Origin: an uncultured Paracoccaceae bacterium
Lineage (GTDB): Bacteria > Pseudomonadota > Alphaproteobacteria > Rhodobacterales > Rhodobacteraceae
Length of the DNA: 64,000 nucleotides
Direction: 5' to 3'
Assembly: GCA_947492475.1 (NCBI GenBank)
Contig: CANLNM010000002.1
Location: 1 to 64,000 of the forward strand
Shown here piece by piece: positions 1 to 64,000 of this stretch. A program made the position numbers and the translations under genes. Within the stretch, counting starts at the first letter, position 1. Every line of letters begins with the position of its first letter. The notes beneath the pieces were generated by a model. It did not search any database and was not told where the DNA came from. It worked only from the letters and a program-made list of their open reading frames with translations.

Positions 1-17
1 TTGATGAAGTTAAGCAT
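1..17 (-). CDS. Flp-type pilin, 5' fragment of a further tandem copy
   Basis: Only the first codons (MLNFIK) of a minus-strand gene are inside the window; the rest lies off the left edge. They are identical to the start of the next two pilin genes, and the spacing upstream is the same, so this is at least a third tandem copy. Nothing can be said about whether it is intact. Confidence 0.7.
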
Positions 18-77
18 GTGTTTTATCCTTCGGATCGAGAATTAGTTATATGTTACGATGGTTTGGTTGGCCAACTG
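1..77. repeat. 77-bp block of pilin array, copy 1
   Basis: Identical to 214-290 (offset 213 bp). The block spans the first codons of one pilin gene, the intergenic spacer with its ribosome binding site, and the last codons of the preceding pilin gene. The gene bodies between the blocks differ by many synonymous changes, so the block is more alike than the genes around it. Confidence 0.9.
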
Positions 78-230
78 GCTGGATACTTTGGAACCCAGGG
101 CTGTTGTACCGTTACCAACGGATGTCAGAACTGCGATGCCGAGGCCAACGATTGCGGCTGTCAGAACAACCCAGTCAACAGTTACAGCGCCGTCTTCGTC
201 GTTGCGGAAGTTTTTGATGAAGTTAAGCAT
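42..230 (-). CDS. Flp/Fap-family type IVb pilin-like protein (copy 2)
   Basis: A 62-residue protein with a short charged N-terminus (MLNFIKNFRNDEDG), then one hydrophobic helix of about 22 residues and a small polar tail rich in Ser, Thr and Asn. This is the architecture of Flp pilin subunits, which are cleaved at a Gly by a TadV-type prepilin peptidase and assembled by the Tad system; cleavage after DEDG would fit. The usual Glu-Tyr pair of Flp pilins reads Asp-Trp here. It differs from the neighbouring copy by one residue (Asn10 for Gln10). The ribosome site (GAAGGA) is weaker than that of the first gene. No tad genes are in the window, so pilus function is inferred from family resemblance. 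Confidence 0.8.
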   Translation of the reverse strand: MLNFIKNFRNDEDGAVTVDWVVLTAAIVGLGIAVLTSVGNGTTALGSKVSSQLANQTIVTYN

Positions 231-290
231 GTGTTTTATCCTTCGGATCGAGAATTAGTTATATGTTACGATGGTTTGGTTGGCCAACTG
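214..290. repeat. 77-bp block of pilin array, copy 2
   Basis: Second copy of the block at 1-77, a perfect match over its whole length, with divergence starting at the next base. It forms the junction between the two complete pilin genes. Confidence 0.9.
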
Positions 291-443
291 CGAGCTAACT
301 TTGGAGCCCAGCGCGGTTGTCCCGTTACCAACGGATGTCAGAACGGCGATGCCCAGACCAACGATTGCGGCTGTCAGAACAACCCAGTCAACGGTCACGG
401 CGCCGTCTTCGTCTTGACGGAAGTTTTTGATGAAGTTCAGCAT
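255..443 (-). CDS. Flp/Fap-family type IVb pilin-like protein (copy 1, promoter-proximal)
   Basis: The first gene of the minus-strand pilin array, 62 residues, with the same layout as its neighbour: charged leader (MLNFIKNFRQDEDG), hydrophobic helix at about residues 15-37, and a polar C-terminus ending TIVTYN. It has a much stronger ribosome binding site (AGGAGGGA, 6-7 nt before ATG) than the downstream copies, so it may be the main pilin while the others are minor or reserve copies. Protein identity with the next copy is near complete although the DNA differs at many third positions, which points to purifying selection on the protein. Confidence 0.82.
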   Translation of the reverse strand: MLNFIKNFRQDEDGAVTVDWVVLTAAIVGLGIAVLTSVGNGTTALGSKVSSQLANQTIVTYN

Positions 444-807
444 TTCGGTCCCTCCTAGGGGTGTTCGCTCAGTTTATGTTACCTTGCCGGGGCAGTTGCG
501 AACCGGCCTCTCAATGGCCCGCTCCCCGTCTTGGATGAACATATATAGCCCCCACAATGGGGCGAGACTTGGGCCGGTTTGGTTCAATTTTCGTGCAATG
601 CGTTTTTTTGTCGAAAAATTTATAAGTTATTGAAAATTAACGAATTACAAACGAACCTCGTCCTGTGACCAAAGGTAAACAAAGGGTTAATGGGGCGTTT
701 TTGCCCCGTTTTCCTGCTAAATTGGACCCTGATTTGCGTGCCCACTGGCCTGATCTCCGGTTTTCTGCAATATATGTCTTAACAATAATGAGGCAGGGCA
801 GACGCGA
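444..807. other. Divergent intergenic region between the pilin array and the lytic transglycosylase
   Basis: No gene is seen here. The region is AT-rich from about 590 to 660 and should hold the promoter of the pilin array (leftward) and of the transglycosylase (rightward). A short hairpin, GGGGC (692-696) with GCCCC (703-707) followed by GTTTT, lies upstream of the rightward gene. No convincing sigma-factor box could be assigned by eye. Confidence 0.6.
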
Positions 808-1644
808 ATGACGCGCAGCTCATCAAACATGGCACTATATATACTGTATGGGCTCTCACTTGCGGTGGGCCTGTCTTCGGCTGCGTTGGCAGACAGTCAC
901 CGTTTGCAACCTGATTTCACCTTTCGCAGCGTCGGGGTCCCGGAACCGGGATCAACTGCGCCGCGGATCACTGTGCAAATCGCGCCTTCCGCGCCCAGCG
1001 GTCCAGCTGCGCCCAATGCGGCCGGGCAGGGGGGCGCCACCGCTGCTGCCCCTCAGCAACGCCCACCGGGCGAATATGATTGGTTCTGGGAAACGATTTC
1101 ACCTGATGTGTCGGAATCCGGTCCGGGCCGATTGGACCCTGCCTTGGCGGCGATACGTGCAGGATCGGTCCAACAGCCGCGTCTGGCCACGCTGCAGGGG
1201 ATTGCCAGCACTCATGGTCTGGACATTTTGCGGGCCACGGTGGGTACGGATGTGTCCCCAGCGCTGGCTCTGGCGGTGATTTCCGTCGAAAGCGCGGGCC
1301 AAAGCGATGCGGTCAGCGGCGCCGGGGCGGCGGGATTGATGCAATTGATGCCTGCCACTGCGGAACGGTTCGGTGTGACGGACCGCATGAACAGCGCTGA
1401 TAACATCAAAGGCGGCGTGGCCTATCTGGCATGGCTGATGGACCATTTCGACAAAGACCCGATATTGGTGCTGGCCGCCTATAATGCAGGCGAAGGATCG
1501 GTGCGCGACAATTCCGGCGTGCCGCCTTATGCTGAAACGCGCGCCTATGTGCCCAAAGTTCTGGCTGCGTGGTCTGTCGCCCGCGGCCTGTGCATAACCC
1601 CCCCGCAGCTGATCACCGATGGCTGCGTCTTTTCCGTGAATTGA
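808..1644 (+). CDS. Lytic transglycosylase, SLT domain, exported
   Basis: A 278-residue protein with an N-terminal hydrophobic signal (about residues 8-29, ending SSAALA), a proline- and alanine-rich linker, and a C-terminal SLT goose-lysozyme-like domain from about residue 130. The catalytic Glu is in AVISVESAG, followed by the family signature AGLMQLMPATAERFG and AAYNAGEGSV. Enzymes of this family cleave the glycan strand of peptidoglycan between MurNAc and GlcNAc in the periplasm. It stands divergent to the pilin array and 11 nt before the UbiA-fusion gene. A role in opening the wall for the neighbouring pilus is possible but only inferred from position. Confidence 0.9.
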   Translation: MTRSSSNMALYILYGLSLAVGLSSAALADSHRLQPDFTFRSVGVPEPGSTAPRITVQIAPSAPSGPAAPNAAGQGGATAAAPQQRPPGEYDWFWETISPDVSESGPGRLDPALAAIRAGSVQQPRLATLQGIASTHGLDILRATVGTDVSPALALAVISVESAGQSDAVSGAGAAGLMQLMPATAERFGVTDRMNSADNIKGGVAYLAWLMDHFDKDPILVLAAYNAGEGSVRDNSGVPPYAETRAYVPKVLAAWSVARGLCITPPQLITDGCVFSVN

Positions 1645-1655
1645 GGGATATTACC

Positions 1656-3098
1656 GTGACGAAACGCCCGCTGGTATTAGATGTGGACGGGACGCTGCTG
1701 CGCACCGATATGTTGTTGGAATGTTTTTGGGCCGGGCTGGGCAAAGATCCCATGGCGACGCTCAAAGCATCGCTGTTGCACTGGCGTGACCGCGCGCGGC
1801 TGAAATCGGAACTGGCCCAGATCGCGCCGCTGCGCACGGATTTGCTTCCGGTTGAACCCGAAGTCATGGAATTGGTCGAAACTGCCAAATCTGAAGGCCG
1901 CGAAGTGGCCTTGGCGTCAGCCTCTGACATGTCTTTGGTTGAACCGCTGGCCAAACATCACGGCATCGAACGGGTATTTGCGTCCGATGGCGATGTGAAC
2001 CTCAAAGGCGACGCCAAGGCAGACGCGCTGGTCGCCGCCTACGGAGAAGGCGGGTTTGACTATGCCGGTAACGACATTTCCGACCTCAAGATCTGGCAGC
2101 GCGGGGCGGGGGCCATTGTGGTCACCGATCCCGGTGATAGCGTCGCAAAACTGCGCCGTGATGGCCATGAGGTCACAGACATCAAAGGTGGCTGGGAACC
2201 ACGCGATCTGATCCGCGCTATGCGGCCCCATCAATGGGTGAAAAACATCCTGTTGATCCTGCCGATGATTGCGTCGCATCATTTTGGTTTGGGGACATTG
2301 ATGTTGGTGCTGTTGGGCATGGCCAGTTTTTCGGCCGCTGCATCCTGTATCTATTTGGTCAATGACCTGCTGGACCTAGAAGCCGACCGCCTGCACGTCA
2401 AAAAATGCAAACGCCCCTTTGCCAGTGGGGCGGTGCCCATATCGGTGGGCATGGCGGCCACATTGGCGCTGGGCGCAATCGCTATTGGGCTGGGCGCATT
2501 TCTGGGCGGGCCGTTTTTGGTGGTGGTAATCACCTATATGACGCTGTCGCTGGCCTATTCGCTGAAACTGAAACGCATGCGCTGGGTCGATATCATGGTG
2601 CTGGCATCGCTGTATACATTGCGCGTTGTCGCCGGGGCGGCGGCCAGTCGGGTGGATGCGTCGATCTTTATGCTGATCTTTATCTTCCCGATCTTTATCT
2701 CGCTGGGCTGTGTGAAACGCCTGACCGAATTGACGCTGGCGGTGGATGATGAACGTCTGCCGGGGCGCGGCTATGGCCGCCCGGATCGCCCGGATTTGTT
2801 GAATATGGCCGGGATCGGCATGGCCGGGGCCTTGGTGATCTTTTTCCTGTATTCGCTGTCGGATCAGGCGCAGGTTCTCTATCCTGATCGCTGGCTTTTG
2901 TGGGTGGCGCTGTTGCCGATTGGCTGGTGGCTGTGGCGGATGATCCGGCTGGGCTGGTACGGAAAACAGGATTACGACCCAATTGTTTTTGCGCTCAAAG
3001 ACAAACGCGGCATGGGCCTGTTGCTGATCACATTGTCGCTGATGTTCTACGCCGCTGGCCTATGGGAGGTCTGGTTCGCCCGCATTGGCGTGCTGTAA
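1656..3098 (+). CDS. HAD phosphatase-UbiA prenyltransferase fusion (candidate polyprenyl-phosphoribose synthase)
   Basis: 480 residues from a GTG start at 1656, chosen because GAGGGA lies 7 nt upstream; the frame is open further upstream but overlaps the transglycosylase. Residues 1-190 form a HAD-type domain (DVDGTLLR, later AGNDISDLK). Residues 195-480 form a polytopic UbiA prenyltransferase with RPHQWVKN, the first Asp motif NDLLDLEAD and second motif YSLKLKRMRWVD. The UbiA part resembles decaprenylphosphoryl-5-phosphoribose synthase of actinobacteria, which joins PRPP to a polyprenyl phosphate; a fused phosphatase could remove the 5-phosphate. The convergent DprE1/DprE2-like genes make this reading plausible. 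The family also includes quinone and heme prenyltransferases, but the RPxQWVKN motif favours the phosphoribose type. Confidence 0.8.
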   Translation: MTKRPLVLDVDGTLLRTDMLLECFWAGLGKDPMATLKASLLHWRDRARLKSELAQIAPLRTDLLPVEPEVMELVETAKSEGREVALASASDMSLVEPLAKHHGIERVFASDGDVNLKGDAKADALVAAYGEGGFDYAGNDISDLKIWQRGAGAIVVTDPGDSVAKLRRDGHEVTDIKGGWEPRDLIRAMRPHQWVKNILLILPMIASHHFGLGTLMLVLLGMASFSAAASCIYLVNDLLDLEADRLHVKKCKRPFASGAVPISVGMAATLALGAIAIGLGAFLGGPFLVVVITYMTLSLAYSLKLKRMRWVDIMVLASLYTLRVVAGAAASRVDASIFMLIFIFPIFISLGCVKRLTELTLAVDDERLPGRGYGRPDRPDLLNMAGIGMAGALVIFFLYSLSDQAQVLYPDRWLLWVALLPIGWWLWRMIRLGWYGKQDYDPIVFALKDKRGMGLLLITLSLMFYAAGLWEVWFARIGVL

Positions 3099-3120
3099 CA
3101 AAGACGACATAAACATCAAA

Positions 3121-3154
3121 ACAGGGCGCGGAATAATTCCCGCGCCCTGTTTTG
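3121..3154. terminator. Bidirectional intrinsic terminator between convergent genes
   Basis: An 11-bp perfect stem (3121-3131 with 3140-3150) is followed by a T-rich run and preceded by an A-run, so it can work on both strands. It separates the rightward UbiA-fusion gene from the leftward operon ending at 3177. Confidence 0.85.
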
Positions 3155-3176
3155 TTTTGCCTTTATGTCGGATGTG

Positions 3177-3914
3177 TCAGAACGACATCTTCTTAAAGAT
3201 CGGTTCGGGAACACAGCGGATTACGGTCATCACGATGCGCCAAATCCCGGCCGTATAGATCGTGTTGCGCTTTTTGCGCACCCCTTTGAGGATGTCATTG
3301 GCCACGGCATCGGCGGTGGTCATGAACGGCATTTTACCAAGTCCCCAGGTCATGGCCGTGTCCACAGGGCCGGGTTTGACGGTCATCACATGGACGCCTG
3401 AACGTCCCAAACGATTGCGCAGACCAGATAGATAGGTGGCAAAGCCGCCCTTGGCCGCACCATAGACGTAATTCGCGATACGTCCGCGATCCCCGGCAAC
3501 GGATCCAACGCCGACGACCACACCTGCGCCGATTTCTTCCATCTGGGGGGCGATCATTTGCAGGAACCGGGCCGGGCCGGTCAGGCTGTCGATGACAACA
3601 CCGTCGATCAGCGACGGGTCCGCGTCGATATCGGATTGATCCGGCATCGAGCCCACAAACACCGCCACATTGACGATGCTGTGCAGCCCAACAGCGCGAT
3701 CAATAATGGGTTGGAACGTGTCCGCATTGCGCACATCCAGCGCGGCGGCTTCGGCAAATGTGGCCCCACGTGCCATTGCATCTGTGCAGCTGGCGTTCAT
3801 ATCGTCCATATCGCGCCCGGCCAAGATCAGGGAATGACCCGCCGCGGCCAGTTTGCGCATAAAGGGGCGCGCCATTGAGGACGTCGCGCCGAGAATGATC
3901 CATGTTTCGCTCAT
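3177..3914 (-). CDS. dprE2: Short-chain dehydrogenase, DprE2-like (keto-polyprenylphosphoryl-pentose reductase)
   Basis: A 245-residue SDR. The nucleotide motif is GATSSMARP near the N-terminus, followed by LAGRD for NADPH choice; the catalytic Ser lies in VGSVAGDRG and the Tyr/Lys pair in YVYGAAKGG. In DprE2 the enzyme reduces the 2'-keto intermediate made by DprE1, so that polyprenylphosphoryl ribose becomes the arabinose form. The start codon overlaps the stop of the upstream DprE1-like gene by ATGA, so the two are translationally coupled. The SDR family is large and the assignment rests mainly on this coupling and on the similar atypical glycine motif; another sugar reductase is possible. 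Confidence 0.78.
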   Translation of the reverse strand: MSETWIILGATSSMARPFMRKLAAAGHSLILAGRDMDDMNASCTDAMARGATFAEAAALDVRNADTFQPIIDRAVGLHSIVNVAVFVGSMPDQSDIDADPSLIDGVVIDSLTGPARFLQMIAPQMEEIGAGVVVGVGSVAGDRGRIANYVYGAAKGGFATYLSGLRNRLGRSGVHVMTVKPGPVDTAMTWGLGKMPFMTTADAVANDILKGVRKKRNTIYTAGIWRIVMTVIRCVPEPIFKKMSF

Positions 3915-5215
3915 TGTTCGTTCCTCAATTGCAGGCGGCGGACCATGTCGGTCTCATATGTTTTTGTGGGGTCGGCTTTGGCGACTTCGGCGGCCCATTG
4001 GCCATATTCAGTGTACATCGCTTTGATGTTGTCGCCGCGCGACAGGGCGTCTTTGGCCAGATAAATCCGACCGCCCGCTTTTAGGCATTTATCCTCTAGT
4101 TGCTGGATCAATGATTGCGCAGCGTCCCGCGCCGGGAAATCGACGGCCAATGTGTAGCCTTCCATCGGGAAAGACATATATCCCGCACGCCCCGGTCCCA
4201 TCCGTTTCAGAACCGCCAACGGTGACGCGAGCCCGGAATGGGCGATCTTTTCCAGTATTTCCTTCAGGGCGTCGGCTTGATCCAGTGGGACCACGCATTG
4301 AAACTGATGAAATCCGCGTTTGCCATAAAGCCGGTTCCAGTCATGGATTTTGTCCAGCGGAAAAAAGAATTCCTGGATCGGTTTGACCACAGTCCGCCCC
4401 GCCGCAGGCACCCGGCGATAATAGGCATTGTTGAACATTTTAACGATCGGGGCAGAGAGCGCGAAATTCGGCGCATCCATGGGGATGGTGCGCGATTTTT
4501 TCGGCTTGGTCACCAGACCCGCGCCGGTTTCGCCCTCTTCGACGATACCACGGCCCAGTGCCGCGCCGCGCGCAGTTGCATCAATCCAGCCCACCACATA
4601 GGTCGCATCGGATGCGTCCAGAATGGCCAGATGATCATCCCAATTTTCGGCCCGCCGTTCCGTGACCATCATCACGTCGCCTTTGCAGGATTTTAACTGC
4701 ATCGTCGCGCTGGCTATGATCCCGGTTTGGCCCAAGCCCCCAATCGTGGCCCGCCACAGCGCGTCATCGTTGGGGGTCACATCGCGCGACACACCGTTCT
4801 GGATCAGGGTGATCTGGGTGATGTGTTGACCAAAGGATCCTTCGTTATGGTGGTTTTTGCCGTGCACATCCATCGCAATGGCACCGCCCACTGTGCAAAA
4901 CCCGGTGCCGGGCATCACCATCGGCAGCCAGCCTTTGGGGGCGAACATTTCGGCCAATTCGCCCAATGTCATGCCAGCCTCGACCTGCAAAAGACCGGTT
5001 TTGTCATCAAAGGACAGGATGCGGTCCAGCCGGGTCATATCGGTGATTTTGCCGCCGGAATTCAGCGATGCATCCCCATAGGACCGGCAATTGCCCATGG
5101 CAGGCCCCTCTTTAGACAGGGCGGTCAGGGCGCGGGCGCGTTCGGGCCGGGCGGCATCGCCTTTGGCTTTGCGGGCGCGGCCCCAGCCAGCATATGTGAT
5201 ATTATTCCAAGTCAT
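3911..5215 (-). CDS. dprE1: FAD-linked oxidoreductase, DprE1-like (polyprenylphosphoryl-ribose 2'-oxidase)
   Basis: 434 residues with an N-terminal FAD-binding-4 domain (NCRSYGDASLNSGG near residue 42; MDVHGKNHH at 115-123) and an ALO-like C-terminal substrate domain. From memory it aligns along its length with mycobacterial DprE1: LGRSYGD, PGT..TVGGAIA, DIHGKNHH, the VDFP segment and the YxAKD segment. His118 and Lys388 correspond to His132 and Lys418 of the mycobacterial enzyme. The residue matching Cys387, the covalent target of benzothiazinones, is Ala357 here. DprE1 oxidises the 2'-OH of decaprenylphosphoryl ribose. AAGG lies just before the ATG; the gene sits 9 nt after a flippase-like gene and is coupled to the SDR downstream. 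Confidence 0.87.
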   Translation of the reverse strand: MTWNNITYAGWGRARKAKGDAARPERARALTALSKEGPAMGNCRSYGDASLNSGGKITDMTRLDRILSFDDKTGLLQVEAGMTLGELAEMFAPKGWLPMVMPGTGFCTVGGAIAMDVHGKNHHNEGSFGQHITQITLIQNGVSRDVTPNDDALWRATIGGLGQTGIIASATMQLKSCKGDVMMVTERRAENWDDHLAILDASDATYVVGWIDATARGAALGRGIVEEGETGAGLVTKPKKSRTIPMDAPNFALSAPIVKMFNNAYYRRVPAAGRTVVKPIQEFFFPLDKIHDWNRLYGKRGFHQFQCVVPLDQADALKEILEKIAHSGLASPLAVLKRMGPGRAGYMSFPMEGYTLAVDFPARDAAQSLIQQLEDKCLKAGGRIYLAKDALSRGDNIKAMYTEYGQWAAEVAKADPTKTYETDMVRRLQLRNEQ

Positions 5216-5224
5216 TCTACTACC

Positions 5225-6238
5225 TTAGCGGGCGAATTTGAGGGACATGCGTTCAGCAAAAGGAAAGACCAACAGGCCGATCCCAATGGCGAACCAAAGC
5301 GTGGTCACACGGATAATGGCCGTGGCCGGAATAGAGGTTTCAAGCGGTACCCCTTCGAGGGACAAAAGCGCGATCATCGCGGCTTCGGCACCACCAACAC
5401 CGCCCGGCGCGCCCGTTAGGCCGCCTGCCAGCGTGGAAAAGGTGAAGATGGCCAGCGCCATGGCGAAATGCACATCCGCCCCCAGCCAGACCAACAACAG
5501 ATGAAACGCCCAGCCTTCGGCGGCCCAACCGATCAGGCCCAGCACAATGGCGGTGATCATCACAGGGGCCGAGGTAAAGGCGGTCAATGACCGGGCAGCG
5601 CTGCGAATGCGTGCCATCAGCCGGGGAAACAGCCCCGTGGCGCGATAGGTCAATGTGGTCAGCCCCGCCAACAGGCGTGGGCGTGTGGCAATCACCGCCC
5701 CCATCAGGGCCAGCGCGGCCACAGGAACCGCAAAACTGATGCCGCCTGTGCCCAGTGCAATCGACAGTGCAAGGATCAGCGCCATTGCGGCCAAATCCGA
5801 TGCGCGGTCCACCAAAACCAACGGGGCAGTGCGTTCGACCGGCCAACCGGTTTCGCGACGTAGCCAGCGCATGCGGATCAATTCACCCACCCGGCCCGGC
5901 GTGACGGACATGGCGAACCCACCCAGAAAATGGCGCAAATCCTGGATCAGTCCCGTTGGCAGGCCCAGTCGGCGGGCAAATAAATGCCACCGCGCACCGC
6001 GAAACAGGTAATTTACCAGCGACAGCGCAAACAGGATCACAACTTGTGTCATGTTCAGTTTCATCAACTGCGCTTTGGTTTCTTCCCAGCCAGTGGCCAG
6101 TGCCAGACTGATCAATCCGGCCAAAACAAACCCAAACAACACTGCCAATAGGGCAATGTCACGCCAGCGCCGGTTTTTTTCGGACGCGGCGGGCTGAGGC
6201 GCATGGGGCGGGGTGCTATGCAGGCTACTTGTGGTCAT
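5225..6238 (-). CDS. Lysylphosphatidylglycerol synthase TM-like (YbhN/AglD-type) membrane protein, flippase candidate
   Basis: 337 residues from the ATG at 6238; a TTG at 6271 is also open but less likely. About eight hydrophobic segments follow a Pro-rich cytosolic N-terminus. The pattern RHFLGGFAMSVTPGRVGEL, then a later GAPGGVGGAEA loop, is the hallmark of the UPF0104/LPG-synthase transmembrane family. Members without the synthase domain are thought to move or handle lipid-linked substrates. The gene lies between a methyltransferase and the DprE1-like gene on the same strand, so it is a candidate to flip the polyprenyl-linked sugar; this is inference from context only. Confidence 0.75.
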   Translation of the reverse strand: MTTSSLHSTPPHAPQPAASEKNRRWRDIALLAVLFGFVLAGLISLALATGWEETKAQLMKLNMTQVVILFALSLVNYLFRGARWHLFARRLGLPTGLIQDLRHFLGGFAMSVTPGRVGELIRMRWLRRETGWPVERTAPLVLVDRASDLAAMALILALSIALGTGGISFAVPVAALALMGAVIATRPRLLAGLTTLTYRATGLFPRLMARIRSAARSLTAFTSAPVMITAIVLGLIGWAAEGWAFHLLLVWLGADVHFAMALAIFTFSTLAGGLTGAPGGVGGAEAAMIALLSLEGVPLETSIPATAIIRVTTLWFAIGIGLLVFPFAERMSLKFAR

Positions 6239-6302
6239 TGCGCTATGATTAGCGACAAAATGGGGCAACAATGTGAAGCTGTTTCGATTTTGGAAACGAT
6301 TT

Positions 6303-7025
6303 TTAGGCTGGTTTTTGCCATTCTGACAGCATCAGATAGGCCGTATTGTTGTATTGGTCGCGAATTGCGGCATCCGGATGGGTCGATGGCGGTTCGTCAA
6401 AATGGGTTAGAATCAGGCCTTCGTTCAGGAAAGCCTGAAAATAGGCGGTCAGGGGACGGTGCCAATTATGGACCCTTATGCCGTTCCATTCGGCCCAATA
6501 CACGTCATTTTCCAGATACCCGCGCAGGTGGATATCTGCGGTATTGGTTTTTGTGACGGTCCACCCGGTTTGTCGCGCTGCGGTAAAAAAGCCGGACAAA
6601 TTGCCCATCAGGATATGCCCGCCGGGCCGCAATACGCGCTTTGCCTCGGCGATGGCGGCAGGAAAATCGGGGATGTCGATCAGCGACAGATAAAACACCA
6701 CCAGATCGGTGCTGGCATCGGGCAGGGGCAGGTTTTCGCCAAAGGCAGATAGATATGTACCCACAGGATCAAGCGCCCGGGCCTGTTCCAAAAGGGCCGA
6801 AGTGGGATCAATGCCAAGCGTTTGCAGCCCCGCATTCCGGGCCATCCGGCAAAACCGGCCTTCTCCGCAACCGACATCAACCAGATGTTTGGCCCCGCTG
6901 GCCCGCACCCGCGCCATCATCGGCTGATCCAACACATAGGCGCGGCTTTGATCGCCAATGTCGCCCAATGTGGTGATCCAGGCATCAGCCGATTTGGTCC
7001 AGCCGTCATCATTTTGGTGTGTCAT
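6303..7025 (-). CDS. Class I SAM-dependent methyltransferase
   Basis: 240 residues with the Methyltransf_11 core: motif I VDVGCGEGRF (about residues 50-59), the acidic motif GIDPTSALL, then DLVVFYLSLIDIPD and the post-motif LRPGGHILMGN. The substrate is not predictable from sequence. It is the first gene of the leftward set methyltransferase, flippase-like, DprE1-like, DprE2-like, with a 64-nt gap to the next gene, so it may modify the same glycolipid or its product. It could equally be a stand-alone gene. Confidence 0.8.
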   Translation of the reverse strand: MTHQNDDGWTKSADAWITTLGDIGDQSRAYVLDQPMMARVRASGAKHLVDVGCGEGRFCRMARNAGLQTLGIDPTSALLEQARALDPVGTYLSAFGENLPLPDASTDLVVFYLSLIDIPDFPAAIAEAKRVLRPGGHILMGNLSGFFTAARQTGWTVTKTNTADIHLRGYLENDVYWAEWNGIRVHNWHRPLTAYFQAFLNEGLILTHFDEPPSTHPDAAIRDQYNNTAYLMLSEWQKPA

Positions 7026-7099
7026 GAAATTCCGCCACGCCTAAGGTTACCTGTTGATAAGAATATTTTTACCAACAAAAAGCAACTGAATGGGGGAGG

Positions 7100-7127
7100 A
7101 AAAAGGGCCGGAAAATGCGGCCCCTTT
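7100..7127 (-). terminator. Intrinsic terminator after scoB
   Basis: On the minus strand a hairpin of AAAGGGGCCG paired with CGGCCCTTT (one bulge) runs into a T-tract, 20 nt downstream of the scoB stop. Confidence 0.75.
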
Positions 7128-7148
7128 GGGGATCTAAGTGGTCTGGAA

Positions 7149-7772
7149 TTAAACAATGGTTGCCTGTGTGGCGGCCCGCAATTCATCCTCGGTCACGCCA
7201 TCGGCGGTTTCGACGATTTTCAAACCACCCTCAACAACATCCAGCACACCAAGGTTGGTGATGATGCGATCCACAACGGATTTACCTGTCAACGGCAGGG
7301 TGCATTCGCGCAGAACTTTGCTGTCGCCATGTTTGTTGGTGTGATCCATGACCACCACAACGCGGCCAACACCAGCAACCAGATCCATCGCGCCGCCCAT
7401 GCCTTTGACCAGCTTGCCGGGGATCATCCAATTGGCCAGATCGCCGTTTTCGGCCACTTCCATCGCGCCAAGGATCGCCATGGCGATTTTGCCACCCCGG
7501 ATCATCGCAAAGCTTTGGGCGCTGTCAAAATACGCGGTTTGGGGCAATTCGGTGATGGTCTGTTTGCCCGCATTGATCAGGTCGGCATCTTCTTCACCTT
7601 CGATCGGAAAGGGGCCCATGCCCAGCATGCCGTTTTCCGATTGCAGGGTCACTTCGACACCTTCGGGGATGTAGTTGGACACCAAAGTAGGGATGCCGAT
7701 CCCCAGATTAACGTACCAGCCGTCTTGCAGTTCTTGTGCGGCGCGGGCCGCCATTTGATTACGATCCCACAT
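7149..7772 (-). CDS. scoB: 3-oxoacid CoA-transferase subunit B
   Basis: 207 residues of the CoA-transferase family I beta subunit. It carries the [15 protein letters not shown] segment and the SENGMLGMG motif, whose Glu forms the glutamyl-CoA thioester intermediate. With subunit A it moves CoA from succinyl-CoA to acetoacetate (or a related 3-oxo acid), feeding ketone-body or PHB breakdown into acetyl-CoA. A good ribosome site (AAGGAG) precedes the ATG, and the gene starts 1 nt after the end of scoA, so the subunits are made from one mRNA. Substrate choice between acetoacetate and other 3-oxo acids is not decidable here. Confidence 0.92.
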
Positions 7773-7773
7773 A

Positions 7774-8469
7774 TTATGCGCTCCTTGTGGTGCGTTGTTC
7801 GATGCGTTTTTCGTGATCGCCCTGAATGATCCGGTTCACATAAATACCGGGCAGGTGGATCGCATCTGGATCAAGCGACCCTGTGGGGACGATTTCCTCA
7901 ACCTCAGCGATGCAGACTTTGCCACATGTGGCCGCGGGCGCGTTGAAATTGCGCGCGGTTTTGCGGAAAACCAGATTGCCCGTTTCGTCCGCTTTCCACG
8001 CCTTTACAATGGCCAGGTCGGCAAAAATGCCTTCTTCCATGATGTAGGTTTCGCCGTTGAAATCGCGGTGATCTTTGCCGTCGGCGATCACAGTGCCCAC
8101 ACCGGTTTTGGTGAAAAAGCCCGGAATGCCAGCACCGCCCGCGCGCATGCGTTCGGCCAGCGTGCCTTGGGGGTTGAATTCCAGCTCCAGCTCGCCTGAC
8201 AGGTATTGGCGCATAAATTCGGCGTTTTCCCCAACATATGAGCTGATCATTTTTTTGACCTGTTTGGTCTGCAACAAAATGCCGATGCCAAAGTCATCAA
8301 CGCCCGCATTGTTGGACGCAAATGTCAGATCCTTGGTGCCCGCATCGCGGATCGCATCCAGCAGCAATTCGGGAATACCGCATAGGCCAAATCCGCCAGC
8401 TGCAATAAACATGCCGTCCTTCAGCAGCCCGTCCAGGGCAGCGGCGGCATTGGGATAGATTTTCTTCAT
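7774..8469 (-). CDS. scoA: 3-oxoacid CoA-transferase subunit A
   Basis: 231 residues, alpha subunit of family I CoA-transferase, with the CoA-binding glycine motif [16 protein letters not shown] near residue 21. It pairs with scoB directly downstream. The ATG follows a very strong ribosome site (GAGGAGG) that partly overlaps the 3' arm of a 31-nt hairpin in the leader, so translation could be sensitive to that fold. Confidence 0.92.
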
Positions 8470-8477
8470 GGTGCCTC

Positions 8478-8508
8478 CTCAGAGTATCTGCATCTTTGAT
8501 ACGCTGAG
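8478..8508 (-). promoter_or_regulatory. Leader hairpin overlapping the scoA ribosome binding site
   Basis: CTCAG (8478-8482) and GTATC (8484-8488) pair with GATAC (8498-8502) and CTGAG (8504-8508), with one mismatch and a 9-nt loop. In the mRNA the 3' arm ends inside the GAGGAGG ribosome site (8474-8480). It could also act as a palindromic DNA operator. Function is not shown. Confidence 0.55.
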
Positions 8509-8519
8509 AAGGGCGCGAG

Positions 8520-8575
8520 TCAACGGGTCACACAGGCGCTACGTATTCCTACGTAAGCCCCGTTTGACCCGTTGA
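8520..8575. repeat. Long inverted repeat between topA and scoA
   Basis: An 11-bp perfect inverted repeat (TCAACGGGTCA at 8520-8530, TGACCCGTTGA at 8565-8575) encloses an inner pair of TACGTA boxes. It could fold as a hairpin in the topA 3' region or serve as a protein site; no T-tract follows on either strand, so a classical terminator is unlikely. Confidence 0.65.
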
Positions 8576-8592
8576 AAATCAGGGTGTGAAAA

Positions 8593-11208
8593 TCAGGCTT
8601 CGTCGGTCTTTTTCGCGGCAGTTTTCTTCGCCGCTGTCTTCTTGGTCGCGGGCTTCTTTGCGGGGGCCTTTTTCTTAGCTGCAGGCTTCTTGGCTGCGGT
8701 TTTGCGGGCTGGCTTCTTCTTGGCGGTTTTTTCTGCGATCAAGGCCACCGCCTGATCCATTGTGATGTTGGCGACGTCGATGTCTTTGGGGATCGTCGCG
8801 TTGACTTTGCCCCATTTCACATAAGGCCCGAATTTGCCGTCCATGACATTTACCGGCCCGCCCTCATCGGGGTGTTCGCCCATTTCTTTCAACGCTTTGG
8901 CTGCCGTGCGGCCACGTCCGGGATTGGCACGTTTATGAGCCAGCAATTCCACCGCGTGGTTCATGCCCACTTCGAACATTTCGTTATATTGTTTGAAGTT
9001 CACATAGACGGGTTTTTCATCCCCAGGCAATTTATGCATCAAATAGGGGCCAAACCGCCCCAGATTGGCGCTGATCCGGCCGCCATCAGGATGTTCGCCC
9101 ACATTGCGCGGCAAAGACAGCAATTGCACCGCCAGTTCCAGCGTGGTTGCATCCTTTTCCCAGCCGCCATGTCGGGCTTGGGGCAAAGATGTCCGTTTGG
9201 GTTTTTTGTTTTCCGGTGTGACGTCGCCGCGCTGAACATACGGCCCATAACGTCCTGACTTCAGGTGGATTTCATCCCCTGCATCTTCGCCCAGAACCCG
9301 TTCTTCGCCATCAGCACCTTCGCCCGCGATGGGGCGCGTATAGGTGCATTCGGGGTAATTGCCGCAGCCGACAAACCCGCCGGTGCGGGATGTTTTCAAA
9401 TGCAGGCTGCCATTGCCGCATTTCGGACAGACCCGTGGATCGGTGCCATCGTCGCGGGGCGGGTACAGCTGTGGCGCCAGCGCGTCATCCAAAATGTCCA
9501 GCACTTCGGAAATGCGCAAATCAGACGTTTCATCGATGGCTTTGTGGAAATCGCTCCAGAACCCATGCAATACCGCCTTATAGTCGCGATCCCCAGCCGA
9601 TACTTCGTCCAGCTCGCTTTCCAAATTCGCGGTGAATTCATAGCCCACATATTTGCGAAAGAAATTCATCAAGAAGATGGTGACGATCCGGCCTTTATCC
9701 TCTGGGAACAGGCGGTTTTTGTCTTTGCGCACATATTCGCGATCTTGGATCGTGGTGATCACCGACGCATAGGTGGACGGGCGGCCAATGCCCAATTCTT
9801 CCATCTTTTTCACCAAAGTCGCCTCGGTGTAGCGCGGCGGCGGCTGGGTGTGGTGCTGTTCAGGTGTCACGGTTTTCTTGGCGGTTGGTTCACCCTGGCT
9901 CAGGGCTGGCAGACGTTTGTCATCGTCATCCACCACGTCATCGCGGCCTTCTTCGTAGACCTTCATAAAGCCGTCAAACATCACCACCTGACCGGATGCG
10001 CGCAGGCCAACCTGACCATCAGCAGATCCGATTTCGACCGTTGTGCGTTCAAACCGGGCCGATTCCATCTGGCTGGCAATCGTGCGTTTATAGATCAGAT
10101 CGTAAACTTTGTGCTGATCGGCATCCTTGATGCTCAGATCATCGGCGGATTTCATCATATCCGTCGGGCGGATACATTCATGCGCCTCTTGGGCGTTTTT
10201 AGCTTTGTTTTTATAGATGCGCGGCGATTTGGGCAGGTAGCTGTCGCCGAATTTCGTGCCAATGGCGTCGCGTGCGGCGGTGACCGCTTCGGGGGCCATG
10301 TCGATCCCGTCGGTCCGCATATAGGTGATATATCCAGCCTCATACAGACGCTGCGCCGCGCTCATGGTTTGGCGCGCGCCCATGGAAAATTTGCGGCTGG
10401 CCTCTTGCTGCAACGTGGACGTCATGAACGGTGCGGCCGGGTTGCGGGTTGCTGGTTTGGCCTCAACGGATGTCACTGACAAATCGCGGCTTTGGACGGC
10501 GGCGACGGCCAATTCGGCCTTGGTTTGATCGCCCAGATCAAATTTATCCAGCTTATCCCCCGCCAATGTGACCAGACGCGCCTCAAAGTCTTGGCCGCGC
10601 GGGTTGGTCAGCAGGGCTTTGACGGTCCAATATTCTTTGGCGTCAAAGGCTTCGATTTCAGTTTCGCGTTCCACGATCAGGCGCAGGCACACGGATTGCA
10701 CCCGTCCCGCGGACCGCGCACCGGGCAATTTGCGCCACAACACCGGCGACAATTTGAACCCAACTAAATAGTCCAGCGCGCGGCGGGCCAGATAGGCTTC
10801 GACCAATGGCGCATCCACTTGGCGTGGGTTTTTCATCGCCTCGGTGATGGCGGATTTGGTGATCGCGTTGAACACAACCCGGCTGACCGGAGTGTCCTTT
10901 TTGATGGATCGGCGTTTGGTCAGGGTTTCCTGCAAATGCCACGAAATCGCTTCTCCTTCGCGATCCGGGTCAGTTGCGAGGATCAGTTCGTTGTCTTCTT
11001 TTAGGGCGTCTGCGATGGCTTTGACATGTTTGCGGGAATCATTCCCGACCTCCCAAATCATCGAAAAATCGTCTTCGGTGTCGACCGAACCGTTTTTGGC
11101 AGGCAGGTCACGAACATGGCCATACGACGCTAAAACCGTATAGTTAGAGCCCAAATACTTGTTAATTGTCTTAGCTTTAGCGGGGGACTCGACGACGACA
11201 ACGGGCAT
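8593..11208 (-). CDS. topA: DNA topoisomerase I (type IA)
   Basis: 871 residues. The N-terminal Toprim domain starts VVVESPAKAKTINKYLG and contains the DPDREGEAI metal site; the catalytic Tyr is in YITYMRTDG. Around residues 585-620 there is one four-Cys zinc ribbon (CPKCG...CGNYPEC), followed by topoisomerase C-terminal repeats (KSGRYGPYVQ, LGRFGPYL, DGKFGPYVKWG). The last 45 residues are a Lys/Ala/Pro tail made of KKPA- and AAKK-type repeats, probably for DNA contact. The enzyme relaxes negative supercoils ahead of and behind transcription. AAAGGA precedes the ATG. It is upstream of scoA on the same strand and divergent from the small exported protein at 11345. Confidence 0.96.
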   Translation of the reverse strand: MPVVVVESPAKAKTINKYLGSNYTVLASYGHVRDLPAKNGSVDTEDDFSMIWEVGNDSRKHVKAIADALKEDNELILATDPDREGEAISWHLQETLTKRRSIKKDTPVSRVVFNAITKSAITEAMKNPRQVDAPLVEAYLARRALDYLVGFKLSPVLWRKLPGARSAGRVQSVCLRLIVERETEIEAFDAKEYWTVKALLTNPRGQDFEARLVTLAGDKLDKFDLGDQTKAELAVAAVQSRDLSVTSVEAKPATRNPAAPFMTSTLQQEASRKFSMGARQTMSAAQRLYEAGYITYMRTDGIDMAPEAVTAARDAIGTKFGDSYLPKSPRIYKNKAKNAQEAHECIRPTDMMKSADDLSIKDADQHKVYDLIYKRTIASQMESARFERTTVEIGSADGQVGLRASGQVVMFDGFMKVYEEGRDDVVDDDDKRLPALSQGEPTAKKTVTPEQHHTQPPPRYTEATLVKKMEELGIGRPSTYASVITTIQDREYVRKDKNRLFPEDKGRIVTIFLMNFFRKYVGYEFTANLESELDEVSAGDRDYKAVLHGFWSDFHKAIDETSDLRISEVLDILDDALAPQLYPPRDDGTDPRVCPKCGNGSLHLKTSRTGGFVGCGNYPECTYTRPIAGEGADGEERVLGEDAGDEIHLKSGRYGPYVQRGDVTPENKKPKRTSLPQARHGGWEKDATTLELAVQLLSLPRNVGEHPDGGRISANLGRFGPYLMHKLPGDEKPVYVNFKQYNEMFEVGMNHAVELLAHKRANPGRGRTAAKALKEMGEHPDEGGPVNVMDGKFGPYVKWGKVNATIPKDIDVANITMDQAVALIAEKTAKKKPARKTAAKKPAAKKKAPAKKPATKKTAAKKTAAKKTDEA

Positions 11209-11344
11209 GGGAATCCTTTGAATACAAACGAAGTGCTATGGCCGCGCAAAATGTGGGCGCTTGGGTAGGAATGTCAATGCGCTGGTTTAAGGGAGTGGCA
11301 AATTGACATGATATTATGCCACAGAATTTACAAAGGAGGCTGAA

Positions 11345-11776
11345 ATGCGTTGGATTTATTCGATGATATTGATTGTGATCGGTGCCGCACAGGCGTGGGG
11401 CTGGACCGAACCGGAACGCGGCAGCGACACCCGCGCGGCGCTGATGGATGCGATGCGCCCCCATGCAGAGTGGGTTTTTGGCGCGCCGGTTCAATTCGTG
11501 GTGCGTGATCTGCGGGTTTCGGGGGAATATGGGTTTGCGATGTTATCGGCCCAGCGCCCGGGCGGCGCGGCCATTCATGTGCCATCCACGCCGGGGTTCG
11601 CGCGTGGGACGATTGATACGGTCATCAGCGATCCAACCCAGATCGAGGTTTTGTATCGATTGTCAGGGCAGACATGGGTTGCGGTGCATTTCGGTATGGG
11701 ATCCACAGATGTTTGGTTTTCTTGGACGCCTTATTGCGACGAATACGACGCTGTGATCGCGGATTATTGCAAATAG
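11345..11776 (+). CDS. Small exported protein of unknown function
   Basis: 143 residues with a clear signal peptide (MRWIYSMILIVIGAAQAWG). AAAGGAGG lies 5 nt before the ATG. The mature part has no recognised domain: it ends with a Trp/aromatic-rich stretch containing two Cys (TPYCDEYD and the terminal DYCK) that could form one disulfide. It reads as a compact periplasmic domain. It is convergent with dprA and alone on its strand, so context gives no functional hint. Confidence 0.75.
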   Translation: MRWIYSMILIVIGAAQAWGWTEPERGSDTRAALMDAMRPHAEWVFGAPVQFVVRDLRVSGEYGFAMLSAQRPGGAAIHVPSTPGFARGTIDTVISDPTQIEVLYRLSGQTWVAVHFGMGSTDVWFSWTPYCDEYDAVIADYCK

Positions 11777-11792
11777 GTTCTGTTGTGATTGT

Positions 11793-12962
11793 CTAAGAGG
11801 CCAGCGACAGCAACCCGCCGGGTTGACGATGCAGGCTGCCGTCAAGCTCTAGCTCTAGCAGGATCGCAGATAATTGATCCGCGGAACTGTTCAGATCACG
11901 GATCAGCTGATCCTCTGCGACGGGGGATGGGCCCAGTCGGTTCAGGATTTGTTGATGCAGATCGGCGGTTTCCCTTAGGCTGCGGCTTGGTTTTTTGGGG
12001 GGGCTTTGGGGTGAGGGGGCATCTAATTGCAGATCAGGTTGATCGGGAACCGTGTTTTCGACGTCCCTGGCTGGGCCAACCGCCTCGGTGACGTCAACAG
12101 CGCCCCGGATCAGCGTTGCCCCATCGCGCAATAACATATTGCAGCCAGCCGCGCGTGCATCAAAAGGATGGCCGGGCACCGCAAAGACATCGCGCCCTTG
12201 GTCCAAGGCATTTCGTGCGGTGATCAGGCTGCCGGATCTGGCGGCGGCTTCTACCACAACAACGGCCCGAGACAGGCCCGAAATGATGCGATTGCGGATC
12301 GGGAAATGGCGCGCCTGTGGTTTTAGCCCCATCGGTTGTTCAGATATACGTAACCCGGACTTTTCTATTTTCTGAGCGATTTCAGTGTTTTCCAGCGGGT
12401 ATATAACGTCGACCCCTCCGGCTTGAACCGCGATTGTTCCCGTTTCAAGCGCCGCAGAATGGGCGATCGCATCGATCCCGCGCGCCAATCCTGACACGAT
12501 GGCGAACCCTTCGGCCGAAAGGTCAGTCGCCAATTTACGCGCCATTCGGGTGCCCAGCGAGGATGCGTTGCGCGCGCCCACCATCGCAATGGCGGGGCGG
12601 TTTAACAGCGATACATCCCCCAAACACCACAAAAACGGCGGTGCATCCGGCAGATCGTTTAACATCAAAGGATAGTGTGGCGTCCCACGAAAGATCAGCT
12701 GCGCGCCTGCACGATCACCATTGCGCAGCTCAGCGTCGATGACGCCAGTTGGGCAGATGGTGTAATCTGATACACCAGCGGATCGCGCAACATGGGGCAG
12801 GGCCGCCAATGCGGACTGGGCGGAACCGTGTTCGCGCAACAATCTGTAATAGGTTGAGATGCCAACACGGCGAGAGCGCAACAAGCGAAGGCTAGCGAAC
12901 CTATCGTCTTCCGTGGTGGGTGGGAGTGGGGGGTGAGTGGAAGAAGTGAGTTCCTCTGTCAT
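11793..12962 (-). CDS. dprA: DNA-processing protein DprA (Smf)
   Basis: 389 residues. After an N-terminal helical region, the Rossmann-like DprA core begins at VGARNASSLGTRMARKLA and includes SGLARGIDAIAHSAAL, GGVDVIYP and the PIRNRIISGLS, GSLITARNALDQGRDVFAVPG stretch that binds ssDNA. The C-terminal about 70 residues form a winged-helix DML1-like domain typical of the family. DprA protects incoming single-stranded DNA and loads RecA during natural transformation; in alphaproteobacteria it is often present without proof of competence. No other competence gene is near. Confidence 0.94.
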   Translation of the reverse strand: MTEELTSSTHPPLPPTTEDDRFASLRLLRSRRVGISTYYRLLREHGSAQSALAALPHVARSAGVSDYTICPTGVIDAELRNGDRAGAQLIFRGTPHYPLMLNDLPDAPPFLWCLGDVSLLNRPAIAMVGARNASSLGTRMARKLATDLSAEGFAIVSGLARGIDAIAHSAALETGTIAVQAGGVDVIYPLENTEIAQKIEKSGLRISEQPMGLKPQARHFPIRNRIISGLSRAVVVVEAAARSGSLITARNALDQGRDVFAVPGHPFDARAAGCNMLLRDGATLIRGAVDVTEAVGPARDVENTVPDQPDLQLDAPSPQSPPKKPSRSLRETADLHQQILNRLGPSPVAEDQLIRDLNSSADQLSAILLELELDGSLHRQPGGLLSLAS

Positions 12963-13022
12963 CCTGGTCTCCGCTTGTTGCAGAATCAGGTTTACGCCGT
13001 CGAAGTTAACGGAAGGTTTACA

Positions 13023-13139
13023 ATGGATATGACCCGCATTCTAAGGGCCGCAGCCACCAAGGTTTCACGATATTTTGCGCGATACATGTGCAGGAACTGC
13101 ACGAGAGGCGCGTTGCCTGATTATCCGACCAGTCGTTAA
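13023..13139 (+). CDS. Possible small basic protein, 38 residues
   Basis: An open frame MDMTRILRAAATK...DYPTSR with a ribosome site (GGAAGG) 6 nt before the ATG. The product would be strongly basic with two Cys (YMCRNCTR) and no membrane segment. It has no recognisable family, and the evidence is only the good start site in the dprA upstream region, so it may be spurious. Confidence 0.25.
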   Translation: MDMTRILRAAATKVSRYFARYMCRNCTRGALPDYPTSR

Positions 13140-13214
13140 CGTCTTGGAAAGGGATACGAGGCGATGATGCCTTAGGTTTTAATGGATATTTGACAACAAA
13201 AAGGAAATATCGCT

Positions 13215-13439
13215 GTGATTTGGTTCTTTTTGATGATTGGGGCAACGCTGGCCACCCTGAGCGGTGTTATCGCATATTGGGCAATGGATTGGGGCCTGTG
13301 GATGTCGATTGGGACCTATTTTGTTGTTGGATATGGCAGCGTTGGAGTGATGATGGCCGCCTCTATGCGGCCAACGGATCAGACCTCCATGCCCGATCCG
13401 ATCAGGGATGGGCATGCTCGAAACAGCAAACTGGTCTAG
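13215..13439 (+). CDS. Small membrane protein of unknown function, two helices
   Basis: 74 residues from a GTG start at 13215, preceded by AAGGA at 13201-13205. Two hydrophobic helices (about residues 1-23 and 27-48) are followed by a polar tail of about 25 residues. No family is recognised. It stands between dprA (divergent) and tldD (convergent), so there is no operon partner. Confidence 0.55.
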   Translation: MIWFFLMIGATLATLSGVIAYWAMDWGLWMSIGTYFVVGYGSVGVMMAASMRPTDQTSMPDPIRDGHARNSKLV

Positions 13440-13487
13440 CTAAGGCACAACCGAACAGGTTTGAGAGTTAGCAACGGTGGCCGCGGA

Positions 13488-14909
13488 TCAGGCCGCTGCA
13501 CCACCCACCGTCAAACCACCGATCATCAGGCTGGGCTGCCCCACACCAACAGGCACCCATTGGCCGGCTTTGCCGCAATTGCCCACACCCGGATCCAGTG
13601 CCATATCATTGCCGATCCCGCGGATTTGTTTCATTGCCGTTGCGCCATCGCCAATCAGCGTCGCGCCTTTGACCGGTGCGCCCACTTGACCGTTGATCAC
13701 CCGATAGGCTTCGGTGCAGGAAAACACGAATTTGCCGTTGGTGATGTCAACCTGACCACCGCCAAATCCAACCGCGTAAATCCCATCCTTTAGATCGGCC
13801 ACCAAATCCTGCGGGTTCGTATCGCCGCCTAACATATAGGTGTTGGTCATGCGTGGCATGGGCGCATGGGCAAAGCTTTCGCGGCGACCGTTCCCGGTCG
13901 GGTCCACACCCATCAACCGCGCGTTTTGGCGGTCTTGCATATAGCCAACCAGAACACCGTCTTCGATCAATGTGTTTTTCCGGCTGGGCGTGCCTTCGTC
14001 ATCGATCGTGATCGATCCACGGCGATCGGGAATCGTGCCATCATCCAGCACAGTCACCCCTTTGGCGGCCACCTGTTGGCCCATCAACCCCGCAAAAGCA
14101 GAGCTGCCCTTGCGGTTAAAATCACCTTCTAACCCGTGCCCCACCGCTTCGTGCAGCAAAATCCCGGGCCAGCCATTGCCCAGCACCACGTCCATCACGC
14201 CGGCAGGGGCGGCTTCGGCGCTGAGATTGACCAACGCCACCCGCAACGCTTCGCGTGCAACGGGTTGCCAGTGATCCGGGCCAATCAAACCGATCAAACC
14301 AGCACGACCCCCGCCGCCAAAACTGCCCGCTTCGCGTTTGCCGTTCTCTTCGACAATGACGGAAATGTTCAGGCGCGACATGGGGCGTGTATCCGTCACT
14401 AACGTGCCTTCGGGACGCAGAATCGCCACTTCTTGGTGTGAGGCGGCGATGGTGGCTGTGACCTGAACCACGCGTTTGTCCAACCCGCGCGCAAAGTCAT
14501 CAATTTCCCGCAACAGATCGATTTTGGCCGGGAATGTCGCCTCGGCCATTGGATCGGCATCCGTATAAAGCTGTACATTGGTGCGCACCGGCCCATCAGC
14601 CATCGTGCCGCCACCGGCCCCGACGGCCAGCCGGGTTGTCGAAACCGCACGGCGCAGGGCCTGTTCGGTCAGGGTGGTGGAATGGGCATAACCGGTGGTT
14701 TCCCCGCGCACAGCCCGCAGGCCGAACCCCTCTGAGGCGTCATATGACGCGGTTTTCACCCGGCCATCATCAAACGAAATCACCTCGGATCGGCGTCGTT
14801 CGAGGAATAATTCACCGTCATCCGCCCCCGCTGTGGCATCGCGCAGCGCCGCAAGCGCGGTTTCTTGGTCCAAATTCGTGTCGAATGGGCGGAAAGGATC
14901 GTGATTCAT
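13488..14909 (-). CDS. tldD: Metalloprotease TldD
   Basis: 473 residues from the ATG at 14909 (MNHDPFRPFD); an ATG at 14933 is also in frame, but the shorter start fits the family N-terminus. Motifs include the N-terminal ERRRSEVISFDDGRV region, the zinc site HEAVGHGLEGD and the C-terminal GVGNCGKAGQWVPVGVGQP. With its partner PmbA/TldE (not in this window) it forms a heterodimeric protease that degrades unfolded peptides and matures microcin- and CcdA-like substrates. It is divergent from the cytochrome oxidase genes. Confidence 0.95.
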   Translation of the reverse strand: MNHDPFRPFDTNLDQETALAALRDATAGADDGELFLERRRSEVISFDDGRVKTASYDASEGFGLRAVRGETTGYAHSTTLTEQALRRAVSTTRLAVGAGGGTMADGPVRTNVQLYTDADPMAEATFPAKIDLLREIDDFARGLDKRVVQVTATIAASHQEVAILRPEGTLVTDTRPMSRLNISVIVEENGKREAGSFGGGGRAGLIGLIGPDHWQPVAREALRVALVNLSAEAAPAGVMDVVLGNGWPGILLHEAVGHGLEGDFNRKGSSAFAGLMGQQVAAKGVTVLDDGTIPDRRGSITIDDEGTPSRKNTLIEDGVLVGYMQDRQNARLMGVDPTGNGRRESFAHAPMPRMTNTYMLGGDTNPQDLVADLKDGIYAVGFGGGQVDITNGKFVFSCTEAYRVINGQVGAPVKGATLIGDGATAMKQIRGIGNDMALDPGVGNCGKAGQWVPVGVGQPSLMIGGLTVGGAAA

Positions 14910-15099
14910 CGGGGGTGAATTCCACTTTTGCATTGATCTGGGTCAAAAAAGGTCAGTTTGCCGCAACTCACCTTCTTGTCTGTTGAGGTAGGATATGGGA
15001 AACCCATCAACGGATACAACGGGATTCCGTTGGAGGGAGGCATGTGCCCGCCGAATGGCAGGGTCGGACCCCCTTCGCGAGTGAGAGACAGGGAAAGAC

Positions 15100-15939
15100 A
15101 TGCGATTGACCAATATTGCCAAAGCTGTTGCTGCATTGACGTTGGGGGCCACGGCGGCCACCGCACAAGAAGCAGGTGAAATTATCGGTGCACCAACACC
15201 GGGCGCGCTGGGATTTCAGCCCGCTGCAAGTGAACTGGCGCGTGACCTGCAATGGCTGGACGGAATGATTCTGGTGATCATCACCGCCGTCACGCTGTTT
15301 GTGGTTGGCCTGCTGGCCTATGTGATTTTGCGTTTCAACAGCAAAGTGAACCCAAAACCTGCGGGTTTCACCCATAATTCACCGCTGGAAATTGCCTGGA
15401 CTGTGGTGCCAATCGTTATTCTGGTCTTTATCGGGTCGTTTTCACTGCCGATTCTGTTCAAGCAGCAGGAAATGCCAGAGGCGGAACTGCACATCAAAGT
15501 CACTGGGTATCAGTGGTATTGGTCCTATGAATATGTCGATGATGCGGTTTATTTCGAAAGCCGGATGATCGGTGCCGGGTCTAACCTGAACGACGCAACT
15601 ATTGCTGAGCTGGAAGCTGCCGGATTCACCGAAGACGAATGGCTGCTGGCGACTGACACTATCGTGGTTGTGCCTGTGGATACTGTGGTTGTGATGGATG
15701 TCACCGGTGCGGACGTGATCCACGCCTGGACCATCCCAGCGTTCGGCGTGAAACAGGATGCGGTTCCCGGTCGTTTGGCCCAGCTGTGGTTCGCCGCCGA
15801 AGAAGAAGGCATCTATTTCGGTCAGTGTTCCGAGCTTTGCGGCAAAGACCACGCCTATATGCCCATCACCGTCAAAGTTGTGAGCCAAGAAGAATACGAC
15901 GCTTGGTTGATCAATGCCAAAGACGAGTTTGCGGCCTAA
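15100..15939 (+). CDS. ctaC: Cytochrome c oxidase subunit II (aa3 type)
   Basis: 279 residues: signal peptide (cleavage near ATAQ), two membrane helices (about residues 52-75 and 95-118), then the periplasmic cupredoxin domain. CuA ligands are visible: His in VIHAW, then [14 protein letters not shown] with both Cys, the bridging Glu, His and Met. The aromatic electron-entry stretch [10 protein letters not shown] is present. It receives electrons from cytochrome c and passes them to heme a in subunit I. Subunit I (ctaD) is not in the window, which is usual in Rhodobacterales. A hairpin-T-tract follows the stop, so downstream assembly genes may be expressed at a lower level. Confidence 0.97.
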
Positions 15940-15962
15940 ATCGGCCTGATCCGAACCTGAGG

Positions 15963-15984
15963 CGGGCCCAGAGGGGCCCGTTTT
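15963..15984 (+). terminator. Intrinsic terminator or attenuator between ctaC and ctaB
   Basis: CGGGCCC (15963-15969) and GGGCCCG (15974-15980) form a 7-bp GC stem with a 4-nt loop, followed by TTTT. It could uncouple the abundant structural subunit from the assembly factors. Confidence 0.7.
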
Positions 15985-16039
15985 GTTCCAAACTGCACCC
16001 AGACATGCATTGCCGAATTGGCGACGCGCTAGGACCAAG

Positions 16040-16978
16040 ATGACCGATCTGAATTATCAGGACAGCACCACGCAAGAGGCGGGCATGGGCGACTATTTTG
16101 CCTTGCTGAAACCCCGCGTGATGTCGCTGGTTGTTTTCACGGCTCTGGTCGGGATCCTTGTGGCCCCCGGTGCATCCCTGCATCCGTTTGAAGCCTTTGT
16201 GTCGATCCTATGTATCGCCGTTGGCGGTGGCGCGTCGGGCGCGCTGAACATGTGGTGGGATGCGGATATCGACCGTATCATGAAACGCACGGCCAACCGG
16301 CCCATCCCGTCGGGTCGCGTCCAACCCCAAGAAGCGCTGGCCATCGGCCTGGCCTTGTCCGGTTTTTCGGTCATTCTGCTGGGGCTGGCGTCTAACTGGC
16401 TGGCGGCGGGCATTCTGGCCTTTACCATCTTCTTTTATGCCGTGGTCTATTCCATGTGGCTGAAACGCTCGACCCCGCAGAACATCGTGATCGGTGGCGC
16501 GGCGGGCGCGTTTCCCCCCATGATCGGCTGGGCCGTGGCAACCGGATCAATCAGCATCGAAAGCGTGCTGATGTTTTCGCTGATCTTTATGTGGACACCA
16601 CCGCATTTCTGGTCGTTGGCGATTTTTGTGAAATCTGATTACGGCAATGCGGGCGTGCCGATGTTGACCGAAACCCATGGTCGCCGCGTGACCCGCAACC
16701 ATATCCTTGGCTACATGATCTGCCTGATCCCAGTTGCGCTGGGCCTTGCGTTCACATCCATTGGCGGGCCAATCTATCTGGCCGTTTCGATGGGTCTGAA
16801 CCTGTGGTTCCTGCAGGCCTGTATCGTGGTTTGGCGCCGGAACGAAGACGCCGCCGAAGCCGACAAATTCGCCGCAGAACGCCGCGCCTTTAAGGTATCG
16901 CTGGCCTATTTGTTTGGCCATTTCACCGCATTGCTGGCCGAGGCCGCATTGACCCCTTGGGGGCTAGGAGGCTGGTAA
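16040..16978 (+). CDS. ctaB: Protoheme IX farnesyltransferase (heme O synthase)
   Basis: 312 residues from the ATG at 16040, with AGGA at 16031-16034; an earlier open start has no ribosome site. It is a polytopic UbiA-superfamily enzyme with the first Asp motif NMWWDADIDRIMKRTANRP and the second region around YGNAGVPMLTETHG. It transfers a farnesyl group to heme b to give heme O, the precursor of heme A in aa3 oxidase. Its stop overlaps the next start (TAATG), part of the coupled run ctaB, small ORF, ctaG. Confidence 0.95.
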   Translation: MTDLNYQDSTTQEAGMGDYFALLKPRVMSLVVFTALVGILVAPGASLHPFEAFVSILCIAVGGGASGALNMWWDADIDRIMKRTANRPIPSGRVQPQEALAIGLALSGFSVILLGLASNWLAAGILAFTIFFYAVVYSMWLKRSTPQNIVIGGAAGAFPPMIGWAVATGSISIESVLMFSLIFMWTPPHFWSLAIFVKSDYGNAGVPMLTETHGRRVTRNHILGYMICLIPVALGLAFTSIGGPIYLAVSMGLNLWFLQACIVVWRRNEDAAEADKFAAERRAFKVSLAYLFGHFTALLAEAALTPWGLGGW

Positions 16979-17223
16979 TGGCGATCAAAGTAGAACACGA
17001 ATTGCACACCCGTCGCAAAGGCCGCAACAATGGTGTTGGCCTGCTGCTGGTTGGGTTTGTGGCCATCGTTTTTGGCCTGACGATTGTTAAGGTTCTGAAC
17101 CTCGAACATATCGCGGAATTTGAACGCACCGATCACGCGCTGCGGCCACAATTATTGCCCACAGATGCCGAAGTAGAGGCCCAAACCAATGCGGCCCCCG
17201 CAACGACTGAGGACAGCGAATGA
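16978..17223 (+). CDS. Small single-helix protein in the cta operon
   Basis: 81 residues: a basic N-terminus (HTRRKGRNN), one transmembrane helix at about residues 19-41, and an acidic tail outside. It overlaps the ctaB stop by 1 nt on one side and ctaG by ATGA on the other. A small protein at this place is common in related cta operons, and a role in oxidase assembly is inferred from position alone. It has no Cys or His cluster for copper. Confidence 0.75.
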   Translation: MAIKVEHELHTRRKGRNNGVGLLLVGFVAIVFGLTIVKVLNLEHIAEFERTDHALRPQLLPTDAEVEAQTNAAPATTEDSE

Positions 17224-17816
17224 AGCTTTTCCCAAATATCCAAGGCCCCCAACGCACGGTGATCCAATTGGTCAGCGTTGTGTTGTTGATGGGCGGGTTG
17301 TCCTGGGCCTCGGTGCCGTTTTACGACTGGTTCTGCCGGGTCACCGGGTTTGGCGGGGCCACCAATGTGGCTGAATCTGCCAGTGATCTCATACTGGATG
17401 AAACCATCACCATCCGGTTTGATGGATCTATCGCCAGCGGATTGGCCTGGGAATTTAAGCCGGTTGTGCGCGAAATGGACCTGCGCATCGGCGAAACCGG
17501 ATTGGCGTTTTACACAGCTACCAACATTTCTGACCGCCCCATTGCCGGGCAGGCCAGCTATAATGTGACACCTTATGAGGCCGGTGGTTTTTTTGATAAA
17601 ATCGATTGTTTCTGTTTCACCGAACAGGTTTTGATGCCCGGTGAATCCGTTGACATGCCTGTGTCGTTCTTTGTGGACCCCGCGATTGTGGATGACCGCG
17701 AAGGCCAGTACGTGCACACAATCACGCTAAGCTACACGTTTTACGAAATTGACCTGCCCGAAGAGATCGCGCAGGCCGACATCATTGGGGCGCAACCCGC
17801 CTCTGACTTGAATTAG
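17220..17816 (+). CDS. ctaG: Cytochrome c oxidase assembly protein CtaG (Cox11 family)
   Basis: 198 residues with an N-terminal membrane anchor (about 14-36) and a periplasmic immunoglobulin-like domain. The copper-binding CFCFTEQ motif is intact, and an upstream Cys ([11 protein letters not shown]) is also conserved in the family. Cox11 delivers copper to the CuB site of subunit I. It is translationally coupled to the small ORF before it and lies 23 nt before ctaE. Confidence 0.96.
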
Positions 17817-17839
17817 ACCATCCTTGGGGAGCAATCGAA

Positions 17840-18676
17840 ATGGCGCATGAAAAGAACCATGATTATCACATCCTGAACCCCTCTATCTGGCCGTTGACCG
17901 GCGCAGTTGGGGCCTTTTTTATGCTATTCGGAGCGGTGCTCTGGATGTCACCAAATGTAGAGAATAACCAACCCTACATGTTCATCATCGGCTTTATCGC
18001 TGTGCTGTACACTATGTTTGCATGGTGGAGCGAAGTGGTGGTCGAAGGGCAGGGCGAAATAGACCACACACCGGTTGTGCGCATCGGTCTGCGCTACGGC
18101 TTTATCCTGTTCATCATGTCCGAAGTGATGTTCTTTGCCGCTTGGTTCTGGTCGTTCTTCAAACACGCGCTGTATTCCATGCACACCTATTACGGCACAG
18201 AATACACGTTGCCTGATATCCACGTGGTTGACCCGTTCCACCTGCCGCTGATCAACACTTTGGTGTTGTTGCTGTCGGGTTGTGCGGTGACTTGGGCGCA
18301 CCACGCGCTGGTCCACGGCACAGGCACAGAACAGGAACGCAAAGACGTGTCCACAGGTCTGGGCATCGCGGTGGTTCTGGGCATCATCTTTACCATCCTG
18401 CAGGGCTACGAATATCGTGAACTGATCCTGCATGATGATTGGACATTTGGTGGCAACATCTTCTACTCCAACTTCTTTATGGCAACCGGGTTTCACGGGT
18501 TCCACGTGATCATCGGGACGATCTTCTTGGCGGTGTGCTGGTATCGCGTTGCGCGCGGTCACTTCACCGCTGAAAAACATGTCGGTTTCGAAGCGGCAGC
18601 TTGGTACTGGCACTTCGTTGACGTGGTGTGGTTGTTCCTGTTCGTTGCGGTCTACATTTGGGGCCAGGGGGCATAA
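17840..18676 (+). CDS. ctaE: Cytochrome c oxidase subunit III
   Basis: 278 residues with seven hydrophobic segments, the family length in alphaproteobacteria. Recognisable motifs are [10 protein letters not shown] at the start, [14 protein letters not shown] with its conserved Glu, HHALVHG and the C-terminal [16 protein letters not shown]. Subunit III supports proton uptake and stabilises subunit I. GGGGAG lies 11 nt before the ATG. A strong terminator follows 58 nt after the stop. Confidence 0.97.
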
Positions 18677-18734
18677 AGCGGCATAATTCGCCCGGGCGGG
18701 TCTTGACCCTCCTGCTCAATCAGGATGAAACAGA

Positions 18735-18761
18735 CGCGCGGGGTTTTACCCCGCGCGTTTT
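18735..18761 (+). terminator. Strong intrinsic terminator after ctaE
   Basis: CGCGCGGGG (18735-18743) pairs with CCCCGCGCG (18749-18757) around a 5-nt loop, directly followed by TTTT. It lies 19 nt before the surf1 start, so surf1 must be read by readthrough or from its own promoter. Confidence 0.9.
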
Positions 18762-18780
18762 CGCATTTCGGAAGGCTTTC

Positions 18781-19449
18781 ATGCGCAAACTTATCTTCCC
18801 GATCTTGCTGGGCCTGTCTGGCTGCGCTGTGCTGATGTCGCTTGGATTTTGGCAGGTGGATCGCTTGGGCCAAAAACAGGCCTATCTGGCCGAAATAGAA
18901 GCCCGCATTATCGATGCGCCTGTGGCCTTGCCCGATGACACCGACGAAAGCCGCGATAAATATCTGCCCGTCACTGTAACCGGCCAAATCACCGACGAAC
19001 ATGTTTACATGCTGGCCCCTGTGCGCGGCACATCGCCGGGCTATCGGGTGGTATCCGTGATGCTGGTTGAGGGACGCCGCCTGTTGGTGGATCGCGGGTT
19101 TATCACCGCTGATCTGCGTGGCAATCTGGCGGATGCAGGGCAGGTGACCTATCGCGGCAATCTGCACTGGCCCCAAGAGGCCGACAAATGGACCCCGGCC
19201 CAAGACGGTGATCTGATTTTTGCGCGCAATGTCGGACCGTTGGCCGCAGCGCTGAACGCCGAAAACGTGATGATTGTTGTAGCCGATCATGGCGGCACCG
19301 ATCCGCAATTGACCCCGATGCCGGTGGGCACATCGGGCATTTCCAACGATCACAAAGAATACGCAATCACCTGGTTCATGTTGGCGGCCGTTTGGGCCCT
19401 GATGACCGGCTATCTGATTTTTCGAACTCTTCAGGCGAAGGAGTCCTGA
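18781..19449 (+). CDS. SURF1-family oxidase assembly protein
   Basis: 222 residues from the ATG at 18781, preceded by GGAAGG. It has the SURF1 layout: an N-terminal helix (FPILLGLSGCAVLMSLGFWQ) with the GFWQ motif, a periplasmic domain with YLPVTVTGQI and APVRGTSPGYRV, RRLLVDRGFI, and a C-terminal helix after KEYAITWFMLA. SURF1 proteins help insert heme a into subunit I. It lies after the cta terminator and 3 nt before thrC, so it may be co-transcribed with thrC. Confidence 0.93.
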   Translation: MRKLIFPILLGLSGCAVLMSLGFWQVDRLGQKQAYLAEIEARIIDAPVALPDDTDESRDKYLPVTVTGQITDEHVYMLAPVRGTSPGYRVVSVMLVEGRRLLVDRGFITADLRGNLADAGQVTYRGNLHWPQEADKWTPAQDGDLIFARNVGPLAAALNAENVMIVVADHGGTDPQLTPMPVGTSGISNDHKEYAITWFMLAAVWALMTGYLIFRTLQAKES

Positions 19450-19452
19450 TCC

Positions 19453-20841
19453 ATGAAATATATCTCAACCCGTGGTGGCGCCGAAGCGCTGAGCTTTGAG
19501 CAGGCGATGATGACCGGGCTGGCCCGCGATGGGGGGCTATATGTGCCCGAAACCATCCCAACCCTGTCCCATGAGGACATCAAAGCCATGGCAGGTCTAT
19601 CCTACGAAGAGGTGGCGTTTCGGGTGATGAAACCGTTTATCGGCGACACGTTCGCGGATGCGGAATTCAAGGATCTGATCGCCAAAGCCTATGCCGGTTT
19701 TGGTCACGCGGCCCGCGCGCCAATGGTGCAACTGGCCCCCAACCATTTCCTGTTGGAATTGTTCCACGGGCCGACGCTGGCGTTCAAAGATTTCGCCATG
19801 CAATTGATCGGCCAATTGTTTCAAGCATCGCTGACCCGTTCGGGCGATCGTATTACCATCGTTGGGGCCACATCGGGCGACACAGGATCCGCCGCGATCG
19901 AAGCGTTCCGCGGCCTGTCCAATGTCGACGTGTTTATCCTCTACCCCCATGGCCGCGTATCCGAAGTGCAGCGCCGCCAAATGACCACCCCATCGGAATC
20001 CAACGTGCATGCGCTGGCGATGGATGGCGATTTTGATGATTGTCAGGCCGCACTCAAAGACATGTTCAACGATTTTGAGTTCCGCGATGGCGTGCGTCTG
20101 GCCGGGGTCAATTCTATCAACTGGGCGCGGGTTCTGGCGCAGGTGGTGTATTATTTCACTTCGGCTGTGTCGCTGGGCGCGCCGGACCGTCAGATCAGCT
20201 TTACCGTGCCCACCGGCAATTTCGGCGACGTGTTTGCCGGCTATATCGCCAAACGCATGGGCCTGCCCATCGACCGTCTGGTTGTGGCAACCAACCAAAA
20301 CGACATCCTGCACCGGTCTTTGTCCACGGGCGATTACACCACCGGCACGGTGACACCATCAATCAGCCCGTCGATGGATATTCAGGTCAGCTCTAACTTT
20401 GAGCGGGCTTTGTTTGATGCCTATGGCCGCGACGGGGCAGCGGTCGCTTCACAGATGGACGATCTGAAATCCAACGGGGGGTTCACCATCAGCCAAGGCG
20501 CCATTCAGGCCCTGCGTGACCATTTCGATTCTGATCGCGTTTCTGAGGAAACCACCAGCGCCACAATCACATCCGAATTGGCCAATAGCGGCGAATCGCT
20601 GTGCCCGCACAGCGCAGTCGCGGTGAATGTCGCCCAGTCCCGTTTGGGCGCAACCCCAATGGTCACATTGGCCACAGCGCACCCGGCCAAATTCCCGGAT
20701 GCGGTTGAGGATGCGACCGGCATTCGTCCCCCCCTTCCATCCCGGATGGCGGACCTGTATGACCGGCCAGAACGCGTCACACGGGTCCCCAATGACCTGA
20801 AAGCGCTGCAAACCCTAATCAAAGAACGGATCAACGCTTGA
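19453..20841 (+). CDS. thrC: Threonine synthase
   Basis: 462 residues, PLP fold-type II. The PLP lysine is in HGPTLAFKDFAMQL, and the phosphate-binding region is GATSGDTGSAAIEAF; VPTGNFGDVFAGY follows. It converts O-phosphohomoserine to threonine, the last step of the aspartate branch whose first enzyme (lysC) is also in the window. The length and N-terminal KYISTRGG match the longer proteobacterial class. AAGGAG precedes the ATG, and the stop overlaps the next gene. Confidence 0.96.
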   Translation: MKYISTRGGAEALSFEQAMMTGLARDGGLYVPETIPTLSHEDIKAMAGLSYEEVAFRVMKPFIGDTFADAEFKDLIAKAYAGFGHAARAPMVQLAPNHFLLELFHGPTLAFKDFAMQLIGQLFQASLTRSGDRITIVGATSGDTGSAAIEAFRGLSNVDVFILYPHGRVSEVQRRQMTTPSESNVHALAMDGDFDDCQAALKDMFNDFEFRDGVRLAGVNSINWARVLAQVVYYFTSAVSLGAPDRQISFTVPTGNFGDVFAGYIAKRMGLPIDRLVVATNQNDILHRSLSTGDYTTGTVTPSISPSMDIQVSSNFERALFDAYGRDGAAVASQMDDLKSNGGFTISQGAIQALRDHFDSDRVSEETTSATITSELANSGESLCPHSAVAVNVAQSRLGATPMVTLATAHPAKFPDAVEDATGIRPPLPSRMADLYDRPERVTRVPNDLKALQTLIKERINA

Positions 20842-22103
20842 CGGTTCAACAACACCAGCTTTCCAATGGTTTTCGTGTCGTAACAGAACATATGCCGGGT
20901 CTGAAATCCGCGTCGATTGGCGTCTGGGTAATGGCCGGTGCGCGGCACGAACGTGTGGAACAGAACGGGATTGCGCATTTTCTGGAACATATGGCGTTCA
21001 AAGGCACGGCCCAGCGGTCTGCCCTGCAAATCGCCGAAGAAATCGAAGATGTGGGCGGCTATCTAAACGCCTATACCAGCCGCGAAACCACGGCCTATTA
21101 CGCGCGTGTGTTGGAAAACGACGTGCCGCTGGCGGTGGAATTGCTGGCGGATATCCTGTTGAACCCGGCCTTTGATCCCGAAGAGATCGAGATTGAGCGC
21201 GGCGTGATCCTGCAGGAAATCGGCCAAGCGTTGGACACGCCGGATGACGTGGTGTTTGACTGGCTACAAGAGGCGGCGTTTCCCGATCAGGCGCTGGGCC
21301 GCACTATATTGGGCCCAACCGAACGGGTGCAGAATTTCGGCCAATCCGATCTGCGCACCTTTGTGGATGAACATTACCAGCCCGGCGAAATGATCCTGTC
21401 TGCCGCCGGGTCTGTGGATCATGACCAAGTGGTGGCCATGGCCGAACGTCTGTTTGGCCAGATGCCCGCCAAAGGCGCCAACACCTTGTATCAACCCGCA
21501 GATTTCCGCGGTGGTGAACGGCGCGAAGGCAAAGATCTGGAACAGGTGCATTTTGCGCTGGCCCTGAACGGCCCGAATTACCGTGACCCCGAAATCTACA
21601 CGTCGCAAATTCACGCAGTGGCCATGGGCGGCGGCATGTCATCCCGGCTGTTTCAGGAAATCCGTGAAAAACGTGGGCTGTGCTACACGATATTTGCCCA
21701 AGCGGGCGCCTATGAGGATACCGGCCTGACCACAATCTATGCCGGCACATCAGCCGAGCAGATTGATGAACTGGCCCATGTGACCATGGACGAATTGAAA
21801 CGTGCCGCCGAGGACATGAGCGAGATCGAAATCGCACGCGCCCGCGCCCAGATGAAGGCCGGAATGCTGATGGGATTGGAAAGCCCATCCAGCCGCGCAG
21901 AGCGACTTGCCCGGATGGTGTCGATCTGGGGCCGGGTGCCACATATCGACGAAGTGGTGCAAAAAGTGGACGCCGTGACGCTGGCCGATGTACGCAGCTT
22001 TGGTGGCAAACTGGCCCAGGATGCGGCCGCCGCGATGGCCGTTTACGGACCCATCGATCACGCCCCCACATTGGATGCCTTGCGTCAAAGGCTGTCTGGC
22101 TGA
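20838..22103 (+). CDS. M16-family zinc metallopeptidase (processing-peptidase-like)
   Basis: 421 residues starting at a TTG that overlaps the thrC stop (TTGA). The inverted zinc motif HFLEHMAFKGT gives the HxxEH site, with the third ligand Glu in the EEIEIERGVILQEI helix; the second half has the R/Y motif region GGGMSSRLFQEIREKRGLCY that lines the cleft. Relatives include the mitochondrial processing peptidase beta subunit and bacterial PqqL-like enzymes. Bacterial members degrade peptides; the natural substrate is unknown. It continues the thrC-M16-rimJ run. Confidence 0.92.
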   Translation: MTVQQHQLSNGFRVVTEHMPGLKSASIGVWVMAGARHERVEQNGIAHFLEHMAFKGTAQRSALQIAEEIEDVGGYLNAYTSRETTAYYARVLENDVPLAVELLADILLNPAFDPEEIEIERGVILQEIGQALDTPDDVVFDWLQEAAFPDQALGRTILGPTERVQNFGQSDLRTFVDEHYQPGEMILSAAGSVDHDQVVAMAERLFGQMPAKGANTLYQPADFRGGERREGKDLEQVHFALALNGPNYRDPEIYTSQIHAVAMGGGMSSRLFQEIREKRGLCYTIFAQAGAYEDTGLTTIYAGTSAEQIDELAHVTMDELKRAAEDMSEIEIARARAQMKAGMLMGLESPSSRAERLARMVSIWGRVPHIDEVVQKVDAVTLADVRSFGGKLAQDAAAAMAVYGPIDHAPTLDALRQRLSG

Positions 22104-22696
22104 TGCTGCGGGCGCGCAAAAAGGTCCGGATTGAGACCGAACGCATGACCCTGCGCCCCCCGGTGCATTCCGATTTCCTCGGATGGTCAACGTTGCGCCG
22201 CGAAAGTGCTGCGTTTTTGCAAACCTGGGAACCCACCTGGGCAGAAGATCACCTAAGCCGCAAAAGTTTCACCAATCGGGTCTATTGGGCGCAGCGATCC
22301 ATTGGCAATGGCAATGCGGTGCCGCTGTTTTTGATCCGCCGGTCGGACAATGCTCTGCTGGGGGCGATCACGCTTGATAATATTCGGCGCGGTCCGGCAC
22401 AGGCTGGCACGACGGGCTATTGGATCGGCGAACGCCACGCGCGCAACGGCTATATGCGCGAAGCGGTGCAGGCAGTGGTGCATTACGCATTCCACACGCT
22501 GAACCTCAGCCGGATCGAAGCCGGGTGTTTGCAGGAAAACACACCGTCACGCAGTTTGCTGGAAAAGTGCGGCTACAAATACGAAGGCGTCGCCCAAAGC
22601 TATTTGCAGATTAACGGGCGTTGGCGCAATCACGTGCTTTATGCCAATTTACGATCTGACAGACGCGGCCGCACCGATGTGGGGCTGGCCGTCTAA
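22103..22696 (+). CDS. GNAT acetyltransferase, RimJ/RimL type
   Basis: 197 residues. It has the N-terminal ETERMTLRPP segment, GYWIGERHARNGYMREAV for acetyl-CoA binding, and the C-terminal LEKCGYKYEG plus NGRWRNHVLYAN that mark RimJ-like ribosomal-protein N-acetyltransferases. The start shares a base with the M16 stop. The target could be ribosomal protein uS5 or another N-terminus. Confidence 0.88.
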   Translation: MLRARKKVRIETERMTLRPPVHSDFLGWSTLRRESAAFLQTWEPTWAEDHLSRKSFTNRVYWAQRSIGNGNAVPLFLIRRSDNALLGAITLDNIRRGPAQAGTTGYWIGERHARNGYMREAVQAVVHYAFHTLNLSRIEAGCLQENTPSRSLLEKCGYKYEGVAQSYLQINGRWRNHVLYANLRSDRRGRTDVGLAV

Positions 22697-22713
22697 GGCG
22701 CAGGAGGCCAGAC

Positions 22714-24126
22714 ATGGCACTAAACCCGGTTGATGCGGATGTCGAAGCCCACTTGCGGGGCCTGCTGCCTGACGCTTGTTTTCGGCAGGGCGACGGATAT
22801 CTGACAGAACCGCGCCGCCGGTGGACAGGGCAGGGATTGGTGATCGCACCTGGATCCACAGCCGAAGTTTCGCAGGTGGTCAAAGCCTGCGCCAAGGCCA
22901 AGGTGGGCATCGTGCCCTATGGCGGCGGCACCGGTCTGGTGGGGGGGCAGATCATGCCTGACGGCCCCAAACCGGTGATCCTCAGCCTTGAACGGATGCG
23001 GTCCATCCGCGCGGTTTACCCGTCTGAAAACGTGCTGGTGGCCGATGCAGGCTGTGTTCTGGCCGATGTTCAGGCTGCAGCCGCAGATGTGGACCGGTTG
23101 TTTGCGCTGTCACTCGCGTCAGAAGGCACAGCACAGGTGGGCGGCGTGTTGTCCACCAATGCGGGCGGCGTGAATGTGCTGCGCTATGGCAATGCGCGCG
23201 CGCAATGTCTGGGGCTAGAGGTGGTGCTGGCCAATGGCGATGTCTGGAACGGGTTGACCCGCCTGCGCAAAGACAACTCCGGGTATGATCTGCGCGACCT
23301 GCTGATCGGCGCCGAAGGCACGCTTGGCATCATCACGGGTGCTGCTTTGAAATTGATGTCGCAACCGGCCGTGGTCGGCACGGCGATTTTGGCCGTGGCG
23401 TCGCCGCAGGCCGCGCTGGATTTGCTGGCCTTGGCAGCGGACCAACTGGGGGACAACATTTCAGGGTTTGAACTGATGTCACGCCAAGGCGCAGATTTTA
23501 TTGTGGAAACTGGCGTGGATGTCACGCTGCCCTTTGCGGATATGCCGGAATGGTCTGTGTTAATCGACGTGGGATTACCGGCAGGAATGTCTGCGCAAAA
23601 TGCGTTGGAACACGTGTTCGAAACCGCCTATGAGGCCGGGTTGTGCAGCGATGGCGTGATCGCCCAATCCCTGACGCAGCGGCAGGCCTTTTGGGCATTG
23701 CGCGAAAACATCCCCGAAGGCAATCGGCGCATCGGATCGATTTCCAGCCACGATATTTCACTACCTTTGTCCAAAATCCCGGCCTTTATCCCCCATGCCA
23801 TGACGGAATTGGCCAAGCTGGACGACTTTCGGATCAATTGCTTTGGCCATTTGGGCGACGGAAACCTGCACTATAACGTGTTCCCCCCCAAGGGGCGTGA
23901 CCGTGCCGATTATACGCATCTGAGCAAAGACATTCAGCGCATCGTGCATGATCTGGTTCAGGAAAACGGTGGCTCGTTCAGTGCCGAACACGGGGTCGGA
24001 CGTCTGAAAACCACGGATTTGCAACGCTACGGCGATCCAGCGAAGTTGCAGATGATGCAAGCGGTCAAAGCGGCCCTAGACCCGAACGGAATCCTAAATC
24101 CCGGCGCGGTTTTGGCGACCGGGTGA
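22714..24126 (+). CDS. FAD-binding oxidase of the GlcD / D-2-hydroxyacid dehydrogenase family
   Basis: 470 residues. The FAD-binding-4 domain shows VPYGGGTGLVGGQ, TNAGGVNVLRYGNAR and LLIGAEGTLGIIT. The C-terminal FAD-oxidase domain has NCFGHLGDGNLHYNVFP and SFSAEHGVGRLK, whose His residues bind the metal and substrate carboxylate. Members oxidise D-lactate, D-2-hydroxyglutarate or glycolate; which one applies cannot be told here, though the single-protein form without GlcE/GlcF favours a D-2-hydroxyglutarate or D-lactate dehydrogenase. AGGAGG precedes the ATG. Confidence 0.9.
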   Translation: MALNPVDADVEAHLRGLLPDACFRQGDGYLTEPRRRWTGQGLVIAPGSTAEVSQVVKACAKAKVGIVPYGGGTGLVGGQIMPDGPKPVILSLERMRSIRAVYPSENVLVADAGCVLADVQAAAADVDRLFALSLASEGTAQVGGVLSTNAGGVNVLRYGNARAQCLGLEVVLANGDVWNGLTRLRKDNSGYDLRDLLIGAEGTLGIITGAALKLMSQPAVVGTAILAVASPQAALDLLALAADQLGDNISGFELMSRQGADFIVETGVDVTLPFADMPEWSVLIDVGLPAGMSAQNALEHVFETAYEAGLCSDGVIAQSLTQRQAFWALRENIPEGNRRIGSISSHDISLPLSKIPAFIPHAMTELAKLDDFRINCFGHLGDGNLHYNVFPPKGRDRADYTHLSKDIQRIVHDLVQENGGSFSAEHGVGRLKTTDLQRYGDPAKLQMMQAVKAALDPNGILNPGAVLATG

Positions 24127-24240
24127 TTTGAGTATTTGAGCCAACAAAAAGCCGTCACCTGTGTTAAACGTCAGATACCTATGGCTTTTTCGTCAATAAC
24201 TAACACAGACAACGAGAACCGTTCGTTCGACAGAACGCAG

Positions 24241-24300
24241 CGAATGTCCGGTTTGAGCCCAAAAACCACTGATGCTGCAAAGCGCACGAATGGCCGGTTT
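24241..24300. repeat. Short direct repeat after the FAD oxidase gene
   Basis: CGAATGTCCGGTTT (24241-24254) recurs as CGAATGGCCGGTTT (24287-24300), one mismatch, 46 bp apart. It lies in the noncoding stretch that begins the accessory cassette and may be the remnant of a mobile or dispersed element. Confidence 0.45.
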
Positions 24301-24301
24301 T

Positions 24302-25039
24302 CTACTTCAATAGTACATTCCCTTCGAGGGGTTGCGCGAAGCTTGCCCGCGGCAATGTCCGAAATCTAGTGCTGGTAAGTTCAGCACTCAGGATACGGTC
24401 GCAACGGAATGTTCGCAGAGCGCCGCGGAAGTGGTCAACCGCAAGCACATACCAAATCGGATAGTTCAGCAGAAGGTAATGCGCCTCAATCTCTCGGGTG
24501 GTTACTTTGCTGCGTTCGTCTTCATATAGAATGGTCAGATTGGTCTGATCCAGAAAGCCCTGGTGCAGTTTCTGAACTGCTTTTCCATTGGTCGAAACAA
24601 CAGACGTTTGAACGAAAGTCGAAGCCGTTTCTCCGATCAGTATTCGGGACTTCAACCGATCAACCCTTTCCCGCTTCTCTGCTGAGAATGAGGCAACGAG
24701 CTGCCGCCTGATGGACGCGAGACTCGCAAGAAAAATTGGGGACTTCATTTGTTCGGCAACGGAAATACTGATCAGCAGATCAACCGCTTCCGCATAGCTT
24801 AGATTGAGGCGCCCGATACCCCAGTGGCGATCCAGCCGGACGCCACCGCCGCGCCCACGATCCGCTTCGATGGGAAGGCCTTGCTCTCGCATCAGCTGTA
24901 GATCGCGTGCGATCGTGCGCTCGCTCACGTCATGACTTAACGCCAGATCCTTGATAGTGCAAAAGCCCTCCTGCTTGAGCTGTGCAGCAAGAAGTTCAAG
25001 CCGTCTTAGCCGATCATGTGAATTCGAGCGCGCCATCAT
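24302..25039 (-). CDS. YafY-like transcriptional regulator (HTH plus WYL domain)
   Basis: 245 residues. Residues 10-60 form a DeoR/HTH_11 winged helix (EGFCTIKDLALSHDVSERTIARDLQLMREQGLPI). The middle and C-terminal part is a WYL-type domain, with the NYPIWYVLAVDHFRGALRTFRCDRI stretch; these domains bind ligands in many regulators. The gene has no clear ribosome site, and its start lies 5 bp from a palindrome shared with the divergent ABM-fold gene, so it probably represses itself and that neighbour. Base composition is slightly lower in G+C than the flanks, consistent with acquisition. Confidence 0.88.
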   Translation of the reverse strand: MMARSNSHDRLRRLELLAAQLKQEGFCTIKDLALSHDVSERTIARDLQLMREQGLPIEADRGRGGGVRLDRHWGIGRLNLSYAEAVDLLISISVAEQMKSPIFLASLASIRRQLVASFSAEKRERVDRLKSRILIGETASTFVQTSVVSTNGKAVQKLHQGFLDQTNLTILYEDERSKVTTREIEAHYLLLNYPIWYVLAVDHFRGALRTFRCDRILSAELTSTRFRTLPRASFAQPLEGNVLLK

Positions 25040-25043
25040 AGAA

Positions 25044-25064
25044 ATACGACATAAAATGTCATAT
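25044..25064. promoter_or_regulatory. Palindromic operator candidate between divergent genes
   Basis: GACAT (25048-25052) and ATGTC (25056-25060) form a perfect inverted repeat around AAA, extended by ATA (25044-25046) and TAT (25062-25064). It lies between the WYL regulator start and the ABM-fold gene, the expected site for an autoregulatory operator. Confidence 0.65.
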
Positions 25065-25111
25065 TAAGCAATAGAAACCCTCCTGACACGACAACCATTG
25101 AAGGAGATAAT

Positions 25112-25426
25112 ATGTCACCCGTTACCGTTCTTGCACCAATCAAACTTGCTGAAGGCAAAACAGAGGCCGATTTGATCGCGGCCTCGGCGGCTTTCCAAAG
25201 AGACTTTGTCGCGCACGAGCCAGGCGTTTTGCGCCGTGAACTTGTTCGCAAGCCCGATGGAAGCTACCTCGATATCATACAGTTTCGCAGTCACAATGAC
25301 TACGTAGACGTAGTCAAAAAAGAGATGGAATCGCCCGTCTGTGCGATGTTCTTCTCAGTTATGGACCTCAGCGACTTCGACCCTGAAGCAGAGATGGATG
25401 TCTTCGTCTCGCTTGAAACACATTGA
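25112..25426 (+). CDS. ABM-fold (antibiotic biosynthesis monooxygenase-like) small protein
   Basis: 104 residues, fitting the dimeric ferredoxin-like ABM/quinol monooxygenase fold: an N-terminal strand TVLAPIKLAEGK, a helix, then GVLRRELVRKPDGSYLDIIQFRS, the usual strand-turn-strand. The ribosome site AAGGAG is ideal. Such proteins oxidise small aromatic compounds or act as stress-linked dimers; the substrate is unknown. It is divergent from the WYL regulator with a palindrome between, so it is the likely regulated target. Confidence 0.75.
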   Translation: MSPVTVLAPIKLAEGKTEADLIAASAAFQRDFVAHEPGVLRRELVRKPDGSYLDIIQFRSHNDYVDVVKKEMESPVCAMFFSVMDLSDFDPEAEMDVFVSLETH

Positions 25427-25583
25427 ACGAGGGTTTGCGGTCTTACCTGAGGCCGGACCCCCCAGTAGCAGACCTTCATTCGAAAACAGTTAACTGCAAC
25501 TTCGTCCCGCTCACCGGACATCGAAGCGGGGCGCGCCAGTTGTTCGATCTGGGCAAGATACTAAAAAATCAGTGATACGCGGC

Positions 25584-26126
25584 TTACAGCCCTTCGAAGT
25601 CACACAAAACATGCACTTCCATCCCCATATCTTCTAGCTTTTTGCGGCCGCCCAGTTCGGGCAGGTCGATGATAAAGGCGCAGCCGATGATTTCGCCGCC
25701 CAGCCGTTCGATCAGCTTGATCCCGGCCTCGGCTGTGCCGCCCGTGGCCAGCAAATCATCGACCAACAACACCTTTTCACCGGGCAGGATCGCATCATCA
25801 TGCAACTCTACCACGGCCTCGCCATATTCCAGCGTATAGCTTTCCGAAATGGTGGTGCCGGGCAATTTGCCCTTTTTGCGGATCGGTACAAACCCTTTGG
25901 TCAACTGATGCGCAATCGCGCCGCCAAGGATAAATCCACGCGCCTCAAGCCCGACAACTTTGTCGATCTGCATCCCCGCATAGGGGTGCAGCATCTGATC
26001 AACCGCCATGCGAAACCCGCGTGGATCGGCAAATAGCGTGGTGACATCCCGAAACATAATCCCTTCGTGGGGGAAATCCACGATGGTGCGAATGTAATCC
26101 TTAACGGATGTAGTTTTGGGGGCCAT
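25584..26126 (-). CDS. apt: Adenine phosphoribosyltransferase
   Basis: 180 residues from the ATG at 26126 ([15 protein letters not shown]), preceded by AAAGGTG; an upstream in-frame start would add 15 residues not seen in the family. The PRPP loop [17 protein letters not shown] and the [14 protein letters not shown] region are intact. It joins adenine and PRPP to AMP. It follows mtnP on the same strand, which releases adenine from methylthioadenosine, so the pair makes a two-step salvage route. Confidence 0.96.
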
Positions 26127-26209
26127 GAGATGCACCTTTGGTTCTGTGTTCACGATTGGGACATTGCCCAAGCCGCCCTATTTTGCAAGAGGGCGCATTG
26201 CCCCGCCTG

Positions 26210-27079
26210 TTAGGCCACCCGCGCGATGATCGCATCCAGTTTGGCCAGCAAGGCCGGGTCCCGTTTGGCGGGCGCGGTCATAATCGCATGTTCCAACGCG
26301 CGATCACATTCATGCGGGCAGGGGGCGCGATCGGGGGATAGCAGCGTGGTCAATTGCGCGACCACAGCGCGGGCATTGGCGGAATTGGCGCCCAATGTGG
26401 CGATCACATCGCTGACATCGACGCTGTCATGGTCGGGGTGCCAGCAATCAAAATCGGTGATCATCGCAACCGAAGCGTAGCAAAGTTCCGCCTCTCGGGC
26501 GAGTTTGGCCTCGGGCATGTTGGTCATGCCGATCACGTCACAGCCCCAGACTTCGCGGTAGAGTTTGCTTTCGGCGAGGGACGAAAATTGCGGGCCTTCC
26601 ATGGCCAGATAGGTGCCGCCGTTATGGACCGTGACACCCACATCCTGCGCCGCCGTCAGACAGGCGGCGCCAAGCCGTGGGCAAGTGGGATGTGCAACAC
26701 TGACATGGGCCACACAGCCCGATCCAAAGAACGATTTTTCGCGCGCAAACGTCCGGTCAATGAATTGATCTACAACGACAAAATCCCCCGGCGCCATGTC
26801 AGCCCGCAGGGACCCACAGGCCGACACGCTGATCACATCCGTCACACCCAAACGTTTCAACGCATCAATGTTGGCACGATACGGTACATCGGTCGGGGAA
26901 TGCACGTGACCCCGACCATGGCGGGGCAGAAACGCCATGTCGATCCCGTTTAATTGCCCGGTCAAAATCTGATCAGACGGCGCGCCCCAGGGGCTATCGA
27001 CCTGAACCCATTCAGCATTTTCCAGCCCGTCAATGTCATACACACCCGACCCGCCAATAATCCCGATTTTGGTTTTCAT
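26210..27079 (-). CDS. mtnP: S-methyl-5'-thioadenosine phosphorylase
   Basis: 289 residues of the PNP/MTAP family. Signatures are GIIGGSGVYDIDGL at the N-terminus, LPRHGRGH, VSACGSLR, the substrate stretch AMEGPQFSSLAES, VIGMTNMPEAKLAREAELCYA and TDFDCWHPDHD. The NMPEA and DFDCW residues are typical of methylthioadenosine rather than guanosine phosphorylases. It splits methylthioadenosine, a by-product of polyamine and homoserine-lactone synthesis, into adenine and methylthioribose-1-phosphate. apt follows 83 nt downstream on the same strand. No other methionine-salvage gene is in the window. Confidence 0.95.
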   Translation of the reverse strand: MKTKIGIIGGSGVYDIDGLENAEWVQVDSPWGAPSDQILTGQLNGIDMAFLPRHGRGHVHSPTDVPYRANIDALKRLGVTDVISVSACGSLRADMAPGDFVVVDQFIDRTFAREKSFFGSGCVAHVSVAHPTCPRLGAACLTAAQDVGVTVHNGGTYLAMEGPQFSSLAESKLYREVWGCDVIGMTNMPEAKLAREAELCYASVAMITDFDCWHPDHDSVDVSDVIATLGANSANARAVVAQLTTLLSPDRAPCPHECDRALEHAIMTAPAKRDPALLAKLDAIIARVA

Positions 27080-27244
27080 GTTGCGTGCCCCTTGATGATG
27101 CGCGTTTAGGTTGAAACTAATTCAGGACATCGCGGCATACAATGCAGATTAGGGCAGAGAAAGGTCGATCCCGAGCCCTTTTTGACAGTCAAAATACTAT
27201 GCGTCGATACTGTGGGCTAGCGAAACAGCGAGAGAAACAACAGA

Positions 27245-27385
27245 GTGTTTAAGCGCGTGTTCGCAGTTTTGGCGTTATTCCAAATTGGTCCAGATCCCAA
27301 TAGTCGTTCGGACTTTTGGTTGTTACTCGCATCTGTCATCATTTTGGTCGCAGTCACAACCTACCTTGGACTGTCTCCTTTCTAG
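27245..27385 (+). CDS. Possible 46-residue single-helix membrane protein
   Basis: A GTG-started frame, VFKRVFAVLALFQIG...TYLGLSPF, with a positively charged start, a polar turn (GPDPNSRSD) and a hydrophobic helix of about 20 residues at 28-46. The ribosome site is weak (GAGAG at a long distance). It is too small for confident prediction but looks more like a membrane peptide than random sequence. Confidence 0.35.
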   Translation: MFKRVFAVLALFQIGPDPNSRSDFWLLLASVIILVAVTTYLGLSPF

Positions 27386-27652
27386 TGGCAAACCCAAGTA
27401 ATTCGACCTTTTCAAGGCATTCGGCTTGTGCCGAAGCGTGCCCACCCTAAGAAATTGAGGGCGCATTTTTAACCGGCACTATCGTCGCGGGTGCCGGGTG
27501 AAAACCCTACCAATTTCGTGCGCAGCGCGTATGGCATTCGACGTCACGCCCCTGTTTGATCCGCAAAGCTCCAACGGCGCGGTTGCGGGGTGACAATCGC
27601 CTGAAAATACGCTAATGCGGCGCTAACAATTCCCATATACGCAGGATATCTC
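27386..27652. other. Structured noncoding stretch upstream of the SulP gene
   Basis: No gene is seen. Two inverted repeats stand close together: TTCGGC/GCCGAA (27420-27435) and CCGGCAC/GTGCCGG (27473-27497), the latter followed by GGGTGAAAACCCT (27496-27508). No T-tract follows, so these are not simple terminators. No known riboswitch consensus was recognised. The SulP promoter should also be here. Confidence 0.45.
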
Positions 27653-29281
27653 ATGCGCCGTGCCCTCATGGCGGCTTTTGCCGACCGTTTGAATTTGAAT
27701 GACCGTCCCGGAGCGGAAAAAATCACCATTGCGGGCATCCGCATCGAAGTGCTGTCCGGCCTGACCGTCGCGCTGGCCTTGGTCCCCGAAGCGGTGGCCT
27801 TTGCCTTTGTGGCAGGGGTGCATCCGTTGGTGGGGCTTTATGCGGCGTTTATCGTCGGGTTGATCACCGCGTTGATCGGTGGCCGTCCGGGGATGATTTC
27901 GGGGGCAACCGGCGCGTTGGCCGTTGTGATGGTCAGTTTGGTGGCGCAGCACGGCGTGGAATACCTGTTTGCCACGGTGCTGGTGATGGGGGCCATTCAG
28001 ATTGCCGTCGGGATTTTGCGCTGGGGCAAATTTATCCGATTGGTGCCACATCCGGTGATGCTTGGCTTTGTGAACGGGCTGGCGATTGTGATTTTCCTTG
28101 CTCAGATGAGCCAGTTTCAGGTGCCCGGATCGGCCGAAGCATCTGGCCATGGCATGTCGGGCGGCGAATGGCTGGCCGGGGGGCAGATGGTGCTGATGTT
28201 GGGGCTGGTGGCCCTGACGATGGCGATCATTTGGGTGATGCCAAAGCTGACCAATCTGATCCCCGCGCCTTTGGCCGGGATCGGGATTGTCGCGATCATC
28301 GTGATTGCCTTTGGACTGGATGTGCCGCGCGTGGGTGACATGGCATCGATCCAAGGCGGGCTGCCGACATTCCACATTCCCAACGTGCCGTTTAACTGGG
28401 AAACGCTGGAAATTGTGCTGCCCTATGCGGTGATTTTGGCGGCGATTGGCCTGATCGAAAGCTTGCTGACGTTGAACTTGGTCGGGGAAATGACCGGCAA
28501 ACGGGGCGGATCATCCCAGGAATGTGTGGCCCAAGGCGTGGCCAACACGGTGACCGGTTTCTTTGGCGGCATGGGTGGTTGCGCGATGATTGGCCAGTCG
28601 ATGATCAACGTGAAATCCGGCGGTCGCACCCGGATCGCGGGCGTTGTTGCGGCGCTGTTCTTGCTCAGCTTCATCTTGTTTGCCTCTGGTTTGATTGAAC
28701 AAATCCCGCTGGCCGCATTGGTGGGCGTGATGTTCATGGTGGTGATCGGCACGTTTGCGTGGAATTCGATCAAGCTGTTGGCGCGGGTCCCGCGCACGGA
28801 TGCATTTGTGACCATTTTGGTGACGGTTGTGACTGTGGCGACCGATCTGGCGACGGCTGTGGTTGTTGGTGTGATTGTGTCCGCGCTGGCCTATGCATGG
28901 CAAAACGCGTCGCGCATTCACGCCATCACCCGCGATTCTGATTCCGAAAAAGGCGCACGGGTTTACGAAATCCAAGGTCCGCTGTTTTTCGGGTCCGTCG
29001 AAGGGTTCATCGAATTGTTCGACGTCGAAAACGACCCGGACACAGTGATCATTGATTTCGCTGGCAGCCGTGTGGCGGATCAATCCGCATTGCAAGCCAT
29101 CGAAGCCATGGCCAGCAAATACGAAGCGGCGGGCAAACGGATCCAGCTGCGCCACCTCAGCCGTGACTGCCATCAATTGCTGTCCAAGGCCGGGCATCTG
29201 ATGGTGGATAGCGACGACGATCCTGATTATCAGATCGCCGCAGAATATTCTGTGCGCACCGGGATCATCGGCGGTCACTAA
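27653..29281 (+). CDS. SulP-family inorganic anion transporter with STAS domain
   Basis: 542 residues. Residues 1-410 hold the polytopic SulP/SLC26 core: GLTVALALVPEAVAFAFVAGVHPLVGLYAAF is the first-helices signature, then GRPGMISGATGALAVV and GFVNGLAIVIFLAQMSQF. Residues 440-540 are a cytoplasmic STAS domain (YEIQGPLFFGSVEGF, VIIDFAGSRVADQSALQAIE). Such carriers take up sulfate, bicarbonate or dicarboxylates, usually with Na+ or H+; the substrate is not decidable from sequence, and no sulfur gene is adjacent. AGGA lies before the ATG, and a bidirectional terminator follows. Confidence 0.92.
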   Translation: MRRALMAAFADRLNLNDRPGAEKITIAGIRIEVLSGLTVALALVPEAVAFAFVAGVHPLVGLYAAFIVGLITALIGGRPGMISGATGALAVVMVSLVAQHGVEYLFATVLVMGAIQIAVGILRWGKFIRLVPHPVMLGFVNGLAIVIFLAQMSQFQVPGSAEASGHGMSGGEWLAGGQMVLMLGLVALTMAIIWVMPKLTNLIPAPLAGIGIVAIIVIAFGLDVPRVGDMASIQGGLPTFHIPNVPFNWETLEIVLPYAVILAAIGLIESLLTLNLVGEMTGKRGGSSQECVAQGVANTVTGFFGGMGGCAMIGQSMINVKSGGRTRIAGVVAALFLLSFILFASGLIEQIPLAALVGVMFMVVIGTFAWNSIKLLARVPRTDAFVTILVTVVTVATDLATAVVVGVIVSALAYAWQNASRIHAITRDSDSEKGARVYEIQGPLFFGSVEGFIELFDVENDPDTVIIDFAGSRVADQSALQAIEAMASKYEAAGKRIQLRHLSRDCHQLLSKAGHLMVDSDDDPDYQIAAEYSVRTGIIGGH

Positions 29282-29307
29282 TCCGCCCGTTTAACCGATA
29301 CAAAAAA

Positions 29308-29330
29308 GCCACCCAACCGGGTGGCTTTTT
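29308..29330. terminator. Bidirectional intrinsic terminator after the SulP gene
   Basis: GCCACCC (29308-29314) and GGGTGGC (29319-29325) with loop AACC, TTTTT after and AAAAAA before. It separates the SulP gene from the convergent polyol operon. Confidence 0.9.
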
Positions 29331-29465
29331 CCGTTTTAGTGAGTGGTGGTCGTGGTTTTCAGAAAACGTTTTGGGTGTTCATGAAGTCCATTAAACAACC
29401 ATAGGGTGAAGTTAACGATTTTAGAAGAGAAAAGTTGCCCTAACGTCAAAAGACCTGTTTTGCGC

Positions 29466-30500
29466 CTATGAATCCACGCGTTGTTGTGTTGTGTTATCGA
29501 AATAATGCACCAGCTCTGGTTTGGCATCAAAGTAGAGGATCGTCCCTTTGGGTTCAGTCGGGGCATGTTCCATTTTAACAATGAAATCAGCACCCTGTGG
29601 GCCGGTCATATGCACCAACGCATATTCCCCCAATTGTTCGACCAGTTCAATTTTCCCGCTGACAATGGCCCGTTCTGGATCACAAACCCGCAAATGTTCC
29701 GGGCGGATACCGATGAAGTCATCCCCCCCCAAAGCACGCGGTGGTTGGGCATTTTCAGCCATATCGGCCGGCTGGAAAAAGTTCATTTTGGGGCTGCCAA
29801 TGAACTGCGCGACAAAGGCGTTCTTTGGCCGTTCATAGAGTTCAAGCGGGCTGCCCACTTGTTCGATACGTCCATCCCGTAACACCACGATTTTATCCGC
29901 CAGCGTCATCGCTTCGACCTGATCATGGGTCACATAGATCATCGTAGCACCCAACCGTTCATGCAATCGGGCGATTTCCAGACGGGTCTGCACGCGCAGA
30001 GCGGCATCCAGATTGGACAGGGGTTCGTCAAACAAAAACACCTCTGGATCGCGGACAATCGCCCGGCCAATGGCGACACGTTGACGTTGACCGCCCGACA
30101 GATTGCGCGGGCTGCGGTCAAGATAATCGTTGATTTGCAACACTTCGGCGGCTTCTTTGACGCGGCGGTCAATTTCATCGGGCGGGGTTTTGATCTGTTT
30201 CAGCCCAAAGGACATGTTTTTATAAACCGACATATGCGGGTACAGCGCATAGGTCTGAAACACCATCGCCACGCCGCGTTTGGAGGGGTCGACATCATTG
30301 ACCACTTTGTCCCCGATGGACACATCGCCGCTGGTGATTTCCTCTAGCCCGGCGATCATGCGCAGCAATGTCGATTTCCCACAGCCTGACGGGCCGACAA
30401 ACACGACAAATTCACCATCCTCGATGTCCAGATCGACCCCGTGCATCACCTGAACAGAGCCATATGCTTTCTTTAGGTTTCGGATTGTTAAACCGGCCAT
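29466..30500 (-). CDS. smoK: Polyol ABC importer ATP-binding protein (MalK/UgpC type)
   Basis: 344 residues. Walker A is [11 protein letters not shown], the signature [14 protein letters not shown], Walker [15 protein letters not shown] and the switch His in VTHDQ; residues 240-344 form the TOBE domain of the sugar-importer class. It powers uptake by the SmoEFG-like proteins at the other end of the same operon. Its ATG lies 13 nt inside the 3' end of the mannitol dehydrogenase gene, so the two are coupled. Being last in the operon and far from the permeases is a rearranged order compared with the Rhodobacter smo locus. Confidence 0.93.
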
Positions 30501-31909
30501 TGTGTTTCTACCTCTGTAATGCTGGCGCGCAGTGTGCGTGCGAATTCTGGATAAGTTTCAGGAAGGTCGCCCCAAAGTTTTGTTGATAAAACAAAGCGAT
30601 CCATGCTGGGATCCTTGATGAGATGCACAAGTTCATCCCAGCCCGGTTCGACATATTTGAAAGGAATGCGCCCGGCAGCCACATGTTTTGCAAACACGTA
30701 CCATGATGCCACAGACCGCAAACCATGCCGGGGGATATGCCCCTGACGCAGACAATCCCGCAGGGTGGGGCGAATAAAGATCGGGAATTTGACCATCCCA
30801 TCGGCACAGATCCGTGCAATCGTGTCACCAATGGCCTGATTGCCAAATCGTGCAGTGATATCAGCCAGATAGGCGGATTTATCAAACGGCAGATCAAAGG
30901 TGATCCCAAACAGCACCTCTTGGGTTTCGTAGGCGGTGAAATGGGCGCGCAATTCTGGATCACACATGGCGGCGTCAAAGGTGTCCATGCCTTTGAGTGC
31001 GGCCAGATAGGTCAGGCAGGTATGCCCGCCATTCAGGATGCGAATTTTGGCTTCTTCAAAAGGATGCACATCATCGGTCACGATCACACCCACTTGGTCC
31101 AATTGCGGCATCGGCCCGGCAAAGTTGCGTTCCAGAACCCAATGGCTGAACGCTTCGGCGATGATCGGTGCGGCGGATTGAGGGCCTAGATCAGCCTCAA
31201 TTTGGTGGCGCATATCGGCCGTTAGGCGTGGGGTAATGCGATCCACCATGGAACAGGGAAACGTCACGTGATTGCGCATCCAGTTCAGCAATTCATCCTG
31301 CCCAGTAATCGACAGATAAGACATCATATTGTCGCGCAGCTTCAGGCCGTTTTGCTGGATGTTATCGCAACATAGAATGGTTATCGGCTGATCAATCTGG
31401 ATGCGTCGCAGGTTTAGCGCCGCAGACAGATAGGCATAGACCGACCGGTTGGGACCGCCCGCGATTTCAGTTTTTATGGTGTCGGCATTTGGGTCCAAAA
31501 CACCGGCCGCGTCGCCGTAATATCCGCTTTCGGTGACGGTGAGGGTGACCATGTGCACATCCGGGTTGCAAAGCAGGTTTTCTGCATCCACCGGGTCAAC
31601 GGCCCAATCATGAAACCTAAGATGTGCGCGCACGTGGCGCAATTGTTCGGTTCCGTCTGGTGCAAATGATTTTACGATATATCCGTTTTCGGCATCAGCA
31701 TTTGTCGCGAAATCATTGCTTTCACCGGCGCGTAAATTGACCGCAGCCACGCCCCAGCGCAGATCACCACTGACCTGCATGTAATCATCCAGATAGACCG
31801 CTTGGTGGGCACGGTGAAACGCGCCATACCCCAAATGAACGACACCGATTTTACAGGCGTTTCGATCATAAGATGTTGAATATACATCATTTTGCATAGG
31901 CGCGTTCAT
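30488..31909 (-). CDS. mtlK: Mannitol 2-dehydrogenase (long-chain polyol dehydrogenase family)
   Basis: 473 residues from the ATG at 31909; the open frame continues upstream into the regulator gene but the ATG overlaps its stop as ATGA. The N-terminal Rossmann motif is [17 protein letters not shown], followed by WGVAAVNLR; the catalytic Lys-Asn-His motif is KIRILNGGH. The family oxidises mannitol (or D-arabinitol/sorbitol) to a ketose with NAD. It acts on polyol brought in by the ABC transporter in the same operon. The kinase that would phosphorylate fructose is not in the window. Confidence 0.93.
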
Positions 31910-32799
31910 TGTAATGTCTCCGGTGAACGCATCAGTTCGCGTTGGGCTGTATCGCGGTATTGGGATGGGGTCATGCCCTTCATTTTGCGGAAATGGCGGT
32001 TGAAATTGGCCAGATTCTGAAACCCAACCTGATAGCAGATCGACGTGATTTGATCGTCTGATGCCAGCAAGAGCGCACAAGCCTGCCCGACGCGCACACG
32101 GTTCACAAAGCCAACAAAACGATGCCCGGTCATGGTTTGAAAGTTTCGGCTGAAACTGGCAGGGCTCATCCCGGCCATGTCGGCGGCGGTTTCCACAGAA
32201 ATGTCATCGGCATAGTTTTGCAGAATATGATCCACAACTTCGCCAATACGGGCCTGACGCGACCCGCCTGAGGGCTGGATCAATCGCGCAACTGACAGGG
32301 TTTTCTTTTCTGCATGTTCATTCAGGCGCACCAGAAACCGGATAAAGGCCAGAATGCGTTCCGGGCCGGTATTGTCGCGGATGGATTCCATGTGACCGCG
32401 GGCAAAGGTCGGATTGAAGCCGACAAATTCGATGCCCGATTGCGCCATGTTCAGCATTTCAGTGACTTCGCCAAATTCGGGAAACCCTTGGGCCAACGCC
32501 TCAATCGAGGAATGTGAAAACTGCACCAGCATATCGCGCACATCGACGGGCTGGGTCTGGACCGTGTCAGTGATCCAATTATGGGGCAGGTTGGGGCCAG
32601 TCAGATACAACGTTCCGGGGGTGAATTCACCAATATAGTCGCCGATAAACGCCTTGCCTCGGGTGCTGGTGATCAGGTGCAATTCGTATTCTTCGTGGTA
32701 ATGCCACCGGCACAGATCAGACGGCCAGCCATGTTCCAGATAGCGGATGGACCGGGTGGTGCGGTCAACAAATTCAAGTTCGGGTTGGATGATGGACAT
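31906..32799 (-). CDS. AraC-family transcriptional regulator of the polyol operon
   Basis: 297 residues: an N-terminal cupin-like sensing domain (HYHEEYELHLI, then LYLTGPNLPHNW) and a C-terminal double helix-turn-helix from about residue 190 (ISVETAADMAGMSPASFSRNFQ and ICYQVGFQNLANFNRHFRKMKGMTPSQYR). It lies inside the operon between smoS and mtlK, 2 nt after the first and overlapping the second, so it is autoregulated with the genes it controls. A likely ligand is mannitol, sorbitol or arabinitol, inferred from its neighbours. One candidate operator is the inverted repeat at 36816-36832. Confidence 0.93.
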   Translation of the reverse strand: MSIIQPELEFVDRTTRSIRYLEHGWPSDLCRWHYHEEYELHLITSTRGKAFIGDYIGEFTPGTLYLTGPNLPHNWITDTVQTQPVDVRDMLVQFSHSSIEALAQGFPEFGEVTEMLNMAQSGIEFVGFNPTFARGHMESIRDNTGPERILAFIRFLVRLNEHAEKKTLSVARLIQPSGGSRQARIGEVVDHILQNYADDISVETAADMAGMSPASFSRNFQTMTGHRFVGFVNRVRVGQACALLLASDDQITSICYQVGFQNLANFNRHFRKMKGMTPSQYRDTAQRELMRSPETLQ

Positions 32800-32801
32800 G
32801 T

Positions 32802-33581
32802 CTACCTCAGCACATTTCCGCCATCCACGCAGAGCGTTTGGGCTGTCACATAAGAGGAAAGATCCGATGCCAGATAAAGTGCTGTGCGCGCGACATCGGA
32901 GGGGGATCCCATATGGCCCAGCGGCACGGCTTCGCCGACTTCGCGCTTTTTCTGGCCCGGGGCTTTGTTTTCAAACTTGGCAAATAACGCGTCCACGTCC
33001 TGCCACATGGGTGTGTCGATCACGCCGGGGGAAATGGCATTGACCCGGATATGATGAGGGGCCAGCGCCAATGCGGCGGATTGTGTATAGCTGATGACGG
33101 CGGCTTTGGTGGCGCAGTAATGGGCGACCAGCGCTTCGCCGCGATGGCCCGCTTGGGACGCCAGATTGATGATGGACCCGGCGCGATTTTGCGCAACCAT
33201 GGATTGGGCGGCGGCCTGCATCACCGCATAAAAGGACCGGACATTCAGGCCAAATAGACGGTCATATTGCGCCAGATCCGCATCCAGTACGGTGCCCATG
33301 TCAAAAATCGCGGCATTGTTGAACAACACGTCCGGGTCAGCGGATTTGATCCAAGCGAGGCAGTTGATTAGCCCGTCTGCGTCCAACAGGTTAAACGCCT
33401 GATAAAAAACCCGATCAGCGCCGTCGAAATCGCCGGTAAATTGCGGCCCCAGATCGGTGGCAAAGACTTGCGCGCCTTGGGCGGCGAAATGTTCCACGGC
33501 GCTGGCACCGATGCCGCCATTTGCGCCGGTGACGATGCAGGTTTTCCCGGTCAAATCGGTTGGAATTGGGTGGTTTGTCAT
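32802..33581 (-). CDS. smoS: Sorbitol dehydrogenase (SmoS-like SDR)
   Basis: 259 residues from the ATG at 33581, which overlaps the permease stop as ATGA. SDR motifs are VTGANGGIGASA, NNAAIFD, the catalytic Ser in LASQAGHRGEAL and YCATK. The NNAAIFD, ASQAGHRGEALV and KKREVGEAVPLG stretches resemble Rhodobacter SmoS closely from memory. SmoS oxidises D-sorbitol to fructose and galactitol to tagatose with NAD. It serves the same pathway as the mannitol dehydrogenase of this operon. Confidence 0.88.
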   Translation of the reverse strand: MTNHPIPTDLTGKTCIVTGANGGIGASAVEHFAAQGAQVFATDLGPQFTGDFDGADRVFYQAFNLLDADGLINCLAWIKSADPDVLFNNAAIFDMGTVLDADLAQYDRLFGLNVRSFYAVMQAAAQSMVAQNRAGSIINLASQAGHRGEALVAHYCATKAAVISYTQSAALALAPHHIRVNAISPGVIDTPMWQDVDALFAKFENKAPGQKKREVGEAVPLGHMGSPSDVARTALYLASDLSSYVTAQTLCVDGGNVLR

Positions 33582-34408
33582 TTCACCGCCCCAAATGTCA
33601 GGCCTTGGACCAGTTGTTTTTGCGCCAGCCAGCCAAACACCACGATCGGCGCACAGGCCAGCGTGGACACGGCGGACACCTTGGCCCAGAACAGGCCTTC
33701 TGGGGCTTGAAATGACGCCACAAAGGCGGTCAGCGTACTGGCTTCGGTGGTGGTTAGCACGATGGACCAGAACGCTTCGTTCCAGCAAAGAATGATAGAT
33801 AACAACGCTGTAGACGCGATGCCGCCCCATGCCAGTGGCATAACAATCTGACGGATTTCGTTATAGGTCGATGTGCCATCCATACGGGAGGCTTCTAAAA
33901 TTTCCTTGGGGATTTCGCGAAAATAATTGAACAGGATCAACATCACGATGGGCAGGTTCATCAGCGCATAGATGACCACCAGCAGGATTTTAGTGTCAAA
34001 GATGTTCAGGTTCTGCGCCAACAGATAGATCGGCATCAACACCCCCACAGCGGGCAGCATTTTGGTCGACAACATCCACATCAGGATGTCCTTGGTGTAT
34101 TTTGTGGTGTTGAACGCCATGGCATAGGCCGACGGAATGGCAATCAGTAGGGCAATGGCCGTGCCCCCAAAGGCGGTGATCACGGAATTGATCGCGAATT
34201 TGGTGTAATTCGTGCGTTCCTGAATTTCGAGGTAATTGTCCAGCGTGGGTTCAAAGAACAGCAGCGGCGGTACAGCGATGGCTTGGGCTTCGGTTTTGAA
34301 ACTGGTCAGGACCATCCAGAAGATCGGGAAAAAGAAGATACATGCGGCGATCCAGGCACCGGCGACGGCCAGACGGTTTTTCAGAGTTTTCAGTTGCTTA
34401 TCTGTCAT
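33578..34408 (-). CDS. smoG: Polyol ABC importer permease (second membrane subunit)
   Basis: 276 residues, six membrane helices, MalG type. It starts with the N-terminal helix ACIFFFPIFWMVLTSFKTEAQ and has the cytosolic coupling loop EASRMDGTSTYNEIRQIVMPLAWGG, whose EAA-type signature contacts the ATPase. It begins 4 nt after the other permease and overlaps the dehydrogenase downstream. Confidence 0.92.
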   Translation of the reverse strand: MTDKQLKTLKNRLAVAGAWIAACIFFFPIFWMVLTSFKTEAQAIAVPPLLFFEPTLDNYLEIQERTNYTKFAINSVITAFGGTAIALLIAIPSAYAMAFNTTKYTKDILMWMLSTKMLPAVGVLMPIYLLAQNLNIFDTKILLVVIYALMNLPIVMLILFNYFREIPKEILEASRMDGTSTYNEIRQIVMPLAWGGIASTALLSIILCWNEAFWSIVLTTTEASTLTAFVASFQAPEGLFWAKVSAVSTLACAPIVVFGWLAQKQLVQGLTFGAVK

Positions 34409-34412
34409 GAGC

Positions 34413-35273
34413 TTACACCGTCAGGGTTTTGCCAACCGCGCGGATCAGGAAAATCGCGACAATATTGGCAAGGATAATTGCAAAGACACCACCGGCCGAG
34501 GCCACACCAACATCAAAGGCCTGTTGGGATTGGATGTAGATCAGGTAGGTCAGGTTGGTTGACGACACGCCGGGACCGCCGGATGTGGTCACAAATATTT
34601 CGGCAAAGATCGACAGGTGAAAAATCATCTGGATCAGCAGCACGATAGAAATAGGGCGGGCCAGATGCGGCAGTGTCAGGTTGAAAAACTGCGCCCAGAA
34701 CCCGGCGCCGTCCAGTGTGGCGGCTTCTTTTTGTTCCTGGTCTTGGGATTGCAGGGATGTCATGAAAATCAGGATCGCAAAGGGGGTCCATTGCCAGCTG
34801 ACCATGATGATTATCGACAACAACGGCACCGATTGCAGCCATTCGATTGGCGTAAATCCCAGTGCGTTAGCAAAGGCGGCGAACAGACCATTATTGGGGT
34901 CCATCATCATGTTTTTCCACACCAAAGCCGACACAGTGGGCATGATGAAAAACGGCGAAATTAGCATCACACGGGCAATGCCACGGCCCCGAAATGGGCG
35001 ATCAATCAAAATGGCAATGGCCAGCCCCAACACGATGGTGATCACCAAAACCGACCCGACCAAGATCAACGTATTCAGCAGGGCGGGAAAAAACGCAGCA
35101 TCGGTCCAGAAAAATTCGTAATTCTGTAGGCCAACAAATCCGGTGCGTTCTGGGTAAAACAGATTGTAGCGGATGGTTGAGAAATAGATCGTCATGCTGA
35201 GCGGGACGATCATCCACAGAAACAGAACAATGATGCTGGGGGCTTGGAGCCATCTGACAAGTGTCGGATTCAT
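34413..35273 (-). CDS. smoF: Polyol ABC importer permease (first membrane subunit)
   Basis: 286 residues from the ATG at 35273, with GAGG upstream; a TTG seven codons earlier is open but lacks a site. MalF/UgpA type with six helices and the coupling loop EAATLDGAGFWAQFFNLTLPHL. The pair with the next gene forms the channel for polyol import through the inner membrane. Confidence 0.92.
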   Translation of the reverse strand: MNPTLVRWLQAPSIIVLFLWMIVPLSMTIYFSTIRYNLFYPERTGFVGLQNYEFFWTDAAFFPALLNTLILVGSVLVITIVLGLAIAILIDRPFRGRGIARVMLISPFFIMPTVSALVWKNMMMDPNNGLFAAFANALGFTPIEWLQSVPLLSIIIMVSWQWTPFAILIFMTSLQSQDQEQKEAATLDGAGFWAQFFNLTLPHLARPISIVLLIQMIFHLSIFAEIFVTTSGGPGVSSTNLTYLIYIQSQQAFDVGVASAGGVFAIILANIVAIFLIRAVGKTLTV

Positions 35274-35345
35274 GGCGTTGAACCTCGGGGGCAAAAGGAA
35301 AAGTCTGAGGCGACCGAAGTCGCCCCAGTGGAGGAAGGTCCGGGT

Positions 35346-36662
35346 TTAGTAGTAACCGGCCTTGCGCATTTCACGGTCGGCCGCTTCTTGGGCGGCTTCC
35401 AGTGCCTCTTCGACGGTTACGTCACCGGCCAATGCGGCTGACATTTGCTGACCGACGGCTGTCCCAATTGCTTGGAATTCCGGAATGGCGGCAAACTGAA
35501 CCCCGACATAAGGCGATGGGTTCTGGGTCGAATTTTCTGGATCCGCAGACAGGATCGCCGCCAGTTCAGCATCGGCAAAGACCGCTGCATCCTGGAAATT
35601 CGGGTTGTCATAGGTGGATTGACGTGTCCCGGTTGGAACCGCGCCCCAGCCATTGGTTTCAGCCACCAGTTCGATGTAATCCGCAGATGTGGCCCATTCG
35701 ATGAACTTCTGCGCGTCTTCGGCTTGGTTTGTCCCGGCAGGGATGGCCAGCGACCACGCCCACAGCCAGTTAGCGCCACGTGTTGTCACCGCTTGCGGGG
35801 ATTGAGCGAATGCGATCACGTCGGCCACTTGGGATTGGTCAGGATTGGACACAAAAGAGGCCGCGATGGTGGCGTCGATCCACATGCCGCATTTGCCTTC
35901 GTTGATCAGGGCCAGAATTTCGTTGAACGAATTGCCGGATGAACCCGGAGGGCCGTAATTGTTCAGCAGATCCACATAGAAATGCACTGCGTGGTTCCAT
36001 GCGGCGCTGTCCAGCGCGGGGGTCCAGTCTTCGTTGAACCATTGCGCACCAAAGCTGTTGGCCATGGTGGTCAGGAACGCCATATTGTCGCCCCAGCCCG
36101 GTTTGCCGCGCAGACAGATGCCATAAACACCGTTGTCTTTGTCGGTCATGGCGGCTGCTGCATCTGCCACATGGCCCCAGCTTGGATTGTCGGGCATGGT
36201 CATGCCAGCCGCATCCAACAGGTCCTTGCGATACATGATCATCGAGCTTTCGCCATAGAACGGTGCCGCATAAAGGTTGCCGTCATGGGACAGACCGTTG
36301 CGCATGGCGGGCAGGATGTCGTCGACGTTATAGTCTTCGCCAAATTCCAGCGCCTGCAACCAGCCGCGTTCGCCCCAGATCGGGGCTTCGTACATGCCGA
36401 TTGTCATAATGTCGAACTGACCGCCACGTGTGGTGATGTCGGTGGTCACGCGGCTGCGCAATGTGCCTTCGTCCAGGGTCACCCAATTGACGGTGATGCC
36501 GGGGTTGGCTTCTTCGAATACAGGGGTCAATTTCTGCATTTCGATCATGTGGCCGTTGTTTACGGTGGCGATTGTCAGCTCACCCGCACTGGCCATGCTG
36601 GCCATCGATGCACCGGCAACCCCAAGGGTCAAGCCGAGAGCCGTGTTACGTAAAGATTTCAT
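35346..36662 (-). CDS. smoE: Polyol ABC importer periplasmic binding protein
   Basis: 438 residues from the ATG at 36662, with a strong GGAGGAAA site; an earlier frame start is unlikely. The signal peptide ends near MASMASAGE. The mature part is a cluster-D/MalE-like solute-binding fold starting LTIATVNNGHMIEMQKL with the family signature FEEANPGITVNWV and GQFDIMTIGMYEAPIWG. It binds sorbitol/mannitol-like polyols in the periplasm for the permease pair. It is the first and probably most expressed gene of the seven-gene operon. Confidence 0.92.
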   Translation of the reverse strand: MKSLRNTALGLTLGVAGASMASMASAGELTIATVNNGHMIEMQKLTPVFEEANPGITVNWVTLDEGTLRSRVTTDITTRGGQFDIMTIGMYEAPIWGERGWLQALEFGEDYNVDDILPAMRNGLSHDGNLYAAPFYGESSMIMYRKDLLDAAGMTMPDNPSWGHVADAAAAMTDKDNGVYGICLRGKPGWGDNMAFLTTMANSFGAQWFNEDWTPALDSAAWNHAVHFYVDLLNNYGPPGSSGNSFNEILALINEGKCGMWIDATIAASFVSNPDQSQVADVIAFAQSPQAVTTRGANWLWAWSLAIPAGTNQAEDAQKFIEWATSADYIELVAETNGWGAVPTGTRQSTYDNPNFQDAAVFADAELAAILSADPENSTQNPSPYVGVQFAAIPEFQAIGTAVGQQMSAALAGDVTVEEALEAAQEAADREMRKAGYY

Positions 36663-36815
36663 GGTTTCCTCCCAGAAAGTACGGATTGTTTTGATCCAGT
36701 GCATTTACATTGGGGCGGAAAGGGGCGGCGCGGCTTATACCTTTCTTCCAATGGATGATACAAATCTACGCATATTTTCGTATTTTTCCTAATTTTACCG
36801 TGATTTTGTATGTCC

Positions 36816-36832
36816 GATGGTTAATGACCATC
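36816..36832. promoter_or_regulatory. Inverted repeat upstream of the polyol operon
   Basis: GATGGT (36816-36821) and ACCATC (36827-36832) form a perfect 6-bp inverted repeat around TAATG, in an AT-rich stretch 154 nt before the first gene. It is a candidate regulator site; AraC proteins usually prefer direct repeats, so another protein or chance is possible. Confidence 0.35.
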
Positions 36833-36866
36833 TGTAGATGATTGGATTCGCACGGCCAGAATCAGC

Positions 36867-36898
36867 AAAAACCGGCGCGTTCAAACGTACCGGTTTTT
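36867..36898. terminator. Intrinsic terminator after the flavin reductase gene
   Basis: AAAAACCGG (36867-36875) and CCGGTTTTT (36890-36898) pair, with an inner CGTT/AACG pairing in the loop. It terminates the leftward flavin reductase transcript before the polyol operon promoter and may work both ways. Confidence 0.8.
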
Positions 36899-36924
36899 GG
36901 GGGATCTAACTTGATAGGGTCCGT

Positions 36925-37527
36925 CTATTCGTCTGGGCGTGTCAGGCTAAATGTGTCGGTGACAGACGTGTAATCCCGATATCCAAGCCGCGCGAGCGGG
37001 TGAAATTTAGTGACATCAAACAGGCCATCCGTCAGGCAATCGTCGCGCAGATGCACACCCGTGACCGTGCCAAAAACCACAAAATTGGTCGCGCCGGGCA
37101 ATTGCACGATCTGGGTCATTTTGCATTCCAGTGTGGCAGGCGCATCCGCCACGCGCGGGCAATCAATTGTGTCACATTCCGCTTTGTTGATCCCGGCAAG
37201 CGCAAATTCATCCTGCCCTGCTGGCCAGGCCCCGGATGATTTATTCATGGCATCGCGCGCGGCAAATTCCACGATGTTCACCGCAAAACACCCGGTTTCA
37301 CGGATTTGGGCCATGCTGTCTTTGGTGTCGTCCCGATCCGGTTTGGCGCTGGTAGAGGCAAACATAACCTGCGGCGGTTCATAGGCCACAGCATTAAAAA
37401 ACGAATAAGGTGCCAGATTGTCACCCAATGCACCGCGGGTGGAAATCCAGCCAATCGGGCGGGGGGTGACAATGGCGTTAAACGGATTATGGGGCAGGCC
37501 ATGCCCGTTTTCTGGCTGATAAAACAT
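36925..37527 (-). CDS. Flavin reductase-like (FMN-binding split barrel) protein
   Basis: 200 residues. It carries the split-barrel opening NPFNAIVTPRPIGWISTRGALGDNLAPYSFFNAVAYEPP, with RPIGWIST and APYSFF as flavin-binding signatures, then DTKDSMAQIRETGCFAVNIV. Members of this DIM6/NTAB group reduce FMN or bind it for oxygenase partners. No oxygenase partner is adjacent, so the physiological role is unknown. Confidence 0.85.
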   Translation of the reverse strand: MFYQPENGHGLPHNPFNAIVTPRPIGWISTRGALGDNLAPYSFFNAVAYEPPQVMFASTSAKPDRDDTKDSMAQIRETGCFAVNIVEFAARDAMNKSSGAWPAGQDEFALAGINKAECDTIDCPRVADAPATLECKMTQIVQLPGATNFVVFGTVTGVHLRDDCLTDGLFDVTKFHPLARLGYRDYTSVTDTFSLTRPDE

Positions 37528-37597
37528 ATCGCGACTCCAAGCGTTTGCACGAGATTTAGGCGCATGTTAGGTCGGCGGCCAGTGAAAAGGATCGGGC

Positions 37598-38092
37598 ATG
37601 GATCAGATCAGGCAAGAGAATGCACAGGATTGGTGGGACGTTGAGGCGCTCTATGATCTGTGTTTTGCACCGGGCCGCGAAGCGTTGTCGTCTTATCGGC
37701 TGCGCGATGGGGTTACGGCGGTGCCTGAATTATGTCTGGTCATGCGCGACGACGCCGACATTCTGGGCGGCGCGATCCGGGTCTGGCCAGTGGATATATC
37801 CGGGCATCCCACATTGCTGCTGGGGCCTGTGGCGGTGCATCCCACCCGCCAAGGCGAAGGGCTGGGGGGGGCATTGATCGCCCAAGTCCAGGACCGCGCG
37901 CGCAAATTGGGCTGGGCGCGGATTTTGCTGGTTGGGGACGCGCCTTATTATGAGCGGTTTGGGTTTATGCCCGTTTCAGGTGTGATCATGCCCCCGCCCA
38001 CCAATCCAAATCGGGTTTTGGGCTATGCGCTGACCGCCGGTGCCTGGGATGGAATTACAGGGCAGGTGGCGCGCGCAGATCAAACTCTGTGA
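37598..38092 (+). CDS. GNAT acetyltransferase, YhbS type
   Basis: 164 residues. The acetyl-CoA motif is LLGPVAVHPTRQGEGLGGALI, then ILLVGDAPYYERFGF, the YhbS-like pattern that ends in an A/P-rich strand. The substrate is not predictable. It is divergent from the flavin reductase and overlaps or abuts the EcsC-like gene. Confidence 0.85.
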   Translation: MDQIRQENAQDWWDVEALYDLCFAPGREALSSYRLRDGVTAVPELCLVMRDDADILGGAIRVWPVDISGHPTLLLGPVAVHPTRQGEGLGGALIAQVQDRARKLGWARILLVGDAPYYERFGFMPVSGVIMPPPTNPNRVLGYALTAGAWDGITGQVARADQTL

Positions 38093-38127
38093 TTGAAGTG
38101 GGCCGGGATCACCCCCATCTTAGAAAG

Positions 38128-38928
38128 ATGAGCGATCTTGACCCAAATATGAAAATCATCAACCCCGCCAAATCCAAACCGGCACTGAGCGATGACGCCA
38201 AGTCTGACATCGCCGCATTGGTGGCCCGCCAAAACAAGGCAGGCACTGTGTTGATGAAAGTCATCAGCTTTGCCGGTGGTCAGGTCGAAGACGCGTTGAA
38301 AATGCTGCCAGAAGGGGCGCGAACCCGATTAGAAAGCGGCGCGCGCGACGCATTGGTGCGATCCTATGATCTGGCCGGGCGCAGCCGATCCGTTGGCGTC
38401 AAAGGCGACCGCGCCAACAAAGTGCTGGCCTCTGTGTCCGGGGCGCTGGGCGGGCTGGGCGGATTGCCTACGGCGCTGGCAGAATTGCCGGTGGCCACGA
38501 CATTGATTTTCCGCGCGGTTCAGGATGTCGCCGAAAGTTTGGGCGAAGATCCCACCGCGCCAGAAACCCGCGTGGAATGCCTGCGGGTGTTTGGATCGGG
38601 TGGTCCGGGCGATGCGGATGATGGGATCGACACCACCTTTGTGGGGGCGCGCCTTTCGCTGACCGGGCCCGCCGTTAATAAACTGATCCAGAGCATCGCG
38701 CCGAAATTTGCCACCTTGCTGGGGCAAAAACTGGCCAGCCAAGCGGTGCCGGTTTTGGGCGCGGCGGCCGGGGCAGGGACCAACTTTGCCTTTACCAGCT
38801 ATTATGTGGAAATGGCGCAGGTGCATTTTGGGTTGCGGGCCTTGGCACGCATCCATGACGAAGCCGACGTTTTGGACGAATTCCACCGTCAATTGGCCGC
38901 GTCAAAACTGCCGGTGATCCGCAACTAG
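38128..38928 (+). CDS. EcsC-family protein
   Basis: 266 residues from the ATG at 38128; a GTG at 38089 that overlaps the GNAT stop would add 13 residues. The EcsC pattern is visible in LGGLGGLPTALAELPVATTLIFRAVQDVAESLGEDP and later VPVLGAAAGAGTNFAFTSYYVEMAQVHF, glycine-rich hydrophobic segments that may associate with membrane. EcsC proteins have no established biochemical function. It is downstream of the GNAT gene on the same strand. Confidence 0.8.
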   Translation: MSDLDPNMKIINPAKSKPALSDDAKSDIAALVARQNKAGTVLMKVISFAGGQVEDALKMLPEGARTRLESGARDALVRSYDLAGRSRSVGVKGDRANKVLASVSGALGGLGGLPTALAELPVATTLIFRAVQDVAESLGEDPTAPETRVECLRVFGSGGPGDADDGIDTTFVGARLSLTGPAVNKLIQSIAPKFATLLGQKLASQAVPVLGAAAGAGTNFAFTSYYVEMAQVHFGLRALARIHDEADVLDEFHRQLAASKLPVIRN

Positions 38929-38988
38929 CGCCGCACGTTTGTGGGGGCGGGTTTCATAGCAACCAAAACAGGCCAAAACAGCGCGCAG

Positions 38989-41241
38989 TCAAATCGACCA
39001 ATCCTGTTTTTTCAGATAATCCATAATGGCCGGACGCACGGTCATGGCGCCGGACGCTTTGGCGGTTTCGATCACATCGCGGATTTCAGACAGATTGCTG
39101 CGGCGCAACAGGTGTTTGACCGGCCCAATTGAGGCCGGGCGCATCGATAGCGACCGCAGGCCAAGAGCCGCAAAACAAAGCGCCTCGATGGGGCGACCGG
39201 CGTCCTCGCCACAGAAAGAAAGGTCAGTGTTGTGGGGTTCACACCGCGCAATGACCTGTTCGATAAAGCTGAGAAAGGACACATTCAGCGTGTCATAGCG
39301 TTTGCGCACCCGTTCATTTTCGCGATCCGCCGCAAAGAAAAACTGCTTTAGGTCATTGCCGCCGATGGACAGGAAATCCACCTCGTCAAAGAACACTTCG
39401 GGGGCAAAGGCCAGTGATGGGGTTTCCAACATGGCGCCGATTTGCACATCCGCAGGCAGGGGATGGCCGAGGATGCGTTCGCGTTCCATGGCTTTGTCCA
39501 TTTCGGCGCGCGCGGCCCGGAATTCTTCGAGCTGGGCAATAAACGGGAACATCACCGACAATGGCCGCCCATTGGCCGCACGGATCAGCGCCTGAAGCTG
39601 CATCCGCAAAACGCCGGGTTTTTCCAGCCCCACACGGATCGCCCGCCAGCCCATGGCCGGGTTGGGTTCGTCATTGGGCTTCATATAGGGCAGCACTTTG
39701 TCGGATCCGATATCCAACGTGCGAAACGCCACGCGCCGGCCTTCGGCGGCATCAATGACACGGGCATAAAGTGCGGATAATTCGGCGCGGCGCGGCATTT
39801 GATTGCGCACAAGGAATTGCAATTCGGTCCGAAACAGACCCACCCCTTCGGCGCCGGATGTGGGCAGCGAAGGCAAATCCGCCATCAAACCGGCATTCAT
39901 TTGCAGCGTGATTTGCTGGCCATCACGTGTTTCAGCTGGCAAATCACGGATGGACGTATACCGTTCCTGCGCCCGGGTTTGCATGGCGATTTTATCGCTG
40001 AACGCGGCCTGAACTGTTTCATCCGGGCGCAGATGGGCGATGCCTTGGTCACCATCCACAAGGATCGCATCGCCGTTCAACGCCTCTGAGATAATCCCAC
40101 GGGCGTGGATGATCAGCGGGATGGCCCAGGCACGGGCTACGATGGCGGCGTGACTGCCAACGGACCCTTCTTCTAAGACGATGCCTTTTAGGTTTTTGCC
40201 GTAATCCAGCAATTCTGCCGGACCGATATTGCGCGCCACAAGCACAGGATTGGCGGGCATTTCCGCCCCCGTATGTGCGCCCTGGCCGGTCAGGATCCGC
40301 AGCAGCCGATTGGACAGATCATCCAGATCATGCAGGCGGTCGCGCAGATAGGCGTCTTTGGCTTGCCCCATCCGAGTGCGCGCCAGCGATTGTTCCTTTT
40401 CCACGGCGGCTTCTGCGGACAGACCGTTGGAAATATCCGCTTCCATGCGCTTCATCCACGACCGGGAATTGGCGAACATGCGGTAGGCTTCCATGACCTG
40501 CATCTGTTCGGTGTTGGTCGATGGCGTGGCTGACAGCATATCATCCACCGACAAACGCAGCGTGTTCACCGCCTCGGTCAGGCGTTTTATTTCGGCCACC
40601 GGATCATCCGATACCGGGTTGGTGACCACAACACGCGGTTCATGCAGGTAAACCTGACCCTGTGCGGTGCCTTCTTGGCCGGTTGCGCCGCGCAGCATCA
40701 CTGCCTGTTGATGGCGCGCAGACAGCGCCGCACCGTCGCCCAGAAACACGCCCAATTCGGTCATTTCCGCCAGAACCATTGCCACCACTTCGAGGGCATA
40801 GATTTCGTCGGCGACAAATTTGCGCGCGTCTTTGGATTGCACCACCAAAACGCCCATCATGTCGCCTAACCGCTGGATCGGCACACCACAAAAGCTTGAA
40901 TACCGTTCTTCGCCGGTTTCGGGCATATAGCGGAACCCCTTGGCAGACGGGGCGTCTTCGGTGTTGAGGATACGTTTGGTGCGGGCCACTTTGCCCACCA
41001 GACCTTCGCCGATTTTCATGCGGGTCTGATGCACAGATTCTGCGGCCAACCCTTCGGTTGCGCATAGTTCCAGCGTGTCTTCGTCGCGAAACAGATAGAT
41101 TGAACAGACTTCGGCCTGCATAGAATGGGCAATCAGCTGAACAATTTTGTTCAGACGTTCCTGCCCAGCAGCATCTTCGGCCATTGTATCGCGCAGGCGA
41201 CCCAATAGCTTACGACTTTCGCTCTCAAAGCTCTCAGACAT
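38989..41241 (-). CDS. ptsP: PTS-Ntr enzyme I (phosphoenolpyruvate-protein phosphotransferase)
   Basis: 750 residues. Residues 15-160 form a GAF sensor domain; from about residue 170 the protein is enzyme I. The phosphorylated His is in EEGSVGSHAAIVARAWAIP, and the PEP-binding C-terminal half has EGVGLFRTELQFL, VMFPFIAQLEEF, LSIGGNDLKQFFFAADREN and the catalytic CGEDAG. EI-Ntr phosphorylates NPr from PEP; in Rhizobiales and Rhodobacterales it links nitrogen and carbon state to regulation and K+ transport. It follows lysC on the same strand, a widely conserved pair in this group. Confidence 0.95.
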   Translation of the reverse strand: MSESFESESRKLLGRLRDTMAEDAAGQERLNKIVQLIAHSMQAEVCSIYLFRDEDTLELCATEGLAAESVHQTRMKIGEGLVGKVARTKRILNTEDAPSAKGFRYMPETGEERYSSFCGVPIQRLGDMMGVLVVQSKDARKFVADEIYALEVVAMVLAEMTELGVFLGDGAALSARHQQAVMLRGATGQEGTAQGQVYLHEPRVVVTNPVSDDPVAEIKRLTEAVNTLRLSVDDMLSATPSTNTEQMQVMEAYRMFANSRSWMKRMEADISNGLSAEAAVEKEQSLARTRMGQAKDAYLRDRLHDLDDLSNRLLRILTGQGAHTGAEMPANPVLVARNIGPAELLDYGKNLKGIVLEEGSVGSHAAIVARAWAIPLIIHARGIISEALNGDAILVDGDQGIAHLRPDETVQAAFSDKIAMQTRAQERYTSIRDLPAETRDGQQITLQMNAGLMADLPSLPTSGAEGVGLFRTELQFLVRNQMPRRAELSALYARVIDAAEGRRVAFRTLDIGSDKVLPYMKPNDEPNPAMGWRAIRVGLEKPGVLRMQLQALIRAANGRPLSVMFPFIAQLEEFRAARAEMDKAMERERILGHPLPADVQIGAMLETPSLAFAPEVFFDEVDFLSIGGNDLKQFFFAADRENERVRKRYDTLNVSFLSFIEQVIARCEPHNTDLSFCGEDAGRPIEALCFAALGLRSLSMRPASIGPVKHLLRRSNLSEIRDVIETAKASGAMTVRPAIMDYLKKQDWSI

Positions 41242-41300
41242 ACGCCCTCATCACCTTCTGGTGCCCCTGACATTCGCGCCACGGTTGTAAGGCGTCTATA

Positions 41301-42539
41301 TCAGGCGGTTTTCTCTAATTCAAAGGCATCATGCAGGGCTTGCACGGCCAATTCCATGTATTTTCGATCAATCAACACAGAAACCTTGATTTCTGAGGTG
41401 CCGATGACCTTTAGGTTGATGCCTTCGCGCGACAAACAGTCGAACATTTTGGCGGCAACCCCCGCATGGGACCGCATGCCGATGCCAACGATGGACACTT
41501 TGCAGACATCCGTATCCGCGACCAGATCGTGGAAATTGATGCTGTCTGCGGCCTTGGCGGCGTTCATGGCCTTTTCGGCGCGCGCGACCTGATCTATGGG
41601 GCAGGAAAACGTCATATCCGTGCGCCCGTCTTCGGAAATGTTCTGAACGATCATGTCGACGTTCACACCCGCATCAGCCAAGGGGCCAAAGATGGCGGCG
41701 GCGATTCCCGGACGGTCGGCGACCGAAATCAGGGTCACTTTGGCTTCGTCACGGCTATAGGCCACACCGGCCACGGCATTCTGTTCCATGATTTCCTCCT
41801 CGTCGCAGACCAGTGTCCCGGCCTCGTCGGATTGTTCTTCGAAAGAGCTGAGCACGCGCAGGCGCACTTTGTATTTCATTGCCAGCTCAACCGAGCGGGT
41901 TTGCAAAACCTTGGCCCCAAGCGAAGCCAGTTCAAGCATTTCTTCAAACGCGATTTTGTCGAGTTTGCGCGCCTTTTCACAGATGCGCGGATCGGTCGTG
42001 TAAACGCCATCCACATCCGTATAGATGTCACAGCGCTCTGCTTCGAACGCCGCGGCAAAGGCAACCGCCGTGGTATCAGACCCGCCGCGTCCCAGCGTTG
42101 TGATCCGACCTTCTGGGCTAAGTCCTTGAAATCCGGCAACAACAGCGACACGCATGCCTTCGCCAAACTTGGCGTTGATATTGTCGGTTTGAATTTCTTC
42201 GATCCGGGCAGAGGAATGCGCAGACGTGGTCAGCAGCGGCACTTGCCAGCCTTGCCATGACCGCGCGGGCACGTCCATTTCTTGCAATGTCAACGCCATC
42301 AAACCGGCGGTGACATTTTCACCCGAGGACACAACCGCATCATATTCACGCGCATCAAACAGCGGCGATGTTTCGTTGACCCAGCCCACCAATTCATTGG
42401 TTTTGCCGGACATGGCCGAAACGATGACAATCACGTCATAGCCTTTGGCCACCTCAACGCCGACCTTTTTGGCGGCGCGTTTGATGCGGTCGAGTGTTGC
42501 GACGGAAGTCCCGCCAAATTTCATTACCAGAACTGGCAT
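41301..42539 (-). CDS. lysC: Aspartate kinase
   Basis: 412 residues from the ATG at 42539 (MPVLVMKFGGTSVATLDRI), with GGGAAAG upstream. The kinase domain has KFGGTSV, TTLGRGGSDTTAVAFA and the DVDGVYTTDPRI loop; the C-terminal part carries two ACT domains (EAKVTLISVADRPGIAAAIF and KVSIVGIGMRSHAGVAAKMF) for feedback by lysine or threonine. It makes aspartyl phosphate for lysine, methionine and threonine. It sits between a GST and ptsP on one strand. Confidence 0.97.
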   Translation of the reverse strand: MPVLVMKFGGTSVATLDRIKRAAKKVGVEVAKGYDVIVIVSAMSGKTNELVGWVNETSPLFDAREYDAVVSSGENVTAGLMALTLQEMDVPARSWQGWQVPLLTTSAHSSARIEEIQTDNINAKFGEGMRVAVVAGFQGLSPEGRITTLGRGGSDTTAVAFAAAFEAERCDIYTDVDGVYTTDPRICEKARKLDKIAFEEMLELASLGAKVLQTRSVELAMKYKVRLRVLSSFEEQSDEAGTLVCDEEEIMEQNAVAGVAYSRDEAKVTLISVADRPGIAAAIFGPLADAGVNVDMIVQNISEDGRTDMTFSCPIDQVARAEKAMNAAKAADSINFHDLVADTDVCKVSIVGIGMRSHAGVAAKMFDCLSREGINLKVIGTSEIKVSVLIDRKYMELAVQALHDAFELEKTA

Positions 42540-42608
42540 TATCTTTCCCAATCTGTCGTCGCAGCGCTTTTATGCGCAAGAGATGAAAAGGGCAATGGGC
42601 GATCAAGG

Positions 42609-42640
42609 GGTTTCAGGGCCGCGGATCGGGCCCAGAAACC
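42609..42640 (-). terminator. Hairpin between the GST gene and lysC
   Basis: GGTTTC-GGGCC (42609-42620) pairs with GGCCC-GAAACC (42629-42640), one mismatch. It follows the GST stop by 19 nt, but the tract after it on the minus strand is only CCCCTTG, so termination would be weak. Confidence 0.4.
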
Positions 42641-42658
42641 ACAGGCCAAATTGGCGCG

Positions 42659-43363
42659 CTATTTGGGTTGCCTGAACAACGTCTTTAGCGCGGCTTGGTC
42701 TTTTTGCAGCTCACCGCGCAGATCCGCATGTAATGCCCGTCCGGCCTGAACGCCCGAGCGTTGTGCCATCTGATCCAACCAACGGGTCAGGTTTGGTTTG
42801 TCTGACAGGTCCTGTTGCTGGCCTTCCCATAGGCTGGCCCAAGGCCAGATCGACATGTCCGCGATCGAATAGAAATCCCCGGCCACAAAGTCTGATTTGG
42901 CCAATTGGCTGTCTAAAACACCATATAGCCGGGCCACTTCGCTGCGATAGCGATCCTTGGCATAGGGCAAATCCTGCGGAGGGGTCATGTTGGGCGCGTA
43001 TTTCAGGAAATGATGCGCCTGACCGGCCATCGGGCCAACGCCGCCCATTTGCCACATCAGCCATTGATCCACGGCAATCCGGTCCCGTTCGGTTTGCCCA
43101 TAGAACTGACCGGTTTTGCGGGCCAGATATTGTAGGATTGCGCCGCTTTCGAACACGGTGATGGGCGCGCCATCCGGGCCGTCTGCATCGACAATCACCG
43201 GCATTTTGTTGTTTGGCGCGATTTTCAGGAAATCGGGCGCAAATTGATCCCCTTTGCCGATATTGATCAGATTGACGTGAAACGGCAGATCCATTTCCGC
43301 CAAAGCGATGGAAATTTTCCAACCATTAGGGGTGGGCCAATAATAAAGCTCGATTGGGGTCAT
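42659..43363 (-). CDS. Glutathione S-transferase, YfcG/YghU (Nu) type
   Basis: 235 residues from the ATG at 43363, with AGGAAA upstream. The thioredoxin-like N-terminal domain starts IELYYWPTPNGWKISIALAEM and has NNKMPVIVD with the cis-Pro and FESGAILQYLA for the glutathione gamma-glutamyl site; residues 95-235 are helical. YfcG-like proteins act as disulfide-bond reductases with two bound glutathiones. The TPNGWK motif replaces the catalytic Tyr/Ser with Asn, as in that class. Confidence 0.92.
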   Translation of the reverse strand: MTPIELYYWPTPNGWKISIALAEMDLPFHVNLINIGKGDQFAPDFLKIAPNNKMPVIVDADGPDGAPITVFESGAILQYLARKTGQFYGQTERDRIAVDQWLMWQMGGVGPMAGQAHHFLKYAPNMTPPQDLPYAKDRYRSEVARLYGVLDSQLAKSDFVAGDFYSIADMSIWPWASLWEGQQQDLSDKPNLTRWLDQMAQRSGVQAGRALHADLRGELQKDQAALKTLFRQPK

Positions 43364-43410
43364 AACGTTTCCTGTCGCGGCTGGCTGATGCATTGCCCGC
43401 AGGATGGCGA

Positions 43411-44286
43411 TTATATGCCCAATGGCAACAGATCAGATGCACAGGATCGCGGATTTGTCGCCGTGTTGGTGCGGATCGCTGCGCTGAGCAAAGCAAACGG
43501 CGTTTCATCCGCAGCCAGCAAAATAGCGCGATAAAGCGGCCAGACGGATCGGCGCGCATAGCCGCTCCAATGACAGATATTGCGATCCGGGCGATCGATG
43601 TTGAACCCCAATTGCGCCAATCCACGCAGGCGATCCGGTTGATCCAGCGGCAAATCCAGCCAGTTTTGATGTGATAATCCACGCCCCGTTGTGGCGCCAT
43701 GCACCGGAAAGGCCGCGCGCAGCAACACGTCAAAGGCCATGTTTTCACGCCCGGTCACGTTGAACACTTCGACCTCTTGACCCGCAGCACTGGCCAGGGC
43801 GGCATTGGCTTCGCGTTGAAATAGGGCCGCTGAAATCAGGATCATCCGGCGCACAATCCCCGGTGCCAGATCATGCAGGGCCTCTATCGCGACGCGTGCC
43901 CCCAAAGAATGGGCAATGATATGCACCTGCCGACCGGGCGACAGCTGTTCGATCTGCGTCAACAGACGGCGCAGTTGATCGCCCGCACGCTGCGCCGATT
44001 TATGCGCCTGCCAGATGGACCCGCGCGCCGACCACCCAAACCCGATGGCCAAACCGCCCGCCTTTTCAACGCATAACATAGCCGGCCACGGCACGGCTTT
44101 GCGGCTGGGATTTGCGGGGGATAGGGACAGGATATGGGTGTGAGGATTATGGGGCGCGGCATGGGGGCAGAATTTGTACCCATGGATCATGACCACAACG
44201 GGGGCGTCTTTCTTTAGCCCGGTCAATCCTGCGCTAAGGGCGTCGGGATCATACGTATCAGCAGCATTTATCGGAAGAAGTGCCAT
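43411..44286 (-). CDS. Alpha/beta hydrolase-like protein
   Basis: 291 residues from an ATG at 44286; an ATG at 44301 is also possible, and the longer open frame overlaps the riboswitch region and is unlikely coding. The fold signals are VVVMIHGYKF for the oxyanion strand and HIIAHSLGARVAIEAL with the nucleophile Ser in AHSLG. A possible acid and late His are in the FNVTGRENMAFD and GRGLSHQN areas. The substrate is unknown. It is divergent from metZ. Confidence 0.8.
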   Translation of the reverse strand: MALLPINAADTYDPDALSAGLTGLKKDAPVVVMIHGYKFCPHAAPHNPHTHILSLSPANPSRKAVPWPAMLCVEKAGGLAIGFGWSARGSIWQAHKSAQRAGDQLRRLLTQIEQLSPGRQVHIIAHSLGARVAIEALHDLAPGIVRRMILISAALFQREANAALASAAGQEVEVFNVTGRENMAFDVLLRAAFPVHGATTGRGLSHQNWLDLPLDQPDRLRGLAQLGFNIDRPDRNICHWSGYARRSVWPLYRAILLAADETPFALLSAAIRTNTATNPRSCASDLLPLGI

Positions 44287-44432
44287 GCCAGCCCCATACA
44301 TTGCGGTATTGCTGCAAAAACCATCGGCCAAGTGGTTAAAATTGCCGTAACAGGACCGTAACGGTGGGTTAACAATTTGCAGCCTGCGCGACGTGACTTG
44401 ACGGCAGGTCTGTGTCGGCGCTATTGGAACGT

Positions 44433-44489
44433 CGTGGCGATTTGTTACCGGATTGCGGGCCACGTAAAACATTTCCGCTAAATAGGTGT
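44433..44489 (+). ncRNA. SAM-II riboswitch aptamer upstream of metZ
   Basis: The sequence follows the SAM-II consensus: P1 CGTGGC (44433-44438) with GCCACG (44459-44464), L1 with GATTTGTTACCGGATTGCGG, and the 3' stretch AAAACATTTCCGCTAAATAGG. GCGG (44455-44458) pairs with CCGC (44475-44478), and ACC (44447-44449) with GGT (44485-44487), giving the H-type pseudoknot. SAM-II elements lie before met genes in alphaproteobacteria and turn them down when SAM is high. The gene behind it is metZ, as expected. Confidence 0.85.
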
Positions 44490-44498
44490 ACGGGTGCG

Positions 44499-44529
44499 CC
44501 CCGATACCTGTCCGGTGTCGGGGTTTTTT
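44499..44529 (+). terminator. Intrinsic terminator in the metZ leader
   Basis: CCCCGATACC (44499-44508) pairs with GGTGTCGGGG (44514-44523) around TGTCC, followed by six T. It lies between the SAM-II aptamer and the metZ start. The aptamer end AGGTGT (44484-44489) is complementary to ATACCT (44504-44509) in its 5' arm, so an alternative antiterminator is possible. Confidence 0.9.
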
Positions 44530-44578
44530 GTTGTCAAAACGCCCCCCGCAACACGGGCAACCGCCCAAGGAGAAGACG

Positions 44579-45754
44579 ATGAAGACGTGGAACAAGCGCA
44601 CCAAGGCCGTTCATTCCGGCATTCGCCGCAGCCAATATGGCGAAGTGAGCGAAGCGATCTATATGACGCAGGGCTTTGTTTACAACAGCGCCGAAGACGC
44701 CGAAGCCCGGTTTATCGAAAGCGGGCCGGATGAATTTATCTATGCGCGCTATGGCAACCCAACCGTGGCCATGTTCGAAGACCGGATCGCGGCATTGGAA
44801 GGCACAGAAGATGCGTTTGCCTGTGCCTCTGGCATGGCGGCCGTCAATGGCGCGCTGACATCGCTGCTTAAGGCGGGCGATCACGTGGTTTCGGCCCGCG
44901 CGCTGTTTGGGTCCTGTCTTTATGTCCTAGAAGAGGTGCTAACCCGTTTCGGGGTCGAAGTGACCTTTGTTGATGGGGCTAATCTGGACGAATGGCAGGC
45001 GGCCATGCGTCCAGATACTAAAGCAGTGTTTTTTGAATCTGTCGCCAATCCAACGTTGCAAGTGGTTGATATTGCATCGGTTTCCAAGCTGGCCCATGCG
45101 GTGGGGGCGTTGGTTGTGGTGGACAATGTGTTTGCCACACCTGTGTTTAGCAACGCAGCTGAAAACGGCGCGGATGTGATTGTCTATTCGGCCACCAAAC
45201 ACATTGACGGGCAGGGACGGGCGCTGGGCGGTGTGGTTCTGGGCACCAAAGAGTTCATCCGCGGCACGCTTGAACCTTATATGAAACATACCGGCGGTTC
45301 GATGTCGCCCTTTACCGCTTGGTTGTTGCTAAAGGGATTGGAAACGATGGATTTGCGTGTGCGCGCGCAGGCGGATTCTGCGCTGGAAATCGCAACCGCA
45401 TTGCAAGGCAGCAACAAGCTGGAACAGGTGATCTATCCCGGGCTGACCAACCATCCGCATTATGATTTGGCCATGGCCCAGACCGGCAGCGGCGGCACGG
45501 TTCTGTCGATTGATGCAGGCAGCCAAGAGGCGGCGTTCAAAATCCTGAATGCGTTGGAAATCATCACAATTTCCAACAATCTGGGCGATGCCAAATCGAT
45601 TGCGACCCATCCGGCGACAACCACCCATCAGCGTCTGCCAGATGATCAGAAAATTGCATTGGGCATCACGCCCGGTCTAATCCGTATTTCGGTTGGGCTA
45701 GAGGATGTCGGTGATCTAATCAACGAATTGAACGGTGCCATTGCCGCGCTGTAA
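44579..45754 (+). CDS. metZ: O-succinylhomoserine sulfhydrylase
   Basis: 391 residues from the ATG at 44579 with AAGGAG upstream; the longer open frame runs through the terminator. It is a Cys/Met-metabolism PLP enzyme: the PLP Lys is in YSATKHIDGQGR, the phosphate site in CASGMAAVNGAL, and the C-terminal QEAAFKILNALEIITISNNLGD and SIATHPATTTH fit the family. It makes homocysteine from O-succinylhomoserine and sulfide. The SAM-II riboswitch and terminator just upstream show feedback by SAM. Confidence 0.95.
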   Translation: MKTWNKRTKAVHSGIRRSQYGEVSEAIYMTQGFVYNSAEDAEARFIESGPDEFIYARYGNPTVAMFEDRIAALEGTEDAFACASGMAAVNGALTSLLKAGDHVVSARALFGSCLYVLEEVLTRFGVEVTFVDGANLDEWQAAMRPDTKAVFFESVANPTLQVVDIASVSKLAHAVGALVVVDNVFATPVFSNAAENGADVIVYSATKHIDGQGRALGGVVLGTKEFIRGTLEPYMKHTGGSMSPFTAWLLLKGLETMDLRVRAQADSALEIATALQGSNKLEQVIYPGLTNHPHYDLAMAQTGSGGTVLSIDAGSQEAAFKILNALEIITISNNLGDAKSIATHPATTTHQRLPDDQKIALGITPGLIRISVGLEDVGDLINELNGAIAAL

Positions 45755-45776
45755 TACGGTTCGGCGCAGAGTTCGC

Positions 45777-45796
45777 GCGGTCCCTAATGGGGCCGC
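45777..45796 (+). terminator. Possible hairpin after metZ
   Basis: GCGGTCCC (45777-45784) and GGGGCCGC (45789-45796) form an 8-bp stem with one G-T pair and loop TAAT. The T-run is missing, so it is at best a weak terminator. Confidence 0.4.
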
Positions 45797-45920
45797 AAAT
45801 CGTTAATTCAGATAGGAATTGACGTTTCGCGCACAGAAAACTCCGCTTTCATTGGCATTGGGGACCACAAATCTCATATACTGGTCTGGCATTTGCTGGA
45901 TTTGCCCAAAGGACGCCCAC

Positions 45921-47021
45921 ATGAATTCGCATGTCAAAGACCTGACATTGTCCCCGGATCGGGATGACGCTGAAACGGCGCTATTGGTGCTGCGGCGCTG
46001 GGCGCAATCGGCCAGCCCTGAACAGGTGGCCGCGCTTGATCCTGCCATTGCACGGCTGATCCCGGGGCAGGAATTGTCCAATTATCCGGCGCTGAACAAC
46101 CAATATCCTGACGATTTTACGGTCGATGCGGCCTATAAATCCAGCCTGCCTGACCTGCAAAATGGCCCGTCTTCGTTGATCAAAGGCGCCAATACGGTGA
46201 TTCAGCATGTGGGCATTTCCAATTTCCGTTTGCCGATCCGGTTTCACAGTCGCGATGGCAATGACCTGTCGCTGGAAACATCCGTCACCGGCACCGTCAG
46301 CCTAGAGGCGGAAAAGAAGGGCATTAACATGTCCCGGATCATGCGCAGTTTCTACAAACATGCCGAACAGACGTTTAGTTTTGGGGTGATTGAAAACGCG
46401 CTTGATTCGTACAAAACCGATCTGGACAGTTTTGATGCGCGTATTCAGATGCGGTTTTCGTTTCCGATGCGCATCGAAAGCCTGCGATCGGGCCTGTCGG
46501 GTTTCCAATATTACGATTTCGCCTTGGAATTGGTGGATGTGGGCGGGCAACGCAGTGAAATCATGCATTTGGACTATGTGTATTCGTCCACTTGCCCGTG
46601 TTCACTGGAACTCAGCGAACATGCCCGTCAGGTACGCGGCCAATTGGCAACGCCGCATTCCCAGCGGTCCGTGGCCCGCATTTCGGTCAAAGTTCAGAGC
46701 GAAAAATGCCTGTGGTACGAAGATCTGATCGAATTGGCCCGCGATGCGGTGCCGACCGAAACTCAGGTGATGGTCAAACGCGAAGATGAACAGGCCTTTG
46801 CTGAATTAAACGCGGCCCATCCGATTTTTGTCGAAGATGCCGCGCGGCTGTTTTGTGAAAAACTACGTGCGGATCCACGGATTGGCGATTTCCGGGTTGT
46901 GGCCAGCCACCAAGAAAGCTTGCATTCCCATGATGCGGTGTCGATCCTGACCGAAGGCCCCACCTTTGCGGCAGACAGTCTGGATCCGAAACTGTTCAAC
47001 ACGTTGTTTCACGTCGGTTAA
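45921..47021 (+). CDS. folE2: GTP cyclohydrolase FolE2 (type IB)
   Basis: 366 residues from the ATG at 45921 with AAAGGA 7 nt upstream. The FolE2 motifs are LPDLQNGPSSLIKGAN, ISNFRLPIRF, GINMSRIMRSFYKHAEQTF, the metal Cys/Glu region SSTCPCSLELSEHAR and ATPHSQRS. It converts GTP to dihydroneopterin triphosphate for folate or queuosine. FolE2 works with metals other than zinc, and many bacteria make it under zinc shortage. FolB and FolP are in the same window but 14 kb away. No clear Zur box was found by eye. Confidence 0.93.
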   Translation: MNSHVKDLTLSPDRDDAETALLVLRRWAQSASPEQVAALDPAIARLIPGQELSNYPALNNQYPDDFTVDAAYKSSLPDLQNGPSSLIKGANTVIQHVGISNFRLPIRFHSRDGNDLSLETSVTGTVSLEAEKKGINMSRIMRSFYKHAEQTFSFGVIENALDSYKTDLDSFDARIQMRFSFPMRIESLRSGLSGFQYYDFALELVDVGGQRSEIMHLDYVYSSTCPCSLELSEHARQVRGQLATPHSQRSVARISVKVQSEKCLWYEDLIELARDAVPTETQVMVKREDEQAFAELNAAHPIFVEDAARLFCEKLRADPRIGDFRVVASHQESLHSHDAVSILTEGPTFAADSLDPKLFNTLFHVG

Positions 47022-47035
47022 AGCGGCTTAATCAG

Positions 47036-47839
47036 CTAGGTGGCAACCAATTGTTGCACCTGATCGAGAACCTTTTTGCCATAGGCCTTGTTGGCATGCA
47101 GCAGGTCCTCTTTGGGCTGTTTGATCCGGCCCTCACTTGTCAGTCGGATGGCGCCGTTGACATATTTCTGCGCCGTCAAAAGCCCCTTAAAAACGGTGTC
47201 CTCGGGTTGAGGAACAAACGTGACATCAATGGCGTTCATCAGATCGGTGATAGTGGTGTCAAACAGATGTGACAGGGACGGGCCATCCCCGTGATGTACG
47301 GGTTTTTTCAACGCACCAAGGGCGTTTTTGGTTGTTTTCATCACAGCCTGCGCCACCCGCGGTTGGGAAAGAAACAGGATTGGGGCATCTGTCCCGTGTC
47401 TCAGCTTTCTGGCGAAAGTGGCACCCAGGGTGGGTTTAATCGACGATGCAATCCCTGCCGCAAAGGCGTGTTGCGACACCAACATGGGTGACATGGTGGC
47501 CAGATCGTTGACCTTGGTCATTGAGGGCAAGCTCATGTAACGCGCGAACCGGTAAACCTGCATCATTCGCATGGCCGTGACCTGACATCCGGCAATGGCC
47601 AACACGTCATATTCTGTCAAATCAAACGATGGTTTCCCGCCGTAATCCACAAAATATTGCCGCGTCCGGTCTGTATTCGGGGTCAGAACCGACTCGGATA
47701 TTGTGGTCTCTAGCAGCATGTTGCGATGCGTGCCGACAAATGTCAGGTCCAAGTCAGACCACAGGTCTGGATGCGCCGATGCGGCCTCTTTGAGGGCGGC
47801 GACATGGGAATTTCCAAAAATCAGGACACGTTTTTTCAT
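47036..47839 (-). CDS. SGNH-like protein paired with a GSCFA protein
   Basis: 267 residues. The N-terminus VLIFGNSHVAALKEAA resembles the first block of SGNH/GDSL hydrolases with GNSH in place of GDSL, and the late DLLHANKAYGKKV could supply the Asp-His pair. No signal peptide is seen. It overlaps the GSCFA gene by ATGA, so the two act together. SGNH proteins are esterases or acyltransferases; an action on surface polysaccharide is a guess. This assignment is by motif only. Confidence 0.6.
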   Translation of the reverse strand: MKKRVLIFGNSHVAALKEAASAHPDLWSDLDLTFVGTHRNMLLETTISESVLTPNTDRTRQYFVDYGGKPSFDLTEYDVLAIAGCQVTAMRMMQVYRFARYMSLPSMTKVNDLATMSPMLVSQHAFAAGIASSIKPTLGATFARKLRHGTDAPILFLSQPRVAQAVMKTTKNALGALKKPVHHGDGPSLSHLFDTTITDLMNAIDVTFVPQPEDTVFKGLLTAQKYVNGAIRLTSEGRIKQPKEDLLHANKAYGKKVLDQVQQLVAT

Positions 47840-48927
47840 TTTGCAAAAGCCTGTAGCAAAAGTTCGTCACAAATCAGGTCGTCCTCTTCATCCTGGTCGG
47901 ATGTGTATTCGTTCTCTGACTCGGTGTTTGATGGATCTGGCGCATCGGTATCTGTGGTCTGATCCAGCAATCCATGCGATTCCAAAAAGATCCCCATCAC
48001 CATATCCACGCCGTCCGAGCGCACGCTGCGCAGGTTTTTTTCAAACCATGGACCGCCTGTTTCCGGACCTGTCGCGGGGGATGTGATCAATTCATAGGAT
48101 GGAAAATAGGCGACGTCGTCGTTGTCGGCGGCGAAATCACCGGCGGCGGCGCGCAATGTCGATTTGGACCATGTGGTTGATAGCAAAACGTGATCCTGCG
48201 TGGCCGTTGCCGTCAAAGGCACCGGGGAAACGGTCAGGATCATTTTCATATCCGGATTGAACCGACGCAGTAATTTCTGAATGGCCTCAAGATCTTCTAG
48301 GATATCACCATACCGAAAGTTACGGAAAATATGGGTTTCATCGTCGAATGTCCCGGCAACCACACCCGGGCACATCGGGAAAACCCGCCCTGTTGGGGCG
48401 TCTTCCCAGGCTTCGGTCAGCCCAAGGGTAAAGACAAACACATCGGTTTGGCGCAGCATTTGCGACGTGCGTTCTAGATGGTAGTCGCGATGCAGCAGCA
48501 CCTCTTCGACGCTTGGTAGGCCAATGGGTTCGACCGTCGGGCGGAACGCATCGACAAAGGCGCTGTCCTTGGTCCAGACAAAACGTGGATCTGTGAAACC
48601 ATCGGCGATGTCAGTCAGCATTTGACGCAATTGCCGGGTGGTATAGATATTACCGTAACGCCCTGAAAATATGGAATAACCAAATGCTTTCGCATCCTCG
48701 TCTGTCAGGGGCTTGGGGGCGGGTTCTGCATCCAACACAGTGCAACATGCCTGCCGCAATACCCGTCCAATATGTTGGGCAAAACAACTGCCCGCAGTGG
48801 CGACACGGGTGTCTGGTGTGATGTCGAACTTGGGCGTAAACAAATCCGGAAACCGATTGCGGTCGGCCTGTACGACGCCATTTCGCCAAAACGCCTTATC
48901 TGGCAGATCCGAATATGGATGGTCCAT
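47836..48927 (-). CDS. GSCFA-family protein
   Basis: 363 residues from the ATG at 48927 (MDHPYSDLPDKAFWRNGVV). The family-naming motif GSCFAQHIGRVL is at about residues 45-56, and VFTLGLTEAWED and ILTVSPVPLTATATQDHVLLS are the conserved inner segments. GSCFA proteins have an SGNH-hydrolase-like fold and unknown substrates. The last 50 residues are very acidic (DTDAPDPSNTESENEY, SDQDEEDD), which is unusual. It is the first gene of a coupled pair. Confidence 0.88.
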   Translation of the reverse strand: MDHPYSDLPDKAFWRNGVVQADRNRFPDLFTPKFDITPDTRVATAGSCFAQHIGRVLRQACCTVLDAEPAPKPLTDEDAKAFGYSIFSGRYGNIYTTRQLRQMLTDIADGFTDPRFVWTKDSAFVDAFRPTVEPIGLPSVEEVLLHRDYHLERTSQMLRQTDVFVFTLGLTEAWEDAPTGRVFPMCPGVVAGTFDDETHIFRNFRYGDILEDLEAIQKLLRRFNPDMKMILTVSPVPLTATATQDHVLLSTTWSKSTLRAAAGDFAADNDDVAYFPSYELITSPATGPETGGPWFEKNLRSVRSDGVDMVMGIFLESHGLLDQTTDTDAPDPSNTESENEYTSDQDEEDDLICDELLLQAFAK

Positions 48928-49139
48928 GTGATGCCCCGAAATTTTGTTCGTCTTAGATATTATCGTTTCTGATATTGCGACAATAGGACAAGATTGGGGC
49001 AATTAAGGGCAATGAGTTGGGCATTTACCAAGTTGAAGCCGCCCAAAACGCGATGAAAACCACGCATTATGTGCGGTCGAAACCTGTCAAAGCCCGGTTG
49101 CATCTTGACACTTTCACGCGGTGCGGCCAACGCTGCCGA

Positions 49140-50591
49140 ATGCCTGATCTTCGACCTGTCGGATATGTTATTGGCCTGCTTGTGGCCGCGCTTGGGTTAA
49201 CCATGTTGGCGCCGCTTGTGGCCGATTTGTCCGCAGGCAATGGGCAATGGCCGGTTTTCCTAGAAAGCGCGTTTTTAACCATTTTGTCGGGCGGGTTGAT
49301 CGCCTTGTCCTGTTCCAACGGCGTGTCACAGGGATTGTCGATCCGACAAACGTTTTTGCTGACCACTTTGGTTTGGTCAGTGCTGCCGTTATTTGGCGCG
49401 ATCCCGTTTATGATCGGGGCGACGCAGCTGGACCTGACCAACGCCATGTTCGAAGCCATGTCCGGCCTGACCACAACAGGGGCAACGGTGGTGAATGGGC
49501 TGGATGGCCTGCCCGAAGGGATCAAACTCTGGCGTGGTATTCTGCAATGGCTCGGCGGGATCGGGATCATTGTTGTGGCCATGGTGTTTTTGCCAGAGCT
49601 CAAAGTTGGGGGGATGCAAATCTTCCGATCCGAAGGCTTTGATACTTTTGGAAAAATCCTTCCTCGGGCGACAGAAATTTCGTCTCGTATTTCGGTAATT
49701 TACGTCTCTTTGACGATGGCCTGTGCGGTGGCATATGCGGCCACAGGCATGTCGTCATTTGATGCGATGACACACGCAATGACCACGGTCGCCACCGGAG
49801 GCATGGCCAATTATGACGCGTCTTTTGGGGCGTTTGGCGCCGGGGCGCATTACGTGGCCACATTGTTCATGTTCCTCGCCGCATTGCCATTTGTGCGTTA
49901 CGTGCAATTGATTTCTGGCTCGGCGCAACCCCTCTGGCGCGATAGCCAGATCAGGGTGTTTTTCATCACGCTATCGGTGCTGGTCGCGGTGATGACATTA
50001 TGGGTGTGGCGCACACAAACGGATGTGCCCCTGGAACAAGGCTTCAGAGAGGCATTGTTTAACGTCACATCGATCATTTCAGGCACCGGATTTTCCAGCA
50101 TGGATTACACAATCTGGGGGCCATTTGCCGTGACGATGTTCTTTTTCATCGGGCTTATTGGTGGATGTGCAGGATCGACCGCCTGTTCGATAAAAGTGTT
50201 TCGTTATCAGCTGTTATTCGCCTCTATTAAAGTGCAAATCCGACGCATTCATTCGCCACATGGCCTGTTTACCCCCCGCTACGAAGGCCGCGCCGTTGGC
50301 GATGACATCCTCAGCTCGGTCATGGCGTTCTTTGTCGCCTTTATTGTGTCGCTTGGCGTGTTTGCCATCGCGCTCAGCATGACCGGGTTGGATTTTGTGA
50401 CTTCTATTTCTGGCGCCGCGGCCGCGTTGGCCAATATCGGACCGGGTTTGGGCGACGAAATTGGCCCAGCCGGTAATTTCTGGGGCCTAAGCGCGACTGC
50501 AAAATGGGTGCTAACGGTCGCTATGTTGGTCGGACGGTTGGAAATTATGGCTGTATTAACCATTCTCACTTGGCAATTCTGGCGCCAATAA
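49140..50591 (+). CDS. trkH: Trk/Ktr-type potassium uptake membrane protein
   Basis: 483 residues from the ATG at 49140 (MPDLRPVGYVIGLLVAA); the start lacks a clear ribosome site, and upstream ATGs exist. Four membrane-pore-membrane repeats are recognisable by their filter glycines: GLTTTGATVV, TTVATGGMAN, IISGTGFSSMDY and ALANIGPGLGD. TrkH forms the K+ channel part of the Trk complex and needs a TrkA-type NAD-binding subunit, which is not in the window. PtsP-controlled K+ uptake is known in related organisms, but no link is shown here. Confidence 0.93.
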   Translation: MPDLRPVGYVIGLLVAALGLTMLAPLVADLSAGNGQWPVFLESAFLTILSGGLIALSCSNGVSQGLSIRQTFLLTTLVWSVLPLFGAIPFMIGATQLDLTNAMFEAMSGLTTTGATVVNGLDGLPEGIKLWRGILQWLGGIGIIVVAMVFLPELKVGGMQIFRSEGFDTFGKILPRATEISSRISVIYVSLTMACAVAYAATGMSSFDAMTHAMTTVATGGMANYDASFGAFGAGAHYVATLFMFLAALPFVRYVQLISGSAQPLWRDSQIRVFFITLSVLVAVMTLWVWRTQTDVPLEQGFREALFNVTSIISGTGFSSMDYTIWGPFAVTMFFFIGLIGGCAGSTACSIKVFRYQLLFASIKVQIRRIHSPHGLFTPRYEGRAVGDDILSSVMAFFVAFIVSLGVFAIALSMTGLDFVTSISGAAAALANIGPGLGDEIGPAGNFWGLSATAKWVLTVAMLVGRLEIMAVLTILTWQFWRQ

Positions 50592-50675
50592 ATCGTGTTG
50601 AGTTAGAAGTTTGGAAACGTTTCTACGTTTAGAAATTAACCAAACACATTTCGATAACATGGTTGCATTTTGAGT

Positions 50676-51332
50676 ATGATTGAAACTGCGCGCAAACGTC
50701 CCCGTGATGTTCAGGTTGAACTTTTCATGGCTATTGGGCCCAGCCGGATTGCTGCGCTCACATTATTTGCGTTGGAAAATGGCAACCTCACGACCCAAGA
50801 GGTGGCTCAGGCGCCTGCCTTGGAACTCTCGATTGATCGTATCGACGCGGCGCATACGGCGCTCAGTAAACATGTGCTATCTGAATTTACTGCCGCTGGA
50901 ATTGAACCAAATCCTGAATTGTTGCACCTCTATCAAGAGGCACGTGATTGCGTGCAGGAATTGCACCACCACCTGACGCGCGCATCTGATAACCCAATGC
51001 AAGCATTGCAAAAATTTGAAGATTATCAAAGCTTTTGCTTGAACGAATTCGAACCCAAAGTTACCAAATTTTTGGTGATGATGACGCAAATGCTTAGAAA
51101 TGCGCAGGATCAACGCGACAAAACCAATGTGTCCAGCCTGATGGAATCTGTGACATCCGCCAATCAGGTTGGCCGTACAATCCATATGATCGCCATCAAC
51201 GCCGCGTTAGAGGCTGCGCGCGTCGGAGAGGAAGGGGCTGGTTTCAAATTGATTTCGGACAATGTGCGCGACCTTGCCGAAAAGACCCAGTCGATACTGG
51301 GTCAAATCAGCCGCTACTTGAAACAAATTTAG
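50676..51332 (+). CDS. Short soluble chemoreceptor-like protein
   Basis: 218 residues from the ATG at 50676; a TTG at 50670 is also possible. The N-terminal 130 residues are helical with no membrane segment. The C-terminal end contains the tip of the MCP signalling hairpin: IHMIAINAALEAARVGEEGAGFKLISDNVRDLAEKT, the site that binds CheA/CheW in receptors. The return helix is cut short after about 15 residues, so a normal long MCP coiled coil is missing. It may bind a Che system or have been repurposed as a helical scaffold. No che gene is near. Confidence 0.8.
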   Translation: MIETARKRPRDVQVELFMAIGPSRIAALTLFALENGNLTTQEVAQAPALELSIDRIDAAHTALSKHVLSEFTAAGIEPNPELLHLYQEARDCVQELHHHLTRASDNPMQALQKFEDYQSFCLNEFEPKVTKFLVMMTQMLRNAQDQRDKTNVSSLMESVTSANQVGRTIHMIAINAALEAARVGEEGAGFKLISDNVRDLAEKTQSILGQISRYLKQI

Positions 51333-51362
51333 CGCCAAAACGGGCTGGTCAGTGCTGGCAAT

Positions 51363-53138
51363 TTACCAGCAGCTCACCAAGACGGTCATATCTGCCGCTT
51401 TGAAGGTCAACGTTTCGGGTTCCATAAAGGCCGCCGCATCGGTGGTGGACACTGAAATACCTGCCTCATTCAGAGATCCCAAAATCGCCTCGGCATCGGT
51501 GATAAAATTGACATCCTGTGGCAAAACCCGTGCATTGCCGGCCGGACGTGGCAGCAGCATGCCCAATACCGCGCCGCCATTGTCAAAAATCGGGCCGCCA
51601 GCGTCGCCCTCATCTGCATTCATGGCGATGCGTTTGACATGCTCTTCGCCATCCAAACCACGCAGATCTGCCAGAACCCCAAAGGTCATCGTTGGCGCGC
51701 TCAGCAAGCCACCAAACGGATATCCTGCCACCGCAACCTGGCTTTGCAGGCGGGGCACGCCGATTTGGAATTCCGCGATGTCCAGCGGCGCAAGCGCATC
51801 CTGAGGGCGCAAAACTGCGATTCCCAGATCTTCGTCCACATGGGCCACGGTCGCGGTGTGATCCGCATCCAGCGTGATCTGTTCACATCCCTGCACGGCC
51901 TCGGCAACGGTTAACACGCTGCCTTGGGCGTCGATGTAAAACCCAGACCGCGACAGGGCAGGGCGGCGCACTTGCAATCCTGAAACCAGATCAATGGCCT
52001 GACTTTCATCCGGCAATGCAATGGCGGGGTCCAGCACTCCTTCGACTATGGCAAAGCTGTCTTTCATTTCAGCCAGAATGCGCGTGCGACGTTCGTCGTC
52101 ACCGGCGGGCCAAATCAGGGAAAACCCTTTGATATGGCCATCGCGCAATTCAACCTGAGTGTAGGAATGGATGTCGTCATTCACACCTTCCAAGGTGAAC
52201 GACCGGTCACGCCGCTGACGTTCGCCTTCGAGTGGCACAATTTCAAGGGTCTGCAAGATTTCGTAAAGCCCAAACAAACGGTCCTGATTGCCCTCTTGGG
52301 AAATTAACAACACCTGCGCCTGAAGGTCGCCTTTGGCGTCATACCGGGCAAAGGGTGGCTCATATTCGCTGAAACCGACGACCCCTGTGGGGATCATGAT
52401 TTCGATCCCGGCCGCTTCGTCGCGTACAATTTGCAAATCCATGCCATCCAGAACGGCGTTATATTGTGCAAACAATTCAGCACGTTGCGCCGTGGTTAGC
52501 ACGCCGGTTGTTTCATGATTGTTGGCCTGTTGCCAATCGCGCATGGATTGACGTGTACCGCGGCCATAGGATCCATCGATGGCAGCAGAGTAAAACCCGG
52601 CCCATTGCAGCGCAATTTGCAGATCTTTTTTCTGATCACGGGTCAGTTGGGATTCGCTGGCTTGGGCTTCGCGTAGGGTTTCGTCGGGGACCTGAATCGG
52701 ATCAGGCGCGGCAATTTCTGGGGCGGCTTGGGCGGTTGTGTCACCTGTTTGCGCATCATTTGAGGCTAAATTTTCGGGTAGGGGCTGTGCATCGGTCGGT
52801 GCGCCGACCCCAACGGGCCAGAATTGCTGCTGAAACTGGTCGCCGGTAACAATATAGGCGTCCCGCGGGATGGCACCTTGGGCGCGCAATTGGCGCAGGG
52901 CCACATTCGCGTCATCCGGGCTGTAGGGGCCCAACGCGATGCCGTACCAGCCCGATCCAAGGTAATACCCATTCACGTCAGGCAGGCTTCCGGCATATTC
53001 GCGGACTTTGTTCTGCGCGGCGTTTAACGTGCGCTGTGCTTCGATTTGCACATAAACGACGTCCTGGCCAAAAGCCGGCGCAGCCAAAGCCCCAGCCATC
53101 GACGCTGCTAAAATGATCCCAGAAAAACCCCGTTTCAT
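51363..53138 (-). CDS. Exported SPOR-like/peptidoglycan-binding/trypsin-like protein, catalytically dead
   Basis: 591 residues. A signal peptide (1-25, ending APAFG) is followed by a SPOR-like repeat region (VYVQIEAQRTLNAAQNKV, then GSGWYGIALGPYS), a PG_binding_1 domain around residues 180-240 (LQIALQWAGFYSAAIDGSYGRGTRQ), a middle domain, and a C-terminal trypsin-like domain from about 395. The Ser motif GDSGGP reads GDAGGP (Ala513), and the His motif reads VLTVAEAV (Glu413 in place of His), while an Asp (Asp437, DLGIAVL) remains. It should therefore be a periplasmic pseudoprotease, perhaps a peptide- or wall-binding scaffold. It is transcribed away from the glyQ operon. Confidence 0.85.
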   Translation of the reverse strand: MKRGFSGIILAASMAGALAAPAFGQDVVYVQIEAQRTLNAAQNKVREYAGSLPDVNGYYLGSGWYGIALGPYSPDDANVALRQLRAQGAIPRDAYIVTGDQFQQQFWPVGVGAPTDAQPLPENLASNDAQTGDTTAQAAPEIAAPDPIQVPDETLREAQASESQLTRDQKKDLQIALQWAGFYSAAIDGSYGRGTRQSMRDWQQANNHETTGVLTTAQRAELFAQYNAVLDGMDLQIVRDEAAGIEIMIPTGVVGFSEYEPPFARYDAKGDLQAQVLLISQEGNQDRLFGLYEILQTLEIVPLEGERQRRDRSFTLEGVNDDIHSYTQVELRDGHIKGFSLIWPAGDDERRTRILAEMKDSFAIVEGVLDPAIALPDESQAIDLVSGLQVRRPALSRSGFYIDAQGSVLTVAEAVQGCEQITLDADHTATVAHVDEDLGIAVLRPQDALAPLDIAEFQIGVPRLQSQVAVAGYPFGGLLSAPTMTFGVLADLRGLDGEEHVKRIAMNADEGDAGGPIFDNGGAVLGMLLPRPAGNARVLPQDVNFITDAEAILGSLNEAGISVSTTDAAAFMEPETLTFKAADMTVLVSCW

Positions 53139-53324
53139 ACGCTTCCCAACATTTATTTTTTGATCTTAACACTGCTACCAACTCAAATACGGGCCAAAGC
53201 ACAAGGGGGGAAAACCGGAATATTGGCCGTTTTTGCACGAATTAAGCGTCCAAGGCCCAATTGACCCCATTGTCAGCACTGCCAGCACGGATTATCCAAC
53301 CCTCGACCAATGATTGAGGGCACC

Positions 53325-54269
53325 ATGGCCGACACACCGCGCAGTTTTCAGGAAATCATTTTGCGACTTCAGAATTACTGGAGCGAAATGGGCTGCGCTG
53401 TGCTGCAACCCTATGACATGGAGGTGGGCGCCGGTACGTTCCACCCCGCCACAACGCTGCGATCCCTGGGGTCGCGGTCATGGGCAGCGGCCTATGTGCA
53501 ACCGTCACGCCGTCCCACCGATGGGCGGTATGGGGAAAACCCGAACCGGTTGCAGCATTATTACCAATATCAGGTGGTGATCAAACCCAGCCCACCTAAT
53601 TTGCAGGACCTGTATCTGGGATCATTACGCGCCATCGGCATAGATATGTCCAAACATGACATCCGATTTGTCGAAGACGATTGGGAAAGCCCAACTCTGG
53701 GCGCATGGGGACTGGGATGGGAAGTGTGGTGTGACGGCATGGAAGTCAGCCAATTCACCTATTTCCAACAGGTTGGCGGTCATGATTGCCATCCAGTGAC
53801 GGGTGAATTGACCTATGGTCTGGAACGTTTGGCGATGTATATCCTGAGCGCGGATCACGTGATGGACATGCCGTATAACGATCCGGATGGGATCATTCCG
53901 CTGACCTATGGCGATGTGTTTCGCCAAACAGAGCAGGAATATTCCCGCTGGAACTTTGACGTGGCCAATACCGACGTGTTGCTAAAACAGTTCGAAGAGG
54001 CCGAGGCCGAATGCCAAACCATCCTGTCCCAAGAGGCGCTGGACCCCAAAACCGGCAAACGCATCATCATGGCGCATCCGGCCTATGATCAATGCATCAA
54101 GGCCAGCCATATGTTCAACTTGCTCGATGCGCGTGGGGTGATTTCGGTGACTGAACGTCAGAACTATATCGGACGGGTGCGCAATTTGGCCAAACTCTGC
54201 GCTGATGCCTTTGTTCAGACCGAAGCAGGTGGAAATCTGGCCGTTGAACCCGCCGTGGACACACAATGA
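53325..54269 (+). CDS. glyQ: Glycyl-tRNA synthetase alpha subunit
   Basis: 314 residues from the ATG at 53325 with GAGGG upstream. It has the class II alpha motifs [51 protein letters not shown] and the [23 protein letters not shown] region. With GlyS it charges tRNA-Gly. It overlaps the next gene by ATGA, and the small membrane protein separates it from glyS. Confidence 0.97.
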
Positions 54270-54826
54270 AGGCCAAGATAGCGATAGGAGCCATCGTCAT
54301 GTCTGCCGTGTTTGCAGGTGTCTTTTTGTACTACCTTCAGGTCTATGCCTATTACAAAGAGGTATCCGCGCCTCAGGTTGGAAATGTGCAACTCACTTCG
54401 CTGATCACCGGCGAACCAGAAGAGATAATGTTCGAAAACTTCAAGGCGATCGACAGCGACTCTTCTCCAATCCGGTATCGGGCATGTTTTGATATCCCGA
54501 TGTCGCAGGCCGCGTTGACCGAAGAATTCCTGACCTACGAGGCTGCAGAACCCAATCATGCTCCGGATTGGTTTGACTGTTTTGATGCGGCTGAAATTGG
54601 CGCGTTTTTGGAAACCGGGGATGCAATCGCGTTTCTGGGGCAGGAAAATATCAAATACGGCATTGATCGCATTGTTGCGGTGATGCCTGATGGCCGGGCG
54701 TTTTCCTGGCATCAGATCAATACATGCGGCGAAGTGGTTTTTGACGGCCAGCCCGCACCCGAAAATTGCCCGACGCCCCCTGATGCGTCGCAGCTTGAAA
54801 CTGCTCTGCCCGAAGAGGGGAACTAA
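54266..54826 (+). CDS. Membrane-anchored protein of unknown function between glyQ and glyS
   Basis: 186 residues: one N-terminal membrane helix (about 5-25), then a soluble, mostly acidic domain with four Cys (RACFD, WFDCFD, INTCGE, ENCPTP) that may pair. No known domain is recognised; a conserved protein occurs at this place in related genomes as far as recalled. It overlaps glyQ by ATGA and glyS follows directly, so all three come from one mRNA, which is odd for a membrane protein and hints at a housekeeping role. Confidence 0.72.
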
Positions 54827-57058
54827 ATGCCGGATCTTCTGATTGAACTGTTTTCCGAAGAAATTCCCGCCCGTATGCAGGCCAAGGCCGCCGCGGATCT
54901 GAAAAAGCTGATCACAGATGGCTTGGTCGAGGCTGGCCTGACATATGCCTCTGCGGCCAGTTTTTCGACACCACGCCGTTTGACCCTGACTATCGAAGGT
55001 CTGAGCAGCGAAAGCCCGGATACACGCGAAGAGCGCAAAGGCCCCAAAGTCGGTGCACCAGACAAGGCATTGGAAGGCTTTCTTCGGGGGGCGGGTGTGC
55101 AAAAATCCGACCTTGTGGCGCGTGAAACGCCCAAAGGCGAAGTGTATTTTGCAATAATCGAACATAAAGGCCGACCCGCCGCGGACATAATCGCAGATGT
55201 TCTAGAAGCAACAATCCGCAACTTCCCTTGGCCAAAATCCATGCGCTGGGGGGCTGGTGCGTTGCGTTGGGTGCGACCGCTGCATTCGATCCTGTGCATT
55301 TTGACCGACGATACCGGCGCAAAAGTTGTTCCGATGGACGTGGATGGGATTGTTTCTGGCGACACCACGATGGGGCATCGTTTTCTATCTGAGGGCGCAA
55401 TTCGTGTCACGTCATTCGATGATTACGAAGTAAAGTTAAAGCAGGCCAAGGTGGTGTTGCGCGCAGATGAACGCGCCGACGCAATTTGGCAGGATGCGTC
55501 CAATCAGGCTTTTGCGGTTGGGCTGGAACTGGTCGAAGACAAAGCTCTGCTGGCCGAAGTCGCTGGGCTGGTTGAATGGCCGGTCGTTCTGATGGGCGAA
55601 ATTGGCGCCGATTTTCTGGCATTGCCACCAGAAGTTCTGACAACTTCGATGAAAGAACACCAAAAATTCTTTTCAGTTCGGGACCCAAAATCAGGCCAGA
55701 TCGTGCGATTTGTTACGGTTGCGAATGTTGAAACCTCTGACAATGGCGCCACTATTTTGGCCGGGAACCAAAAGGTTCTGGCGGCCCGTCTGGCGGATGC
55801 AAAATTCTTTTGGCAGAATGACTTACGTGTGGCAGAACAGGGCGCGCAGGGCTGGATCGACAGCCTTGAAAATGTGACCTTCCACAATCAATTGGGCAGT
55901 CAGGCCGCACGGATTGACCGTATTGCCGGGCTTGCGCAATCGCTGGCGCCGATTGCGGGTGCCGATGCAGATATTGCCGGACAGGCGGCGCGTTGGGCCA
56001 AGGTCGATCTGAGCTCTGAAATGGTTTATGAATTCCCTGAGCTACAGGGGCTGATGGGCCGTTATTACGCCGGTCCGGCGGGGCATAACGACGATATCGC
56101 TGCGGCGGCACAGGAACATTACCAGCCCCTTGGCCCATCCGATGACGTGCCCACCGCGCCGGTATCCGTCAGCGTTGCATTGGCCGACAAACTGGACACG
56201 TTGACCGGGTTCTGGATCATCGATGAAAAGCCCACTGGCTCAAAGGATCCTTATGCGCTGCGCCGTGCGGCTCTTGGGGTTATCCGTTTGATTTTGGACA
56301 ATAAACTTCGTCTGCGTTTGGATCATTTCTTTGATCTTCAATTGCTCAAACACAAGATTGAGTTGAACCGCACCACCGCGAGTGCCCAAGACATTCTGGT
56401 GCTCGAAGATATCGCAACGGAAATCGCCAAACATGGTGTTTTCGGAGCGGCCTATCGCAGTGTCATTGATGCGCTGGACCGTCCTGAGGGCGACTTTGTT
56501 GAACTGGTGCAAAAGAAGGTGCCAGATGCCTCTGTCAGTTTGCTTGGCTTCTTTCATGATCGGTTGAAACAGCATTTGCGCGACGAAGGCATCCGGCATG
56601 ATGTGATCGACGCCTGTTTGGCGATGCCGGGCAATGATGATTTGCTGTTGTTGGTGAACCGAGCGTCAGCGTTGTCCGCGGTTCTGGCCACGGATGATGG
56701 GGAAAACCTGTTGCAGGGCTATAAACGCGCCAACAACATCCTGACCCAAGCCGAAGAAAAGGATGGTGTCGAATATTCCTACGGTGCGGACGTGAAATAT
56801 GCCGAAGATGACAGCGAAAAGGCCCTGTTTGCAGCGCTGGATCAGGCCGAAGCCACGATCGCCCCAGCCCTGGAAACTGAGGATTTTGGTCAAGCCATGG
56901 CAGCAATGGCCAGCTTGCGCGCGCCGATTGATGCGTTTTTTGAGGCGGTTCAGGTCAATGCAGAAAGCCAGATATTGCGTCGCAACCGGCTGAATTTGCT
57001 GAGCCGTATCCGGGGGACCTGTTTGTCGGTCGCTGATTTAAACCGAATCGAAGGCTGA
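54827..57058 (+). CDS. glyS: Glycyl-tRNA synthetase beta subunit
   Basis: 743 residues. The start MPDLLIELFSEEIPARMQAKA is the family signature, and MRWGAGALRWVRPLHSI, VEWPVVLMGEIGADFLALP, KEHQKFFSV and the C-terminal anticodon-binding domain (about 590-740, ending ADLNRIEG) are present. It completes the alpha2-beta2 enzyme with GlyQ. It starts directly after the small membrane protein. Confidence 0.97.
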   Translation: MPDLLIELFSEEIPARMQAKAAADLKKLITDGLVEAGLTYASAASFSTPRRLTLTIEGLSSESPDTREERKGPKVGAPDKALEGFLRGAGVQKSDLVARETPKGEVYFAIIEHKGRPAADIIADVLEATIRNFPWPKSMRWGAGALRWVRPLHSILCILTDDTGAKVVPMDVDGIVSGDTTMGHRFLSEGAIRVTSFDDYEVKLKQAKVVLRADERADAIWQDASNQAFAVGLELVEDKALLAEVAGLVEWPVVLMGEIGADFLALPPEVLTTSMKEHQKFFSVRDPKSGQIVRFVTVANVETSDNGATILAGNQKVLAARLADAKFFWQNDLRVAEQGAQGWIDSLENVTFHNQLGSQAARIDRIAGLAQSLAPIAGADADIAGQAARWAKVDLSSEMVYEFPELQGLMGRYYAGPAGHNDDIAAAAQEHYQPLGPSDDVPTAPVSVSVALADKLDTLTGFWIIDEKPTGSKDPYALRRAALGVIRLILDNKLRLRLDHFFDLQLLKHKIELNRTTASAQDILVLEDIATEIAKHGVFGAAYRSVIDALDRPEGDFVELVQKKVPDASVSLLGFFHDRLKQHLRDEGIRHDVIDACLAMPGNDDLLLLVNRASALSAVLATDDGENLLQGYKRANNILTQAEEKDGVEYSYGADVKYAEDDSEKALFAALDQAEATIAPALETEDFGQAMAAMASLRAPIDAFFEAVQVNAESQILRRNRLNLLSRIRGTCLSVADLNRIEG

Positions 57059-57143
57059 TCATTCGCGCAAAATTAACAGTTTCTTAACAGAAACCTTGCA
57101 GCGAATCGCTGGGGCCCTATGGTGCCTCTGAAAGGATGCTGCG

Positions 57144-59693
57144 TTGCAGAATGAAATTGCATATCCCGACACGACGTTGATTACACCGTCTGTGCCGATG
57201 TCCGCCGCCATTCATGGTGGTCGTGCCAAATGCCTTCAGCGTTTGGTGCGGCTCGACTTGCCGGTACCGACAACGGTGGCCTTGTCCTTTGATGCGGTCA
57301 AAAAGATCGCCGAAGGTCTGATGCCGGATGTGACGGAAATTCTGGAACCTTTTGGGGATGCGCCGCTCTTATCTGTGCGCCCTAGCAGCCAAGACCCGGA
57401 CTGGGGGGGACCCGGTGCGATTCTGAACATCGGCATGACGGATCAGTTGCATGCGAAAATGTGCAAAACCGTCGGAGAAGCGGCCGCAACGTCCCTGTAT
57501 TTACGGTTCATTCAATCCTACGCCGTCGAAGTGGCGCATCTGGACCCGGACAGTTTTGATCTGCCCGAAACGCCAACCCACGAAGCGTTGGCATTGGCGT
57601 TAAAAGCCTATGAAGAGGAAATGGATGAGCCATTTCCACAGGATCCCGCCCGTCAGATTTCAGCGGTTTTGGCATCCATGGCACGCGCATGGGAAGGCAC
57701 AACCGCCAGATTGCTGCGCCAAGCCAGAGGGGCCCCTGCGGATGCGGGACTTGGGCTCGTGGTTCAGGCGATGGCATTGGGCGTCGGCAAAGGCGAAAGC
57801 GGATCAGGCGTCATCGAGTTTGTGAATGCAAACAATGGATTACATCAAATCACAGGGCGATATCTAAGCCAATCTCAGGGGCGCGAAGCGCTGACGGCTG
57901 AATCCGGTGCCCTATATCTGACCAAGGATCCTCGGGGGAAATCCCTCCAAGAGATCTGCCCAGAAGCCTTTGCGCAATTGCTGAAATTTGGCGGAATTTG
58001 CCGCAAAAGCCTGCGCGAAGAGATGCAGATCGAATTCACCCTCGAAGATGGCGTTCTGCGTATTTTGGACGCGGTGCTGGTTCAGCGTACGTCGCGCGCC
58101 AAGGTGCGGATCGCTGTTGCATTGGCCGAGGATGGCATCATTCCGCGCCAAGAAGCGATCATGCGCGTCGAACCTACAGCCCTGTCCGAATTGCTGCATC
58201 GTCAGGTCAACCCAGACGCGGACCGCGACCTGATTGTGCGCGGGATTGCTGCGTCGCCCGGTGCGGCCACAGGGCGGCTGGTATTTACCGCCAATGACGC
58301 GCAGGCTTCGGCGGCGCGGGGCGAAGCCTGTGTGCTGGTGCGCCGTGAAACCACCCCCGAAGACATCCGTGGCATGCATGTCGCCCAAGCGGTTCTGACG
58401 TTGCGCGGCGGCGTGACCAGCCATGCGGCGGTGATTGGTCGCGGCATTGGTGTTCCCTGTGTTGTGGGCGCCTCTGATTTGGTGATTGATCGCAAAGCCA
58501 AGCAAATCGTCGCCCCGGATGGGCGCCGTTTTTCCGAAGGCGACACCGTCACAGTGGATGGCACCAGCGGTGATGTTCTGGCTGGGGAACCCCCGATGCT
58601 AGAGGCGGCATTGGACGGTGCGTTTAAAACGTTGCTCGATTGGGCGGATGATTATCGCGACATCGGTGTGCGCGCCAATGCCGATACGCCCGCAGATGCC
58701 CAGACGGCGCGCAACTTTGCGGCGCAGGGAATTGGGCTGTGTCGGACTGAACATATGTTCTTTGAACCGGGGCGTATGGCGGTGATGCGTGAAATGATTT
58801 TCGCCGACAGCCCAGAGGATCGCCGTGCTGTTCTGGATCGGCTGCTGCCGATGCAGCGTGCTGATTTCATTGAGTTGTTCGAAATCATGCAGGGCCAACC
58901 CGTCTGTATCCGGCTGTTTGATCCGCCGCTGCACGAATTCCTACCCTTTGACAAATCGGGGATGCGCGAACTGGCCGATGCGCTGGGCCTAACCATGAGC
59001 GACATTCAGTCCCGCGTCGAAGCGCTAGAAGAATACAACCCCATGTTGGGGATGCGCGGCGTGCGTTTGGGGGTTACGATCCCCGAAATCTACGAAATGC
59101 AGGCCCGCGCGATTTTCGAAGCCACAATCGAAGCCAGCCGAAACGGCGCCCCGGTGGTGCCCGAGGTGATGATTCCCTTGGTCAGTGCGATGAAAGAGGT
59201 CGAGTTGGTCAAAACCAATATCGACGGCATCGCGGCCAGTGTCGCCAACGAAACCGGAGAGGCGTTTGATTATCGGTTAGGGGTGATGGTTGAAACGCCA
59301 CGCGCGGCATTGCGGGCAAATGACATTGCGGAACATTCGGCGTTTTTATCGTTTGGTACTAATGACTTAACTCAAATGACCTATGGGTTGTCACGCGACG
59401 ATGCGGGGCGGTTTATGTCGGTCTATGTGCAGCAGGGCGTCTACGAAGAGGACCCGTTCCACACATTGGACGTCGAAGGCGTCGGGGAATTGCTGTCGAT
59501 TGGCGCTGAACGTGCGCGCGAATCTGTGCCTGACATTACATTGTCGATCTGTGGCGAACATGGCGGAAGCCGCTCTGCGATCGATTTTTGCCGCTCAAAG
59601 GGATTCGATTATGTGTCCTGTTCGCCATTCCGGGTGCCTGTTGCGCGATTATCCGCGGCGCAGCTGGCTATTCGGGATCATGCGGCAATCTAG
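57144..59693 (+). CDS. PPDK-like PEP-utilising enzyme with altered ATP-grasp
   Basis: 849 residues from a TTG start with AAGGA before it. The middle His domain (GGVTSHAAVIGRGIG, near 426) and the PEP-binding C-terminal barrel are intact: GIGLCRTEHMFF, RLFDPPLHEFLP, LSFGTNDLTQMTYGLSRDD and CGEHGG (Cys near 802). The N-terminal half resembles the PPDK nucleotide domain, but the substrate loop reads SVRPSSQDPDWGGPGAILN where PPDK has SVRSGARASMPGM, and the IEFT...LQTR site has become IEFT...LDAV (near 294-312). Phosphate transfer from ATP is thus doubtful, whereas PEP-pyruvate and His phosphorylation are plausible. It follows glyS, a linkage seen in related genomes as recalled. Confidence 0.85.
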   Translation: MQNEIAYPDTTLITPSVPMSAAIHGGRAKCLQRLVRLDLPVPTTVALSFDAVKKIAEGLMPDVTEILEPFGDAPLLSVRPSSQDPDWGGPGAILNIGMTDQLHAKMCKTVGEAAATSLYLRFIQSYAVEVAHLDPDSFDLPETPTHEALALALKAYEEEMDEPFPQDPARQISAVLASMARAWEGTTARLLRQARGAPADAGLGLVVQAMALGVGKGESGSGVIEFVNANNGLHQITGRYLSQSQGREALTAESGALYLTKDPRGKSLQEICPEAFAQLLKFGGICRKSLREEMQIEFTLEDGVLRILDAVLVQRTSRAKVRIAVALAEDGIIPRQEAIMRVEPTALSELLHRQVNPDADRDLIVRGIAASPGAATGRLVFTANDAQASAARGEACVLVRRETTPEDIRGMHVAQAVLTLRGGVTSHAAVIGRGIGVPCVVGASDLVIDRKAKQIVAPDGRRFSEGDTVTVDGTSGDVLAGEPPMLEAALDGAFKTLLDWADDYRDIGVRANADTPADAQTARNFAAQGIGLCRTEHMFFEPGRMAVMREMIFADSPEDRRAVLDRLLPMQRADFIELFEIMQGQPVCIRLFDPPLHEFLPFDKSGMRELADALGLTMSDIQSRVEALEEYNPMLGMRGVRLGVTIPEIYEMQARAIFEATIEASRNGAPVVPEVMIPLVSAMKEVELVKTNIDGIAASVANETGEAFDYRLGVMVETPRAALRANDIAEHSAFLSFGTNDLTQMTYGLSRDDAGRFMSVYVQQGVYEEDPFHTLDVEGVGELLSIGAERARESVPDITLSICGEHGGSRSAIDFCRSKGFDYVSCSPFRVPVARLSAAQLAIRDHAAI

Positions 59694-59846
59694 ATTTTGG
59701 GGCGACACAAGGGGGGAGGCCAACATCCTGTCGACGCCTCAATTTATCCGTGACATTTTCGTATCGCAAAGCCGGTTTGCGCCTCAAAGCCTATCTTTTA
59801 AGCAGATATTGCCGTAATTCGCCTTGGTCTGCATGAGGGCTTGCTC

Positions 59847-60545
59847 ATGACTTTGGTGGGATCGATGATGTTTAAACTGGTGGGAAAACGCGTTCAATTA
59901 ATGATCGCTGCGATGGCAATTTTTGGATCAACCGGCACTGTACTGGCGAATGATTTGATGGCCGCGCGGCTTGAGGCTCTGTTGGGGTCTGAACGCGAAG
60001 CCATCGAGGTGATCCCATCTGCACGCCTGAGCGCGCTGACCGCGCCGCCACCCGCATCCGCGCGCAACATCGAAACGACCGTCAGCAATTTCGCCTATGA
60101 CAACGCATTTTTGGCCACCCAGCCCGCCCCCAGTGGCAATGCCGAATGGCGCTGCCTGTCTGAGGCGCTTTATTTTGAGGCACGCGGCGAAAGTGTGCGT
60201 GGCCTGTTTGCCGTGGGCGAAGTGATCTTGAACCGGGTCGATAGCAGCCGCTACCCCAATTCGATCTGCGGGGTGATCAATCAGGGCACGGGGCGCCAAT
60301 TTGCCTGTCAGTTCACCTATACATGTGATGGCCGTCCGGAACATATCAACGAACCCGCCGCCTTTGTGCGCACAGGGCGCATTGCCCGTCTGTTGATGGA
60401 TGGGGCACCACGGGATCTGACCGAAGGCGCAACCCATTACCACACCCGCGCCGTCAGCCCGTCCTGGGCGCGTCGGTTCCCACGCACCGCGACAATTGGC
60501 GTGCATCATTTTTACCGCCAGCCGGTTCGCACGGCGTCCAACTAA
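59847..60545 (+). CDS. Cell wall hydrolase, SleB/CwlJ family
   Basis: 232 residues from the ATG at 59847 with GAGGG 7 nt upstream (TTG at 59841 also open). A signal-type hydrophobic stretch ([16 protein letters not shown]) is followed by the hydrolase domain from about residue 100: [12 protein letters not shown] with the catalytic Glu, [35 protein letters not shown] and a final [10 protein letters not shown]. These enzymes cut peptidoglycan; in Gram-negatives they act in growth or division, not spore germination. It stands alone between two operons. Confidence 0.9.
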
Positions 60546-60569
60546 GGCACATGACCCTTCATAGTCTCG

Positions 60570-60612
60570 GGCGGTTTTGATCCTGAAACCGCCTGTGACA
60601 TAAATTGTCACA
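60570..60612. promoter_or_regulatory. Two adjacent perfect inverted repeats before folB
   Basis: GGCGGTTT (60570-60577)/AAACCGCC (60586-60593), immediately followed by TGTGACA (60594-60600)/TGTCACA (60606-60612). The first could be a weak terminator of the SleB gene; the second has the look of a protein operator before the folB-folP-glmM operon. Spacing is wrong for a CRP site. Confidence 0.5.
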
Positions 60613-60678
60613 CCAGATTGCTTGCCCGACCAGATTTGGGCGCGTATGTGAAATCACCACTCACAAAAGGCATCTGGC

Positions 60679-61608
60679 ATGAGCAATACCACCCGCACCG
60701 CGTTTGATCCCCTGCTTGAGCGGGCCAAATCCATGGCCAGTTCGCCCGCGCCGCTGGATCGCATTTCGCTGCGGGATTATGTGGTAGAGGTCGAAATTGG
60801 CGCGTTCCAGTTAGAACGCGATGTGATGCAGCGCGTTAAATTCAACGTGGTGGTCGAAGTGGGGGCTGTGACCGATCCGCTTGAGGATGATGTGGATCGC
60901 ATTTTGTCCTATGACCGCGTGAGCGAAGCGATTGATGCCGAACTGGCTGCGGAACGTTTGAACCTGTTGGAAACATTGGCAGAAAACGTCGCGGATCGCA
61001 TTTTATTGGAACCTCAGGCGCAACGTGTTTTTGTCCGGATCGAAAAGGTGGATCGCGGGCCTTATGCGCTGGGGGTGGAAATTGTGCGTGACCGGGGGCA
61101 TCTGCCAAATGTCACGTCCGCCGACCCATTGCCACGCCCGCGAATTGTGTCCCTGTCTCATGCCGCCATTGCGGCTGGGTATTTGCCCAATTGGATAGAT
61201 CAGTTGACTGCCAGCGACGACACGGCCTTGATCCTGATCGCGGGGCCGGTGGCCCAAAACCAGCCGCAGGTGTCCAATGAAACCTCGCAAAAACGTATTG
61301 ATCTGCTGGCTTATGACGTCAATGCTTGGGTGATTGCCGCGCAGGACGACAGATGCAAGGTGGTCGATAGCCGAACGGAGCTTGATTGGGCGATGCGCAA
61401 CGGGCAAATCAGCGTTTGGGCCCCGTCCAAGATGGTTCTGGATGCGGTGGATGGCCCCGGCGACGTGCGCGATACAGATGCGATCACCGCTTGGTTTGTT
61501 GATCTGATGGGCGCCAGCGCATTGATTTCAATCGGCAATCCCAATCTGACGTTGAAGGATGAAACCACCCCGAAAATATCCCACCCCGTGCAAAAGGTGC
61601 TGTCATGA
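60679..61608 (+). CDS. folB: Dihydroneopterin aldolase with extra C-terminal domain
   Basis: 309 residues, over twice the usual FolB (about 120). Residues 23-140 are the FolB tunnelling-fold domain: RISLRDYVVEVEIGAFQLERD, ILSYDRVSEAID, RLNLLETLAENVADRIL and VRIEKVDRGPYA. The enzyme splits dihydroneopterin into hydroxymethyldihydropterin and glycolaldehyde. The remaining 165 residues contain ALILIAGPVAQNQ and DTDAITAWFVDLMGASALISIG, which resemble the C-terminal half of amino-acid-kinase-fold proteins (SDSxAAWLAxxLGA). Its stop overlaps folP by ATGA, so it belongs to the folate operon. Confidence 0.9.
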   Translation: MSNTTRTAFDPLLERAKSMASSPAPLDRISLRDYVVEVEIGAFQLERDVMQRVKFNVVVEVGAVTDPLEDDVDRILSYDRVSEAIDAELAAERLNLLETLAENVADRILLEPQAQRVFVRIEKVDRGPYALGVEIVRDRGHLPNVTSADPLPRPRIVSLSHAAIAAGYLPNWIDQLTASDDTALILIAGPVAQNQPQVSNETSQKRIDLLAYDVNAWVIAAQDDRCKVVDSRTELDWAMRNGQISVWAPSKMVLDAVDGPGDVRDTDAITAWFVDLMGASALISIGNPNLTLKDETTPKISHPVQKVLS

Positions 61609-62642
61609 CCCAACCCAGCGCGACATTGACCTATCCATTGGCCATTGCGTCGACCGGATCGGTGGGGGGCGGAGCGGATCAGAGCTTGGCCGGGAATTCC
61701 TATGTTGGGTTTGACATGGTCACCGATCTGGCGGGCGATCCAGATGAATTGTTTTTACCAGAGGATCTGAGCGCGGACCTTTTGACTAAACTAACGCAGC
61801 CGCGTGCCGATATCTGTGGGCTATCCATGGATCGCCCGCGGATCATGGGGATTTTGAACGTAACCCCCGACAGCTTTTCTGACGGGGGGGATCACGATGA
61901 TCTAAGCGATGCAATTGCCCGCGCGCAGGATTTGTCGCGCCATGCGGACATCATTGATATTGGTGGTGAATCCACTCGTCCCGGTGCAAAAACTGTTGAT
62001 ACCAAAGAAGAAATTCAACGCACCGCCCCAGTGATCCGTGCCATTCGCAACGCTGGGATCACCACGCCGATTTCAATCGATACCCGCAAAGCCGACGTTG
62101 CGCAGGCCGCATTGGATGCAGGCGCGGACATGATCAATGACGTGTCGGCCCTAAGCTTTGATCCGGAAATCGGACGGGTTGCGGCGCGTGCGGATGTACC
62201 GATCTGTTTGATGCATGCCCAGGGAGACCCGGCAACAATGCAGGAAAACCCTCATTATTCCAATGTTGTAACCGATGTTTACGACTATCTCGGCGCGCGT
62301 ATCAACGCCGCGCTTGAGATGGGGATCAAACCCAAACGGATCATCACCGATCCGGGCATCGGGTTTGGTAAGACGGTGCAACATAACTTGAATCTGCTTC
62401 GGCATTTATCCCTGTATCATGCGCTTGGATGCCCAATCCTGCTAGGCGCGTCGCGAAAACGGTTCATCGGAACCCTATCACAGACGCCAGATGCCAAAGA
62501 TCGGATGCCGGGGTCGGTGGCTGTTGCTCTTTTTGCAGCACGCCAAGGCGCGCAGATTTTGCGCGTTCATGATACAACAGAAACCAGACAGGCTTTGACG
62601 CTTGAACTGGCCATAAACGCGGACAAGAACGAGGACGAGTAA
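61605..62642 (+). CDS. folP: Dihydropteroate synthase
   Basis: 345 residues, with an N-terminal extension of about 75 residues before the TIM barrel. Signatures are [61 protein letters not shown] and [13 protein letters not shown]. It joins hydroxymethyldihydropterin pyrophosphate to p-aminobenzoate, the step blocked by sulfonamides. It overlaps folB by ATGA and shares a base with glmM. folK is not adjacent. Confidence 0.96.
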
Positions 62643-63994
62643 TGCGCAAATTTTTTGGAACAGATGGCGTGCGTGGACGGGCCAATACCTATCCTATGAC
62701 AGCGGATTTGGCGCTGAAATTGGGGGCCGCGGCGGGGCGCTATTTCCGCAATGACGGATCCAACGGTCACCGGGTTGTGATCGGCAAAGACACGCGATTG
62801 TCGGGGTATATGTTTGAAAACGCGCTGACCGCCGGGTTGACCAGCACCGGCATGAACGTGCTGCTGCTGGGGCCGGTTCCGACGCCGGCAGTTGGGTTAT
62901 TGACCACATCAATGCGGGCCGATCTGGGCATCATGATTTCCGCCAGCCACAACCCGCATTACGACAACGGGATCAAATTTTTTGGCCCCGACGGGTTCAA
63001 ATTATCTGACGAAGCCGAAGAAGACATCGAAGCCATTTTGGAAACTGAAATCGATCCGGCGCAGGCCATGAATATCGGCCGGGCCAAGCGGATTGATGAT
63101 GGACGGTTTCGCTATGCTGAACGGGTGAAATCCACCTTTCCGGGCACAAAACGGCTGGATGGGTTAAAGGTTGTGATCGATTGCGCCAATGGCGCGGCCT
63201 ACAAAGTGGCCCCCGAAGTTCTGTGGGAACTGGGCGCAGAGGTCATTCCCGTCGGGACCAACCCAAACGGTTATAATATCAACGAAAATTGTGGCTCAAC
63301 CAGCCCTCAGACCGCCGCCGAAGCGATCGTAAGCCACGGGGCGGATGTGGGGATTTGTCTGGATGGTGACGCCGATCGTGTGATGATTTTGGACGAAAAC
63401 GGTCAGGTTGCCGACGGTGATCAGCTGATGGCGTTGATGGCAGGACGCTGGGCCGATCAGGGCAAATTGGCAGGCGGCACCTTGGTGGCGACGGTGATGT
63501 CCAATCTGGGGTTGGAACGGTATCTGGATGGCCGTGGGCTGCGTCTGGAACGCACCAATGTTGGCGATCGTTACGTCGTCGAAGCCATGCGCGCCGGGGG
63601 CTATAATCTGGGCGGCGAGCAATCCGGTCACATCGTGATGACCGATTATGCAACCACCGGTGATGGCCTGTTGGCAGGGCTGCAATTCCTGTCTGCGATG
63701 ATCGAAGCGGACAAACCCGCATCGGCATTGACCCGCAGCTTTGAAACCGTGCCGCAAATGTTGAAAAATGTCCGCTATGATGCCGGGGTCACGCCGCTTG
63801 ATGCCCAAAACGTCAAAGCGGCCATCGCCCAAGCAGAGGCGGATTTGATCGGCAAAGGGCGGCTTTTGATCCGCAAATCGGGCACCGAACCGTTGATCCG
63901 GGTGATGGCCGAATGCGAAGACGAAACCCTGTTGGCCCGCGTTGTTGACAGCATTGTTAGCGAAGTAGAAACCGTGGCGACGCAACTCGCTTGA
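62642..63994 (+). CDS. glmM: Phosphoglucosamine mutase
   Basis: 450 residues, start [20 protein letters not shown]. The catalytic phosphoserine is in [13 protein letters not shown], the metal loop in [11 protein letters not shown], the sugar loop in GGEQSGHIV and the phosphate loop in [14 protein letters not shown]. It converts glucosamine-6-phosphate to glucosamine-1-phosphate for UDP-GlcNAc, peptidoglycan and LPS. Its start codon begins on the last base of folP; folP-glmM order is conserved in many proteobacteria. The full gene is inside the window. Confidence 0.97.
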
Positions 63995-64000
63995 CGAACC

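Follow-up and report, generated by a model that had tools for sequence, protein, structure and literature searches.

Genes for a lipid-linked arabinose-type donor pathway flank the Tad pilus operon of Rhodobacteraceae and may serve pilus arabinosylation

The window, a stretch of 64,000 nucleotides from an uncultured Paracoccaceae bacterium, carries a block of genes that probably supplies the donor for a dedicated system arabinosylating the Tad (Flp) pilus. Across Rhodobacteraceae the block sits to one side of the Tad pilus operon, and its gains and losses coincide with those of a gene for a GT-C-like protein at the opposite end. This two-ended co-gain and co-loss suggests that the pilus, and not a new surface polysaccharide, most likely carries the sugar. 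Lipid-linked arabinose donor genes are best known from tuberculosis-type cell walls. If our reading is correct, this "mycobacterial" arabinose chemistry extends to a widespread adhesive pilus, and it would account for some of the variety seen in the Tad pili of algae- and surface-colonizing bacteria.

Gene content of the block

The features considered here are the following; all lie in the window, except for the last.

42-230 (-), Flp-type Tad pilin of 62 aa, likely acceptor; MLNFIKNFRNDEDG^AVTVDWVVLTAA..., in the position of flp in relatives
255-443 (-), Flp-type Tad pilin of 62 aa, likely acceptor; near-identical tandem copy of 42-230
808-1644 (+), SLT lytic transglycosylase (PF01464, 91 bits)
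1656-3098 (+), HAD(PRP)-UbiA(PPPRS) fusion, predicted polyprenyl-phosphate phosphoribosyltransferase and 5'-phosphatase (family scores, motifs)
3177-3914 (-), DprE2-like SDR, predicted 2-keto reductase of lipid-phosphate-pentose (DprE2 model, PRK07102, S-Y-K)
3911-5215 (-), DprE1-like FAD oxidase, predicted lipid-phosphate-ribose 2-oxidase (DprE1 model, DprE1 in the PDB)
5225-6271, or from an ATG at 6238 (-), membrane protein of the MprF flippase fold, proposed polyprenyl-phosphate-arabinose flippase (PF03706)
6303-7025 (-), methyltransferase (ORF list)
C10:55018-56655 of the same genome (G000), on a contig other than that of the window, GT-C-like protein, candidate transferase (other end of the Tad operon)

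The HAD-UbiA fusion, the coupled DprE1-like/DprE2-like pair and the flippase-like protein (1656-6271) were found where a sequence-only reading of this DNA had put them, with catalytic motifs intact in all. The DprE2-like and DprE1-like ORFs overlap by 4 bases, and the fusion starts 11 bases 3' of the lytic transglycosylase gene. That gene and the two pilin genes had been overlooked in the earlier reading; against Pfam, the pilins give weak matches only. The synteny check that had been suggested showed that the gene order of the block is kept across Rhodobacteraceae, and the block is therefore not a chance assembly. The methyltransferase, previously counted as part of the set, adjoins the block in this genome alone; we rejected it as a pathway member, and it is probably a bystander.

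A probable lipid-linked arabinose-type donor pathway

Three lines of evidence favor reading these genes as a donor pathway of the lipid-linked arabinose type: the family scores, the catalytic residues and a co-inheritance that is nearly perfect. In profile searches the HAD-UbiA protein scored 501.6 bits against NF006088, above the cut-off of 351, followed by models of decaprenyl-phosphate phosphoribosyltransferase, which is also its best PDB match (8j8j, E = 3e-26). It carries the NDxxDxxxD and KRxxE motifs, and the residues kept in aligned homologues (D9 of DVDGT, N236-D237-D240-D244 and K354-R355-E358) are those tested in Citrobacter ORF15, a HAD-UbiA fusion that is a proven polyprenyl phosphoribose synthase/phosphatase (PMC11127046). 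The NF006088 score, the DPPRS models, 8j8j and the motifs all place the protein among the UbiA-type polyprenyl-phosphate phosphoribosyltransferases; the profile scores do not place the UbiA part with quinone prenyltransferases, a grouping that would have spoken against an arabinose pathway.

The same holds for the oxidase, for which an aldonolactone or sugar-alcohol oxidase had been the competing assignment. It scored 388.5 bits against the DprE1 model and 49 against the next FAD oxidase model, and DprE1 is far ahead of xylitol oxidase in the PDB (E = 3.5e-75 versus 9e-7). Its active site is also that of the DprE1 family and not of lactone or polyol oxidases: HGKNHH, QxQ and the equivalent of K418 do not vary among 91 homologues. 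Ala stands in place of Cys387. The SDR has conserved S-Y-K residues in aligned homologues and lies nearer to PRK07102 (242 bits, cut-off 267) than to the DprE2 model (149.7 bits). Because the equivalog cut-offs of 500 for DprE1 (NF053785), which 0 of 149 family genomes pass, and of 250 for DprE2 (NF053786) were both missed, we file these proteins only as DprE1-like and DprE2-like.

The flippase-like protein matches LPG_synthase_TM (PF03706) with 148 bits, and its AlphaFold model (pLDDT 90) matches MprF in the PDB (E = 1.4e-4, prob 1.0). We distinguish type-A genes, which flank the Tad operon, from type-B HAD-UbiA/GtrA/DprE1 cassettes, which lie outside the Tad locus. Among the type-A genomes tested, the MprF-fold protein is missing only where GtrA adjoins HAD-UbiA, as in four Celeribacter in which GtrA takes its place. 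We propose that polyprenyl-phosphate-arabinofuranose is a kind of substrate new to MprF-fold flippases.

Two slots at the Tad operon

In this genome the Tad genes (cpaB/rcpC, secretin, cpaE, tadA-D and cpaA) lie at C10:75478-85881. Pathway-minus relatives have topA-scoA-scoB, then SLT-flp-cpaB...cpaA, then an AAA gene, and the two slots between these segments are empty. In pathway-plus relatives, the four genes of the block occupy slot 1 and the GT-C gene occupies slot 2, where it adjoins the AAA gene in 29 of 30 loci and cpaA in 25 of 30. The candidate transferase is thus tied genetically to both the pilus locus, by its place between cpaA and the AAA gene, and the donor genes, by co-inheritance. 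The lytic transglycosylase gene stays next to flp whether or not the pathway is present; its presence in pathway-minus loci makes it a Tad-locus gene and not a part of the donor pathway.

Across 149 family genomes, type-A DprE1 and the GT-C occur together in 41 and are both missing from 104, with 1 and 3 discordant genomes (Fisher p = 6e-32). One discordant case, G019, falls at a contig edge, with DprE2, HAD-UbiA and GT-C still visible. On the tree, the donor block and the GT-C underwent at least 9 independent joint changes (sign test p = 0.004). Profile matches to the GT-C in G244 and G363 (outside the family) and in G113 were set aside as remote GT-C-like genes with no Tad or donor genes nearby.

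The sequence-only reading had left the acceptor open and suggested that it may be a new surface arabinan or a modified LPS, from which this placement beside the Tad operon and this co-evolution with the GT-C-like gene on the far side lead away. In such a scenario the donor pathway would serve a cell-surface polysaccharide or LPS, the Tad operon would be a mere neighbor, and the adjoining GT-C would modify that glycan. The type-B cassettes of relatives would fit this scenario, as would two further GT87-type genes in the genome itself and the G155/G117 lineage, in which tadA was lost, yet the DprE1/E2, flippase and GT-C genes remain. However, the type-A genes fill two separate Tad-flanking slots and change jointly, the type-B-only genomes tested have neither the Tad-flank GT-C nor the MprF-fold flippase, and the genome studied here lacks the GT-C candidate of the type-B cassettes, for which reason we also rejected that candidate as the transferase. 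We consider a surface glycan unlikely.

The candidate transferase

Following up the earlier suggestion to search the genome for a GT-C transferase yielded the GT-C-like candidate, which lies outside the window on the far side of the Tad operon; no Emb/Aft-type transferase was found at the locus. About 11 TM segments are predicted for the candidate, and the loop that follows TM1 has an invariant D38...R48...D58 pattern. Its family has no significant sequence match in Pfam, NCBIfam or the PDB, and a profile of 32 homologues returned nothing useful from the PDB. In HMM-HMM comparison the family shows a distant likeness to GT87 (prob 93.6%, E = 2e-7); three other membrane families reach 0.2-2%. 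Its AlphaFold model, built from four sequences, was poor (pLDDT 47), with a top Foldseek match, PimE, that was not significant (E = 0.21). In a different setting (L244), a paralogue adjoins HAD-UbiA and GtrA. We propose that the Tad-flank GT-C represents a new glycosyltransferase family. Two other GT87-type genes are found in the same genome at C3:121-125 kb.

Proposed mechanism and acceptor

In the proposed pilus arabinosylation pathway, the HAD-UbiA fusion would transfer phosphoribose to the polyprenyl phosphate and remove the 5'-phosphate, the DprE1-like and DprE2-like enzymes would oxidize and then re-reduce C2 to give polyprenyl-phosphate-D-arabinofuranose, and the MprF-fold protein would flip this lipid to the periplasm. 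From there, the GT-C-like protein (C10:55018-56655) would hand arabinofuranose on to an acceptor in the Tad pilus, with the surface-exposed Flp tail as the most likely site. The analysis shows the gene content, the intact motifs, the two-slot synteny, the joint gains and losses, the fold of the flippase and its substitution by GtrA; we infer the identity of the sugar, its linkage and the lipid, which way the lipid is flipped, what the transferase does and that pilin is the acceptor.

The acceptor is placed by position: it would be the Flp pilin, most likely, or another part of the pilus. That it is instead a different Tad or periplasmic component, such as a minor pilin, the outer-membrane Tad protein or peptidoglycan, seems to us quite unlikely. 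Location alone cannot choose among Tad components, and an SLT lytic transglycosylase is encoded right beside HAD-UbiA, but the SLT gene stays in Tad loci that have no pathway, and TfpW, the closest analogue, targets the major pilin (PMC12369383). We do not claim a C-terminal [ST]-[YF] motif of Flp as an acceptor signature, because the difference between pathway-plus and pathway-minus tails (46/94 versus 2/71 in raw counts) is not significant on independent pairs once the tree is considered.

It is improbable that the DprE1-like/DprE2-like pair, or a further enzyme, delivers another pentose or derivative to the pilus in place of D-arabinofuranose: the missed cut-offs, three pathway-plus genomes with no detectable polyprenyl-phosphoribose synthase (G158, G163 and G164) and a related pentofuranose system that makes xylofuranose through another epimerase (PMC11127046) would allow it, but the two enzymes are paired throughout with intact active sites, and DprE1/E2 homologues mark the systems whose glycans contain Araf (PMC11127046).

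Comparison with known systems

The block shares its predicted reaction order, and homologues of DPPRS, DprE1 and DprE2, with the mycobacterial DPA pathway, but the phosphatase here is a HAD domain, the flippase belongs to another family, DprE1 Cys387 is Ala, and no counterpart of the Emb/Aft-type transferases was found at the locus. The mycobacterial pathway comprises Rv3806c, Rv3807c, DprE1, DprE2 and Rv3789. Nod-factor genes of the Azorhizobium noe type, which the earlier reading had named, were not seen near the locus.

In our best explanation, the Tad-linked system is analogous both to TfpW pilin arabinosylation and to the three-component pentofuranose system of Citrobacter youngae O1/O2 (Kelly et al., 2024, PMC11127046). 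The HAD(PRP)-UbiA(PPPRS) protein has the domain order and catalytic residues of ORF15, and here, as in Citrobacter, a lipid-linked pentofuranose from the cytoplasm would be flipped and handed to a GT-C, with epimerases as an option. Unlike in Citrobacter, the flippase has the MprF fold (PF03706) and is not of the MATE type, the epimerases are DprE1/DprE2-like, the candidate GT-C has no family match beyond distant GT87 similarity, and the genes sit at a Tad pilus locus and not in an O-antigen cluster. In Pseudomonas paraeruginosa, the type IVa pilin carries D-Araf added via TfpW (PSPA7_6245-6251; PMC12369383), and here too Araf donor genes may serve a pilin-linked GT-C arabinosyltransferase. 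The pilus here is Tad/Flp with 62-aa pilins, whereas there it is type IVa PilA; the genes flank the pilus operon here and form a separate island there; and HAD is fused to UbiA here. In Pseudomonas, arabinosylation of the pilin makes cells resistant to phages specific for the pilus (PMC12369383), so that escape from phages suggests itself as a hypothesis here. On balance, we lean towards a broader view, in which many Rhodobacteraceae arabinosylate their Tad/Flp pili by means of a self-contained system. Its GT-C family would be new, its flippase for polyprenyl-phosphate-arabinofuranose would be the MprF-fold protein, and the whole would form an optional module at both ends of the Tad operon, gained and lost repeatedly, perhaps under phage pressure.

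The type-B cassettes of related Rhodobacteraceae (L125-L132 and L142) also carry HAD-UbiA, mostly with DprE1-like and DprE2-like genes, but have a GtrA flippase and no Tad linkage. Some of them encode a different GT-C-like protein, which we take from its motifs to resemble AftB.

A donor-gene block beside a Tad pilus operon

The five genes that the sequence-only reading had named as a DPA-type arabinose pathway at 1656-7025 are all where it placed them (ORFs checked). By Pfam, NCBIfam and PDB comparison they encode a HAD-UbiA fusion, a DprE1-like oxidase, a DprE2-like SDR, an LPG_synthase_TM flippase-like protein and a class-I methyltransferase. Two pilin genes occupy the left end of the window:

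42-230, minus strand: Flp pilin gene, 62 aa, tandem copy
255-443, minus strand: Flp pilin gene, 62 aa, tandem copy

The contig begins at these genes, and contig C10 of the same genome has the rest of the Tad operon at its right end (C10:85881 down to 75478), in the order third flp, cpaB/rcpC, secretin cpaC, lipoprotein, cpaE, tadA, tadB, tadC, tadD, cpaA. From synteny, we infer that the two contig ends join. The order dprA-topA-scoA-scoB-flippase-DprE1-DprE2-(HAD-UbiA)-SLT is repeated, with some gaps, across the 61 named loci compared, all Rhodobacteraceae-type records, and flp and cpaB come next after SLT in those read further along. The methyltransferase (6303-7025, minus strand) does lie directly upstream of the flippase gene, but it accompanies the block in no other locus and is probably unrelated to it.

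The HAD-UbiA protein has an intact HAD nucleophile (DVDGT, D9) and retains the UbiA motifs N236-D237-xx-D240-xxx-D244 and K354-R355-xx-E358. Citrobacter ORF15 is a proven polyprenyl-phosphoribose synthase/phosphatase (PMC11127046), and the residues mutated there correspond to these (D9, NDxxDxxxD, KRxxE). Of the conserved M. tuberculosis DprE1 residues, the DprE1-like protein keeps all but Cys387; Ala stands at this position in 79/79 homologues from such Tad-flanking (type-A) blocks, so benzothiazinones would probably not serve well as probes. In another genome (G052:C11:1391791-1392663), the HAD-UbiA HMM match spans the UbiA part alone (positions 187-480), and the HAD domain may be absent or diverged.

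A candidate glycosyltransferase at the other flank

A polytopic gene without a name near DprE2 and cpaA in four loci was the starting point for a profile (A1) searched against the genomes. A1 matched the window's own genome at C10:55015-56637 (E 8e-192) and 45/45 type-A genomes checked (own genome counted), 0/3 genomes with only type-B cassettes (GtrA and HAD-UbiA without Tad linkage) and 0/9 without DprE1. Over 149 family genomes, type-A DprE1 against this gene gave 41 / 1 / 3 / 104 (both, the two discordant classes, neither; Fisher p 6e-32). Among the discordant genomes, G122 is an assembly only 76% complete, G019 has a contig edge, with DprE2, HAD-UbiA and the polytopic gene all there, and G102 and G113 have weaker matches, with no donor genes on the stretches read. 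G125 was scored concordant, yet its match is a paralogue beside GtrA and HAD-UbiA. The gene adjoins an AAA-type gene in 29/30 loci and cpaA in 25/30; in the own genome it is still with the AAA gene, and cpaA is now about 19 kb away.

The family has no significant match in Pfam, NCBIfam or the PDB. Its members have about 11 predicted membrane segments, with D38, R48, D58 and T61 invariant in the loop after the first (HEGD...R...PHxDFxT). GT87 was touched by 2/32 members (E 0.023), and profile-profile comparison with GT87 gave 93.6% (E 2e-7) versus 0.2-2% for the controls (UbiA, flippase, type-B GT-C). The loop, the segments and the GT87 likeness make this protein a candidate GT-C enzyme. Its AlphaFold model is poor, and the Foldseek top match, mannosyltransferase PimE (E 0.21), is no evidence by itself. 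A relative adjoins HAD-UbiA and GtrA outside the Tad context, which ties the family to this donor independently.

A P-loop protein (MNMQVSNVIAPPAPKSLE...) with weak AAA-type Pfam matches adjoins the GT-C gene at L178:12557-13870 (minus strand); this Tad-adjacent protein is conserved in loci with and without the donor genes alike. The own genome also carries two GT87-type genes (G000:C3:121270-125119), possibly other lipid-sugar-dependent glycosyltransferases.

Joint gain and loss of the two blocks

TadA occurs in 128/149 genomes, about 87 of them without the GT-C, so the pilus can do without the module. Eighteen pathway-minus Tad loci retain the same operon and neighbouring genes, with both slots, scoB to SLT (donor genes) and cpaA to AAA (GT-C), empty. 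A tree of 62 loci built from TopA+ScoA+ScoB+SLT requires 10 state changes, 9 of them on well supported branches, and places a pathway-minus locus closest to the window. All 9/9 independent pairs agree (p 0.004), because both blocks share their state in all genomes sampled. The minus genomes were chosen as TadA-positive with neither block; since discordant genomes are nearly absent from the 149-genome table, this choice is not the source of the result.

In G155 (L048; G155/G117), HAD-UbiA, SLT and tadA are lost and DprE1/E2, flippase, cpaA and GT-C are kept, a remnant of a Tad operon deletion. Isolate G158, G163 and G164 (L056, L073, L074) have flippase, DprE1/E2 and GT-C, with no detectable polyprenyl-phosphoribose synthase; in G160, of the same clade, the synthase is located elsewhere in the genome.

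Exchange of the putative flippase and proposed pathway

The AlphaFold model of the flippase-like protein (pLDDT 90) finds a structural match in MprF, a lipid flippase (E 1.4e-4, prob 1.0). This protein is missing from the pathway-minus genomes and five type-B genomes tested. Among the type-A genomes tested, it is missing genome-wide in exactly the four Celeribacter (L078, L081, L082, L092) in which GtrA follows a HAD-UbiA elsewhere in the genome, and present in the rest; G063, with type-A genes plus a separate type-B cassette, has both this protein and GtrA. GtrA is a known lipid-sugar flippase family, and its substitution is the best evidence here suggesting that the MprF-fold protein flips a lipid-linked sugar.

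Judging from families and motifs, PRPP would be converted to polyprenyl-P-ribose-5-P and polyprenyl-P-ribose, then by C2 oxidation and reduction to polyprenyl-P-arabinofuranose, which would be flipped and transferred by the GT-C. As to the acceptor, which the sequence-only reading had left as a question, location, co-inheritance and the P. paraeruginosa precedent, D-Araf on type IVa pilins (PMC12369383), point to Flp. Earlier work elsewhere had connected RcpC of Tad systems with glycosylation of Flp (PMC12307814). The plus and minus sets differ in their Flp tails, yet not significantly on the tree.

The open-access literature searched (subscription journals lay mostly outside it) does not relevantly combine tight-adherence pilus with arabinofuranose, nor DprE1 with Rhodobacter and arabinose, and none of the glycosylation terms searched for occurs in a study of Rhodobacterales Tad loci (PMC8383342). 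The donor chemistry is known; the pilus class would be new, the flippase type differs and the GT-C family has no name.

Type-B cassettes

In other genomes, L125-L132 and L142 carry GtrA and HAD-UbiA, mostly with DprE1/DprE2. Three type-B cassettes add a GT-C-like protein of roughly 550 aa (GIDDAAITRSYADN...GERVEGST) with no match in Pfam or NCBIfam. These cassettes are apparently a second, Tad-independent pentofuranose system.
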